Below the pieces are notes generated by a model. It did not search any database, was not told the DNA's origin, and saw nothing but the letters and a program-made list of their open reading frames with translations. Positions 1 through 64,000 of a stretch of 64,000 nucleotides of DNA are shown here, piece after piece; position 1 is the first letter of the stretch, and the number at the start of each line of letters is the position of its first letter. Source of the DNA: Letharia columbiana (taxonomy: Eukaryota > Ascomycota > Lecanoromycetes > Lecanorales > Parmeliaceae); contig NW_023501040.1 in assembly GCF_014066305.1 (NCBI RefSeq), positions 682,001 to 746,000 on the forward strand. Reading direction: 5' to 3'. The position numbers and the translations under genes were made by a program.

Positions 1-418
1 AAATGACGCATTGATGCACAACTTTTTGGGCATTGTAGTACGAATAACGAGGAAGGGTTCTGCCTGCGAGATTTCACATAGACCTGTATATTAGCAGACC
101 AAGGTGATCAAGGCTTCGCGCTTAAAGTCTAGCTGTTCTCCCTCTCAGTTCACACTAACAAGCAGACTATCAGTATCCATGTCGCTCTTCGAGGTCAACA
201 GAAATATCCGCGAATAACCGCATCCAAAGCAGTAAAGGATTCTACGGGCTGCGTCCCTCGGTTTGAAATGATAGAGAAAGCAGATGAACGCTGACGACTT
301 AGTGCACTTACACCATCTCGTGCATCCATGAGTCAATTGGTCTTCTACAGACCGCCATTCTTCTCATCCCCAAGCTCTCAACCCCACAAACGACGCCCAA
401 CCGGTCTTTTGAACAAAC
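1..418. other. Left-edge intergenic stretch
   Basis: I see no convincing gene in this stretch. Its right part must hold the promoter and leader of the SnoaL-like gene that starts at 419. The short frames in it have no recognisable domain and overlap the opposite strand of that leader. Confidence 0.5.
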
Positions 419-1098
419 ATGTCGCACCCGCCCCCCTCCGCCGAAGCTCTGACCGGCTCCGAAGGCACCGCTAAGGGATCCGGACCTATCAATATACCAG
501 AAGAAGTCGCCATTCTCGAAGTCGTCAACAAATTCCTCTCGTGTATCAAGAACAAAGATCGCGCGCTGATGCATTCGTTGGTACTACCGAAGGGGGCAAC
601 GACACTGATCCGTCGAGGCAAGGCGGTCCATTTGAGTCTCGATGAAGTGGTGGAGCGGATCCCTGTGGAGTCGAAGATGGAAATGGATGAGCAGATCTAC
701 AATTGTAGGGTGCATGTTGATGGAGATTTGGGCGTTGCGTAAGTGCAGTTCTTCAATTCTTTTCTTCCCAATCGGAATTGCATTTTGAGGGAAGACATGC
801 TGGGGAAGTAAAGCTCTGGTGGCTCTACCTTCTGTCCTAATTGGATCCTCGAACTTTGTCTCACAAATTCCTTTACCAAAAACGCAACGCTGATCTCTAG
901 ATGTGCAGGTGGACGCCGTACCTCTTCCTAGAAGATGGCAGGCTGAACCATACGGGAACTAATATCTTCAACATGTGGAAAACGGAGAGCAAGGGGTGGA
1001 TCATCACTGGCGTTGCTGACATCGCTAGGGAGGTTAATGAGAAAGCTTTTGATGCTTTTGGAGAAGCAGAGGAGTGGAAGAAGTCACAGAGCTCATGA
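419..1098 (+). CDS. SnoaL/NTF2-like small protein
   Basis: Two exons, 419-738 and 909-1098, join across a 170-bp intron (GTAAGT donor, GTGCAG acceptor) to give 169 residues. The junction restores the continuous sequence GVAWTPYLFLEDG, which fixes the acceptor. The protein has the alpha+beta cone fold pattern of SnoaL/DUF4440-like proteins: an N-terminal helix (EEVAILEVVNKFLSCIKNKD), a strand-turn around the junction, then a GTNIFNMWKTESKGWIITGVAD strand pair near the C terminus. In this family the cone encloses a ligand pocket, but substrates are usually unknown, and none can be read here. No signal peptide or membrane segment is seen, so it is probably cytosolic. The start is the first ATG of the frame. 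Confidence 0.8.
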
Positions 1099-1387
1099 TA
1101 AAGATCGAAGCGCTGTTGTGCAATGTTATGGGAGAGAACATTTTTCAAGGAATGGAGATCGAGGGGATCCTCGGACGTTTCGACCTCGTCGAGTGCTTCC
1201 GTACTGGGACTAGCCTTAGGGCTTGATAGAAATGACGATTTTTCTACACAAACTTTGATGCCGAGTGCATTTCTAAGCAATCGATGAGAAACCCATCGTT
1301 TCCCCGTTCCTTCACTCCCAATACTCTCTACCTCCTTGAATTTTTTATCGCCGTAGAAAATCACATAAAAGAACGTCTACGGATACC

Positions 1388-2869
1388 ATGGCTTCCTCAC
1401 ATCCCCCAAACGGAGAAGACGAATCTTTAGAAGATGAGCCCGCTCTCCTAGACGCCGCAGAAGCGGCAGAAGAGATACCCTCGGACCTCGACGAACACAT
1501 GGATTCCGACCCCGACGATGACCCCCAAGAAGCCGAAATCCAGCTCCAAAACGACTCAAAAGCCCACTTCGACTTGCATACCGATTCCATCTTCACGATA
1601 GCCCAACATCCTCTTGATCCCTCTATAATAGCCACTGGCGGAGGCGATGACACTACTTACGTCTTCTCCGCCGAACTCCCCTCTCCTGTCCTCCCTACAT
1701 CCTACGAATCCAATCCTTCGGCTGGCCGTCCCTCCTTGCAGCCCATCGCCAAACTTACAGGCCATACGGACAGCATCAATGCGCTAGTATTCACGTTACC
1801 AAATGGCGACTATCTCCTCAGTGGGGGCCTCGACGGCCGTCTGCGCGCCCATAGCACGAAAACCCAGTCGTACCCTCTAGTCGCAGAAGCGCAAGAAGTG
1901 CCCGAGATCAACTTTCTCGTACCTTGTCCAAACCCTTCATATCCAAATACTATTGCTCTAGGCGCTTCAGATGGCAGTGTCTGGGTCTACACGATCGATG
2001 CAACGGATGAAGGAGCCCCACTGCAAGTAATACAGGCATACTACTTACATACGGAGTCATGTACCGCTGGAGCGTGGACACCGGATGGGAAAATGCTTGC
2101 AACAGTCAGCGAAGATGGAAGCCTCTACGTTTGGGACGTTTTTGGGGAGGCCTCCGCCGCTGGCGCTGTAGGGAGCGCAGGGAGCCAGGCCGTGGTTGGC
2201 TTGACGACGGAAGACCAGAGATTCGCAGTCGAAGGAGGCTTATTCAGCGTTGCCGTTGCGCCAGGAGGTGCCTTTGCTGTGGTCGGTGGAGCAGGAGGAA
2301 TGATAAGAGTTGTTGGTCTACCACGGCTCGCTGCCACGCCGGCGTCGGCTACGCAAGGCATGAAAGGTGGAGGCTCCAAAAACAAGAGTGGAGGAGGTAG
2401 GAAAGCTGGTGGTACTGAGGGCGCAAGCTCAGGACAGGCAGGGCAAATACTTGCGAGTCTCCAAGCACAAGGAGATTCAGTGGAGACACTTGCTTTCAGC
2501 GCACCACCACTTACTCTACTCGCAGCCGGAAGTGTGGATGGGGACATCATGCTCCTCGACACTGCGCATCGGTTTGCCGCAAGACGGCACATACGGGAAG
2601 CGCATGAGGGATTCGCGGTTGTGAAAGTTGAATTCGTGCCTGGTTCTACGGGATATCTACTCACGAGCTGTGGGCTTGACGGAGTGGTGAGGAGGTGGGA
2701 TACAAGAGGTGGAACAGCGGCGAGTGGACAGGGGCTTGTTGAAGAGTGGAGAGGTCACAGAGGAGAAGGGGAGGGTGGAGGGGTGCTGGGTTTTATGCAA
2801 GGAGGAGGGAAGAGGATTGTGACGGCTGGGGATGATGGTGTGAGCTTAATCTTCGAGACGACCACCTAG
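1388..2869 (+). CDS. SQT1: Sqt1/AAMP-type WD40 ribosome-assembly protein
   Basis: A single exon of 493 residues. It has an acidic N terminus (EDESLEDEPALLDAAEAAEEI and a DSDPDDDPQEAE block), then seven or so WD40 repeats starting at HTDSIFTIAQHP. Examples are LTGHTDSINALVF...LLSGGLDGRLRAH, DGKMLATVSEDGSLYVWDV and LLTSCGLDGVVRRWDT. The order and the acidic head match AAMP in animals and Sqt1 in yeast. Sqt1 is the dedicated chaperone that binds the nascent N terminus of ribosomal protein uL16 (Rpl10) and escorts it to the pre-60S particle. A glycine/lysine-rich insert (about residues 322-343) lies between two blades and is probably a disordered loop. No introns. The next gene upstream is on the same strand, about 290 bp away. 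Confidence 0.85.
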   Translation: MASSHPPNGEDESLEDEPALLDAAEAAEEIPSDLDEHMDSDPDDDPQEAEIQLQNDSKAHFDLHTDSIFTIAQHPLDPSIIATGGGDDTTYVFSAELPSPVLPTSYESNPSAGRPSLQPIAKLTGHTDSINALVFTLPNGDYLLSGGLDGRLRAHSTKTQSYPLVAEAQEVPEINFLVPCPNPSYPNTIALGASDGSVWVYTIDATDEGAPLQVIQAYYLHTESCTAGAWTPDGKMLATVSEDGSLYVWDVFGEASAAGAVGSAGSQAVVGLTTEDQRFAVEGGLFSVAVAPGGAFAVVGGAGGMIRVVGLPRLAATPASATQGMKGGGSKNKSGGGRKAGGTEGASSGQAGQILASLQAQGDSVETLAFSAPPLTLLAAGSVDGDIMLLDTAHRFAARRHIREAHEGFAVVKVEFVPGSTGYLLTSCGLDGVVRRWDTRGGTAASGQGLVEEWRGHRGEGEGGGVLGFMQGGGKRIVTAGDDGVSLIFETTT

Positions 2870-4181
2870 ATCTGCGTTGGACATGGGCATAGCGATGGCG
2901 ATCTGGTCGCATCTGGCATGAATAAAGAGGCTATTGCCTCTTATGAATGGACGAACACGTATAGCTCAAGCTTGGTCAAAAGAGCCATCTTTGAATCCTA
3001 AATCCCGGAATCCCTCGTTTCGCATAATCTCTGGATCATAAGTAAATCTGAATTCCTGACCGGAACCATCTCCTTCAGCCCTGGCGTGATCTCCTCCCTC
3101 CCCCCACAACAATGCAACCAATCAAATCCGCCGCTAGAGCAACAGGCGAACTCCGCCTCTCTCCCAACGTCACCCCATCACCACATCCACCCATTCGCTT
3201 CACCGATCTCCCGCTCCGGCACAAACACCTGCAATCGACCAGCCGAGGCATTCTCAGGACCGTTGGAGAGACTGGAAAGCTCGTGCGCTGTCCTAGGACC
3301 ACAGCGACGCGCTCACATACCAAAGCCGGTAGTACCTGCACTGAAGGGGAAGGAGGTTGGGAGATATGGAGAAAGAGAGGGGGGACGGTAGAGGAGGACA
3401 GATGCTTCTGGTAGAAGTGTAGTACGGGAAGAGCGCGGAGGGTGGAGAGTCGGTGCGGGGAGGACTTGTGAAGAGCAGGTATGTTTGCGCAGCGAGTCTA
3501 CGCCTAGCGGTTAAACGCTAGGCAGCGATGGATTGATTGCCTTGTCGCCCTGTTACCTGGGCAGGCGGAAGTGCGGTGTATGACTACTCGTCACCCTCGA
3601 AGTTAAATCTCTCGGACATTTATGCTAACTCGAAATGTCTGTACGGGAGGGTTTCTGGTAGGGATTGCAGGAACATTGGCCTCCAAAGGGCACGGGGTTT
3701 TTTGTGTCACTGTTGTCTAATTTTTAATGCATTGTGGTCTAAAGAACCGAACGGTGCTTGCGCTTGATGTATCTATATGATAATGGAATAGGAATGCTGA
3801 AATCTGGGGTTGGTGCCGATACATGAGGGTCGTGAAGAAAAGAATTTGTGCTCGTGACTTGCTGGGAATGCTTGATGCCATGAAGAGGTTTAACGGATGG
3901 GGATTGTGTTGGTGTGGGCGAGAGGTTGCGGCATGGGAGAAGCGTCCAGTGTGATAAGGGTTGAAAAAGAGTGTAGGTCAGAAAAAAAGTTTGTCGGGTC
4001 TGGTCAAGTTTTGATACACGAGATCAATGTCTATACGCACTTCTATCAGCGTACTTCCCAGTGATAGACTCGACTCAACTTAACTCACTAGGCAGCAATA
4101 TGTCTTTCGTTTCGAATGTTCCTCCTTCATTTCGTAGGAACCGGGTGTGAGCCATTGGCTTTGCGTTTCCATGCCGGTCTT
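2870..4181. other. Gene-poor stretch with one weak small frame
   Basis: Only weak coding signals are seen. A plus-strand frame at 3112-3414 (100 residues, basic, Pro/Thr-rich) could be a small gene, but it has no recognisable domain and overlaps other open frames. The tail of the Sqt1-like transcript must lie at the left. The rest shows no gene I can support. Confidence 0.35.
3502..3523. repeat. Perfect 8-bp inverted repeat
   Basis: GCCTAGCG and CGCTAGGC are separated by a 6-base AT-rich spacer (GTTAAA). It is a perfect stem in a region without a clear gene. Function unknown. Confidence 0.6.
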
Positions 4182-4379
4182 TCAGTACTCGATAGCATAG
4201 ACGTCTTTGCGGCGCCCGCAGGATGAATTGGTGCACCACAAGTTGAATCTGAGCGACATCAGACCATCCCTACAATAACCGCACGTCCAGGAGCGAGGCT
4301 GGGGTGGAGGAGGAGGAGGAGGAGGAGGAGGAGGAGGAGGAGGGGAGGCCCGACTGCTGGTCTGGGATCGGCTCGTCAT
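4182..4379 (-). CDS. Small W-C-x2-C protein with polyproline run (possible)
   Basis: A 65-residue frame has a run of about 14 prolines followed by SWTCGYC...WCTNSSCGRRKDVYAIEY. The Trp plus two Cys pairs resemble small zinc-ribbon-like proteins that are common and mostly uncharacterised in filamentous ascomycetes. Two other small proteins in this window share the W-x-C-x2-C start. The polyproline run is coded by a GGA/GGC-rich microsatellite on the plus strand. Upstream minus-strand frame up to 4618 may hold a first exon, but I could not place a clean intron. No function can be given. Confidence 0.4.
   Translation of the reverse strand: MTSRSQTSSRASPPPPPPPPPPPPPPQPRSWTCGYCRDGLMSLRFNLWCTNSSCGRRKDVYAIEY
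4305..4343. repeat. GGA microsatellite
   Basis: About 12 GGA triplets lie in a row on the plus strand. They read as polyproline on the minus strand, inside the small W-C-x2-C frame. Confidence 0.9.
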
Positions 4380-5787
4380 GTTTGATGGGATTGCTTGACA
4401 ACGGGGACGATTTGGAGGTGGGTGATAGAAGTGCTGATTACGGGTTTCGCGGAGGTTTTGGTGTGAGGACGCAGGACCGCTCTCGGAGCTGAAAGATTGT
4501 TGGCGGTGCTTTTTATGTTTTCTTCTCGAGATACTGGAAAGCTGGTTTGTGAGGATGTCTGAATTGGAAGAAGGATGAGCGTTGACAGCTCTTCCTTAAA
4601 TACTAAAGGAGGGGGCACTGTTAATCTTCGTCAGGGAGGCGCTAGTCAGGAGACTCACCGACCCTCGACACACACCGGAATTGATGATGAAGCATCGCCC
4701 TTTGAAGGCGGTCGATACATCTCCTAACCATCATGTTAGGGCGAACGAAGCTTTGTAGAGAGTCCCTTAAAATTCCGCAAGCTCGAAGGAACGCTGACCG
4801 AAGTAGTGAAGCTTGGAAATGATTTCCTGCTGCGGTGGTCAAAGTCCTAGACGCAATGATTCGTTGGGTTATAGCGGTTGGGCCCCAAGAGGCCCGGTCA
4901 GCAGTTTGAAAGCTTCGCTTTGATAGTAGGGGTATGATACGTACCGTGACGGCTCATTAAAAGATGATGCTCCAATTCCCACATAAAGCTTACTGGAGGC
5001 AGAAAGAAGGCATCCGTGGCTATGCACTGTGTTCATCACATAGTGATAAACCGTAACCTTGTGTGCTGAAGTCCAAGTGCCGTTAGGATGTAAATAATGC
5101 CGCAATGGATGATCGAGTATGTGGGGCTTAGACCTATGGACATTCAAGCTGGGGGGGGGGATACTTGACCCGAGACCTAGTAACCGGGACCAAGCTGCAC
5201 GCTGAAGCAAGATGGTGAAGCCGGAAGAGCTAACTCTCCGGATGGGGAAGGCTGTGCCGGTCGGAAGCCTGTAATGCCATGTGCTCGCCACGTTGGCTGG
5301 TAAGGAGCGTCAGCCACCATGCAGCCTTGCCTTGCTAATGCGCGTAATATCTCTTCGTCACTCTGTCGGGCTCGCAAGCGACTTGTGAAGCGTGATGCAG
5401 GTTTTGAAAGAATCTGTGATGCAAGGCAAATGCGTGCGAAAGGCATGGGAATCTGACCGTAGCGCAGGTGGCCAAACAAGGTAATCATGACGCCCATAAC
5501 TGACAGAACATAACTAGTGCATCTCGCTGTAGTCCTTGCGTTACAAACATTGTCTAAGAACTGAATATGTAGTCTCTCGTATTTAGAGTTGGTTGATGGA
5601 GGCCTAATAAGCTTCATATTGGGGCGTCTACCAGCCCTCAATATCTTACAACACCTCTCTCTGAATCTTGGATGTGCTTTCTGTGAGGTCCAGGATAGGG
5701 GGAATGAACTGGTCACTGAGCACAAAACCATTAGCGCTTCGTTGAAAATAACGTTCCAAGTCGATTATAAGGGGCACCTGCCAATAT
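4380..5787. other. No supported gene
   Basis: Several overlapping frames occur on the minus strand (for example 4869-5291 and 5177-5731), but none shows a domain, a codon pattern or splice sites that I can defend. A run of nine G lies near 5150. Confidence 0.4.
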
Positions 5788-5991
5788 TTACTCCCTTGTG
5801 CAATAATGACACCTGGGATGATCACATTGACGGCCGTTGATGACGTTCGTACAGCTAGATTGCGCCGCCATGCTGTAAGGACCGCTGTTGCATTTGTGGC
5901 AGTACCACCTTGTTGGCGTAGTGGTTGGTCGCTCCTGAGCGCGAGGCCTTCGCGGCGCACCATTTCCCAGTAATCGACGCACAGTGTACAT
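5788..5991 (-). CDS. Small Cys/His-rich W-C-x2-C protein
   Basis: The C-terminal part of a longer frame that is open up to 6297. I take the ATG at 5991, giving 67 residues, because the sequence upstream of it looks non-coding. After a basic, Pro/Thr-rich head, the protein has WYCHKCNSGPYS, then SSCTN, QCDHPRC and HYCTRE at the end. This is a set of seven Cys and three His suitable for binding two zinc ions. Short proteins of this build are frequent in Dothideomycetes genomes and are mostly orphan families. No signal peptide is visible, so it is probably intracellular. Function unknown. Confidence 0.5.
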   Translation of the reverse strand: MYTVRRLLGNGAPRRPRAQERPTTTPTRWYCHKCNSGPYSMAAQSSCTNVINGRQCDHPRCHYCTRE

Positions 5992-8384
5992 ACTTTTACT
6001 GATAGTCTCTACCAGTTTGTAGCGGTAGCCTGCGGGACTAGATAAATTCGGGTCGACGATAGCAGCGACGTGAGCCCTGGGGAGTGGACCTGCTGGCACA
6101 TTTAGTGGTAACCAAAAGGTTTTATGGCAAAGAATCCGACCTTCGAGAACGGTAGGTAAAGATTGGACGGACAATAGCTGGGTGTTCGCATTGCCTGGGG
6201 CTCGTTTGGGTAGTAACATATTATGAAACCGAGCATCCCAGCCACCATCAAGACGGTTGAAGGGCAGAGCAAGCATAATGGTCAGATAAAGCGGCATCTG
6301 AAGGCAGTTGTATAACTGCTGTAGGGGAGAACAGCGACATCAAAGGAAATTCACGAGTCAAGGGGTATGGATTTCGGACTTGAAGGGGCAAATTGGGGGA
6401 TGATACGTGACACATCACGGACGATGTACGATCTGACTGAGCCGTACAAAGTGTGATTTTGGCCTGCAAGTTCAGTGCTGCTGTATCATTTGCCCGAGAG
6501 AGGCGGGAAGATAATGTGAAAGGATGCAGATCATAGAAAAACACGACCTCCTCACGCAAAACTGGTCAATGCCACCCCTGACGCTTACTGCGTTCTCCTG
6601 ACCCTGGCGCACACCATCATCTGGCCGAGGTCGAGTCGCCGGTGGTAGGATATGTCAATTTGACTCACGGGCGTAAAGACGGCGTAGAAAAAAGATCCCA
6701 CAGATTAGTCTCCTTCTTACCGAGTCCTGAAGCTCGTTTGATTGGGCTCTACTTGGCACTACGCCTGGCGAAAAGATGTCCCGATTCAAAATCCTGATTG
6801 TCTTCCTCAGTCCGTGACTGTTTAACGTGATAAGTGCAATGAGAACTTCGAGGTACCTTCCAATGTGATGCGGCGAAATCATCGAGACGTAATTCAGCGA
6901 AGGGAGTCAGTATGGAAGGGTGGCGAATCATGAGACTGGTCAGAATAGCGGCAAATGATACCTTACTATTCGGACAAGACTTCCTTTTCCGATAAGGCGG
7001 TACCATCATGTCACCTCAGCTCAGGGTCAAAGCTTAGATCCCTAGCCGCCATTTTGTCGTCAGGCTACCGTTATACTGTGAGAGAAAGTGACGGTCAATG
7101 GGATTGATTTGATTTGGTGTCTCGTGTACAATGAGAGTGGGCGCCAGCCGAACCAGTACACCAGACGTTCCCTCTCTGTACGGATATATTCAATATATAT
7201 AGCACAGCGCTCGCTGCAATGGCCACGCATACTGAAGATTCCGCGGCCCGGCCGAGGATACATTGCTGCACCGCAGATTACAGTGTGCGGCTTGGCGTGG
7301 GGTTCGCTATATGGCGAGAGCTTCGTGATTCGGTAAGTCCGGAAAGCCCCTACATCCCTCTAAACTATGAGCTCAAGTTGTAAGGCTGCACTGAATGAAG
7401 TGGAGAAACACATATCAACGCTCCAAAACATAGCCCACTTCATAATGCAAACGGAATGGTTATTGTATCTTGTGGTAGAGATGACAGGGCAAGCATCCTT
7501 CTCAAGATAAAAGAGTGGCAACTGGGAGCAATGTTTGGCTGGGAGCTTCGCATTAAGGGACTTCATTTACCCAAAGAGCGGTGAGAATCTGGGCTCATTT
7601 TCGATGACTTCGAGGCTGGGAAGCCCTAGAGTAGTAATTGACGCTTCTTTTTCAATGACTTCCGCAAATGCCTGGTTGCCTACAGGGACTGAGTCGGAGG
7701 ACCCGAGGCCTGCTCGCTCCCACGCAATGATAAAGTATTCTGGCTGATAGAAAATGGAGGTTGCTGAAGCGTCAAGGCCGCAGCTAAAGACCACGTATTC
7801 ATTGGAGGTTCGACACAAGAGTTGCTGTTGTTGATCTCCTCCAAACTGGCGCCGAACTACGGAGGTCCTGGTCGCCAAGACTCCCGTCCTGCACCAAGAT
7901 CTCGGATAACGCCCTCTGGACAATGCGATGAGAAGTGCTTAAAGATTGCACCTAATTCCAGCTCAGTCTGGAGGTCAATGCCCGTATCACACCCAAAAGC
8001 GTTCCCTAGAGTTCAATTTATGCGCTCCCAGAAGATATTCGTAGTTCCAAGATCACCACCTAGGTTTCTCACTCCAGGGGAGCCTTCCGAAAGTAGGGTT
8101 AGGGCCGGTATGGGGGCTGTCCAGGACTCTCGGTGCCGACTTCCCTGCTTCTGTAAGGTAAACGGGGTTCGTTTCGTTACACCTAGTGTAATCTACTTCT
8201 CAGCGGGAAGTGTTGAGTCGTCGAGTCATTGAAAGACAATATGATCATTAAGTAGTAGTTATCAAGTCTTCCCTTGCTCTCGAACACTCCATTTCGAGCA
8301 TTTACCTCCCCAAAGGACCAGGCATTTGTATCATGGGCTGCTGACGATTCCTGGCCAACACCAGGCCCATCAATTCAGTGATCA
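5992..8384. other. Gene-poor stretch, 2.4 kb
   Basis: No domain-bearing gene was found. A minus-strand frame at 7567-7923 (118 residues) and a plus-strand frame at 7822-8232 overlap each other, and neither is recognisable. The right end carries the promoter of the palmitoyltransferase gene. Confidence 0.4.
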
Positions 8385-10198
8385 ATGGCCCCCAATGCAT
8401 CTATCAATAAAGCTACGAATTTATGGGTATCCCGGGTCATTCCACTGATCCTAATCGGACTTGTGGGATATGTGTCTTGGGTCGAGATAAAGCTGTTATG
8501 CGGTAAGGGAATCCCAAACCGCTTGGCTGATTCATGCTGACGAGCATCAACAGTGGACTACCTCCTCAGACCTTCCACCACCCTCCACACTCCTCGCCCC
8601 GGCCCAGCGATTGGCATCCTTGTCATATACTCTGTCCTTCTACTCCTCTTCGTCTTCACCTATGCCCGCCTTCTCTTTACCGTTACCGTCACTCCCGGAT
8701 ACGTTCCACGCTGCAGTCAGTGGCGTGCTCTGCGAGAGAGCAAAACGAAAGCGAAGGGACGGCGCAATCAACGCCATAGGAAAAGATCCAGCCAAAGCTC
8801 TAACGGAAGTACTGGAGAGAATGCTGGAGGGGAAAGCGCAGAGAATGGAAGGATCTCTGGCCACAATTATGGGGGTGGGGCATCCACAGCGCCTACGACT
8901 ACAGAAGCAGCGCCTGGCCTCCAGGACTTCTACAGCAGGGATGCATTCGTCTGCCAAACAGACGGTCGCCCCAACTGGTGCTCTACCTGCTTGAATTGGA
9001 AACCAGACCGAGCGCACCACTGCCGTGAGATTGAGCGATGCGTTCGCAAGATGGATCACTTCTGCCCTTGGTAGGTGATCTGTTGCACAGTCTAAGCTAC
9101 TGAGTGGAGGGCCAAACCCCAGATAGCCGTTCTCCTTATCATCAGATCCAGGAGTTTCTTATACTGACCGCGGCTAGGGTCGGAGGGGTGGTCTCTGAGA
9201 CGTCGTTCAAATTTTTCATCCAGTTCGTAGGCTGGACTGCAATCTACTGTGTCTTCAATCTCACCGTTGCAGCATACTTTCTTGCGGAGTACAGAAGAGA
9301 GGTGAGCGGACTTCGCTGCCTTGGTTCCGAATATGGACTCTCGTAAGGCTGCGACAAAAGCCACGAGGCAAGGCCACACGAGCCGTTGACTGTCTTACCG
9401 ACAAAGCTTGTTTCAACGTTCACAGATCATCAGGCTAATAAATACCCTGTGCAGACCCACTCTCTTCATGTCCACTGGCTGGTCGTTGTATGCTTGTAGG
9501 TGGACCAGCAATCTTGCATGTATGATAGGAACTGATGAGCCTCTAGGGGCGCTCTGTTCGGTCTATTCAACCTAGGCATGACTGGCAGCTCCCTCCAGTT
9601 TGCCCTCATCAATACCACGACCATCGAAAACCTGTCAAGGAGGACCCTAGTCTGGACACTGGCCATTCACATGCCAAAGCCTCCAGAAACATCGATCGGA
9701 TTTCGTACCGTCTCCTTCTCAACGGCGACGTTGACTACAGAGTCTGACGCGCCTGCTGAAGAACAGGCATCAGGCGCTATAAAGACCTTCGCGATCCTGC
9801 ATACTAAGCCTGGAGAGAACCCTTTCGACCTCGGGCCATATCAAAACTTCAAAACTGTGATGGGAGATCATTGGTACGACTGGTTACTGCCGATCAGGTT
9901 TAGCCCATGTTGCAACCACGATCGGAGAGATGGTCAATTTGCCATGGGTCCGGTCGTCCAACGAATGCGGGCTGAAGCGGGTATCGCCAGTGTAGAAGAA
10001 ATTAGCGATGAGAAAATGCATAGAAAGCCGAAGCGCAGTAGACGGCAGTCTCATAGAGCTAGAGCTGCAGTTGCCGCACCGGAAACAGACAGCAATCAAG
10101 ACGAGAAGAAAGGTCGTGATACGGGACACAACAGAGATGAGGCTGACGATATTGATCTAGAAGCCGGCCTTGGACATACAAATGGGCATGTACATTAA
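8385..10198 (+). CDS. pfa5: Pfa5-type DHHC palmitoyltransferase, DHFC variant
   Basis: Five exons (8385-8502, 8554-9070, 9178-9301, 9455-9495, 9547-10198) join in frame to 483 residues. One exon is only 41 nt. Two membrane segments come first ([13 protein letters not shown] and [16 protein letters not shown]). Then follows the zinc-binding Cys-rich domain ([32 protein letters not shown]), then [16 protein letters not shown] and two more membrane segments. A conserved [25 protein letters not shown] block follows. These proteins attach palmitate to cysteines of membrane proteins; Pfa5 is the plasma-membrane type in yeast. The catalytic tetrapeptide reads DHFC rather than DHHC or DHYC; the nucleophilic Cys is present. 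The C-terminal tail is basic then acidic and poorly conserved. Confidence 0.9.
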
Positions 10199-10620
10199 CA
10201 CATTGATTCTCGCATTGCATAGCGTAGGAAGCATTAAACGTTCCTGGCCGAGCCTGTTGGTTTCAGGATTGCAGCTATACCTGTGATACAAAGTCTTAAG
10301 ATCACGCAGAACGAGTCTCATCGAGGTCAAACTTTCCCTCTAACATCCCGACTGATCTGGCAATCATCCAAAAAGTACGGCAAGTCTGACATTTCGTTAC
10401 CAAAGTTTCTAGCTACAAACGACAAAGAAAGAATCAAACATCATGACCAAAACACCAACCACATCAGCAACAACCACACAATTTGCACCAATCTCAGCTC
10501 GCGTCCGCTCCAGAACTTGCAGTCAACTGTCCCATTTCCTATCATCTGTCCCCTTATCCTCGTTGTATCTCTCGCTTATCCTTGCATGTCCCACTCAACC
10601 ACACAGACAAGCTCTCGCCT
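10199..10620. other. Convergent intergenic stretch
   Basis: This stretch lies between the palmitoyltransferase gene (plus) and a small minus-strand gene. It would hold both 3' ends. The plus-strand frames at 10283-10776 look like chance openings: they overlap in all three phases and are Thr/Ser-rich without a motif. Confidence 0.4.
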
Positions 10621-10800
10621 TTAGCATTCATTGCAAGATCCGCACCTGTAATGAGGACAAATGCCACATCTCTCAGGGCAAAGAACATTATTGTTGAGGT
10701 GACCGCAGTCGTGGCAAACCCAAAACCCTCTCTGATCCGAGGGTTGGAGGTGGTGGATATTGCCGGAGGCGTCTGAGGCGGAGAGGCAGTGGTTGGCCAT
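10621..10800 (-). CDS. Small Cys-rich W-C-x2-C protein
   Basis: A 59-residue protein starting at the ATG at 10800, which sits in a good initiation context (AAAATGGCC). The C-terminal half carries eight Cys and a His in the order W-V-C-x2-C-G-H, LCPERCGIC, PHYRC, GSCNEC, compatible with two zinc sites. It is the clearest member of a group of three such proteins in this window, after those at 4182 and 5788. A TATATATA element lies about 280 bp upstream at 11082-11090. No membrane segment or signal peptide. Function unknown. Confidence 0.55.
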   Translation of the reverse strand: MANHCLSASDASGNIHHLQPSDQRGFWVCHDCGHLNNNVLCPERCGICPHYRCGSCNEC

Positions 10801-11080
10801 TTTGAGAGAAGTGATTATTGATCGCTGTGGAGAAGTGGTGTTGGATGGTATGGGGTGCTGAGATGCCGGAGGGAGTTGAAGACGATGTTTGGCTTGAGCA
10901 GAGGGCGGGAGGTGAAGAGGGCGAGTTGGGGATTGACGGAAAGGGCGTATGAGAGGGCGTACAAGAGGGCGATCTGTGGGAAGTTCGGGGCAGAGCGGTT
11001 GTGCTTGAGGGCCGTTGACTTTTCGGGACGATGGAGAGTCTGTTGAATGATGATAGCAGAGATTGGGGACATCACAGAGG

Positions 11081-11090
11081 GTTATATATA
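11081..11090 (-). promoter_or_regulatory. Possible TATA box
   Basis: TATATATAAC on the minus strand, flanked by GC-richer DNA, lies 5' of the small Cys-rich gene starting at 10800. The implied leader of roughly 250 nt is long but possible. The assignment is from position only. Confidence 0.35.
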
Positions 11091-12451
11091 CTCCCCATCC
11101 CACAGTGAAGCTCACCGCTGACCGTGCCAGAGACTCTGATCCCACTCCTCCTAATCTCACCGAATTCGCCCAACTCTGCTGACTCTACACAGCACCGTCA
11201 TCGATGACAAAGGGATGAAGATATTGATCTCGCCCTGCAGGAAGAGGATGGAAATCGGTAAATGGTGTTTCGCCTGAATGAGGCATGTCCTAGCGAGTGT
11301 AGAAGCAGCGGGGAAAGCCAGGCTGGAAGGAATGCTGCTGCGTAGAAGCACCCAAAGGATCCCTCCTCGATCCGAGTCAAAGCGCGTTCTACAAGGCGAG
11401 AAGGAAGGCAGCTCCACTTTTCCCGTCAGACAGACACAAAAGGCGTTGTGACCCAGCGGTGGATGAAGCAGGATGAGTGAGCCAAGTGCACGACTGCTGC
11501 GGAAATCCAAACACCCCTTTCGTTCCCTACAGTCGGCGCTCCCCGCAAGGACGAGAAGCTTTCAAGGCGAGAGAAGACGTTTGCTCCACTTTTTTTTGGT
11601 TTTTTGGGGGGTTTTCGGGAAAGGAAAAAAACAGGCGTTTCTGACTCTGCAGGACCCACGAGGCAAAAAAAGGGGCTGCGCAATGCTTAGAGGCAGGGGG
11701 GGAGGGTCCCCCAAGGCAATCCTGCGAGGCAAGGAATTAACCTTTTGGTATTTTTTTCTTGGTATTCCATGTTTGCGTAACGGAAAGTAAAAAGAAGAAA
11801 CACTGCGCTCGGTTGCGCGGACGGGAGGTTGTGGGTATGATGACTCTTGCTCCGCGGTTGGGGGGACAAGCTTCGAAGGGAATCGAAGTCTGACCGACGG
11901 GGCGGGCGCCTCGTCGGGGTCGGACGGAGGAGGACTTTTTCGGTCGAGTGGGACTGCCGTGGCGAGGAGTGGATGGAGGGACTTTGGTGTTAATGACGCT
12001 TTCAAAACGCCGGGCGAGAAGGGTCGAAGGTTGGCAGAGTACGATGGGGATGCTAGCTCACCTAAGAAACGCACGAATGAATTATATGGGCAAATCTAAC
12101 GCTGGGCCACACAAAGTCACATTTTGGGATTCTTCGAAGGTTTGTGAAATATGTATGTTTGGCTTTATGTTTCTCTGTCTATGACAATTATTACAATGGT
12201 GAATCTCTGATGTTGCACACTGGTCTGACAACATGAAAAAAAAAACGGACAGGGACTTCCAGCACGACACAGCAACCCATCATCTAGAAACCAGCTCCCC
12301 TCTCCAAACATCATCCTCTCGAGCATTTTTGTAAGGCTATTAAATCCAGAGCCACCTAAGCCTACCTCAACATATAGTCGAGATAGTGGGAATAGATTCC
12401 ATCCGGAGCCCACATTCAGCGTAGAGCTGAGGGGTGGGACGGAGTCATTCA

Positions 12452-12487
12452 GCGCCCCCTGCTCCAGCGAACTGGAACAGGGGGCGC
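12452..12487 (-). repeat. Strong 16-bp hairpin with UUCG loop
   Basis: Arms at 12452-12467 and 12472-12487 enclose a 4-base loop. Read on the plus strand the loop is CGAA and one pair is a C-A mismatch. Read on the minus strand the loop is UUCG and that pair becomes a G-U wobble, so the minus-strand RNA would fold without any mismatch. The stem is very GC-rich. Confidence 0.75.
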
Positions 12488-12533
12488 CGAACGGCCATGA
12501 GCAAAAGGACCCCAGTTCATAGCCTGAACCCGA

Positions 12534-12552
12534 GCATCGCCGAAGCGGATGC
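12534..12552 (-). repeat. Second UUCG hairpin
   Basis: Arms at 12534-12540 and 12545-12552 pair over seven bases with one bulge around loop CGAA. On the minus strand this is a C(UUCG)G tetraloop, the most stable class of RNA tetraloop. Confidence 0.6.
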
Positions 12553-12586
12553 CGAGCCCCGATATGAACCAATCACAAGCCGTCCG

Positions 12587-12603
12587 CTTCAGCAAAGCTG
12601 AAG
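12587..12603. repeat. Perfect 7-bp hairpin with AAA loop
   Basis: CTTCAGC, AAA, GCTGAAG. It lies 35 bases from the preceding hairpin. A further interrupted stem (TTTCGACGAC with GTTGTCGAAA, one wobble) lies at 12670-12707. Confidence 0.6.
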
Positions 12604-12754
12604 TTTCGGGATGAAGAAGTCCTTGCTTGCTTGTTCGAGAGGAAAGATGATGAGGAGGGTCGCCAAGTCTTTCGACGACAGGAAGGTTGTCCGCCGGGTT
12701 GTCGAAAAATGAGGTCTGAATCGTTCAACTGTTCCACCACAGCACCACCACCGC

Positions 12755-12845
12755 CACCACCAACCCCTTCTCCTCCCCACCCCCCCCCCTCCTCCCCTTC
12801 CCCCCTCTCCACCCCCCTACCACCCCCTCACTCCCCCACCCAACG
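12755..12845. repeat. C-rich low-complexity tract
   Basis: The plus strand is almost entirely C with scattered T and A, including runs of up to ten C. Frames across it (polyproline or polyglycine) are composition artefacts. Confidence 0.8.
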
Positions 12846-13064
12846 AGCCCCCCTTCATCATCATTGCCAATCCAAGCTGCGGCGCCGGCATTGGGGGGTA
12901 GACGAATGTGATAGGCGTCGAAGCGTGACGTGAAGGCGCTGGCAATGGCGTGTACCGATGGGAGTATACATTTTTGTACACGATTCCATGCTGGATCTTG
13001 GAATGGGGATCGGATTTCAGCCCCGAGTACAAGGAGAACAAGCTGAAAAGGATCATCAACAACA

Positions 13065-16000
13065 TCATAGCGTAAATGAACAAGGCCCAACTGCTGAACC
13101 TAGTCGGGGAGTGACCGTGACTTTCTTGACGGGCAGGTCCGTGGTGTCTGTCGCCATATCCTTGGCGGAACGGAGAGAGTCTGCGACTTTCTTGACGGGC
13201 AGGTCCGTGGTGTCTGTCGCCTTATCTTTGGCGGAACGGAGAGGGTCTGCGACTTCCTTGACGGGCAGGTCCGTGGTGTCTGTCGCCATATCTTTGGCGG
13301 AACGGAGAGGGTCTGCGACTTCCTTGACGGGCAGGTCCGTGGTGTCTGTCGCCATATCTTTGGCGGAACGGAGAGGGTCTGCGACTTCCTTGACGGGGAG
13401 GTCCGTGGTGTCTGTTGCCATATCTTTGGTGGAACGGAGAGGGTCTGCGACTTCCTTGACGGGGAGGTCCGTGGTGTCTGTTGCCATATCTTTGGCGGAA
13501 CGGAGAGGGACTGCGACTTCCTTGACAGGCAGGTCCGTGGTATCGGTTGCTCTATCATCGGCAAATACATCGGGGTTCGTTCCCACGTCTTTGACCTCGT
13601 TGAGCGGCATCGTCGCAATAAGCTGGCCGGATGCCAACCCCTTGTAGGTATCCTCCGGTATCCCCGATAGTTCGTATGCAACGAGCGCTGGTGCTTCATA
13701 GAGTCGGCAGCCTGGACCTAGAGCCTTTAGGCGTCGGTCGATGGCGTCGGCCTTTGCTGGGGTACATTCGAATAGGCTCTCGAGGGCTTCTGACTGTTCC
13801 TTCGCTCGTCCCTTTCCTCGCACCTCAAGTGTCTCGAGGTTCTTTGCTTGACGCTCCAGTGACAGTAGCTTCTTCATCTTTCGACGCATGCTCCCTCTAG
13901 CATGCTCTCCAACATCCTCTGAACCGTCCGTCTCCCAGTTTGCTGCACCCGCTGCCTTCTTCTCTTCACTTGTCTCCGCTTGCTTCGACATCATTACACC
14001 CTGTTGCTGCGGCATGGAAACGTCGGACTGGTATTCGTCGCTCTGATCACGAGAGGAATAGCCAAGGTCTTGACGCAGTGATTTCTTAGCGCGGGGAGTC
14101 TTCTCCAAATCTAGACTGCCCTCATCTGTTGTGTACGTTGGTGACGCGGGCGGTGTGACCTGTGAAAGTATATTAGCATGTGTAGGGCGTCTGGGCTGGA
14201 TAAGGGCAGGAAGGGAGAGGAGCCCATAATGTGGGCAGAGCTGCTCACCTGGCTACGTTCGGCTTCCATGGGGGTCCCAATCTGTGATTGCAGCAACCTC
14301 GTACGCTCTTCAATATCTCGCTGCACTGCGTCCGATAAGTCGCTGTTTCTCTTCCAACCCTGCACTTTCTCCTCGGAGATCTTGGTCTGGAATGTCTTAT
14401 TTTCCTTTTCTTGGAATTCTTGATTGGCCTGCTCCAGCTGATCTGCCTTTCCTTGGAGTGCTTCCATGTCTGATTTTGTTGTCTGATGTTCCTCTTTTGC
14501 AGTTTTGAGCTCCGACTCTAGTAGGTCTGACAATCCTTGGAGTCCCTCCATGTCTGATATTAATGCCTGAATTTGCTCATTTGCAAGTTCGAGCTCCGAC
14601 TCTAGTTGGTCTGACAATCCTTGGAGTGCTTCCTTGTCTGACTTTGTTGCCTGATTTTGCTCTTTTGCGATTTCGAGCTCCGACTGTAGTTGGTCTGCCA
14701 ATCCCTGGAGTGCTTCCTTGTCTGACTTTGTTGACTGATGTTGCTCTTTTGCGGTTTTGAGCTGCGAATCTAGTTGATCTGCCAGTCCTTGAAGTGCCTC
14801 CATGTCTGACTTTGTTGACTGATGTTGCTCTTTTGCGGTTTTGAGCTGCGAATCTAGTTGATCTGCCAGTCCTTGGAGTGCCTCCATGTCTGACTTTGTT
14901 GACTGATGTTGCTCTTTTGCGGTTTTGAGCTCCGAATCTAGTTGCTCTGCCAGTCCTTGGACTGCCTTCATGTTCGACCCTGTTTCCTGAAGTTGCTCCT
15001 TGCTAGCTTTCTGATCCGACTCCAGCTTTTGCAGCATATCGTTATGGCTCTTTTCTTGATCTTTGAAGGCCTTGTTGGCTTGTTCTAGTCGCTCAGCCTT
15101 TTCCTGAAGGGCCTTCATCTCCGACTCAGCTTCTTGGTGTTGCTCTTGGGAAGCTTTGAGGTCTGACACCAGCTTCTCTCTGTCTAGCACGTCGTCATCT
15201 AACATGTCGACGTCGGTCTTTTCTCGATCTCGGAAGGTCTGGTTGGCCTGTTCTAGCTGAATCACTTGTTCTTGGAGTGCTTTCATGTCCCCTTCTGTAA
15301 TCTGATGTAGCTCTGCGCTGGCTCTGAAATCCGATTCCAGGTTCTGGATGTGCAGAATGTAGTCCTGGGTCTCATCTTGATCTTTTAAGGCTTGGTTGGC
15401 CTGTTCTAGTTGAACCAACTGTTCTTGGAGTGCTTTCATGTTCCCTTCTGTAATCTGATGTAGCTCTGTGCTGGCTTTGAGATCCGATTCCAGGTTCTGG
15501 ATGTGCAGAATGTAGTCCTGGGTCCCATCTTGATCTTTTAAGGCTTGGTTGGCCTGTTCCAGCTGGTGGGCCTTGACTTGAAGAGCCTTGATGTCAGACT
15601 TTGCTTTCTGATGGCGCTCTCTGCTAGTGTTGAGATCTGACTCCAGCTTCTCCTTGAGCAGCTTCCCGTCATGAACTTTATCTTGAAGATCTGCGACTTC
15701 TTCTGAACAGCCTTGGTGCTCCTCCCACTGTTCCAACGCTTGATGGAGTCCTATCTGCTCCGGTGTCCCTTGGACCAGCTCTTCCAACGAAGCGATTTGG
15801 TTCTGAGCCTTTTGTGCCTTTGATTGCCATTCGGAAATGGTCGCCTGAAGAGCATCTTTCTCTTCGGCAGGTTTTTCTACGGACCACCCATATTTTTCCC
15901 TCCACGCTTGTAGATCACGTGCCGCAGTTTCGTACCTACGTTCCGCATTCTTAAGCTGGCCCTTCTGGCTGCCGACAAGGTGATCTGCATGGCCTTTCGC

Positions 16001-16222
16001 GTTTTTGGCTTCTTTCTGAGCTTTGTTCGTAGCCTTTTCGCAGTTCTTGGCATGCCTTTCGAGTTTTGTAATCGCATCCTTCTGTGTTCGGAGTAGCTTC
16101 ATCAGCTGATCGTTTGTGTTTTTGAACTCGGTTTTTTGACGCATTTCATCTTCCGCCGCTTTGTTCGCGTCTTCCAGCTTATTTCTAAGCATCCAGATAT
16201 GTTGTTCCGGTGTTCCCGCCAT
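13065..16222 (-). CDS. Large coiled-coil repeat protein
   Basis: Two exons, 16222-14250/14249 and 14159-13065, join across an 89-bp phase-0 intron (GTGAGC donor, ATGCTAAT branch site, CACAG acceptor) to give 1022 residues. The start MAGTPEQHIW is the first ATG. Residues 1-650 are almost continuous heptad coiled coil (Glu/Lys/Gln/Leu-rich) with internal duplications: a 51-residue unit containing TQDYILHIQNLESD, and a 28-residue unit containing TKSDMEALQGLADQL. The C-terminal exon has a PQQQ- and Lys-rich part, then a globular-looking stretch (ALGPGCRLYEAPALVAYELS), then seven copies of a 22-residue repeat (TDTTDLPVKEVADPLRSAKD). It resembles structural or tethering proteins in build only. I do not recognise a family, so no function is assigned. 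Confidence 0.75.
13119..13560 (-). repeat. 66-bp coding minisatellite, about 7 copies
   Basis: Units of 66 bp, 90% or more identical between copies 1-6 with a more diverged seventh, code for the 22-residue repeat at the C terminus of the coiled-coil protein. The length being a multiple of three keeps the frame open whatever the copy number. Confidence 0.9.
14440..14990 (-). repeat. 84-bp coding repeat, 6-7 copies
   Basis: Tandem units of 28 residues (four heptads) within the coiled coil. The copies at about 14770-14960 are nearly identical; the flanking ones are more diverged. This fits recent local expansion. Confidence 0.8.
15230..15590 (-). repeat. 153-bp coding repeat, 2 copies plus part
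   Basis: A 51-residue block containing TQDYILHIQNLESD and LEQANQALKDQD occurs twice with few changes, followed by a partial copy. Confidence 0.8.
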
Positions 16223-17314
16223 TTTTACCGTGGGTGGGTCGAAACCGTGTTGCAAGGATTGAATGATGCAGAGGATCGGGTGAGGTGCGAGGTTGGTTGG
16301 TGTGGATGAAGAAAAATGTGAGATGTGACGCGATGGGTTATGCGAGGTCTGTACTGGGTAATGTGTTGATGAAGTGTAAAGTAGATGTGAGGTCTGATGT
16401 GCTGGTTCAAGCACTGTGTGTAGTATGTAGGATTGATGAAAGAAAATGCGAGACTTGACGCGGTGGATCACGCAGGTTGTGTGAAATCCATGAGTCAGAG
16501 TGTTGGTGATTTTTGAAAGTGAGGTTTGCTTTGCTGATTTCGTTTCATTGCCGGATGCGGAAATTTCGCGCTAGTGGAAATTCACGACAAGGCATAAGTC
16601 ACTTATCATGGGGGCACTGAGGCTTTGTCTTTTTACGTATGTGACAAAGGGATCGAGATCATCTTTCACCATACCTTCGCCCCAACTTGATGCCTGCTAA
16701 CCATGTATTTCAGTGTATCAGTTGCTTCCCTTAAGATCTAGCCGTGTCGTAGTGAGACGCTCTCAAACTTCGGTTACACAAGCACTCAAGTCCTCTTCAA
16801 ACATGCAGACTAATCCGGCATAAGCCTCGGATATGTCTTTCAAACGTCAAAGGTCGTACTCTGGCAAACTCTCGAGGCTGTGACTAGGGGTCGCTGCCAC
16901 AAGAACTAACTCCAAGCACGGCCAAGAGTACTGCCGCTGTCTTGAATATTACCTCGGGCACAATGAAGCATAGTTGGAATATCAATCTCCTTTCATAGAG
17001 GAACACAACGCAACGAGTATGAGGTTTCGCCGGGTCCCAGGCCCTGCAAAAGAAGAAGGTCAACAAGTTGATTTAGAGGAAAATTCAAACATCTTGGTTG
17101 AACCTTTGCGTGCAATGCCGAGATTGAACTTCGCTGAGCACATAGTAGTCAGAGTTTTGCTCTAGTCCAAGACGCCTGCTGACTCTGCGTCAAGAACCAT
17201 TTTGTCGTGCCTCCTGTAGATGCCCTTGCCATATCAGCATACATCAACCCGATACGCCAGCACATGCCCAATCCATGTTATCGCTCGAACTCAATCCTTC
17301 CCTTCTCTGCAGAG
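16223..17314. other. Promoter region and intergenic stretch
   Basis: The right flank of the coiled-coil gene (its promoter) and the 3' side of the Rab-GAP gene. The minus frame stays open up to 16471 by chance (His/Ser/Thr-rich). It contains diverged repeats of TGAGATGTGACGCG-like sequence at 16310-16480. No other gene seen. Confidence 0.45.
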
Positions 17315-20300
17315 TCAGCCTCTGCATCCATGCCTCCCAACAGGTCTTCTTCTACCTGCAGGCTCCCACCCCTGCCGACTCCTACAACTGCCTCCCTCTC
17401 CCTCCAATAATTCTCTATCACCCTCTCTCACACTCCTTCTATCCGCCTCCACGCCATACGCTCCTTTCTCTTCTTCGTCGTCGAGATCGGTTTCAGAGCG
17501 TTGTAACGCACTCCTCTCCATCTCTCTCTGTGCTTCGTCTACCCTCTTGCGGACTTCGCCCGCTACTCTCATGCCATCGCTCACGATGTTGTCCAACACA
17601 CCTCTCAATCCCTTTACAGGTGGCACAATACCACCTCGAGGTGCGGCAGGCACGGTGGGCGTGGGTGAGGAGAAGGTCGTCAGTGGTGTTTGAGAATGTG
17701 AATGAGCAGGATGGTCCGAAAGATGAAAGGAGGCTGGGAAAGCAGATTCAAAGAACTGTTGGAGCAGCTCATCGGCGAGAATTACCATACGGAAGGTTGG
17801 GAGAGTGATGTGAAGAGGGTTGGACGGGTCGAGGGCGATGTTGGCGGATCGCTTGGATATGGATTTAGACTGGGTGTGGCTTAACGACGAGGTGCGGCGA
17901 GGTAGCGCGGGAGGTGATGGATTCGAAGGCGAAAATTGTTGAAGCAACGTGGGTTTGATACCGAGGTCGAGGAGGTCTCCTTCGGAATCGGAGTCGCCAA
18001 TTGTGAAGTGGTCCATACTGATATTGAGTTCGGTATTAGGAGAGGAGGTGAGGTTGTTACTTTGGTTCTGGGGATGGTCAGGGTCCGCATACTCGAAACA
18101 GCGACGAATGAAGGCACTGATGCTGCCGAGAAATCTTTCATCTGCGCTTGAGCTTTTCGGATCGACCCCGTCGTCAAGAGTGGAAGCGATCGAGATCGAC
18201 GATGGTACTGAGCTGCCTCCAAGACCTCTCCGCGTCAGGAAGAGCAAAGCTTCCGAAATGCGTAGAATGCCTTCTCTGTCGACTTTGCCGTCATGATCGT
18301 CATCGTACAAATCGAAGAAATAGCTAATGCTAGTCATGATGTCTGTTGTACCTTTGACGCGTGCAAGACCCGTGACCACATCTTGCAGGCTCAAGCCGTC
18401 ATTATCGTCCTTGTTCCACTTTCCATACAGCCGTTGCATAAAGTCGTGGTCTGCAGGCTCAGAGTTGCCTGCACCCCATGGTGACAGCGAAGGGCTTCGC
18501 CCTCTTCCGCTGTGCCCAGAATATACGCTGCTCGCCCTTTCGGACATGGAGTCATTGTGGGATGTAGGTGCATCTGTGATGGCCCACCGGGTGATCCCGG
18601 CTAGAAATTCCCTGAAACTATCATAATTCATCAAAGTGGGGCTAGGTCCCAAACCCACACGACCTATCTCAATACTGGAATTGCCTGGAATGCCAGTAAC
18701 GAGTTCTGTAGCATTGTCGTTTCTAGCTTTGGCCCGTCGGTCGATGTCTTCCCGCATGACCTGTATACGTTGCTCCCTCTCATACAATATGCCATAAAAT
18801 CGATCGTAGAGGAAGCCCAGATCATCCATGCTCAGACGCTTACTTTCAGGTCCTAGATTTCGGATCGATGTCCTCTTGGCAAAGCTCTCAATGTTGTCAA
18901 GCACGGCATCTTTGTGCTTTGCCCGTTGTTCGGATATTGTGCTTTGAGTGATTCCTGCAAATTCTTTGAAGGCAACCACCATGAGTTCTTGAAATTTAGT
19001 CACAGCGCGAAATTTCTCATTCTCCGACTTTGGATGTGCCGATTCTTCCAAGCGCGAGAAGTAGGTTTTGAGTATTGATATAAAAGCGCCATCGTCAGTG
19101 ATGTCAAGGAGATCCTCTCCGTTGATCCTCAGAATGGCGAGGCCGACTTGGAAAAGCACCTTCGGACCCTCCAAGAAGAAAACATCAAGAACTCGAAATG
19201 CAAATATCAAAGGCATAGAGTTAATGTAGAGGGAAAGAAACCAAGGCAATGATACCACAGATAGCTGTACGTCCGACTTGACAAGATGTTCCCAAAGTAT
19301 CGGCATTGTTTTTTCGACCAGAGATTCGAACACCCGCTGGTCTAAAAGCGTACCGTACATGGTTGTAGAGTAGTAGCCAGGCAAAAGTCGATCACACAAA
19401 ACAGAGAGCAGGAAGAAGGCTTGCGTTTCAGACATATAGCTGTGCTAGTTAGCGGTAGCCATCTTTCCAAGGCCTGTATCTTACATGAGAAGCGCTGCGA
19501 CCACAATATTCATAGCTTGGCAGTAGCCTACTTCTTCGTTGATCCAGCTGTAAGCAGTCAAGACCCGTCTAAGACGTCCGATACCTTCTTCGCTCTGGAA
19601 GCCAGGATATTCCGGCAAGCTCCGATTCAGGTCCTTCTCGATCTCGTCAATAGCCAAAGATTCACGTCCTGAATATCTTGATAGCGTGTCTGTGAACAAT
19701 CTCGGCTTCTGGAGCCGGATGTATAAGGATCCCGATGTGAGCTCCCATGTTTCTCCACGAAGACGGTTTGGCAGGCCAACTCTGATCAACTTATGAAACG
19801 TAGGTTGTCGGATGAGTGTAGCGTTTCGACCATTATCTGACTGTTGGTCAGTCTTTGCCATGCAAATGAAGACTTCTTACCGACCTCGGAGATATTCTCT
19901 CCATAGCCTCATCTTACTCTGCTCCCTCAGCTTCTTGGCATCACCTGGGTATCTGAATACCATGCCAAGTCCTGCGTCTGGTGGCTCCTTTACTCCATTC
20001 ACCAACAAAGCATTCTCCCGCTCCGCTTTGTTGGCTCCAGACAGCAGATACTCGGAATAGCATTCGCCGATTACTGCTTTCAGATTCTCCACCTCCTTGA
20101 CTCCGTCCCTCAGGCCCTTCTTCATTCCATCACAAAAGCGTTCCGAGGCTTGTCTGCTACCCGCAAGCTGTACTGTGAAGCGTTGAGCATCGCTTGAGTT
20201 GCCCTGCTTGCCCGAGAGGGCAGTAAATCCATTCCATGTCGTGATTGCCAATGCGAATAGACTATTGGGTGTTTGAAGCCGCTCAACCCTTCGAATAGCA

Positions 20301-20704
20301 CACAACGGTAGGGTGAACCCATTGCCTGCAGGCCCCGCTCCTTGAGTCTGGCCAGTGAACGCGCTTGAAGCCTGCGTGCTTGCACTGTGGTGGAAGCTGG
20401 TAGGCTGCGTGGAGAAGCACAGAAAGCTTTCGCTCAAATGCAGCTTCCCTACGTATGTAGTCCCTCGCTCTTGTGGTTTCTGCTTCTCCTTTGGCCCTTG
20501 TGCTGAAGCTCGTGAGCTGTGTGGTGCAGACAGGGACAGCTCCGCAGTGATCTCGTGCTGTGGCGTTTGGGAGTCTGGAAGGCGGAACTGGAGGCGAAAG
20601 AGAGCGGCCTTGGAAGGACTTCCATCGGAGTTTCTCGTGCTTGGTGACGCTGAGGGATCAATGAGTGATTGGGCCTTTTGGACGAGCGAGTTGAAGGTGA
20701 ACAT
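17315..20704 (-). CDS. GYP2: TBC Rab-GAP with EF-hands, Gyp2/TBC1D8-9 type
   Basis: Three exons (20704-19885, 19836-19485, 19439-17315) give 1098 residues. The first donor is GTCGGT rather than the nearby GTAAGA, because only this restores [20 protein letters not shown]. The second intron has a CTAACTAG branch site. An N-terminal GRAM-like region comes first, then the TBC domain ([16 protein letters not shown]). Its two catalytic fingers are IEKDLNR (IxxDxxR arginine finger) and YCQAMN (YxQ). Further on are two EF-hand-like loops ([12 protein letters not shown], degenerate; [12 protein letters not shown], good). Family members speed GTP hydrolysis by Ypt/Rab proteins; yeast Gyp2 acts on Ypt6 in Golgi traffic. 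The last 250 residues are Ser/Pro-rich and disordered. Confidence 0.88.
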
Positions 20705-21206
20705 GGCTATAAGCCATGCAATTCATTGGGAAGCTTGGAAAACATAAAGGAGGGTCTGGTGTCATGGGCGTTTTTCAGATGTTCGCCATGATTTCGCTTT
20801 ACTGATATGGGAGGGGAGCTTACCCTAACCTAGGCACTTCACCAGCGGCTGAGTTTCGGTAGTGCTTGAGGAAATATTGATTATGAGAATTGATATGTTT
20901 TAGATCCATTGTATTCAGAGAATAAATGCATTCGTATGCAGATTCGTGATTCATCATCTATCTATCCCAGCTAGATCACAGGCACGGATTCAACATCCCA
21001 GTCCGCTAGGAAAGAGCAAGCTATGTGAAAAGGGAAAAAGGACTATGGACACCACTGCCACACAATCTAAAGCCATTCATCTCTCTCATATCACATCCAT
21101 CATCTCTTCATTGATCGTTCCTATGTGCTCATGCCAATGTTCTACTCTGCCCATCTATCCCCTTCCCTCGGTGTTCAACCTTATCCACAGATAGCCAACC
21201 TGTATA
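20705..21206. other. Intergenic stretch
   Basis: Promoter side of the Rab-GAP gene and 3' side of the arginine-rich gene. No gene is seen; a plus frame at 20946-21194 has no motif. Confidence 0.5.
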
Positions 21207-23640
21207 TTAGCGATATCTGCGCGGTGGCGGTAGGCCGTAGGTGATCTCCCTCTCTACCACACGCTCTTCGTCCCATGGTGGTGGTGCTGGTGGGAGTGCT
21301 AGTGGTCTCCGGGGCCGCTCGAGAAATTCGCGCTCAGCCTGGATCTCACGGATGCGTTCGCGGCGATCACGTTTGATATCTTCGGTAAGTTCGACAAGGC
21401 GTAGAACATCCTCCTGTGTGGGTCCCCACCATTAGGAGAGCTGCTTAAGAAAGTAGAGGAGGGAGGACAGAGATGGATACTTACGTAGCGCAGATACTCC
21501 ATTACATAATAGAACTCGTCAGTCTCCTCGAACTCATAGCCAACTTCCTTAATAGCTTCCTCGCTGACGAGGTCTTTTGTGACCTCCGTCCACATTCTAT
21601 CTTTCTTGGATTTCTCTGCTTCAAAGCGCCTTCCTTTGTCTCTGGTATCGATAATGGCGAGTTCACGGACATCTTCTTCTTCACGGCGCTCGCTACGACG
21701 GACACCGTCTAAGGCGCGGCGACCACCGGTCTCGCGTTCGAAGACAATGTCTTCGTCATAGTGCTGACCGTTACGAGAGCCACTGTGGGTATCAATGTCA
21801 GTCAAGGTACACTTGAGGAGGAATATATGGCCCACCTCTGACGAATCTCGATCCGCTCGTCGCGTACAGGAGCCGGAGACGGGGATCTCGGGCGAGGGGG
21901 GGTTCTCGTGCGAGGTGCTTCACGCTGGAAAACAATGTCTTCGTCATAGTGACGGCCGTTACGAGTACCACTGTAGAAAGATGTCAGTGAATTAACAGTC
22001 TGGAAATACGCTTGACTTGCCTCTGACGAATCTCAATGCGCTCGTCACGGACTGGAGCTGGAGAAGGGGACCTTGGACGGGGAGGAGTTCTCGCGCGTGG
22101 TGGTTCGGGTGCTCGCTCGAAGCCTAAGTACTGTAAGCGGATGAAAAGCCAGCAATTACTCTAGAAGTACTCTACCATGGTCTATATGACGGTGATGTGT
22201 TATGATTTCCTGAACGATCGGTGGGGCTCGTACGGGTTCCGGCTCTCGGACAAGTACAGGTACAGGTACAGGTTCAGGTTCAGGTTCGGGTTCGGGTTCA
22301 GGTTCGGGAGAAGGCGACCTCTCATTGCGCCTGATAATAATTTGATCCTCGTGCCGTCCTCTGTACTCGTCATGCCGGAAGATAATATCGTCGTAGTTTC
22401 TTTCTCTGGATTTCTCACGGGTCCTCTCACGAGGCCTTTCCCGCTCTCTCTCGCCTCGCCGTATGGTGATATCCTCTTCTCTGAAGCCACCTCTGGATCC
22501 TGCCCTGGACCGACCCTCGTCGCGGCGGACGATAATCTGCTCATCTTCCCTGAAGCCTCCTCTAGATCCTGCCCTGGACCGACCCTCGTCGCGGCGGACG
22601 ATAATCTGCTCATCTTCCCGAAAATCTCCTCTTGATCTGGCTTGTGGTCGCTCCCGCTCACCACTGCTGACAGTAAGACTCTCCCTCTCATAGCTTGCTG
22701 CCCGCGGCCTCCGCCTCTCACGGTTTGAGATGACGATCTCTTCCTTCTCGAAGCCTCTTTCTCTCTCCCTAGGCGGTCCCCTAGACCTCTCGTCCCTCTT
22801 TATTATGATCTCCTCATCCCTGAAATCCCTCTCTTGGGGCCTCTCCCTCTCCCTCCCGTCCCGTCTGATAATGATCTCCTCCTCTCTATAGTCCCTCTCT
22901 CGGGGCTTCTCCCTCTCCCTCTCGTCCCGTCTGATGATGATCTCCTCCTCTCTATAGTCCCTCTCTCGGGGCTTCTCCCTCTCCCTCTCGTCCCGTCTGA
23001 TGATGATCTCCTCCTCTCTATAGTCCCTCTCTCGGGGCTTCTCCCTCTCTGTTTCTCTGACAGATATCTCCGTCCTCGCGGGGCTTGGTTCTCTGATCAC
23101 AGGCGCCCGAAAAACGTACTCCTCTCGTTCCTGGCGGACCTGCTGTGGCGGCAGAGGTGCTGGTTCTGCTCGACGGTAGACGTACTCCTCCCTCTCCGTC
23201 GCCACAGGGGCGCCCCTAGGCCTGTAGGCTATCTCCCTATCGATCTCCTCCCGTTCCACATATTCTCTCTCTCGTGGCCTCTCACGCTCTCTCGGAGAGC
23301 TCCTGGCAACAATCACCTCATCCTCCATAAGCTCCCTCTCTCGTGGTTTCTCCTTCTCTCTCGGTCCTCTGGCAACAATTACCTCGTCCGCTTCGACTTC
23401 TCTGCGTCGTGGTCTCTCACGTGAGCGCTCTTTCTTTTCTTCTCGCAGGACTAGCGGTCCAGCTTCCCGCCGGCCGTAGTCATCTCGAAGGAAATCTGGT
23501 TCCCGCTCTGGCGCTCGCCGACGCTCCCGTATCTCTATCTCCTCGTCGTATACAGTACGTCGACCACGGCCGCTGGGTGGGTAGTAATCGCGTTCGCGCT
23601 CTTCATAGATCTCACTCGAAGGGTAGCCTCGCCGTGACAT
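21207..23640 (-). CDS. Arg/Glu-rich repeat protein with duplicated exons
   Basis: Five exons (23640-22176, 22123-22021, 21970-21836, 21782-21485, 21413-21207) join in frame to 735 residues. The first exon is almost entirely charged repeats of the type RDYREEEIIIRRDEREREKPRE, later GRSRAGSRGGFREDEQIIVRRDE. Exons 2 and 3 both end in RPRSPSPAPVRDERIEIRQ, and exons 3 and 4 both start with (G)TRNG/SRNG..HYDEDIVF. This shows exon-scale duplication with conserved phase-2 junctions. Exon 2 ends in a GC donor (GCAAGT). The C terminus is the conserved part: EVGYEFEETDEFYYVMEYLRY then EDVLRLVELTEDIKRDRRERI and a Pro-rich end. Proteins with this tail are widespread in filamentous ascomycetes and unnamed. 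A role in RNA or membrane scaffolding is only a guess. Confidence 0.8.
22495..22630 (-). repeat. 69-bp coding repeat, 2 copies
   Basis: Two nearly identical units code for FREDEQIIVRRDEGRSRAG repeats. A third, more diverged unit follows on the 3' side of the plus strand. Confidence 0.85.
22825..23045 (-). repeat. 66-bp coding repeat, 3-4 copies
   Basis: Three almost identical units code for RDYREEEIIIRRDEREREKP, and a fourth more diverged copy lies on the left. Confidence 0.9.
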
Positions 23641-25430
23641 GTTGCTTTTTGTGTGAGTTGTGAAGCGTGAGGGAGCAGAGTGTCTTGAGCAGTAGCTTGT
23701 GGGTAAGTATTTCTAGACAAGAGTGGAATCATTCAAGGCATGACAGTCCTCATCTGCACGGTGGTGATGTCGTTAAAAATCTACGTAGTTGAGTGAGAGG
23801 AGGGGTGCAAGTGCAAGGCTGCTTGGCGAAGAGCTATTATCTGATTCGCTGATGCTCATCCAATTACGGCTGCTTCGCAGGATTGGGCTCTCATTGCGGT
23901 GAGACGATCATAAGTGTGTGGCTGAGGACGTTTAGAGGTCGGCGTCATTTCACGATAAAATGGATACGGTGTCAATTTTTGGCAACCTTCTACATAAGGC
24001 GGAATAGTGCTGTGATTACGAGTATGCTAACACTAGGCAAGCCGTATGTTTACGGCCGATATGGTATGCTTTGTGGAGTCACGGACTATGGAGGAGACCG
24101 CAAAAACAAAATTGCCATGGGATCGAGGAAGGTATTCAACGAGAACAAGGCGCGGCCAAGGCTAAGTCATTAGGCTAAGTCTCTCAGAATGTACGACCGC
24201 TTCGTCCGAGAAAAGTCCACCTGGCAAAGATGCCCACATAGAGCTGTACTTGGTCCACCAGCCACGAGAGTAAATCCTTCCGGCAGTGATATCAAGAGCA
24301 TACATAGCAATGCAAAACACGTCATATCCAATTCTCCCGCAGTAAACTCAAGAAACAAACATTGATTCGAGTGTGAAGGGCTAGATCCATTAAGAAAGCT
24401 CCTAGTCCTGGTGACGAATAGATCTAACGTTCCTTGCCATTCAGACCATCCAGGGAATCTGTGCCTTTGAAGGACGCATGTTTAGAGCAGGCGGCCGCCT
24501 ATCATTGTCCGTGAGATGCCAGTCCATGAGATGTTGCAATGCAAAGAAATTCGACCAGGCATTCGTCCGTTGAGCTAGGTCCAAACCCTTCCAGTAGTCC
24601 AAAGCATGGTCGAGTGGCCTCGACTCAATCCCACACCCCTGGAACAACGGGGTAGTGGCCAGACACGAAGGTCGTTGTCCGTCATGAGGAAAGAGCATTA
24701 TCACTTGAGAAATCATTGAGCAGCTTTTCCTAGCTCCGGCAAGACGCGACTGAAAAGAGAAAGGTGCAAGCAAAAAGTCTGCTGTATATGGTATCCGGGC
24801 CATTAGGTAAGGGTATAGCGCGCGAGTCATGAAAGCAGGGCGAGATCAGACATCCTCCCAATAGTGGCGGCCGTGAACCTGGCCTACCAACAGTCTTCAA
24901 AGAACTTCCAGCCTCTCCAAACGCATTCGGCCTCCTTGTAAGTCGAGTTTGGTCCGTGCATGATCGCTAGTCATGAAATCTTGACCTGAGAAAAATTACA
25001 TATCCGGCATGAACAAAGGACATTGCGCATATACAAACTGTGGGATCCGACGTTTCGAGTAAACCGGCCTCGGACCGGAAGGAATTTCTGTGACTGGACC
25101 GCAAGATGTCAATGGCCATGTCATAGCTGAAATGATTGGAGTCTCAATCACGGAGACAGCCAGGTAGATCCGGAGGATGTTGTCAAATAGATAGAGCTGC
25201 AGGATATACTCTCTAGCGATCCGTTTGGTGATGGACCGGAGATCTGGATACCAAATAAGAGATGAGATTCCTAGAAGCCAGAAAGGACACTCCCATCGTG
25301 GCAGTCACCAAAGGGTTTCGGCTGTCCAAGTGCTAAGGTAGTTCAGTGGTAACAACGCCGTAGGTTTTTCCCTGAAGATGACAACAAAAGATACGGCCAG
25401 ATCTGGCTAGACTAGGAAGATCATGTCATT
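23641..25430. other. Gene-poor stretch, 1.8 kb
   Basis: A minus-strand frame at 24441-24830 (129 residues, with PYLMARIPYTADFLLAPFSF and a Trp-rich LDYWKGLDLAQRTNAWSNFF section) might be a small or broken gene, but I recognise no family and see no partner exons. The rest shows nothing supported. The right end is the 3' side of the RfeG-like gene; the left end is the promoter of the Arg-rich gene. Confidence 0.4.
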
Positions 25431-26735
25431 CTATCTTCGAGAACGACGTTCCTCCCGGATGGGCTCGGTCCTGTAGCCATCTCTCATTTGAGGGGAATCA
25501 CGCGGGTCGTATCCACGTGGCACAACTCCGGAAGGAGTAAAAGACCCACCTCTACCAGACTGAAGGGGTGGTATTGTGGAAACGTAATCATAGGCTCTAG
25601 GATCATCGACAGCTCCATGCATTGACACATCCCCAGGCGAGCTCACGCCGTAGGAAGGATAGCTAGGTATGGTTCTGGGATCCGGGCGTGTATCTAATCT
25701 GGGGTCTCTAGGGTCCATCCTGGGATCTCTAGGATCCATCCTGAGGTCTCTCGGATCCAATCTTGGGTCTCGCGGATCCAACCTAGGATCCCTGGGATCC
25801 ATCCTGGTGTCCCTAGGATCTGCTCTGGAGTACGCCCTGGGTTCTTCTCTGGGGTCCCTGTATCCTCCTGTACCTGGGTATGTGGTTGCTTGCCTGTACG
25901 AAGGGCCCGGATTGGTATACTCATCTCCGTAGGTATAATTTGAATCATTGGTGCTAGGCCTGATAGAAGCAAGATGTCCTGGGGTTAAGTACCCTGAGGT
26001 TGCTGGATAGCTTGGGCCTGGTTGATAGCTCGATCCTGACGGATACACAGATCCTGGATATGCGGCAGATCCAGCCCCAGTCGAGTATGCAGGCTGTGGA
26101 GGGGGCACCGCATATGTGGGTTGGGATGGAAACCGTTCGGGATACGGGGGTTCTTCTGCACCTGTTCTCATTTCCTGGCGCCGACTGGTTTCGGATTCTC
26201 CGTAGGATATATCTAAACGCGCTTTAATTAGGTAGCTTGTGAGACCAGCTGAGAATCTCACCTTGGCCTCTTTTTCTCATTTCACGATTCTCCGCGGCGT
26301 ACAAGTTGGAAAGTTCGATTAGATCATCTAACATCTTCTGTTGATGGCCAAGATGTGTCAGCAAATGATCGGAGCAGCAGCTGGAAGAGGTCAAACTGAC
26401 TGATGTGAATGGTCGGACAGCAGTGATAACATAACCGTTATTCCCCTAAACGGAAGTCAGTGAGAGAGCCTCGTCACTAGCAAGCACATCGTCAAACATT
26501 GTAGGTTGAGGGCCTCGAGTAAGCCTCGGGTCCAAGGTATTTGCAAATCTCTCGCTGCAAGACTTCGCGATGGATGCCCTCGCCACTAACGAAAAACTCA
26601 TTCAAGGCATCTTGCCTTTGCTTGGATGGTCTTGGTCTTTCTCTTTGGGGGGGCAGGGACAGGTTCCTCCCGGCCTCCTCTGTCTCCTCTTCGGCGATCA
26701 CGGTCGTCTCGTGTGTCACGATCGCGACGGGACAT
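25431..26735 (-). CDS. RfeG-like putative DNA-binding regulator, frame broken in exon 1
   Basis: Exons 26735-26498, 26445-26401, 26337-26262 and 26212-25431 join cleanly at the three introns. The N-terminal part codes for MSRRDRDTRDDRDRRRGDRG, then DALNEFFVSGEGIHREVLQ and REICKYLGPEAYSRPSTYN, GYVITAVRPFTS and MLDDLIELSNLYAAENREM. This order matches the fungal family usually labelled transcription factor RfeG; that name rests on weak evidence. The last exon is Pro/Tyr/Gly-rich with DPRDPRLDPRD repeats, probably disordered. Exon 1 does not read through: the start and the conserved block are in different frames, and the shift falls at a run of seven G (plus strand 26647-26653). No intron fits there. 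So this is either a sequencing error at a homopolymer or an inactivating indel. Confidence 0.65.
25690..25835 (-). repeat. DPRDPR(L/M) coding repeats
   Basis: Short 24-bp-like units containing GGATCC-type cores are repeated about six times. They code for Asp-Pro-Arg repeats in the last exon of the RfeG-like gene. Confidence 0.8.
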
Positions 26736-28189
26736 AGCCGGGCTCCAGGAGATATTTGGTGTGAAGTAAGTCTGGCCTGGCTCACAGCAGAGAATGCGAT
26801 GGAATAAAGAAAAGAGATACAGGAAAAATGATTCCGAAAGTTGGCAAGGCTATTTCTGTTGGGCAGCGAGATCCAGCGGCCAGATGGATTTTCCAGATTA
26901 TTCGCGTTCCTTGGGAGAGACTCCACCAGCTGGCTCCTTTTCACAGTGATAGATGAAGGGAAAGATGTCCTAGTCCGAGATGGAAAGTGTTTTGATAGAG
27001 GAATGCAAATGCAAAATGATGAAGGTTGGAAAGTGGTCAATGTCGAAAAGCGACGAGGTGGCAATAGCGGGGTTGAGGGTTTTTAGCGCGTACAGTAAGC
27101 TACGAGGGTCCGAGCGTATTCAATTTTCAGGCACCAATGCCGCCCACTAATATGCCTCCGTCTCCCTCTTACTTCGGTGCATCAAAAATGTCGTCCCCCA
27201 TCCTTCAACTGCTCCCCTAGGTCAGCTAGGTAGGACAAGATCTCGTCCCTGCCTCTCTGCTGCCTCTCTGTTTCCTTCAGGCCTGCGCGTATGGCTGTTA
27301 GGCTACGTCCTCCTTCTCCATGCGCTCCGTGGCTGCCTTGCCATCCGTCAACCGTGGGATGGGGCGGCAGCTTGACGATTGCTTTGCCGCAAGAAAGCGA
27401 GGAAAGGGGCGACGACACGGCCTGGCAAGGGGTGGGAGCGGGCTAGAGATTTAATTAGTCAATGCCAATTGATCGATTCACAAAACTTAGGACTACTCAC
27501 GCACCGAGGGATCGATCGCTGTGGACGACCAATCGGGCCCTATTCGTGCGGCTGGCGCTATCCTTCATCGAGAGCCTCCCAATCAGGAGGTGATGGAGGC
27601 CTTGAACGTGGCGAGTGGTCCGGTGGTCTTGCACTTTTGCAGTGGCAGGAAACTGTCGACATGTCAAGGGGTGGGGTTCAAAGAGAGATAAGCGTTGGGA
27701 AGTGAGAAGAGAGAAGTGAGATGTGCGATGTCTAAGTGGGAGAAGAGCTGAGGTAGATAGGAGAAGCAGGTACTGCAGAAAACAGTGGCCCTTTAAATCT
27801 GGATGCACTGCACAAGGTAGCTGTCTATGTGACTGGACTGCACTGTATTCTACATACGAGTAGTGCATGCACCAAGAGTATGTACACAAAAGTGTCAGAG
27901 ACTTTCACCCAAAAGGCCATTTTACGTTGTACTGTGGCCCCATCATAGTCGGGTGTTTCATTGGGTCTCTTCTCCACTTTTCCGGCATCTCAAGCACTCG
28001 CAATTGCTCAATCTGAGTCCCAGTTATTCTCCCTGGCTCGCTTATCACGGAGAAAGCGGTACATGACCTCTCTACGCCCCATGAATGAGAAGTACCATGT
28101 GGGCTGTTTGTGGTCGCTTCGACAACCGCGCACAAAGTCGCTCTCTCTAAGAGTGCCATGCTGTCAGTAGTCCGCGTCTGCATCTCCTG
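26736..28189. other. Gene-poor stretch, 1.45 kb
   Basis: Upstream of the RfeG-like gene. Minus-strand frames at 27182-27418 (ending RDEILSYLADLGEQLKDGG) and near 27662-27560 (start MSTVSCHCKSARPPDHSPRS) could be exons of a small gene. I could not join them with credible splice sites. Nothing else is supported. Confidence 0.35.
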
Positions 28190-29721
28190 TCACGGGCTTC
28201 GTTCTGTCCATGCAATCGAGACACAAGCCATCAAAATATGATCGCGTTGTGGCCTGAGCAACCTCCACACCTTGCTTGTAGTCACTGCGGCAAGAGGGAC
28301 AAGCGTCTTTTTTGGCCTCAAAGGGAAATCTTTGAGCCGCTCAAGAATGGTCGTCATGTGGGATTTCTGATATATACGCTCGAGCGGCCAGACCTCGATT
28401 GTATAGAGTGCTTTCTCGTAGCAAAAGAGAGTCATCTCTTTCCACTTGCAGCGTGCCTCGAGCAGTCTTTTATTTGGACGGAAAAGCTCGTTGTGAAGCA
28501 CTGTTCGAAGCCGTCCTTTCGCGGCGTTGAGCTGTTTTTATACGCTACGTTAACACTAGACAACAAATTCGGGTCCCACTTTGACTTACGGATTACACGG
28601 CTTTCAACCCGCAGATCGCGGTGGATTGTGGGATTGTGTTCGGTAATATGGCCAACGGAATTGTAGCTCAAGAAGTGCGTCGCTCTCACAAAGCCTTCCG
28701 CATGATCAAAAATCCAGCATGGATAGAGCAAAGAACGTGGGTCCAGGAGATCAGTATTGTGCCTGCCTTTGATGGTCCAATTTTTGTAGTACTGATCGAT
28801 GTTTTGCTTCTGATACCAGTCCGCGAACCAGGGTTTCAGCATGCTGAGATTTAAGTGATACTTATCGCAAGCTGTTACAAGACGCCACATTTCTTCCAAC
28901 GGTACATCGTAAACCAAGTCAGTGTCGTGTAGGATCCGGAACCAAATAGCCATACTTGCGACACTGTCCTCTTCGAGCGTGACCAAATCCGTCTGAGCTT
29001 CTCTCCAGTGAGAAGGGCGAAACATTGCCGCGAAGGTTGACGAATTTTTGGTCAAGACCTCCCGACAAACTCGAAATTGTAGGTTTCGCGTGACAGGCCT
29101 GTTGCCATTGCCATCTCTGATCTGGTCGTCATACTCAATCACTTCGACAGTCACATCTCCGTCTTTATCGATGACCATTACGCCGGCGTTCATCGCGGGA
29201 CACCCTCGAGCTTTCCCCGCCGCAAGTCTGATCATCTGTTGACGGAGCTCTTCATCGCCGAGCGACTTCTTGTTGAAATTGCTCTTCGTGAGACCGCCGA
29301 TCTTGACAACTTCGATCTCCTTGTTCAGACTTGCCAATGCAAATGTCTTTGCGTTTTCGATGCCCGGCGCATTGTCGCCATTCGACTTGGAGTCGAATTC
29401 TGGTTCTTTGATCTCGACACACTTGGCCTCTAGACTCCATTGAGATTGAGCAGTGGACTTATCCTGGATAATCGTGGGGGGCGATTCCACGATAAGCTTG
29501 ACTTTGCAGGTGCCTTCAGTCTTCTTGTTCCATTGAAGAACCGTGATGCCGTCGTCGAATTCGACACCGTATAATTTGTTTGGTCACCAGTTGGTGACTC
29601 GAGTCGTACCCATGACTCGCTACCTGCAGTCTTGGTGAAAAGATCGCCGCGAGGCTTTGAGAGCAGTGCTGATTTGATTAGGCTGGATCGAAGCCGGTTG
29701 AGAGGCTGATGTCGAGGCCAT
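28190..29721 (-). CDS. BTB/POZ domain protein, frame disturbed near the N terminus
   Basis: The main exon reads from about 29560 down to about 28597. A second exon, 28531-28190, continues with LNAAKGRLRTVLHNELFRPN and ends in the last 100 residues. The exact donor (28597 or 28590) is uncertain: only the weaker GTAATC donor keeps the frame. The central region NLQFRVCREVLTKNSSTFAAMF...LVTLEEDSVASMAIWFRILH is a BTB/POZ fold of the type found in large fungal BTB families, where it serves in protein-protein contact, often as a cullin-3 adaptor. The likely start MASTSASQPASIQPNQ at 29721 is in the same frame as the BTB part. The 70 bases between 29638 and 29570 code the expected sequence (SESWVRLESPTGD) only in another frame. 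Confidence 0.6.
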
Positions 29722-30642
29722 TGCGAGATCTGTTCGTGATGTCGATAAGATGAAGGTTTTGAAAAGAGAAGGAGAATAAGGCAAGAGTGAGATCGGAATA
29801 TGTTCGAGTTATGGGTAAAGTGCAGTGCTGGAACCCAGACCTGAACAGAGGATGAATGGTAGGTAGGAGAAGGATAAAGGAGAAGGGCAGTGCTGGGACC
29901 CGATCTTTCTAGTAGACTTGTTCCATGTATCAAGAAGGTAGAGCGCAGTGCTGGAATCAAGAGATCGTATTTGAAAAGGGTCTTCGTCAATTTGTTGTAT
30001 GAGGAAGAGAATGTAAAGAGATGAAGTCTTGTCTAATGACTCGGGTACTAGTACAAACCACGCTAGTGAATGTCTTCACACAGTAGGTTAGATGGAGCCG
30101 AGCACAGTGAGTGAATCCGAGACACGACTTCACTTCGATCAATGCCTTTTGCGTGAAGAGTGAACATAGGATTAATCTCAAAAGAGAGGTCGTTGCATGA
30201 GATCCAGAATCTCTTTCGTTTTGGTCCAGAGATACTCACTATGGCTTTGATATCTGCAAGTATCTATTCTCAGCCTCTTGAGCATCGATCGGTTAATAAT
30301 TGAACTCAAGTCTCTATTTCACAGCTAATCAGATCATTGTAATGGCCCTTCATTACTCCACAAGATGTGTCAAACAAAGAAGCAAGCTTCATTCGAAGCC
30401 ACAGCACCAAGGTCACGTCTAAGGTGTCCCAGGCCTTGAAACCATCAGCCATGATCCTGACCCTTCCATGTCTCTCAAGACGTCCTTGGCCCGCTCTACG
30501 CAAACTTCAGAGTTAGTGTAATTCTCTTTGGGTAATACACCAAGACACGATACACTTTTGAAGAGCAGAATCTCCTTTCACTGCCTTCTCTTTGGGTAAT
30601 AGACCGAGAACCGAAACACATTTGCAGAGCAGAAGTATTCTT
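29722..30642. other. Intergenic stretch
   Basis: Promoter side of the BTB gene and 3' side of the fused glycosyltransferase-phosphatase gene. Repeated GTAATAcACCaAGA-like units occur at 30530-30615 (TTCTCTTTGGGTAATA twice). No gene seen. A short terminal exon of the fusion gene may lie at about 30580-30652. Confidence 0.4.
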
Positions 30643-32667
30643 TCACTGCCGAAACATGGCATTTCTCCTCAGTAACAAGATAATCCTGGAGGAATGAAGG
30701 TGCTCTCTGCTCCCGAAATCTGGAGTGCGACCCCGATTTTCCATCAAACAGACAGGATTTACACCGGAAATGTACGTACCGATTGTATCCTCGTCTACCC
30801 CAATCACACCGCGCAAGAAACCCTCCACCCCACCCCACTGTCTTTCCACCATCATTACTACGGCCCTCATAACCTCTTCTCTGGCACCCACCATCCTGCT
30901 AATACCATTGCTATCAGATCCTTTGAAGACTGGATGTCTCAACAACCGACCGACAGCTTCGGCCTTCCAAGCTGGCCCCAATCCTTGCTCGCTCAAATGG
31001 TACTCTTCGGCCACTACCTCAGCGGAGCAGCCCGCCAGTAACAGAATAATCATGATAAGGACACCGGTGCGATCTTTGCCCGCCGTGCAATTGATGAGGA
31101 TGGGCGTGGGAGAGGCGCTGCTAAGATGACGAAGGATTGCTTTGATGGCCGGTCCAGAGTGGAGAAGGGTAGAACGATAGGCCTTCTCAAATCCCTACGG
31201 AAGTCAGTTCCCGTGGTTCCATCCGAGAGGAAGATCTTGCCTCGGTGCCTTTGCTGGCATAGTCCTTGAATCGTACTGCCAGAGCTTCTGGAGCAAAGTC
31301 CTCGTCGCGGAAAACAGGAACCAAGATCCGCTCTGGTCCATCGGACGATCTTAACCAGCATTCGTACTGACCGTCTTCTCTCTTCGACCGGCCGACTTCT
31401 AAGAAGCTCCGCAGATCGAATATCTTCTTGATGCCCAATTTCTGAATCTGTAATTGACCTTCTTCAGTCAAATCATCTAAATATCCACTCCGATACACCA
31501 ACTTGCGGCGTACAGAAACACCGCATGAGACAGGATAGCCGCCAATGTCACGGAAATTCTTGACAGCTTCGACGTTGACGAAAGACGGGTGTGGCCAGTC
31601 GCGTATAGCGTCAAGGGAAGGAGTCATCTACATCAATGCCATCAGTCATCCTATCATACTTCGGGTTGGCCACATACCCTGTTCGAATGCCTCAAGTATT
31701 CCGTCACCGGTAGCCTCTCTAGGCTTGGAACATCCTTGTATCCGCTTAACCAAGGTAACCACATCTTACCATCACACCCACTCCCGCGTTCTAATCTCCT
31801 CTCAAGCGTACTGGTCACGGCGAAGGCTAACATCCCCAATTCTCTGAGTGGCTTATGGTTGTCTGTCACTCACAATCAGCATCGAAAAGAATATCATTGT
31901 CTGAGAGGCTCACTCTGTCTCGTCCCCAAGTCTACCTCCGCCAAGCCCTCCAGACCCACCATCCGCCATGTATCAATCAGCGTACCAATCTCCACTCCGT
32001 ACCCAACTGGAAAGTGCAGCTTCACCAGCAACGATCGGCGTGCTGCGAATTCCCCCGCCAGCGGCTGCCGAAATCCTGCGAGTTGGGGAAAGTGGATATT
32101 CAGCAGCGGCCTCGCCACAAGCTCATTCACGCGGCCGCCTTCGTGTGGGCGGTATTCGCCATTGGGTTGTTTGAAAGGCCGGTCGAAGCAGCCCCTAACC
32201 ATCTGGATAGTCTCATCCATAATTAAAGGTCCTAGGATACCTAGCAAGTGTGCTGGACTTGGATCCGCCGTGTCTCCATCCAGGAATGCCACGATATCGC
32301 CATCTGTGACTTGCAAAGCGCGCCACATGGCATCGCCTTTTCCCTGTGAAGGGCCTAGCTCTGAGGCGATTTCCGCTCGCTGGAGGACAGAGGCGCCATG
32401 AGCGGCTGCCACAGCACCTGTGTTGTCGGCGGATTTGTTGTCGATGGCGATGATAGAAGAGACGATGCCCGCCAATTTCAAGGGGTTGATTGTCTCTAGG
32501 ATAATGCCCGCGATGGTGTCTGCAACCTCGCGGGCAGGAATTACAACAACGATCTTCAGGTTACTGGCCGCGACAGCAGATGCGAGAAGAGGCACAGAAA
32601 AGTCTGTGTGGTGATATCGACAGGACTCGAGCCAATCTTGGAGGTCGGGGTCACCGTACGAACCCAT
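30643..32667 (-). CDS. Glucosyl-3-phosphoglycerate synthase (GT81) fused to a tyrosine-phosphatase-like domain
   Basis: Four exons (32667-31914, 31862-31678, 31627-31241, 31194-30643) give 625 residues. The N-terminal 300 residues follow bacterial GpgS closely: a GT-A nucleotide fold (LKIVVVIPAREVADTIAGI), the DxD-type metal site (FLDGDTADPSP), and GGRVNELVARPLLN, QPLAGEFAARRSLL, GYGVEIGTLIDTW. GpgS transfers glucose from NDP-glucose to 3-phosphoglycerate. A 50-bp intron (31677-31628, GTATGT donor, TGACTGA branch, GTAG acceptor) then leads in phase 0 into a PF13350-type phosphatase: VKNFRDIGGYPV and the Cys loop NCTAGKDRTGV (CX5R; the usual His before Cys is Asn). The intron 31240-31195 has a GC donor. 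The extreme C terminus is uncertain. If unspliced at 31677, these would be two genes 26 bp apart. Confidence 0.75.
31628..31677 (-). other. Intron that joins synthase and phosphatase
   Basis: Donor GTATGT, internal TGACTGATGG-like branch site, acceptor GATGTAG. Both flanking codons are complete (phase 0). The stop of the synthase frame (TGA at 31654) lies inside this intron. Confidence 0.7.
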
Positions 32668-34604
32668 GGTTGCGATATATCGCTGGCACTGGAAGAAGAA
32701 AAGGTCTAGCAAGCGAAGTAAGGATGCCAGCCTGGATACTCTTCAGGATGGAAAAGAGCAGACACACTTATGATAGTGCGCAGAGGCATGAAGTCATGTT
32801 GTCGACTTGCACAGAGGAAGAGAATATATGAAAGGAAATTGGCTGTTGGGCTTCAACGCGGAAACGCTAGAATGAGGACCTTTATATGAAATGGGCTTGG
32901 AAGTACATGTGGATTACCGTCATCACTATTCGAAGCAATATTGAATAGCTGCGTTACTCGACATGGAGGTTTTCCCAGAAGGGGAGATTTTGCCAAGTCT
33001 ATACGGCGATGAGCGATCTCAGAGGCTGAACTCAAATGTCTTTCGTGCAGGTCAGCGAGGCGGAGATTCGCAAATGATATTACTTGCCAAATTGTGATCC
33101 ATTCTTTTTTGGGGGGAGTGGGACCAATGCAAGACAATCGGAAGTACCTGCATGACGATCCAGGCGTGGACCAATGGCTTTGCAGCTCATATCGGTGAAC
33201 GGCTAATCACAACGCCAGTAACCGTTGAAAGCCACGCGGTGAGGTATAAATGCTCAAATGATGTTGTCTTATAAAGAAATTGCTTGTCCCCGGCCCTGGG
33301 AGTCTGATCTGCAAATTTGAAAGCGAATACGTTGCCTCCCGCCCACCCAGAATGCAGACATACCATGCAGGGTAGTCTTCAATCGTTGTCTGAATAGTAT
33401 GCAAAGCTGCCCGTTCCGCCAATTTGCGCCGGAAGTAGATGCACCGAGCCGTTGCGACATGGCGGGTGAAAGCAGAGCTATGCATGCTCGATGGCGGTGG
33501 ACTGCATGAAGAAACAGATTGTGGTCTGGCAGATGACGAGCCGAAATCATGCCCGTGTCCATCATTCTGAACATTGTCCGACCGGCCACTGCCGATGCCG
33601 TCCGCGGCCATGTTTCCCGTGACCATCTGAAGTGCGAGGCCTCGAAGAGAGCAAAAAAAGCGAGCATCGCCGGACTGCCGCCTAGGCCTGATTGATGCCC
33701 GCTTCCTCTTCTCGGACGACTTCACTAATTCAGTTCAGGGCACGCCAGAAAAGCACACAACCGAGCTGAATGGTCTCGACGGCAGGGCATTAGGTCATAA
33801 AGCTGCGCGCCGCCACCAGCAAATGATCGTTAGCATCCGATGTTCGAATGCAAAAGTCGCGGTGACCGAAGCAGGCGAAACCGAAGTACTTGCAGCAGGG
33901 GGTGTCAGAACGAGCGACAATCTTGAGTGCTGCTCTCTTTCAGACTTTGTAGGGATGAACCCGAAGATAGGCCGTTTAAACATCAAAATAGGTAGTTCAA
34001 TCCGGGTATGGGACATGGAATATAGGTCTCCCAGAGCTGAAATTACCATATTCTTGGGGATCATTCTGTCACAGTCCGCATGAACAATATCCACCTAGAA
34101 TTCTTGTGCATTGGTCAAGATTTCCTTTACGAATTAGCCTCCGAACCTGTAAACCAATAAGAACAACTGTCTCGTTTATGTGGACGTATGGTAATGTGGT
34201 AGAAACTCCCTTCACTGTGGTTACCGTACGTGTAGGGTACAACCTCCACTTCAGCTGCCGTGTGCGGTGCGCTTCGGATAGCCCTAGCCTGAGCGTTTTG
34301 CTTCGAAAGAGGAGTTCGAACCAGGGGCTCGACGTGCTGTACAGTTTACAGTCACGGCCTTCTTCCAGGGCAAGCACGGCAGGCGCGAAGCAGTAGCAGC
34401 TTCGAGCCATCATGAGCCCTCCAACAATAAAGATCGAGCATCCCAGTCGGTCTCTCCGCGTATCAAGATCCTCCACGCACTTCCACCTCTCGGGTCTAGT
34501 GTCGTGAGAACTGCGACTAGTTTATTTACAGAATAGATAGACAGATGCTTTTGGAGAGAGATACGCATGCAATCTACCAACATCACCTCCCGCCCTTCGG
34601 CCCC
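32668..34604. other. Gene-poor stretch, 1.9 kb
   Basis: Three minus-strand frames (33207-33725, 33795-34094, 34069-34476) may be remnants or exons of an unrecognised gene. One codes VDIVHADCDRMIPKNMVIS, another MEDLDTRRDRLGCSIFIVGG. I could not join them or name a domain. The left end is the promoter of the fusion gene; the right end is the 3' side of the nitric oxide synthase gene. Confidence 0.4.
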
Positions 34605-37600
34605 CTAAAACGCCTCCTCTACATACCGCTCCCCCAGCATCTCCCCCACACGCCCGCCGAGAATTTTCTCAAACGTGCTTTTAACCTCCTCGGCGGCAAT
34701 CTTATTCGTGCAAACAAAGGCCATGCCCTCTTGCTTGAGCAACTTATTCCTCAAGTACTGCGGAGAGCGTCGGAGAACATCATATACACGAAGTTTCATC
34801 GGGTTGCTAAGTACAATGTCCAGCATGTCGATGAGGTTGAGCGACATAGCTTCGTTCAAAACATCGACCATTAACTTCAGGTCTGACTGCTTGAAACCAA
34901 GGAACAAGGAAATCCCTGATCCTTGGCTTGGGAGAGGGCGCCCCGTCGCGAGAGCGTTGCGGATTATGCCCATGCGCCATTGTAGGAGACAGCGTACAGG
35001 GCCAAAGCCAGCACCAGTTGCGACGACGATGAAGGGTCTCAGATGATTCTTGCGTAGTATGCTGCCCGATGGAGAGTCGACAATGCGGTACCTGAGCGAC
35101 GCTGGTATAGCGGAGTCTTTCATGAAGGTGTCACTGAAACGCCCCCCAGAAAGGACTTTGACCATGATATCGACCCCGCGTCCAGTGGATATACTCACTC
35201 GATTGTAGCTCGAAGAGTAGTGTCGAGACGAAGCGATAGAGTAGGTCCTAGTATGTAGCAGTGGCATGTTTTGACACAATTCGCATTTCTGACCATCACT
35301 CATGTGGACTATGCTGCTCTGGAGGCGCTCCAGGACCTGGTGGACCGATAGTCTGCTCAAGAGTGCTCTGGGCAGGCCTCTCTGAGATGCTAATTCTACT
35401 CCCTCAAGACATTCGACATCCGAGAATGGGAGTTCAAGGTCGACGTACTCCGTCAGAAACGATAGATAGGTCGGGTTTTTCCAATCCAAGCCCAAATCCA
35501 CATGGTCAGAACTTTTGACGCACAGCGACCGAAGCGCTTGGTTGACCTTTGATGGTGTATTTGATGGAAGGATCTGTATACAGCTCATCTCTTCAAAATG
35601 GTGGTTGTCGAAGTTAAATGTCACAAGCATCGATCCTTCGTGCGTCCCTGGTCTTGCGCCAACGAGCGAAAGCGAGCCAAGTGTCGAAAGCAGTCGGTCC
35701 TGGTAATCCTCGTACTTTCGACCGAGCTCTACCATTGGGGTCACCCTCACGAATACGGCGGCTTGCTTGTAATCGGTTGGCGATCTTATTACGGCTGTTG
35801 AAAGGCTTTCGATGCTTTGATCAACAATGCTGGGCTGTAGCTTGTTCAACCAGAATTTCAAAGCGGAAAATGGGAGCGGGTCCACGGCCATATCCGCCTG
35901 GAACACACCAGCAGCCAATGGATAACCTCCAACTTGCATCAAATGGTCGTTGACCTTTATTGCCGCCCCGTTGTAGGTAGTAGAGTAACGACTGTCACCA
36001 TTACCAAAAACAGCGAATTTGAAACCCTGAACGCGATCCATGAGTCGCCACGATAACATATTTTCGCAGAGTTTGGAAAGACTAAGTCCATTCGACGGAA
36101 TCTCGCCTTGGCCAGAGCTACTGACGACTAACAAGAGGATGTTTCCCGCGGTGAGATCAGAGGCCTGCAAGCTATTCAAGGGCTCGGAACGAGAGCATAA
36201 ATGTAGACCGGAGGAATCTTTGATGAGAATGTTCAACCATTGGTGAAGCTTGTTGGCAAGCCTTTCTGCGATTATTCCAGCACTGCAGAAGAAAACTGAA
36301 ATAAACCGATTGCTATTTGTCGGTGACTGTACTTCATGGGTCCGTCGTAACAGCTGCAGGTTATTTCGGAGAAGAAGACTCTCGCTATGCTCAGTCGTGG
36401 GCCCTGTTTCTATCTCGTTCTTAGACTCGTTTACTTCCTTCTGGGTACGATGGCACAGTTGCAGCCTATTCTGTCTAAGAAAACTCTCGGTTTGCTGATT
36501 CATGGTCCCTGTGTCTGTCCTCTTTTCTGCCGCAATTGCCGTCGGTTCTTTAACGACGGCCATGGGTTTCAATATCTGGGCGCCAGCAGGACCTTTCTGC
36601 TTCTCCCTTCTCCAGACCTTGATCGGGTCTTGCCCGTGTTTGCAAATCATAGGCTTCGGCTGGTAATTGGGAGCGCCGCCCCGATGCCAAAGAGGAATGA
36701 TGGAACCTTGTGGTGGGGCCAGCCAGTAAGGATCCGCCGGTAGTCTGTACCCATTTCTCTCTCTGAAGTCATCATCGTATCGACACCACTTCATTGAGGC
36801 AGTGAGAGTATCAGTGATGTTGACTTTTGCTTGAACGAAAGACCAATGAACTGCGTAGTTCAACTCCGCTTGGGCTCGTGACAGCATTGAAAGCTTTTCA
36901 TACTCTGGAAGGTCCTCGAAGACCTCGAAATCGCCATGCAGCTTATCGCGAGTAAGCCCAAGGGCATCGATGATATCCGGGAGGACATTGTAACGGAACG
37001 AATCGGCCAAGTCACGAACCCCTATTTCGGCATCCATGAACCTTGTATTGTGAGCTATCAAGAGGACAAAAAGATAGACGAGTGTACACACCAGCCAATG
37101 AAAGGTGCTGCAGTGTACTGAACTCCGCCAATATCAAAACCCAGTCTCGTTAGTGCTGGAAAAGCAACCCATTTCAGGTCCAGCCTTTCAAACTCGGTAG
37201 TGTACTTAGGATGTCGAATACTGACCAATTTTCGAAGATATGTAGGAAGCTCGATCATGGCTGGACTGTCGCCCTCTGCCATTGCAACAAGCGGTAAAAG
37301 ATCCCACCGGCCCCGTGGCTCAGGAGGCTGCCACCCGAGATCGATCATTGCATTTGTTATTTCAACACTCGCTGGGTCCCCCAAGACTGTACCGTCCTTG
37401 GGGTCGTATCCAGCGAATTGGAGGACTTGATGGTTCCAGATCATTGGTCCTCTAGCGTTGACGTTGCGTGGTGGAAATACGAACACTGTGGGCTGGACAT
37501 TGCCTCCATTGAAGGCATCGGAAACTCCTTTGACCAACTCGGTAACCATTTCTGCACTCGAGGTGACCCTTCGCAGGTCGCAAAGCTTAAGCTCCTCGCA

Positions 37601-38151
37601 ATGGGATCGCATGATGCACTTCCTTGCATTTCTCCAAGCTCGACGAATACCAAATTCGAGCTCTTGGTGCGTCTGTGTCCAAGTTCCACCAAGGTTGGCG
37701 CACGAATGATCTTCTTGTACGACACCTTTGACTGAACCAGCTTTGATCTCTCCCTGCACCTGGTCCCAGCGACTCTGGAATGCGTCTTCGCTGTCATAGA
37801 AACCTTCCCCACGGAGGACTCGTAGGAAATCTACTGCTTCTTGCTCGACTACCTGAAGCGAACGGTTTTCGCCCACTATTAAAGATATAGAAATTAGTAC
37901 CTCATGGGATCACGAAGGGGCAGAAGAAAGGATTTGTCACAACATCGTGTCTTACGACCCAAATTCTGGCACTCATAAGGGGAGCAGGCCTCCGATATAT
38001 ACGTACCTCTTGGCTCATCTGTGTGGGTCATTCGACCTGATTGGCAAAAATCCCTTGTGCAGCCTGTCGATGCCAGTATTGTGTGCTTGTTACGGATCCG
38101 CTGAAGTTCAGGGTTCAGCACCGGGCACGAAGGATACTGCGGTGGAGACAT
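34605..38151 (-). CDS. Fungal nitric oxide synthase
   Basis: Three exons (38151-38007, 37875-37092, 37041-34605) join in frame to 1121 residues. N terminus: GCTRDFC, a CX4C zinc-tetrathiolate motif used in the NOS dimer, then RMTHTDEPR. The oxygenase domain has the heme-ligand segment AWRNARKCIMRS, WNHQVLQFAGY, IGWFMDAEIGVRDLAD (the Glu binds the arginine guanidinium group) and WHRGGAPNYQPKP. It would oxidise L-arginine to citrulline and NO. After a linker holding two copies of an RxxLQLxxRTxE unit come flavodoxin-like (SSSGQGEIPSNG, FAVFGNGDSRY), FAD (RTYSIASS) and NADP-like (VVATGAGFGPVRCLLQWR) regions. The FMN phosphate loop (CSAGIIAE) and the NADP end (FVCTN instead of YVCGD) are altered. 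The length is near that of animal NOS. Confidence 0.85.
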
Positions 38152-38603
38152 CTTGAATGGTCGCCGATTTCAACACGGGGCAGGCATCTGAAGGAGTGAA
38201 TATACGGTTGGGTAGTGACAGCCCAACGTGTCCCAGTGCATTGGGGATGAAGTCTTTTTTGGGGCAACGTTGGGCATTTTCCGGAGAGCACGGACTTGTG
38301 GAGATCGTGAAGGACCATCGAATATGCACAGATCCCTCTGACGTCGGTTGGATGGTCTACCCGGAGTGCAGGGCTAGAGTTGGTGCTGAACAAGGGGGTT
38401 TTCCGGGTCACGGTGATAGGTACAAGTATCCGTATCCTAATGCGTTTGTGACGGACTCTCATCTGGGCAGTAGTTGAGTGTTCTAAAGTCGTAAGGGTAC
38501 TTGTGAGAGTCGATCGATCAACATGTCGGGTGATTCTTTGATACTCATTAATAAGATGTGTCATGGCCGTTACACCGTTGGAACCAAAAGTCACGGATAG
38601 ATA
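38152..38603. other. Promoter of the NOS gene and 3' end of the polymerase gene
   Basis: About 450 bp between two minus-strand genes. No separate gene or strong motif is seen. Confidence 0.5.
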
Positions 38604-40665
38604 TTAGGTACCGAACGCCAATCGACTTTGACCCTTCTCCATCTTCTTTTGCATGGCGCCATTACTTCCTTTGGCGACCACGGACTTTTTGTTGGACCCT
38701 GAAGATGAAGCGCTCCTATGGGGATCTGATCGAGAAAAAATAGACTTTTCTTTAGCTTGAAGTTCCCGCGCCAAGTGCCAGTCTTCATGCTCCTCCTTAA
38801 CTGCCATCGGAAATTTCTTTCCGCACGCATCACAGAAATACGTCGTTATAGGAGCCTGGTGGAATGGGGCTCCTGCGCTCCTCCCAGCCATCTCATCCAG
38901 AGTAATTACCGATTCGTCTTCGTCTTGCTTAGCCGGACCCGTGTCTTGTGGTGACAAAGAATCCGCTTCTTCTAGATCCGCATTCTGAGCATCGGAAAGT
39001 TCCTCTTCGTGGCTTTCTTGCCTTGAGAAGAAATGTTGAATCGCTCCATGATCGAGTTTCCGTCTCTTGTCGGGCTCATCGTTCTCCTTACCCCATTCGT
39101 AGCCATCAGCATCACGGGTACTGGGCATCATGGCTTTGGCTTCCTCTCCTCTGACCAGGAAGCTTCCTATGCCACGATTGCCGGTTGGCCCATCTTCGAA
39201 ACCACCAACGCTTAGCTGTAGGTTACTACAAGGCCAAGCTCTGCCGTCTATAACAATCTGGCCGAGAAGATTCTTGGCAATGTCGAAGAGCAAGGTCTCG
39301 TCAATAGGCCTCCCACTAGGAATAGAAGCTTGGCGTGACCGCATTTGTGCGCCTTGACGATGGTGTAGACTGAGAACTTTTGGTCTCCGTTTGTTCTCGA
39401 GTACACCTTCCTCCACCAGTCTAGACTGTATATCGGCTACGAATATCCGTAGCCATCTGACTGCTTGTTCGGAGGTATTAATGGTAGGACGAAATGATTT
39501 GGCCGAGAGCATAGACTTTATCTGGGTCCGAGCGTTAACTTCGCTCGAATCCTCGCCGCGAATGATATGGTAGACCCAAGTTCCGGTGTCGTCTCCTAAC
39601 TTGGATTTCAATTGCTCGATAGGTGCTGCGAGCAATTCCTTGACTTGATCCGTTCCAAATTTATTGACCACTTCATCGCCTAGTTTTCCACCCAAATTCC
39701 GAATCTTAGTGAATTTGAAACCGCCCATAAATTGCTGCACTGCCCGATTTCGTACAATAGTTTGCTGGTTGGGCTTTTTGTGCGCCGATCCCAGTTTGGC
39801 AATCATTTTGTTCCGAGCTATTCCGGCAGAGCAAGTATACTTCAGTCGCTCTCGAACAGCAGCACGTACTGAGCGTACAATCTCAGATCCAAGCAATATA
39901 GCAATATCGTCCCAATCGGGATCATCATCTTCTGTTTCTAAAGAGTCCAGATCCACTAAAGCATCTGTATTCCAATCGAGCGCTGTAGTGGGAGGCCGAG
40001 GCAGAAATTCGGTTGGGTCGTCATATGGGGCTGGACCACTGATCTCTGGGTATCTCTCGAGGAGGATAGAATGTATCTGGGATGACAGGTCCAGGAAGAC
40101 CTCGTCTACACTAGCCTTCTCGACTCTTTGCAGTGGCGGTGCTGGTAGCACATCCTTTATACAGGCCAGGATCCTTCTCGACTCGAGCCGATATGGATCG
40201 AGTGAAACTTTGTGGGTGGCAATATGGGCGAAAGCATCTTTGTGGTAAGCCCACTTCTCATCTCCTTCCTTCCAAGTCGCCACATGTTGCATGATTAGGT
40301 CCGGACAAAGTTTTCTTGCTTCCGTGATAGTAATATGCCTGTTGAGGCCAAACTTCCTGGCCGGGTAATTGATCGCAATGAGGCCTTGCCATTGCTAATC
40401 CAGTGTCAGCGCTGGCTTCTGAAATAGTGTACAGCAGAGGACCTACTTGAACGGCGAGGGGCTGCTCCTCCGGAATGCATAACCGTACACCTTCGCATTG
40501 TGCATAGAACGCATCCAAGTCTATGTGGGCAATGACTCGAAGCGGACATGTGTTAGAGGAGAGAGCAAGTTGGGCGAGATGCTTGTAGGTGAATCGAGAC
40601 TTGCGTCTGCGGCCCGCGGCGGGGGAGATGGGCGAAGAGGCAAAAAATGGTTGTGAGGAAGACAT
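38604..40665 (-). CDS. RAD30: DNA polymerase eta (Rad30)
   Basis: Two exons (40665-40447, 40394-38604) join across a 52-bp phase-0 intron to 669 residues. Y-family polymerase motifs are in order: RVIAHIDLDAFYAQCE (motif with metal-binding Asp), INYPARKFGLNRHITITEA, KASVDEVFLDLS (the second catalytic Asp-Glu), CSAGIARNKMIAKLGS and FKFTKIRNLGGKLG. The C terminus has a UBZ-type ubiquitin-binding zinc finger (YFCDACGKKFPM...HEDWH) and ends in a short QSRLAFGT tail that could be a PCNA-binding peptide. Pol eta copies past UV photodimers in the nucleus and is recruited by ubiquitinated PCNA. An acidic Ser-rich region separates the finger from the core. Neighbouring genes are unrelated. Confidence 0.92.
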
Positions 40666-41027
40666 TGGTGTCGAGGAGGTTGGAGCTGTCGGCTAAGGCT
40701 TTTTTGGGATGTAGTTATCATTGTTGACCGAGATCCTTTTACTATAGCGCATGCAGCTTGGGAAGCCGCCGGTAATTTTTAAGTCGCGTAGTTTTAATTT
40801 TACTATCTTAGTAGAATTAAAATTTTTATTTATTTTTGTTTTGAATTTTTTTAGATTACGGCTAAAGATTAGCGGCTTAAAGAAATCTTAAGCATGAAAT
40901 CTAAAGATCAATGCATGAATGTACCTAAGTACGAGTATTGACTGATGGTTCATTCAATCACACCACAAATTGCATAGACTTCGCGACACAATTTTTCTTT
41001 GGATATTCTGTTGAACAAACTGGGCAG
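40666..41027. other. Divergent promoter with AT-rich insert
   Basis: This stretch lies between polymerase eta (minus) and a small membrane protein gene (plus), so it is a shared promoter region. The interval 40770-40915 is far richer in A+T than its surroundings and contains an inverted repeat. Confidence 0.6.
40792..40822. repeat. AT-rich inverted repeat
   Basis: TTTTAATTTTACTA and TAGTAGAATTAAAA form 14-base arms with one mismatch, separated by a few bases. It lies within the AT-rich insert of the promoter region. Confidence 0.65.
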
Positions 41028-41349
41028 ATGTCTTTCCTCCGTAACCCTCCGCTTCTCCTCGGCGTCGCGAACATCTCGGCGATCGTGGGCTCAACTTATC
41101 TTCTCCGTTCACATCACATCTACAATTTGGAGGAGCACGAGGCTCGAATGGATGAACTGGAAGGAACTTTGCGTGGGCATATTGGCTTAATCGAAGAGGC
41201 ACTGGATCGCTTGGAAGGGAAAGGTACTGAGGCAGACAGGAATAAGAAGATGTGAGCTATTTATGGCCGGATTGTTGCCAATGGACACTGACAAAGACTC
41301 CAGGAACGAGTATTATAGCAAACGTGGCCGTGATGAAAAGAGCAAATAA
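41028..41349 (+). CDS. Small single-pass membrane protein
   Basis: Two exons (41028-41251, 41304-41349) with a 52-bp intron (GTGAGC donor, CTCCAG acceptor) give 89 residues. The start is MSFLRNPPLLLGVANISAIVG. One hydrophobic segment follows the short basic head (PPLLLGVANISAIVGSTYLL). A charged helical stretch follows (LEEHEARMDELEGTLRGHIG), then a basic tail ending in KRGRDEKSK. Length and layout fit small mitochondrial inner-membrane or assembly proteins of fungi, but I do not recognise the family. The in-frame extension upstream to 40938 is unlikely to be translated. Confidence 0.65.
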
Positions 41350-41784
41350 CTTAGCATAAGCAACTATAAAACGTGGTAATTTGATCGTCTACACAAGCTG
41401 CCCGAATTGGCCATTCTTGCTCCGACCTCTCAGAGAAGCTGTGGAAAACCTTGAACGTTTCGAGGCGTTCTCAATGGTTCTTACGATAAACATGCGGTAT
41501 TGTTGCTAGGCTAGGGAGATATACAGTGCATATCGCCTTTCCATTCAGAAGACCCTCATCTCCTTGATCCCAAAGGCAGCGTTTCCCAAATGCCGATGTT
41601 AGATCCGGAAATCGGTTCGAGATCCGAGTACCTCGGTATGATGTTTTGGTGACGATATCGGTGGGAACAATATCTGTTACATCTGCTCTATGTCCCTTCG
41701 TGTCGATGATGGAAATATAGCATCTTTTGGTTGTATTCATTGTTTCGAAAACATACTCGATTTTCATCTATTGCCAGTGGCGCA

Positions 41785-42891
41785 ATGGCTCCACATAATG
41801 ATATAGTCTTCTTTCATTACTCATTCTCCCCCTTCGCCCGCAAAGTCATTTGGTATCTCACGCTCCGAGGCATTGAGTATGGACAATGCGTATGCCAAAA
41901 TCTGCGCTCTCCCTAGAGCTATTGGCTTACAGGACCAGATCCAACCCGTCTATCTTCCTCGCGAGGACATCAATGCCCTGGGTGTGAAGTACCGTCGGAT
42001 CCCTATCATGTCCATTGGGCGCGACATTTACTGCGACACTCGCCTTATACTTCACAAGCTTGAAGAAAAGTTCCCCTCCGGCGCATTAGGTGCTCCCCAG
42101 CCCGATCAGAAAGCTATAGAGAAGCTCCTCGAGAGTTGGACGATTGATGGAGGTATCTTCGTTCGCGCAGCTCAGGCCATTCCCACGGATATGCCTTTGT
42201 TGAACGATCCAAAGTTCACGAAAGATCGAGAAGACTACACTGGGAGAAGCTGGGACAAAAAGAACATTGAAGCCATGCGGCCGGAAGCTTTGACACATAT
42301 ACGGGATGCTTTTGTGTTTCTTGAGACAGGGTTGTTAGCTGATGGAAGACAATGGGTACTGAAGACCGAGAAGCCTTCATTGGCAGATATTGAAGGTCTG
42401 GTTTTTTCTTGGCCCAAGGGGCATCCATGCTAACGAGTGCTCCCGGTCTAGCTGTTTGGCCGTTTCATTGGCTTCTTGAGCTAAAGGGAGCCCTTCCTCA
42501 CTCTCTCATTTCGAAAGAGAAGTTTCCTAAGGTTTACGCCTGGATTGGCCGTTTCAGCAAGGCTGTATCAACTGCCAAATCGTCTGCACCAAAGCCAACC
42601 ACATTGAAAGGGGCTGAAGCCGTGAAACACGTGACTCAAGCGGAGTTCTATGAGCCCGAGGGAGATGTTGACGCCAGTGATCCGCTAGGCTTGAAGAAGG
42701 GTCAAGATGTCGAAAGTTGGCCAATCGACAGTGGTTTCAAGCACCATGATCGAGGCCAGTTGGTGTCATTGACTTCGAAGGAAGTGGTCTTAGTGGCGCA
42801 GAGCAAAGTCGGAGGAAGAGATGTCAGAATTCATCATCCCAGGTGGAACTATAGGACCAGGGCTGTTAGTGGAGGAGAAGCAAAGTTGTAG
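41785..42891 (+). CDS. GST-like protein with C-terminal extension
   Basis: Three exons (41785-41889, 41933-42395, 42452-42891) join in frame to 335 residues. The N-terminal thioredoxin-like half starts IVFFHYSFSPFARKVIWYLTLRGIEY, where Ser or Tyr near SFSPFA is in the position of the GST catalytic residue. RRIPIMSIGRDIYCDTRLIL carries the cis-Pro and the glutathione-binding acidic position. The all-helical C-terminal half includes KPSLADIEAVWPFHWLLELK. About 90 extra residues follow (from VKHVTQAEFY), including SWPIDSGFKHHDRGQLVSLTSKEVV, not found in ordinary GSTs but seen in some fungal relatives. Likely a cytosolic detoxification or thiol-transfer enzyme. The substrate cannot be told. Confidence 0.8.
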
Positions 42892-44102
42892 ATAGGTAAG
42901 CAGATGTCGATATATGTACTGTTTCTTCGAAGAAAAAGACAAAAACTCATCCTAGGTGGGCCCATCCGGGTTTTAGATCGCCAAAGAGGTCTCAAAGTGA
43001 TGAAGACGAGCACACGCACGAAGCTCTCAAGGCCGATATCTATACTTTGGACGCCTTGAACCACTCGACCAAACCGTCTTATATGTTGAAATCGAGTTAT
43101 TAATGAATAATATATACAATTTTTTTAAGTGACAGAGGGTGCCGCGCACCTGGAGGCTTAGCCTTCGAGTAACGTTTGATCCCCTCAACGTCTTCAAAAC
43201 GACCCACCATAAACAGTTCTCAGGAGCGACTACACAATTCCCATTCCAGACAGAGCAGACGTAGCGACCAAATATTACCAGTGTCTTCCTCAGAGAAGTT
43301 CTACCCGATAACAGAATCTACCTCGAAATCCACAACGAAATTGCCTCACCGTCGTCAGCATAGCACTCCGATATACCATCTCAGATACCGGTCTTCAACT
43401 TCTACAAGAGTTCCTCGGGCTTTAGCCTTCAGAGTCTCGAGGTCTAGACGAGATCGTCTTTATTGCGATTGATTTTGATGATCGTCGAACCTCAAATAGG
43501 ATTCTAGTCAAAATCTGAACTGTCAAGTGGGTATTGCCATTCTGGATAGCAGGGATCTGATCTCGCCGCCACTTCGAACTGCCATATCAACGTATGTTTT
43601 TGTCACTAGGTCACCTTCTTATTGTGCCGCTACCATTACGAAATATTTCACCATACGGAGAGCACCACTACGATATGGTGCATACTTCTTGCTTTGGGGG
43701 TTATGGCCTTTCTCTGTCTTTGTGGGCAAATGTCATGGGAACAGGCACCATGGGAACACCTGATCGCGTGACACAGCACTCAGCCCAATGGGCCTAGGGC
43801 CTACCTAGCTACAATCACTGCGGGCCACATTTTCCCACTCTTCTAGATAGATAGATCAGAAAAGCTTTCCAACCACACCGAAAGAAGCTTATGCATTGCC
43901 GCTATGCCATTGTATCGTGAGGTAGAAAGAGGAGTGATAAGAATTGAAGGCAACTTTGCAAGCTCACTTATCGGCCTGCTTTTGAATTATGACTGCCCTT
44001 GTAGAGGGTTGAGGCCAGGGTACATTTTTGATAGCTTGGCGTTACTGTGAAGCGATCCTCTACTCCCATCCCCACCTTCACCACCGTGGGCCCCTACTAG
44101 CG
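42892..44102. other. Intergenic stretch, 1.2 kb
   Basis: No supported gene. A plus frame at 43176-43472 is Ser/Arg/Thr-rich without a motif. The right end is the promoter of the inositol phosphatase gene. Confidence 0.45.
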
Positions 44103-45473
44103 ATGTCCTCTCTCAACCCCTACGTCGTAACCTTCAACTGTGGCCGCGAACCTATTGACCCCTCCACCTTCTCCACCCACCTCTTCTCCGCCCTCGCCAA
44201 CCCTACCGCCCCCGACATCCTCATCCTCTGCCTCCAAGAAATCGCCCCAATTGCCTACTCCTTCCTCGGCGGCTCCTACCTCGTCCCCTACCTATCTCCT
44301 TTCCGCCATGCCGTTACCATTGCAGCAGCCTCCCTCGACGACGCGAGCTACGTCAACATCATCACCAGAAACATTGGCATGACTGCTATAATGGTGTTTG
44401 TGCTTCGAGATCAAACGGCGCAGGTACGGTGGCTGGAGACAGCGGGGGTGGGAGTGGGGATGTATGAGATGGGGAATAAGGGGGCTGCGGGGGTGCGGAT
44501 GGGGTATTCGATCGGTGACTCTACGCTCGAATTGACGTTTGTGTCGGCGCATCTGGCTCCCATGGAAAACAAGTTGCAGCGCAGGAACGAGGATTGGATG
44601 AATATAGTTCGCGGTCTCGTCTTTACGCCCGTCTCTCCCACTGCGGTCCGGAAGAACACTGCACAGCGTCTGCCGCAAGAAAGTTCCAACGATACCGAAC
44701 CTCTGCTTCAGGCATCGCCTGGCGAGGACTCCATACCCCCAATGTCAGGTCTCTACACACCGACATCCCAGCTCATCGTCGCTGGCGACCTCAACTACCG
44801 CACTTCGTCCGCAAAGCCCTCACCGGATGCCCATGTCACCTGGCCCCAACCCAGCAGCGACGCAAATGCCAAACAGCACTATTCACGACTCCTCCCATCC
44901 GACCAACTCAAGCGCGAGATGCAAGCCGGAAGAACATGTCACGGTCTCCAAGAAGCACCGGTCGATTTCCCGCCCACGTACAAATATTCGGACGAGGCGC
45001 GCTCGGCCGCAACCTCCCAACAACAGGACGATAGCGACGCAGACGGAAAGGAATGGAGATGGGCGAAACACCGCTGGCCCAGCTGGTGCGATCGCGTGCT
45101 CTACCTCGACATGCCGCCCTGGATGAAATCCATGAACCCAGCAGCGAGGGTGGAGGTGCAAAGGTACAAAGCGCTACCACTGATGGCGACGAGTGATCAC
45201 CGGCCCGTAGCTTGCTCGTTCTCGATACCTGCGGCGGCGATACCGGAACCTAGTGAAGAGCAAGAAAGAGAGGCAAAGACGGATGTACGGCTGGTACCAC
45301 CTTGTGGCTTAAACGTATTATGGATGGAGCAAAGAGAGGCCGCGAGAACGAAGGAGGTTATGGTGGGTATTGCGGCGTATTTGGGACTTACGTGGGAGGG
45401 TAGAGGGATGTTACTTGCGATTGTGGTTGGAGCGCTAGGTGGATGGGCTGCTATCAGGGCTTTTTTGCAATGA
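44103..45473 (+). CDS. INP54: Tail-anchored inositol polyphosphate 5-phosphatase (Inp54 type)
   Basis: A single exon of 456 residues from ATG at 44103; the frame is open further upstream, but without a better start. It shows the exonuclease-endonuclease-phosphatase fold motifs of 5-phosphatases in order: YVVTFNCGRE, ILCLQEIAP (metal Glu), MGNKGAAGVRM, ELTFVSAHLAPM (catalytic His), IVAGDLNYR (Asp/Asn), PSWCDRVLY and MATSDHRPVAC (final Asp-His). It would remove the 5-phosphate of PtdIns(4,5)P2. The C terminus is a hydrophobic segment (GMLLAIVVGALGGWAAIRAFL), a tail anchor like that placing yeast Inp54 in the ER membrane. A Gln/Ser-rich insert lies between GDLNYR and PSWCDR. Confidence 0.85.
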   Translation: MSSLNPYVVTFNCGREPIDPSTFSTHLFSALANPTAPDILILCLQEIAPIAYSFLGGSYLVPYLSPFRHAVTIAAASLDDASYVNIITRNIGMTAIMVFVLRDQTAQVRWLETAGVGVGMYEMGNKGAAGVRMGYSIGDSTLELTFVSAHLAPMENKLQRRNEDWMNIVRGLVFTPVSPTAVRKNTAQRLPQESSNDTEPLLQASPGEDSIPPMSGLYTPTSQLIVAGDLNYRTSSAKPSPDAHVTWPQPSSDANAKQHYSRLLPSDQLKREMQAGRTCHGLQEAPVDFPPTYKYSDEARSAATSQQQDDSDADGKEWRWAKHRWPSWCDRVLYLDMPPWMKSMNPAARVEVQRYKALPLMATSDHRPVACSFSIPAAAIPEPSEEQEREAKTDVRLVPPCGLNVLWMEQREAARTKEVMVGIAAYLGLTWEGRGMLLAIVVGALGGWAAIRAFLQ

Positions 45474-45802
45474 GTGGAGACATGGTTCTGAAGACCTTAG
45501 GAGAGGAGGACATCAAATACGAAAGATACCCAGCCGATCCACTTGAGATAGATCGATACTTGATTCATGATATAATTGTTCTAGAAATAACGCCAGCGCA
45601 CTTAGAGCCTGTACTTGACATAAAGAGAGTGACAATTGCTTGAAGCGGACGAAAACAATACGCCAAAAACATAACATAGGAAAGTCGCTGTTCGTCCTTG
45701 CAATTCATCTGCACGTCTTCTGATCTGCAGTGGATTGTGGAACAATCCAATTCTCGAGCACTCTGCAACCCACACGACTCTACCTATTCTCCAACCTTCA
45801 AC
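45474..45802. other. Convergent intergenic stretch
   Basis: 3' ends of two convergent genes. Nothing else is seen. Confidence 0.5.
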
Positions 45803-46985
45803 CTAAGCCTTAGCATCGACTTCCTTCTCGTTAAGGGCCTCAGCACCCTGGTGGATATCCTGATAGGCAGGTGGTGCCTCCTTCTCATCAGTGTCCAATG
45901 GCTCGTAAGCAGCCTCACGAGAGGTGCCTCTGTACTTCATCCATAAGAATACAATCACCTGGCCAACCAACATTCCGATGGCCGAAGCAGCCATACCAAA
46001 AGCGACACCGATCAGGATAGGTACAAAGACAATTTTGAAGGTAGTCCTAAGAATCATAGCCATACGGTGGACGAAGCCCTTGTGATGGTGATGGTGGCCA
46101 TGGCTGTGAGGCTTGAAGTGAATGTGGGAGGAGAGCTCGGGGAGCTCCATGGTGCCATCTGGAAGGCGGTGAGGCATTCCATGCTTGCCTGCGCCCTTGT
46201 GGTGGTGGGGGTGCGGGTGGTTCTTGTGCCCAGTGAGCTTGTGGAAGCACTTCATACAGAAACACTTCATCTTGTGGCCGGCAGTTTTGGCGGAAGCCTT
46301 GGCTTTGGCCATGCCTGTGATCACCTTGGTGAAGACGCGGCACAAGATGGTCTCACATTTGGCATCTGGGGAGTCCGGAGAGACGGGAACGGTCTTGGTG
46401 GAGTGGAGGATGAGCTGGATACAATTAGCTTCAAGCTTTGGAAAAGGGATGAATGGGGTGGAAGCGTACTGTTCCGTCCTGTTCTTTGATGGCTGTGACC
46501 TCGATATTTTCGACCTTAATCATTTGGCCGTCAAGGCCCATGACAGTCATGAGGACAGTGACGAGAGAGTTGTCTTCGAACTTCTTCTCTTCATACTCCA
46601 TGCTGTAGCTGAGTCTCAAGTTGCCGTCGTAGCCCTCCATGTTCGATGACTGGCCATCCTTTTTGCTCTGTGAAACGTAAAGGGTAGGTGGGATGGTTGG
46701 GTTGGACATAGGATAGAACGGGACGCCATTTAATTTGAGGGTTTTGCCTTCAGTCCCGAACTTCATCTCGAGCTCGCTTTCAACGTCGTCAGTCCACTCG
46801 TGAGCGCCATTTCGCTGGCTGCTGAGTGCAAATGGGCAAGTCGAGCAGTCCAAGTTGACCGTTCGGCTGTTTGTTTCGATGAAAGTTGGTAGGAAGTCGG
46901 ATTTGGGTTGGTCTTCAGTGTTAATTTCAGGGATGAGGAAGGCGAGAGAGGAGGTGGCGAAGAGGAGAGTAGTAGACAGCAACAT
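45803..46985 (-). CDS. Secretory single-pass membrane protein with His-rich stretches
   Basis: Two exons (46985-46470, 46414-45803) join across a 55-bp phase-0 intron to 375 residues. The N terminus is a signal peptide (MLLSTTLLFATSSLAFLIPE). A lumenal beta-rich domain follows, with a C-x2-C (LDCSTCPFA) and NLRLSYSMEYEEKKF...VTVLMTVMGLDGQ. After the junction come a Cys pair (KCFCMKCF) and two His clusters (HPHPHHH; HSHGHHHHHKGF). Then a membrane segment (FKIVFVPILIGVAFGMAASAIGMLVGQVIVFLWM) leads to a cytosolic tail with PPAYQDI, a PPxY ligand for WW-domain ubiquitin ligases such as Rsp5. The layout matches a family of uncharacterised fungal proteins (DUF7728-like). Metal binding by the His clusters is a guess. 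Confidence 0.75.
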
Positions 46986-48771
46986 GATTGCTGTATGGCA
47001 GAATTTGAAATCAGTATGTGGTGATGATCTGGTGGTAGTACACGATGGTTGGTGGAAGGTGTCTAGTTGTAGAGAAGAGGAAGAGGAGGGTCTTACGTAC
47101 TCCGCCACTTTGCTGAGGCGGGACAAAACACCCCTTTGTTTCAGTGTTGTCGTCCTAATCTGGCACTAGGCTACTTCAGGAATTAGCGCCTCTTTCCTCC
47201 TGGCGATGGCTTTGATCCTTGGATACCACGATACAAACAGTCCACATTCCACGTGCACCAACGAATGTGCTCGGCTCAGGCTTCATTGTTGATGACAACA
47301 AAAAAGAGAAGACTTCCACAAGGGAGTGACGTGTACTGTCCTTTTGAATGACAATGCGATTTGGAGAAAAAGGTTGCTCTACATAATTATCAATCTACCT
47401 GTCTCAGGTCTGTCTCAATTTGTCCGGTCTTTGTTGCAGTCGTTTCGTCGAGATAATGTCACACAAAAGCCGCAGCGTCACTAGATCAAAATCTGCTGTA
47501 ACAGCGTCTGTGGAATCGCACAATGCCGTGCCCTCTCCAGTCTCCTTTGCCCATGCCTCTTCATCTTCTCCTCAAAGCATCCGAAGTCGAGGCCTCAGGC
47601 TCCAAGCTTTCAGGACTCAGGCCTGCCGAGTTGACTCTCTTGCGCCAGAGTCGGAACAAATTGGCAAAAGAATGCTTGCCCTGCACTTTCATGTTGGACT
47701 GGACAGCACATTCGTAATGCGCCCAACGCCACTTCGATCTTTGCTCAGTGCGAGGACCGTAGCACTATTTGTATCGACCCAGTTAGATGGATTTGGACCT
47801 GCTCTCATTGCTTCGGCGATGAAGAAGAACAGTACGGTAAGACGGGGAAGCGCAGATGGCTACTCTTCTACACAGGTCTGGCAGTCCAAGCCGAGTGACG
47901 ATAGTGGGATCCACTGGTCCAGTACAGGATCTGGCGCTTCTGAAGATTCTTGCCATTGAGTCACTCGCAGACAAGGAGGGAGACACCGTATTCACATTCC
48001 TGGCTTCGTTCCCGAGTCGCTATGTGCTCCCACGTATAAATTCTCCACTGTGTGCATTGGCCAGCCTGGTAGACACGACCTCGAATCTACTTCTAATAGA
48101 CGCTTTGAAAACAATCTGGGGGTAGTCTCTGGGGGCACGTTCCGTGAGTGCACATTTCGGAGCAACATCTCCCTACACTAATCGAACCCTGGTTTTTGAG
48201 CCGCAAGACCTGTCTCGCGCGCAGTAGGCCAGTCCCAAGTCCCATATCTGTTGTATAATCTGGGGCTTTTGCCTCAACAAGGCCACAATGACTCCTGAAC
48301 GTGCAGGTGACATGATACTTTGGCGCGAACACTGTCGACAATTCCGAGATAGGTACATTAAAGCACGATGGGAAAGGTGGCAGTCGTAGTGGTAGGATGC
48401 TTACAACATCAGTACCGTGGACGACTTTTTGTCTGTAACCATACTGTGTATGGAATGCTTCTGCACATGCATTGTCAGAGTTATCTGGCCCGATGCCCAT
48501 AAACGTGTAAAATAAGCAGGCCAGCAACCAAGAGTGCCAAGTCAATCCTGGAGGAAACTGCCTGCTTGCAACAAACACGGCGGAAACATGCATCATATGC
48601 TTACAGTCTTTTGGTACCGTCAAATACTCATATGAGCATAGGTGATGCGAGTACCCGTAGACGAAACATTATATCATACTGTGTATGCAATCACTCTACC
48701 CCAACCAAACCAGTCAATCCCTGTGTATCCAACAATCTAGATCAAGCTCATCATGGCCGTGAACATACCTT
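46986..48771. other. Gene-poor stretch, 1.8 kb
   Basis: A plus frame at 47420-47959 (179 residues, Ser-rich head) and another at 47856-48125 might be parts of one damaged or intron-bearing gene. I see no recognisable domain and no clean splice sites. The rest shows nothing. Confidence 0.4.
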
Positions 48772-50266
48772 CTAATCATGCCGCACAGGCAACGCAGGAG
48801 GCCGTTCCTGTTTCCCAAACATGAGATCTTCCGCTTTTTTAGTGATGAGCCCGAATTGCGGCTCGACCTTCATCGCCCATACATGTGTCGCTGTAAACAA
48901 GATGACAAAGAAAACCGGCATCACGATGATGAAGGTCGTGTAGCCTGGCAATGGGTATTTCATGACAATGTAGCTCTGGTCGCCATTGTGCTCTTCGAAT
49001 TCCACTAGGTGTTCTCTTGCGAATAGCAGCCACGAGAGTAGGCTGCGCATGAAGGAGCCATGCAACAGATACAACGGGAAGCTGACCTTGCCAAGCCAGA
49101 GCAACCACGGATGACTGAGACCACGGCGTATGTGCGGGGAAAGCACGACAGTGAGGCAGAGTAGCTGGGCGCCGATCGTTGGCCAGAAGCGACTAAGTTC
49201 AGCGTTTTCGGGCGACACTCTGTGGAACCATTCAAGGAGGAAATTGGACCATTGGGCCCAAGGCTGGAATTCGGAGGGAAACGACATCAAGACGAGTGCT
49301 AGGAGCGCCATTGGTGGTGCGAAGAAGGGTGAGAGTGGCGATAGACGGAGAGGATATTCAGAGTTATTCAGCTCAGAGAGCATGATGCCAACAAAACAGC
49401 TTACACCAACCATTGCTAAGAAGAGAGGGTCAGCGAGGGACATTCATTTAAACGGATGTCCGCACGGTCACCGATCCTTATACCCCAATTCCACGACCAG
49501 AACCAGCAGATCATCATGGTCATCACTCGAAATCGAGGTGTTAGGTTGATAGTCGCGAGCAAAGCCATGAATACGAACATAGAGCCTTGCAGAAGGTACA
49601 TGAGAGCCCATTGAGGCTGGTCGTAAGGATTTTCTGGATTGTAGAGCCAGGTGTTTCGGATGGCATATAGAAGATCTATAATGGCCTGTCCCCACGAGGG
49701 GCTTATTCCCGGGCTTGTAATCTGCAGCCAATAGGCGTCCGAGTTTTTTGCTATTTCATATGCGCCAAATTGACAGATGAACCAGCTGATGATTGTAGCT
49801 GCGGCGGCTGGAAGAAAGAGACGGAAGGACCTTCTGAACGCGCTGACGGCAAGGTTGGATATTGCTGTTTCGATATTGCCCTGCCTGGCTAGCTTGATAG
49901 GCTTCAGCGAGTTGACGAAACCAGAGAGTATGATGAAGCAAGCAACCCAGGCAGGACCTTGGCCAACGAGTCGAAGGATAGGTCTTTGCATCCATTGTGA
50001 GGGCCCGTGCTCGCCGTCGGCAGGTCTGACTATGTAGCGGGCGAAAGCAAGGGTCATATGGCTGAACATAACAAAAACAGCAGCGATACCTCGAAGCCCC
50101 TGCCACTTACATTAGTTCAGTACGTAGTGAGGAAGCGGAGGCGGCTAACATCAGCCCAGGAGCTGTCCTGAAGAGCTTTCCGATTGGCATCTTTACTGGC
50201 CTGAGTTGGCGTCCATCTGGTCTTTTCGGCGTATGAGGTGAGCAGGCCCACCGTTGTCGACGACAT
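48772..50266 (-). CDS. Membrane-bound acyltransferase, family 3
   Basis: Three exons (50266-50150, 50099-49484, 49415-48772) join in frame to 458 residues. After a short hydrophilic head come GLRGIAAVFVMFSHMTLAFAR, with the conserved catalytic His of the acyltransferase_3 (OafA/NodX-like) family, and VACFIILSGFVNSLKPIK. About ten membrane segments follow, ending with LGKVSFPLYLLHGSFMRSLLSW, a hallmark of the family, and FIIVMPVFFVILFTATHVWAMKVEP. These enzymes move acyl groups to sugars or secondary metabolites from an acyl donor. The substrate cannot be read here and no biosynthetic cluster surrounds it. Confidence 0.85.
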
Positions 50267-52286
50267 GATTTATTGCAGGTGGAACATTTTGGAGCAGACG
50301 TGGTCTCTCCAGCTTCGTGGTCGCACCACTCATGGATTCAAAACAAATGCCTGGAGCTTTGGTTGTACAGGTTCGCATTAGCGGGGCACTAGCGCCGTTC
50401 GGTCAGGTTCGGACTTCGGCATCCCTTTCCGTGATCGAGGATGAATCAGTAGCAGTTGAGGCTGTTGCAAATGTTCAGTGACTCTCCATACAGTAATAAG
50501 ACTGTCGTTACTGGGGGCTTCTTGGCGAATAAATGATGACTGAAGAATGATCATGGCATTGCTCCTGCTGCGCATCTCTCATGATTGATGCTCTTGATTC
50601 CCGGATATGCCTCAAACTCGTGGATCAAGTGTCTTTTGGGGACATCTTGGTCTCTCCTCCTGTGTCTTCTTCACCATCTCCTCTATATCGCCGTTACCAT
50701 AAAACATCTACATCTCAAGCACCAGATATGTCGTTACGCAGAATATATACTCTGACTGTGGTTGAACTTTTCGAAAAGTCAAGGTTGTTCGTCGTGCCCA
50801 CCAAAAATCAAATGTTCTCAAGCTCGCGGAAGACCCGAACATGCTCATCCTTACATGCCATGTGACATACTGGGATCGTTTCGGATGGAAAGACAACTTT
50901 GCGAAGTCTGCGTTCGATCAAAGGCAATGGGAGTATGCCACAGCTCTTCGAAGGAAGAATGTTTTTACGCCGCAGGTTAGGCAGATGGTCCAAGGCGTTG
51001 TGCTCTGAAGTCATGTTGACGATCCATAAACAGGTCATTGTCAACGGCCAAGTCGATGGCGTGGGTCACAATTCCCGAGATCTACAGGTTCTGATTACGA
51101 AAGGAAATGCATTCAGTACTGCGCAGACAATGGAGATCCTCTACATGATCCATGGTGGAGGTATTACAGTATCAGGCCTCGGAAATGAGCATGGCGTCGT
51201 CAGCGTGATACGATACGATGATATACCGAGACTATGATGGTAGTATCACGCATGGCGAGAACAACGGACGAAAATTACGACACAGTCACATTGTCAAAGA
51301 TGTTACCCATGTGGGCAGCTGGAGCGGGGGTTTCCAGAGTTACGCTTTACCGCCCCTGCAGAGAGGTGGTGAGAAGGTTGCAGTACTGGTCCATGCAGGT
51401 GCAGGAGGCCCAATCATTGGAGCGGCTCGCATAAAGGAGGCAGAAGGTCTTGATTTACGCGAGGATACTCTATGAAGGGTAAAGTAACGTAGGTAGCTAG
51501 ATACCTCATGATATTATTCTCGAATCCCTATGAAGTTGTGCAACTGCAGCCCGCAAGGCTAGAACAATTGAATCGGCCCCCCTTTTTCTCGCTGTTAATC
51601 GGCAGCTTCTTTTCGGCGCTGATTTTCAGGTACAGCGTGAGCCGAGCCGTGTGATGGCTTGGCCCCCATTTGCCGTTGCAGCTCTCGCCAGTCCCTACTA
51701 CATACAGTGTACGGATAGGTAAGTAGAGTACGCCCTCCATGTTGAACCCTTTCGCCAAACGCGTCGTCCCGAAAAACTTACTTCTGACCTGACCCTTATC
51801 GACGCGTGTCTGCGGCAGCGACGCAGATTTTGTTCCTGCGGAGTCGCGGACTACGAGTACGACCTTTCCAATCCCGCCTGTAATATTAATTCTCCGCTAA
51901 AATGGCTGTTACACACTTAAATTCCCAAATGATGCAACGATCAGCTCTAGCTGAGCGCAGTAAGCGAGCAGGATCTTATCCATGATCAGGCTATCTCGCT
52001 GTCTTCCCTCATGTCAACAATCAAAACGCGACACTGCCTTGCTCCAGATTCATCAGAGCGCTCCATCTCGTTGGATCCGAGCCGTACCGAAGCCATCACA
52101 TTCCCTAAACTCAGGGCAATCAATTAACCATCTGCTAAACGCTGGTGTTTGCCCGGGATGTGTGAAGGAGCTACGGATCTATCAAGATCGATGAGCAGCA
52201 TTGCTGCCAGCTCTGGCGGAACTGACTCCAACGCAACTAATCGCTCATAACACACCCAGATTGATGCTGTGAGAGCCGGTTACACC
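50267..52286. other. Gene-poor stretch, 2 kb
   Basis: Plus frames at 50581-50865, 50899-51237 and 51218-51475 follow one another and contain stretches such as VIVNGQVDGVGHNSRDLQVL and MEILYMIHGGGITVSGLGNE. They could be pieces of one gene, but I recognise no domain and could not join them. The right end is the promoter and possibly a short first exon of the Gyp3-like gene. Confidence 0.4.
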
Positions 52287-54785
52287 ATGACGTTCGTCGA
52301 TAGTGGAATGGGAGAGCCATTGGCAGCTGCGATTGACGATGGAGTGGCACCTGGGAAGACGCTCAAGAAGAAGAAGAGCCTTACAAGACTATTCTCTTCA
52401 ACTTCAAGGAGATCATCTCGATCAAGGCCGCCGTCACCGGAAGATCCACACACTCCACCTATACCACAAGTGCCGACACACTTCTGGCCCTTGGGTTCCT
52501 CAGGCGCTCCACGAATTCCAAGTATGAGCTTTGACTGTCTTATGAACGAGCACCTTCACGACGAGCAATTGGAGGGTATGGCCCAATTCGACAAGCGCAG
52601 CCCTGGAAGTCCATTGGCAATGTCAAGCACTGAAGAGACGGACAATACAAGGTCGGAGGCGACTGTAAAGAGCGAATCCGTAACAGCAAGTCACCAAATT
52701 CCCGGTACTCCGAAAGGTCACTCGACAGCACCCCTGTCAAGTGTTATTCGCAAGAAGTCAGCAGAGAAGCCTTTAATCTACCACTCGCCAACGTTTCCAA
52801 TTCTGCCGAAAGAAACCAAGACTGGGCTTCGTATGCCATCTGCTTTCTCGTCTGTCACTCGAGGTCGTGGTGCTTCAGTCACAGCACCAAAACCCAAGAG
52901 CTCACCAGCCCAGCCACAACTGACCAGACCTTCTACAGCAGGTGGCGAGTCCAATTCAAAGCCAACAGGCAAAAGGAAAACTAGTGTGAATAAACAAGGT
53001 CAAGATGTGTCAAGCCCGTCACTGTTCGATTTAGAAGATTTCCCCATGAGTCCGCAGCGTCCATGGCAAGCCACATATAGCAACGACGAAGTAAGATCCA
53101 GCTTTCGGTCCGCGTTGACAACAAGCTCTAGCCATATAGACACAACAAGCACGGAGAGGAGCAGTGTTCTGACCAAGGGTACCTCGATAACGGATTCAAC
53201 GATCGACCAACAGTCAAGGCCTGTCTCGAAAGTTGAGAGTATGACCGTAGACGATGCAATCGACATGTATGCTGCCGGGTTTGCTGATGATGATGACACC
53301 GGACCGAGTGACTCGAGAGACACCTCAATGAGCGAAGAGGAACGCAGAAGATCGATGAAAATTGCTGAAGCTATCAAAGACACCATCGGTGAAATGCGCC
53401 CTTCCAGACGGCCAACGACAAGTCAATCCACTAGCTCGACTGCACGGATATCGTATGATGCGTTCAAAAGAGAGTCTATCCAACCACCTCCAATAGTACC
53501 CCCAACGTCAACTCGCGATCAATATGGTTTCCTTAAAGCCAGCCATCATATTACGATCCCACAGTACGACGCGTGGGCGAACGGCTATTTACTAAGCCAA
53601 GAGAGACGCACGAAGAAATGGTCATCATACATGCGAGAGCAAGGTCTTCCAACCTTCATTCCCACCCGCTTCCCTAACCGGTCAGCGAAAACCGAGCGCT
53701 ACATTCGCAAAGGCATTCCTCCAGCATGGCGTGGACCTGCTTGGTTTTTCTACGCCGGTGGCGATGCGTACCTCGAAAAACATGCCGGTCTCTACACCTC
53801 CCTTGTGTCGCGCTCAGAAGACGAGCTTTCCAGTGCTGACAAAGAATCGATCGAGCGTGACCTCCACCGCACCTTCCCGGATAACATCCACTTCAAACCC
53901 GACCTTCGTTCTTCAGGATCTTCTGCTGCTGAATTGCCGCTTCTAAGCTCTCTCCGCCATGTCCTCCGTGCCTATGCCCTTCACAATCCTCGCATCGGCT
54001 ATTGCCAGTCTCTTAATTTCCTCGCTGGCCTCTTGCTATTGTTCCTTCCCGAAGAAAAAGCATTCTGGATGCTTCACATCATCACCACCGTCTACTTACC
54101 GGGTACGCATGAGCTTAGTCTCGAAGGTACAAACGTCGACCTATGGATCTTGATGCTAGCGCTGAAATCCACCCTTCCTCATATATGGGCGAAAGTGGGC
54201 GCTGCCGGTGGATCTAGCGATGATATTGATGGAAGTGCTAGGCTGCCGCCTATATGTCTCTGCACGACCTCCTGGTTCATGAGCCTCTTCATCGGCACTT
54301 TACCCATCGAAACCGTTCTCCGTGTGTGGGATGTACTGTTGTATGAAGGCAGCCGCACTTTGTTTCGAGTCGCTCTGACCATCTTCAAGCTCGGCGAGCA
54401 ACGGATCAAGGACGTGAGCGATCCAATGGAACTCTTCCAAGTTGTGCAAGGCTTGCCAAGAGGGATGTTGGACGCTGGCGCCTTTATGGCGACGGTATGC
54501 CGGAGAGGTGGGGTGGGTGGTGAATGGGTCGAGGCGAGAAGATGTGAGCGGAGAGAGTGGTTTGCTAGAGAGCGGGCGACCGCGGCCGGACTGTCAGACG
54601 GCACCGGTGCGGATCATATTGTCCTGAGGGATGATGCTGCGAGCGAGAGGTCGGCATCTGCGAGAGGTAGACCTCCAATGACAAGGATGGACTCGATCTG
54701 GAGGAGGAGAAGGAAGAGAAAAGCCTCAGTGCCCGTGGGCGCAGACGGTATATCAGACGCTGGTAGAGATTTGCTGGCGCTTTGA
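52287..54785 (+). CDS. TBC Rab-GAP, Gyp3/Msb3 type
   Basis: 832 residues from ATG at 52287 in one exon; a short upstream exon is possible because the frame is open to 52269. The first 400 residues are Ser/Thr/Pro-rich and disordered, with a Lys/Arg patch (TLKKKKSLTRLFSSTSRRSS). The TBC domain starts YIRKGIPPAWRGPAWFFYAGG. Its catalytic fingers are IERDLHRTFPDN (arginine finger IxxDxxR) and GYCQSLNFLAG (YxQ). WFMSLFIGTLPIETVLRVWDVLLYEG closes the domain. The RDLHRTFPDNIHF signature is that of yeast Msb3/Gyp3 and Msb4, GAPs for Sec4 and other Rabs in polarised exocytosis. In a hypha this fits tip growth. A basic Arg-rich tail ends the protein. Confidence 0.85.
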   Translation: MTFVDSGMGEPLAAAIDDGVAPGKTLKKKKSLTRLFSSTSRRSSRSRPPSPEDPHTPPIPQVPTHFWPLGSSGAPRIPSMSFDCLMNEHLHDEQLEGMAQFDKRSPGSPLAMSSTEETDNTRSEATVKSESVTASHQIPGTPKGHSTAPLSSVIRKKSAEKPLIYHSPTFPILPKETKTGLRMPSAFSSVTRGRGASVTAPKPKSSPAQPQLTRPSTAGGESNSKPTGKRKTSVNKQGQDVSSPSLFDLEDFPMSPQRPWQATYSNDEVRSSFRSALTTSSSHIDTTSTERSSVLTKGTSITDSTIDQQSRPVSKVESMTVDDAIDMYAAGFADDDDTGPSDSRDTSMSEEERRRSMKIAEAIKDTIGEMRPSRRPTTSQSTSSTARISYDAFKRESIQPPPIVPPTSTRDQYGFLKASHHITIPQYDAWANGYLLSQERRTKKWSSYMREQGLPTFIPTRFPNRSAKTERYIRKGIPPAWRGPAWFFYAGGDAYLEKHAGLYTSLVSRSEDELSSADKESIERDLHRTFPDNIHFKPDLRSSGSSAAELPLLSSLRHVLRAYALHNPRIGYCQSLNFLAGLLLLFLPEEKAFWMLHIITTVYLPGTHELSLEGTNVDLWILMLALKSTLPHIWAKVGAAGGSSDDIDGSARLPPICLCTTSWFMSLFIGTLPIETVLRVWDVLLYEGSRTLFRVALTIFKLGEQRIKDVSDPMELFQVVQGLPRGMLDAGAFMATVCRRGGVGGEWVEARRCERREWFARERATAAGLSDGTGADHIVLRDDAASERSASARGRPPMTRMDSIWRRRRKRKASVPVGADGISDAGRDLLAL

Positions 54786-55087
54786 TTGCATACACGATAT
54801 TATGGATACGAACATGTACACGAGGATATGACGTGGAAATATGGATGGGCATATATATATACAAATCAGGACGATCTAGACTCTGATACCAATGGACAAG
54901 GAATGGAGAATGCACCATCTATTACTGTCATTCTCACCATCTATCTATACCTATGATCCGTTCAAACCACAACCCCCCGAAAATGCCGCCAAGCGGCAGC
55001 GCCGTCATCCTCCGAAACGAAACATACAAAACCGACATTCATATTAAATTCTGTATCAATCAATCAATCAATCAAAACAAAACCCCA
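54786..55087. other. Convergent intergenic stretch with ATCA repeat
   Basis: 3' ends of two convergent genes. It contains about five ATCA repeats at 55055-55075. No gene seen. Confidence 0.5.
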
Positions 55088-56128
55088 CTACAAAAAGAAC
55101 CCCATCAACACAGCAATCGACAACGCACTACCCGCCAGCTGGAGACCCATAGCCTTGCGCTCCGCGGCATCGCCGGTGAACGGTATAGTAGAGTTGGTAC
55201 CGTTGATGCTGGCACTGCCGTTTGCGAACGCGTAGGGAGCGGATGGGGTCGGGAGGGTGGAGTACTAGAGGAGTAAGGTCATGTTAGCGGGGGATGCCCC
55301 TTTTGGGTGTAAAAGACAAGAAAGGAAATGTATGGTCGTTAGGGTAGAAGTGGATAGATAGTACGAGAGCGGTTGCTGTGGTGGGTTTTCGAGGCTGTCT
55401 GAATAAGGAGATGTTGTTGGTGGCGTGGGAGAAGAAGAAGCAGCAGTGCTAGTGACGAGACACAACTGCGGCAGATGACGTTGTTGAAGATGCCACAGAA
55501 GGCGATGCCACCGAAGGAGGAGTGGTCGACGGAACGGAAACAACAACCCGATTTAGGAGAGGATGGAGAAGGATATCAGGTTCATGGTTTTCTATCACTT
55601 ACCGAAGAAGAAGCACTGCTCGTCACAGCCGCCGTTTCAATCGCACTCGGCACCGACGCAGCGGTTGTGGCCGGGATGATGCTCGAGGCTGTGACGCTGG
55701 GGGTGGGGATGCTGAGGGTGACGCCGACGGCGTCGCAGATTTGTTGCGCGAAGGCCAGGGTGACTAAGAAAAGGGGTGACCGTCAGCGACGAACGTGCGT
55801 GCTCCGGGGTTTGGGGTCGAAGAGGGGGCGGGGAGCTTACCCTGCTGGTCCGCGGCGGAGCAGACCGTTTCGATCAGGCTGTGCAGCGAGGTCACGAATT
55901 TGGAGTCGCCGCAGATGCAGGCGAAGTCGGATTCCGCGCAGCCCGTGGCGGAGATGCCGGCTTCTGCTGCGGATTGCTGGAGATGATGTCAGGATCATGG
56001 TGCTTCGAGGAAAAGGGGGTCTTTGAAGAGGTGGCTGTACTTACAGCACAAGTGGGGAGTTCAGTAAGGCTTCCGGCGCTGGCAAAGGGTGCGGCCAAGA
56101 TGGCGAGAGCAGCGATGGAGTACTTCAT
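55088..56128 (-). CDS. CFEM-domain GPI-anchored protein
   Basis: Four exons (56128-56045, 55976-55841, 55763-55603, 55264-55088) join in frame to 185 residues. The signal peptide MKYSIAALAILAAPFASA is followed by a CFEM domain: ELPTCAQSAAEAGISATGC, ESDFACICGD, LIETVCSAAD, FAQQICDAVG. CFEM proteins of fungi sit in the wall or membrane, and some bind heme for iron uptake; others affect host contact. Only six of the usual eight cysteines are seen, and the Asp used for heme binding (before ACIC) is present. A Ser/Thr-rich stalk and a C-terminal hydrophobic tail (LQLAGSALSIAVLMGFFL) preceded by small residues indicate a GPI anchor. The last intron is long (338 bp), and an alternative exon may lie within it. 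Confidence 0.8.
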
Positions 56129-58891
56129 TGTTGTTTCTTTTCTGTTGGAAGTGAAGGCTTCTAGTATGTTTTTGTGGTTTGAGAATAGTAAACGCGATGT
56201 TCTTCAGTGTGATAAGATCTTTTAATGAGAGTGTGGGAAGGAAGGAGAAGAAATTTGACTGAGGAGAAAGATAGAAGAGGGTCGTCGAAGCGACGGTTGC
56301 AATACATTCCTCTTAAGAGGGACTGGAATGAACGCTTGCGGACAAAGACCGAGAATGGGCGCATAGCGAACGCGAACGTCTTTATCCTCCTTGTCCACCA
56401 TGTCAAGGAAAGGCAGTTTTGAGCCGCCTCTGTGGCTGCTGCCCGTTTGTTCAATGGTCGATGGAGCTCAAAGGCAGATTGGGTCTTGGACTCGTCCCGT
56501 CTTTAACATGGAAGGAATTTCGTATTGATGCCGACGCCAAAAGGCTGGAGAAACAGTGGGATTGAGGAAGTGCTTGGACAGACAGTGGAGATTTAAGAAG
56601 CTTGAGCTGGTGGCAAGTCTTCACGTTTTCGAGCGTAACTCGTCTTTCCATTTTCTCTTTTCTCGAGTTGATGAAGGGGATACTGAGCAGCATCGAAGCA
56701 AGTCAGCCATATCCATATCCATATCCATATGCACCTTCCTTTCCTGACATACTGAGAAGAGTAGATGATAAAGAGTAGAGAGTAGAGAGTAAAGAGGATT
56801 GTACGCTAGCACATGTATGATGTGGACTGGGAATGACGTTGGTAATAGATTCTTGATGTTAAAGGCCGATTTAAGAAGTGGATCTCTCGTAATGAAGCCT
56901 GAACTCGTATCTTACGATGTCGTGACCCATGACCCGTGGACCCGAAGCCACCGGTGCCACCTTCCTGCAAGTGCACGCAGATCTGGGACGCAACGATAAC
57001 CATACATTATAGATTTGCCCGCGTAAACGGCTCATCCCGAATACGTCCTCACTGCTCATGGAATGTCAGCTAGCTACTTTCCGTCCCAAGAGCCCTGAAA
57101 GGTTTGCTGGGAGTAGATCTGGCAGCTATGCAGTCCTAGGTATGGCAGACGTCGTATAAATGCAGTAAGCTTTGCGACCCTTTTGCAATTTGGAGCAGCG
57201 CCAGCACAGCATGTTGACTTGGGATTGTACAGACGACTTTACTGGCTGGTACTACTATCCCACATGTCGCCTTCACTGGCATCGGACACGCCGATGGCAG
57301 AGGACTCTGACCGCTATAAAAGGGCCAAGTACAAGGGATATCTGCTCTACAAGCCACCCATCGTGCATCTTTTTGCAAATGGACACAGAGGAGCTTCAAA
57401 TCAGAACGCATGGACAAGGTGTGCATCTTTTCTTAAGCACACGCTCTCGGTCACGGTTTTCCAATGATGTACCGTCCAACGGCGAGGAGAAACCAGTATA
57501 CGCGTATTCATCTTCCAGAAGTAGAGACGCTTGCCGTGGGGATTCTGGAATCGAGATGGCATACATCATACATGAACTCAGCTTTCGGTTTGAATGTCGC
57601 GTGCGTTGGCATGCATGTTCTTCCCGCAATTGAAGCAAGCAAGATCTTTTGCCGCATGAACCCGGCAATTAGAAATTTCAGGGCTGGGCCTTTTTCCCAA
57701 CAAGTCTTCCAGATAGTGGTGGTGAAACAAGTGAACAGGTCCTTGTAAGTTGTGGGTAAATGTTCAGTGCTTGATGGACAGCTGACCTTGACGATTGGCA
57801 CACCATACTCCAAGCGGTGACTGAATTGCAAATCTCATCTGCCGCCTGTTGTTTTAATTGCGCCCGGCGGTCACAAGGTCAAGGTGTCTGCGCGAAGAAG
57901 CTCGATACGACATGTTGAGTGCTTAGAAGCGACTTGGGTGCAGTGCCACGTCAAGAAGAGCAAGAGTTGAAGAAAGTTCGGATGATGTCACGTTTTTGCC
58001 ACGTGCATCGATCACACCGCTCATCGACGTTGTATTCCTTACTGAGATTTGGCGGCGCAGATCTTTTTCTTTGTTGATTACATGTATCTTCTTTGTCATG
58101 TAAGACACTGTTTTACAGGCAAAACCTTCATTCTGATCCTCGTTTCTTACAGTATCTTATATGCAATGGGGCCTTATAGCAGTCTGATTTCGAACACTCT
58201 AAAGTAAGTACCGTAGGATAGTCTCACGCGGTGCCCAAGAAGGGCCTAAGGTAAACCTGGGCCAAATCCGCCAGATTCGACCAAGACTAACCTTAATAAA
58301 GATAAAGATACGATCTTTAGTGCTACGAACCGGCGATCTCCCCACCCAGCCCAGGGGACTACTATTTTGCAGCCTAACTGTGGCGTACTACTAGTACCTA
58401 CGACTGAAATCGTTTATTTGGAACGGTATTTTTATATGCAACGGGGGTCTTAATCTTATAGCGATTTGGTTTATTACAAACTTGCTGGTCGCATACCTTA
58501 CCTTACCTTACCTTACAAGTACCTTCCAAGTGGCCGGGATTTTCAACAGGTGACCCTCCTCCTATCTTCCCAGCGAGCCAATCATTAAATTTACGTACAT
58601 GGAAAATTCCTGTCTCCTTGCAATAATGTCCCGCTCATTGTCGCTTTGTCCCTGCTTTATGAAACCAGCTCCGCCTCCCCCCATTATTGCTTTCAGGTAC
58701 CCGTTTCAACATATCTACCAAGGATACATATACCTTGGAAACTTGTAATTTGAAGTGTAGCGTTTTGCCATTCTTATGTGCGCTGACATAAATTGTCATT
58801 GTATGACAGGCTTCACTTTGCTGTTCGCCTGCAACCATGTCCATGACATAACATATGAATCTTCGCTCGCCCAGTGAGCGAGCTGCCCGAG
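56129..58891. other. Gene-poor stretch, 2.8 kb
   Basis: Left: promoter of the CFEM gene. The stretch holds an ATATCC-type microsatellite near 56708-56730. A minus frame at 57831-57508 could be a small two-exon gene (MQFSHRLEYGVPIVK then DLFTCFTTTIWKTCWEKG), but no family is recognised. A pentanucleotide repeat lies at 58495-58516. Nothing else is supported. Confidence 0.4.
58495..58516. repeat. ACCTT pentanucleotide repeat
   Basis: Four to five copies of ACCTT in tandem. Confidence 0.85.
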
Positions 58892-60512
58892 ATGGTCGGA
58901 GGCTTGCCAGAGGGTTTGGTCAGCAATAAGAAGGGCGTTACAGTGGGGTTAGACGAGGCTGTTACCTTCGAAGCTGAGGATACTCTGAAATTATGGCGAA
59001 GTATGCTACCTCAGCCAAACTTCTTCTTCGCGAGACAGCTCACATTGTCGATTTCCTAGTCTACTCGTCAGGGAATGCAGCCATTGCAGAGAATGTGGGC
59101 CAAAGACTCGAGAACTTCTTTTGGAGGATTGCGATGAGTGATCGTGTACGAGAGCGTCTAAGTGGTGCGCTGATCGGTAGGCAATTTAATAGCATAAGCC
59201 AGGGTGGTTACATCAGAACCACACCAACGCCATCGCCGCGATCCTCAAGAAGTCTAGGTAGCTATGACAGAGGAGCTCGCTCGATCACCTCTACCAAAAG
59301 TGCAGTGTCAAGCTCGCCAGCCTCGCCCAAGGCTGAACCTGTTCCGCCTGATGAGAAATTGGAGGGTCCCTCAGTCACGCCATCGCTTCAAAGTTCTTTA
59401 CAAATGTCTTCAGAAGCCACTACCAAGGCAAAGGAGAACAGGCAAACAACAACCACTCGGCCGCCGCCAATACTGAAGAAGTTAAGCTCGGGCTCTAATC
59501 GATCATCAAAGAGCTCCTCTGTTTTGTCTCCAGCTTCCCGAGAAGTATGGTCTACTGCAGGTGCTGGCAATGAGGAGGCTGTCAGCCTCGACGATGATGC
59601 CATACCTACAGAATCACTTGTTCCCATCGCCGGAAAATCTGCCCGTAAATCGACTACGACACGCTTCAATGAGGAGGTCGCGGTATCGATTCCCAAAGTT
59701 TCTACTGTCTCACGATTATCCGGTGGTCGTCTGTCTGGCGAAAGCAGTCAGCGATCCGGAAGGAGGAATCCTATAGTAGTGGCCACTGCCGGTGCGAGTA
59801 AGAGAAGACCCCCTGTCATGCGGCAAAGGTCATCGCAAGCTTCCTCCTTTGGCGTCTCGAAAGACGCACCTTTGAGAAGTTCATCTTCACCAAATTTGGC
59901 TCGGAGTATGAAGCCTACTTTTACGATCACCGCTAAGAGTCCCAGCCAAGAAGCAGAAACGGAAGCATCATCGCTAAGACGATTACGAGCGGCAAGTCCG
60001 CATCCTTCGAAGCATCGCAGGGGTCGCCCCCAAGTCCACCATCCGGCGAGGAACCGGCGGTTGACTTTGGCGGTGAGGATGCGGGGGCACGAGAGCCTTC
60101 TACGAACCCAATCTCAGGACCTACGCTTGGTGAAGAGATAGCTAACGCCAATCCTGAGATATCCAAACCCCTTGTGGATCCCGAGTTCAGGTCTAAGTTT
60201 GTGGACAAGACACGACCCTCGCACCGATCGTTCACGAACATTTCCACCTTTGCACGCAAATCCACCGCAGCTGTGCCAACAGCTGCCTCGTTCCAAGCCT
60301 TAGGCATGCTAGACACAGGCCAAGGTACACCCACTGCCGGCAGGAATAAGGGCAAAGAGGCTTTCAAAAATGAGATAGTCGCGCTCAAAGCCCCTGCATC
60401 CGCGGGACCTGAGCCACCAGCCGGGACCTCCCAGCCTTTACCGAGGACGAAGGGCCAGCTTACGCTACTGCTCGAGAGGGAGCAGAATCGGTCTGTGGGT
60501 CAGGAACACTGA
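58892..60512 (+). CDS. areA-GATA-like (DUF1752) protein, two frame breaks
   Basis: Reading ATG 58892 (MVGGLPEGLVSNKKGVTVGL...EDTLKLWR), then a second frame from about 58999 (KYATSAKLLLRETA...QRLENFFWRI), then a third from about 59973 (AKTITSGKSASFEASQG) to the stop at 60512, gives one coherent protein of about 540 residues. The N-terminal LWR...RLENFFWRI stretch matches the short DUF1752 motif of fungal proteins named after the areA N terminus; that label does not prove DNA binding. The rest is Ser/Pro-rich, with KKLSSGSNRSSKSSSVLSP and TTTRFNEEVAVSIPKV. Both frame changes need one base more than the sequence has, and I find no intron at either. An upstream exon may add a few residues. Confidence 0.55.
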
Positions 60513-62102
60513 TTTGAAAGGCCGGCAAGCCTTGATGTCATGATGGTGGGAATGGATGCAACACCAGCCATTTGAGTTGTTGTATGACTACTGTACTACT
60601 ATTGTATCTTCGCAAGCATTTTGGAGTTGCAACTTGAGCGTTTCAGCGAGCTGGCATGGCATTGCATGGTGTCGTTGGAAGTTTCTCTGGGTACATACTC
60701 GTATGCTCCTTGTACTATAGACCGCTTACTACGATGTACCACTTCGCATAGCACCGTTGAATTTGATAGATAGAGTCTAGGTTCCGTGACATGATACTTG
60801 AATGTGAATGGCAACGATGAACCAACGGTATTTCTTATGTGCGTACACTCGCCAGTAACGCACACCAAGCATGTTTCAAGCACCATGCATTTTTGAGGTG
60901 GGCCTGAAATAACACCCTGAGCCTCTTACGATATGTCCTGCTCGAAAGACCCTCGGTTAGCCGATGAGAGTCGGGTATCCATAAGGTACTTTATACGTAA
61001 TGGGTCTCATCCCTCATTTCACTGAGTACATCGGTGTGGCGTCCTGAACAAACCCTGGCCACACACATCTGTTATCGTAAATCGCCATTCGAGTAGAAGA
61101 AGTGAACAGGGTTGAATCCACAAGCCATGCTATGAGTTCCATTAGCGCGCTTTTCTGTTGTCCGAGCAAACGAGATCACCATCCAAAGTCCAACGGATTT
61201 TCTGGCGCATCATGGAGTTTTACGAAGGGCCACATCGTTGTCATGGCCAGGCCCAAAAGTTCGTCAACTAGGTATGGGACAAAGAAGCAGACATGCCAGG
61301 TTGCTTGTCCCGGTCTGCTTCAGCCCAAGCATGTATCCGCCATCCGATGTCTATCCTCTAATAGACTATTGTGCCACTATCTTGCCATATCAACAGGGAG
61401 ATGAAGCTGATAACACCATACTACAACGCATACGGGTAATGGACTCCTGGCCGGCGCAGTCTGGGGTCGGTCAAGAATCCGACGACGGTGAGCTCTCGTC
61501 AAGTGAGGAATCTGAACGCGCCAGTGTGGACGGGGGGAAAGTTTCTTTGATCGGCCACTTAGACAGCGTATCGCTCGGATGTAAACACGTGGCATTCTAG
61601 GTAGCGTGGAATTGGCCCCGAGCTTTTGGAAGACAGAGGTGCACTCGCCGGTGAACAAAGGGTTCTACCCTGAAACTGCCTGCTAGGTACTGGGGATGTA
61701 CTCCAAGCGCTAGGCCATTCGAACAGAGGGACATAGGGCCATGATCAAAGGGACCCGTGCCTGAACGCTGCTTTAAGAAAGTCGTTTATTTGCGTTATGC
61801 TTCCATGATGCGACCGGAGCACCAGGCAGCCGGCCTTCGGGCTCCAGATTGATTGTAGAGAAGATCAGACAGCATCCAAGATTTGCATCATATTCGATAT
61901 ACGTATCTACTTCTTGCTCTTAAAACCTGTAAAGAAAAAGCCTTTGGCATGAAGTAGTAGTCGAGTGACCTCGGTCCCAAGAAAGCGCCTAGCAACCGGT
62001 TGCCCCTCGGCTTAAAATAGTAAACAATCTTCTTTCGAACCATCGACTATCTAAAAACCGAAAATCAGACTTGACACTCCACGCTCAATCACCACACCCA
62101 TC
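60513..62102. other. Gene-poor stretch, 1.6 kb
   Basis: No supported gene. Plus frames at 61102-61404 and 61238-61600 overlap, with no motif. The right end is the promoter of the kinesin gene. Confidence 0.45.
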
Positions 62103-64000
62103 ATGGCAGCAACAGACCAATCCCACAAACCTTCTCCTACCTCCCTCTTCCAAGTTTACCTCCGCCTGCGTCCTCCGCCGTCCCCCCTCGTCCAATTGAC
62201 ACAACAATCCCTCTATCCGCTCCTTGCGCCCTCAGAACGCTATCTCACAGTCGAAGCCCCTGGTAAAGAATCGCAAGATGGAATGCCGACACACATCACG
62301 ATCCATCCGCCCAGCGACTCCCGGAAGCGAGCAGTGGAGAAGTTTGCGTTTACGAAGGTGTTTGAAGAGCAGGCGGAGCAGATTGATATTTTCAGAGGGA
62401 CGGGCGTGGTGCCGTTGATCGAGGGTGTGCTGGGAGAAGGCAGAGACGGGTTGCTTGCTACATTGGGGGTTACGGGGTCGGGGAAGGTTCGTTCATAGCA
62501 CTGTCAATGCGCTTGGGAGGTTGGGTTTGGCTGATGTGTGGCCAGAGTCATACGATACTAGGATCGAAATCGCAGAGAGGGCTGACCCAACTATCTCTGG
62601 ATCTCTTATACCGCTCCCTTGACACGCAGACGCTGCATTCAGCAAACCATCCGTCGTTGATCGCATCCCTAAATGCCACCGACGCCTCAGAAGCCCAAAT
62701 CTTCTCTGCCTCAGGCTTCCTGGACAATGTATACGGAGACTGTCTGCAAGAGCCGTCCCGCTCGAGAGCCCCAACACCCATGATGGTAGGCAATCCTTCT
62801 CGTTCGTCCCTCAAGGTCCCCCATTCTTCATTGAAGGTACATCATTCGACTGGTCCGAGAAGCCAGTGGTCGATCCTGAGTCTCGATGCTGGAACTCCTT
62901 CTCCCGAAGAAACAGACAGCTCAGTTGTCAAAGAGGACAAGGCAGCGTCTGTACCCAATGCAGAGCAGACTCCCAATCATATGAGCAGCCTTCCGTCCCA
63001 GCTCTCTGTTTGGAAACTCCCAATCCCGAGGATGACAAGAAAGCAAGCTAAAGTGCGGTTTGGTGATAACCTACAGGACCCAGCCTTTACCCCTAGCGTG
63101 CCTAAACGCAAGCTTCCCCAACGACCTTCTGCGCTCCCACAGTTCCCAGACATCAGCGACCTCGCCTTTTCTGTCGAGCCGAATGCGGAATACGCGATCC
63201 TAGTCTCGATGTATGAGGTATACAACGACCGCATCTTTGATCTTTTGTCGGTGCCAAGCAATCAGAAAGACCTTCGTCGAAGACACTTGCTCTTCAAATC
63301 AACCGAAGCATCACCAGATCGGAAGGTGGTTGCTGGCCTGCGCAAGGTAGTGTGTGGGAGCTATGAAGAGGCGTTGATAGTGTTGGAGACGGGACTGATG
63401 GAGCGGAGGGTTGCTGGAACTGGAAGCAACAGCGTCAGCTCGAGGAGTCATGGCTTCTTCTGCGTCGAAGTGAAAAGGCGGCCAAGAGGTGGCTTGTCAA
63501 ACTCATGGACCGGCTCTCAGCTGACTGTCGTTGACCTGGCTGGATCCGAACGTGCTAGAAATGCAAAAACCGCAGGAGCAACGCTGGCAGAAGCTGGAAA
63601 GATCAATGAAAGCTTGATGTATCTCGGCCAATGTTTGCAGATGCAGAGCGACAGTAACGATGGTACAAAGGTAGGAAAGACTGTCTAAGTATGGGGATGA
63701 ATGTTAATTTTCGGTAGCCGACCCTGGTTCCTTTCCGCCAATGCAAGCTGACCGAGCTGCTCTTCTCCAATTCCTTCCCCTCCTCTTCTCATCACCACGC
63801 GACCCACACCACGCACCATAGAAACGCCCAGAAGGCCATCATGATCGTGACCGCTGATCCATTGAACGAGTTCAATGCTACCTCCCAAATCCTACGGTAT
63901 TCCGCTCTAGCCCGCGAAGTTACCGTTCCTCGCATACCATCGGTCTCCAGTACAATCCTTTCCAATACCACTGGCAGAACTCCTAGTGGTCAGACGTTGC
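62103..64000 (+). CDS. Kinesin motor protein, kinesin-6-like, cut by the window end
   Basis: Three exons (62103-62486, 62546-63670, 63718 onward) join in phase 0; at least 597 residues lie in the window. N-terminal FQVYLRLRPP starts the motor domain. The P-loop GVTGSGK and the following SHT are split by intron 1. Switch I is SNSVSSRSHGFFCVEV, switch II is LTVVDLAGSERA, followed by GKINESLMYLGQCL, VPFRQCKLTELL and the neck-proximal ADPLNEFNATSQILRYSALAREV. About 150 disordered residues are inserted between the P-loop and MYEVYNDRIFDLL, a mark of the kinesin-6 group (MKLP, KIF20, fission yeast Klp9), which bundles midzone microtubules in anaphase. The P-loop reads GVTGSGKSHT, with Val-Thr for the usual Gln/Pro-Thr. 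Stalk and tail lie beyond the window. Confidence 0.85.

Follow-up and report, generated by a model that had tools for sequence, protein, structure and literature searches.

Does the lichen-forming fungus Letharia columbiana make, in a single polypeptide, both the synthase and the phosphatase of a hexosylglycerate pathway, and if so, where did the two halves of that polypeptide come from? The locus that raises this question lies within a stretch of 64,000 nucleotides, referred to here as the window, in which an initial annotation had read a GpgS-like frame and a neighbouring CX5R phosphatase frame as one protein, joined across a small intron, for the synthesis of glucosylglycerate. For this locus we computed the gene model, the fusion, the domain families and the conservation of catalytic residues, and traced the kinship of each half separately. 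We consider it likely that the gene encodes a bifunctional hexosyl-3-phosphoglycerate synthase and phosphatase in a single chain.

Gene model and product length

The fused gene is encoded on the minus strand, from 32667 to 30419, in five exons separated by four introns, and its product has 605 residues (Table 1). Both frames are present where they had been placed, the GpgS-like one with GGRVNELVARP, QPLAGEF and GYGVEIGTLIDT and the phosphatase one with its CX5R motif (CTAGKDR), and the 50-bp phase-0 intron between them agrees in length, ends and phase. The end of the first frame at 31654 is an in-frame stop that is read inside intron 2 if this intron is left unspliced. The length of 625 residues proposed at first can be reproduced by splicing 31913-31863, 31677-31628 and 31240-31195, but its C-terminus is wrong, as the stop at 30643 lies inside intron 4; the final 45 residues of that reading are most likely translated intron, and the extent of the feature is corrected from 30643-32667 to 30419-32667.

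The correction comes from P0001, a public protein of 605 amino acids that is 99% identical to the spliced product, goes on into exon 30495-30419 and ends in ...DTIERAKDVLRDMEGSGSWLMVSRPGTP, the same ending that this exon encodes. Several other sequences share the source of P0001 (labelled lgn). Seven of them (P0011, P0013, P0015, P0016, P0018, P0020 and P0022) have alignments that end at residue 438, while P0019 and P0021 continue with unrelated residues from the place of intron 3 onward and P0008 has an insertion there; besides P0001, P0007 passes this place without an insertion. The open reading frames of this source thus mostly look unspliced and P0001 crosses four junctions, so that P0001 most likely derives from a spliced transcript.

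For intron 2, a scan of the surrounding 141 bases for introns of 40-120 bp gave one other pair of splice sites that keeps the frame open, at 80 bp, with a donor, GTGACG, that we judged to be weaker than GTATGT. The GC-AG boundary of intron 3 was also noted, and the position of this intron is apparently common to many other fungi.

Table 1. Coordinates of the fused gene, its exons and its introns in the window.
Feature	Position	Strand	Evidence
Fused gene, complete coding region	30419..32667	-	P0001 spans each of the four junctions and differs at 3 of 605 residues
Exon 1, residues 1-251, with most of the GT81 synthase domain	31914..32667	-	NF010496 match and gene model
Intron 1, 51 bp, GTGAGC...TGACAG, phase 1	31863..31913	-	
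Exon 2, end of the GT81 domain and start of the linker, up to residue 313	31678..31862	-	
Intron 2, 50 bp, GTATGT...ATGTAG, phase 0, separates the two domains	31628..31677	-	
Exon 3, residues 314-442, linker followed by the first half of the PF13350 phosphatase	31241..31627	-	
Intron 3, 46 bp, GC-AG (GCAAGA...CCGTAG), phase 0, after residue 442	31195..31240	-	
Exon 4, second half of the phosphatase, with C478-X5-R484	30780..31194	-	
Intron 4, 284 bp, GTACGT...GCGTAG, phase 1, includes the stop at 30643	30496..30779	-	
Exon 5, final 25 residues and stop	30419..30495	-	

The GT81 half and its donor sugar

The N-terminal half is, as judged from family models and aligned residues, a GT81 domain with its main catalytic residues intact. 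Specifically, it scores 307.7 bits against NF010496, the NCBI model for GpgS (cut-off 262), over residues 9-279 of the 625-residue model, and it has the fold of the solved GT81 members. The DXD motif, the Lys114-Asp134-Glu232 network and Arg185 are present in all 38 rows of the fungal clade, a set that excludes P0030, whose annotation misses the Arg185 stretch, and the Letharia protein itself keeps K114, D134, D136, R185, Y229 and E232. Two further sites are occupied as in the MpgS of Rubrobacter: Glu54, which contacts the ribose in mycobacterial GpgS, is Val in 38/38 fungal-clade rows, and at the place of the metal-side His258 the alignment has Asn252, followed two positions later by a His (H254, in a column where three rows are gapped).

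The sugar itself had been given as glucose. The chain, its pairing of GT81 with a phosphatase and the intact catalytic residues stand, whereas glucose becomes one option of two, as the donor pocket and the closest solved structure are more like Rubrobacter MpgS than like mycobacterial GpgS. In mycobacterial GpgS, Ser81 acts against guanine (GDP) and Ser210 against mannose, according to the available part of PMC2581804. The Letharia protein has Asn77 and Ala204 at these places and so lacks the pair that marks the glucose-specific mycobacterial subtype. It is tentatively possible, as a sub-case of the explanation that we prefer, that the product is mannosylglycerate, made with GDP-mannose as donor, and not glucosylglycerate. 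In keeping with this, the Ser81 column of the fungal clade holds Ala in 32 of 38 rows (Asn in five, Letharia included, and Val in one) and the Ser210 column holds Ala in all 38, Rubrobacter MpgS has Ala at both places, and the top match of the GT81 half in sequence and in structure is the MpgS of R. xylanophilus (3f1y and 3o3p). However, the GpgS of M. hassiacum, a glucosyl enzyme solved with UDP-glucose, has Gly at the Ser210 place, which is therefore not decisive by itself; R101 is Arg in 38/38 fungal-clade rows, as in mycobacterial GpgS, against Glu in R. xylanophilus; and a 2011 paper reports in its title dual specificity for the Rubrobacter enzyme. Nor does the NCBI model settle the sugar, since this "GpgS equivalog" also accepts the homolog from Rubrobacter taiwanensis.

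The phosphatase half and its substrate

The C-terminal half was correctly assigned to PF13350 from the start, with 183.9 bits against a gathering score of 22.2, and its conserved motif indicates an intact CX5R phosphatase. The P-loop from C478 to R484, with GKDRTG, is found in 17/17 fused or fragment rows. Around this loop the fused proteins have changed: residue 477, before the Cys, is Asn in nine of the 17 rows, His in seven and Tyr in one, against His in 49/51 other rows, and position 424 is Phe or Trp in 14/17 and Tyr in one, against Tyr in 39/51. With Asn477, the Letharia protein departs from the canonical HCX5R motif of tyrosine phosphatases; Asn before the catalytic Cys is also found in Sac phosphatases. 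The changes at 477 and 424 would fit a new substrate, without proving one, and the conservation of the fusion suggests that this putative substrate is the product of the synthase.

A rather unlikely alternative is that the synthase makes hexosyl-3-phosphoglycerate but the phosphatase fused to it has a regulatory role, or has phosphoinositides or phosphoproteins as its substrates, so that some other phosphatase finishes the solute. The nearest solved structures to the C-terminal half would agree with this, as they are named protein tyrosine phosphatases, PtpB and one from C. difficile (8dhi), although a second structure comparison covered the residues past 312 with few rows. So would the P-loop residues G481-G486, which are identical in the 17 fused or fragment rows and in 51/51 other rows, and the gpgS neighbourhoods of bacteria, since no PF13350-like frame was found beside the synthase in 80 bacterial gpgS loci (L006-L085), within the stretch covered at each locus. 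Against it, the fused proteins of Lecanora, Cladosporium and Aspergillus alike retain an intact CX5R, residues 477 and 424 are altered in the fused rows where they are near-constant or common in the others, and the product of the synthase bears one phosphate that needs removal.

Substitutions in the clade of Letharia

The acceptor residue Thr187 is replaced by Asn181 in the Letharia protein, which therefore departs from the usual acceptor site of GpgS and MpgS; this site is usual in these enzymes and does not define GT81. The column holds Thr in 8/8 rows of the Patulibacter group and in 50 of 51 other bacterial or environmental rows, and among the fungal-clade rows Thr in 32, Asn in four and Ser in two of 38. 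The carriers of Asn are the Letharia protein, P0001, Pseudevernia and P0241. It is very unlikely that the GT81 half has lost its activity or taken another acceptor in this lichen lineage: the replacement of a Thr that bacteria keep nearly throughout would allow it, but K114, D134, D136, R185, Y229 and E232 are all retained, Asn could still give a hydrogen bond, and the Letharia and Pseudevernia proteins are 92% identical with no sign of decay. In the Letharia and Pseudevernia proteins, Asn replaces both the acceptor Thr (N181) and the His that precedes the catalytic Cys (N477). These two replacements may mark a shift in substrate or rate within Letharia's own clade.

One chain in many fungi

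The fusion of GT81 with the phosphatase is real. The protein searches are represented by the best 120 of 1450, 436 and 5795 matches. Among the best 120 of 1450, at least ten named fungi have PF13350 and the GT81 half in one protein. They are Pseudevernia consocians (92% identity), Lecanora helva and Psora crenata, together with Cladosporium fusiforme, Neodothiora populina, Aspergillus lucknowensis, A. nanangensis, A. heteromorphus, Penicillium atrosanguineum and a Penicillium sp., which we take to represent Lecanoromycetes, Dothideomycetes and Eurotiomycetes. The search of other fungi for the same domain pair, which had been suggested as a check, is thereby answered, and the single chain across intron 2 is borne out by P0001 and these homologs. 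Because fused homologs occur in other fungi, reading the two frames together is more than chance.

A second line of evidence comes from the 26 proteins P0011-P0036, of which P0025 is an annotated protein and the remainder are mostly open reading frames. In 17 of them GT81 and the start of the phosphatase are in one chain, with the alignment ending at residues 437-453, that is, in the surroundings of intron 3. These chains cross the domain junction, and the fusion is therefore independent of intron 2. That two adjoining genes with their own starts were misread as one has next to no chance and was rejected, since the ATG at 31627, directly behind the acceptor of intron 2, is outweighed by P0001, by the fused homologs, by the 17 of 26 proteins spanning the junction and by P0006, which in the alignment has no Met between its two domains.

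Origin of the two halves

The proposed transfer of GT81 into fungi agrees with the phylogeny, which had been named as a check: the fungal rows form one clade, nested among bacterial rows and sister to the Patulibacter group. A careful tree built on 62 rows, thinned from 97, unites the 19 fungal-clade rows at 100/100 and joins them to seven Patulibacter-group rows at 100/98. In the 97-row tree, which took in 43 of the 80 loci (L006-L048), all 25 fused rows fall together with 13 close rows in a single clade (SH-aLRT 100), whose union with the Patulibacter group is supported at 96; the 13 close rows are open reading frames assigned to fungi by their position in the tree. The 80 loci are drawn from 239 and were found by the patterns GKGDAMW and QPLAGEFA, which favour near kin, and bacteria are unevenly sampled in the trees. 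This placement indicates an old bacterium-to-fungus transfer of the GT81 half from a Patulibacter-like source.

The phosphatase half has other kin. In a careful tree of 53 rows, thinned from 68, the fused phosphatase halves and lichen exon fragments form one clade of 16 rows (94/81) within eukaryotic, mostly fungal PF13350, with three bacterial rows outside (100/100). The unthinned quick tree agrees more weakly, at 89 (SH-aLRT, for the fused clade) and 93, and has long branches at its base. The bacterial side of these trees consists of four (quick) or three (careful) sequences, all from genomes chosen for gpgS. PF13350 occurs in 5/10 bacterial gpgS genomes, one match being weak, and the Patulibacter minatonensis copy is about 0.7 Mb distant from gpgS. 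Against a model of the fused phosphatases, four bacterial PF13350 proteins score 89-97 bits, and 11 named fungal stand-alone proteins together with P0150 score 151-264 bits. The two other PF13350 genes of the Letharia genome score 68-71 bits per open frame, one of them being split over two frames; these lie below the bacterial values, so the fungal PF13350 family is itself mixed.

Joint transfer of both domains from bacteria was rejected, as bacterial PF13350 scores lower, falls outside the eukaryotic rows and is lacking in the gpgS loci examined; the low scores of Letharia's two other PF13350 genes speak against this rejection. The separate kinships of the halves point instead to a transferred synthase that was joined to a phosphatase of the host. 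The chimera was probably built once in ascomycetes, and either is older than the divergence of the ascomycete classes named above or was later passed among them.

Neighbouring features

Upstream of the fused gene and on the same strand lies a nitric oxide synthase gene (34605-37909, minus strand), recognised by a PF02898 match in each of two neighbouring frames (1.9e-66 and 1.2e-16) and by a flavodoxin. Further on is a Y-family, eta-like DNA polymerase with a UBZ zinc finger (38604-40394, minus strand). An open reading frame at 13065-14252, also on the minus strand, repeats a 22-residue unit like ATDTTDLPVKEVADPLRSAKDM about seven times in tandem. The polymerase is an ordinary fungal neighbour and thus argues against contamination, which was rejected on the introns, on both of these neighbouring genes and on the 92% identical Pseudevernia protein, itself from a MAG.

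Proposed activity and role

We hypothesise that the GT81 domain (about residues 7-312) would use a nucleotide sugar as donor and 3-phosphoglycerate as acceptor in a retaining hexosyl transfer that yields glucosyl- or mannosyl-3-phosphoglycerate, and that the CX5R phosphatase (about residues 330-589) would then strip the phosphate to leave glucosyl- or mannosylglycerate. Such an enzyme would be a chimera of a Patulibacter-like actinobacterial GT81 gene and a phosphatase of a type already present in fungi. That these are the substrates, that the two reactions are coupled and that the product serves as a compatible solute is what we infer from the fusion and its families, and such a role would suit a lichen, with its drying and rewetting. 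The structure model of P0001 shows two confident domains (pLDDT 90.8), while their mutual orientation is uncertain (pTM 0.60). A PF09488-type MpgS was looked for and none was found. A glucosylglycerate-degrading enzyme was sought through PF22422, and its two matches fit better as GH63 and trehalase.

In its widest form the proposal is one to which we give even chances: that a one-chain hexosylglycerate enzyme exists in ascomycetes, the first GT81 enzyme to be described from eukaryotes, in which a captured actinobacterial gene was joined to a native PTP-superfamily phosphatase, converted to a sugar-phosphoglycerate phosphatase, and which makes an unsought fungal stress solute, mannosyl- or glucosylglycerate. 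If this is true, the stress physiology of fungi would gain a solute, and a CX5R phosphatase would have an unusual substrate, a small molecule. The gene would then be a clean example of how a pathway is completed by joining a transferred gene to one of the host, and the enzyme would open a single-enzyme route to glucosyl- or mannosylglycerate.

Comparison with known systems

Among the papers listed in literature searches, titles and abstract openings showed no study of a fungal glucosylglycerate enzyme, and a survey of fungal horizontal transfer may list the gene in its supplement (PMC11708051). A 2020 survey of GT-A enzymes, in its available part, gives GT81 in prokaryotes only (PMC7185993). 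The automated name of P0029, an Aspergillus protein, begins "Glucosyl-3-", so the domain has already been noticed by machine annotation.

The closest kin of the fungal clade are the GT81 proteins of Patulibacter (Solirubrobacterales), with 58-61% identity to exon 1. Several GT81 proteins of Solirubrobacterales (e.g., P0042) have instead an N-terminal GT2-like domain, and no PF13350 was seen near them; the chains with this other fusion (P0042, L007 and others) are about 530-595 amino acids long. The R. xylanophilus MpgS/GpgS (GT81; 3f1y, 3kia, 3o3p) differs in being a stand-alone bacterial enzyme with Glu at the Arg101 place and without a phosphatase domain. Stand-alone fungal PF13350 phosphatases, PtpB and 8dhi share the domain and P-loop of the C-terminal half, but are not fused, and we know of none among them shown to act on a hexosylphosphoglycerate.

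Mycobacterial GpgS (Rv1208; M. hassiacum, 7p5l) and GpgP share the two-step logic, and K114, D134, D136, E232 and R185 of GpgS recur in the fungal enzyme, which passes the NCBI GpgS model. The mycobacterial steps are, however, encoded by two genes, GpgP is a different protein, a histidine phosphatase (Rv2419c), and Glu54, Ser81 and Ser210 are not retained in the Letharia protein. For M. tuberculosis, the available part of PMC4555173 likewise describes two proteins, GpgS (Rv1208) and GpgP from Rv2419c.

A synthase and a phosphatase in one chain are not without parallel. MgsD of Dehalococcoides is a fused synthase/phosphatase for mannosylglycerate, but is built from other enzyme families. In bacterial GgpPS, which makes glucosylglycerol, the two activities are also in one chain, as stated in the available part of PMC10873239; it differs from the fungal protein in its solute, in having the phosphatase first and in being bacterial, and it is a precedent for fusion as a solution.
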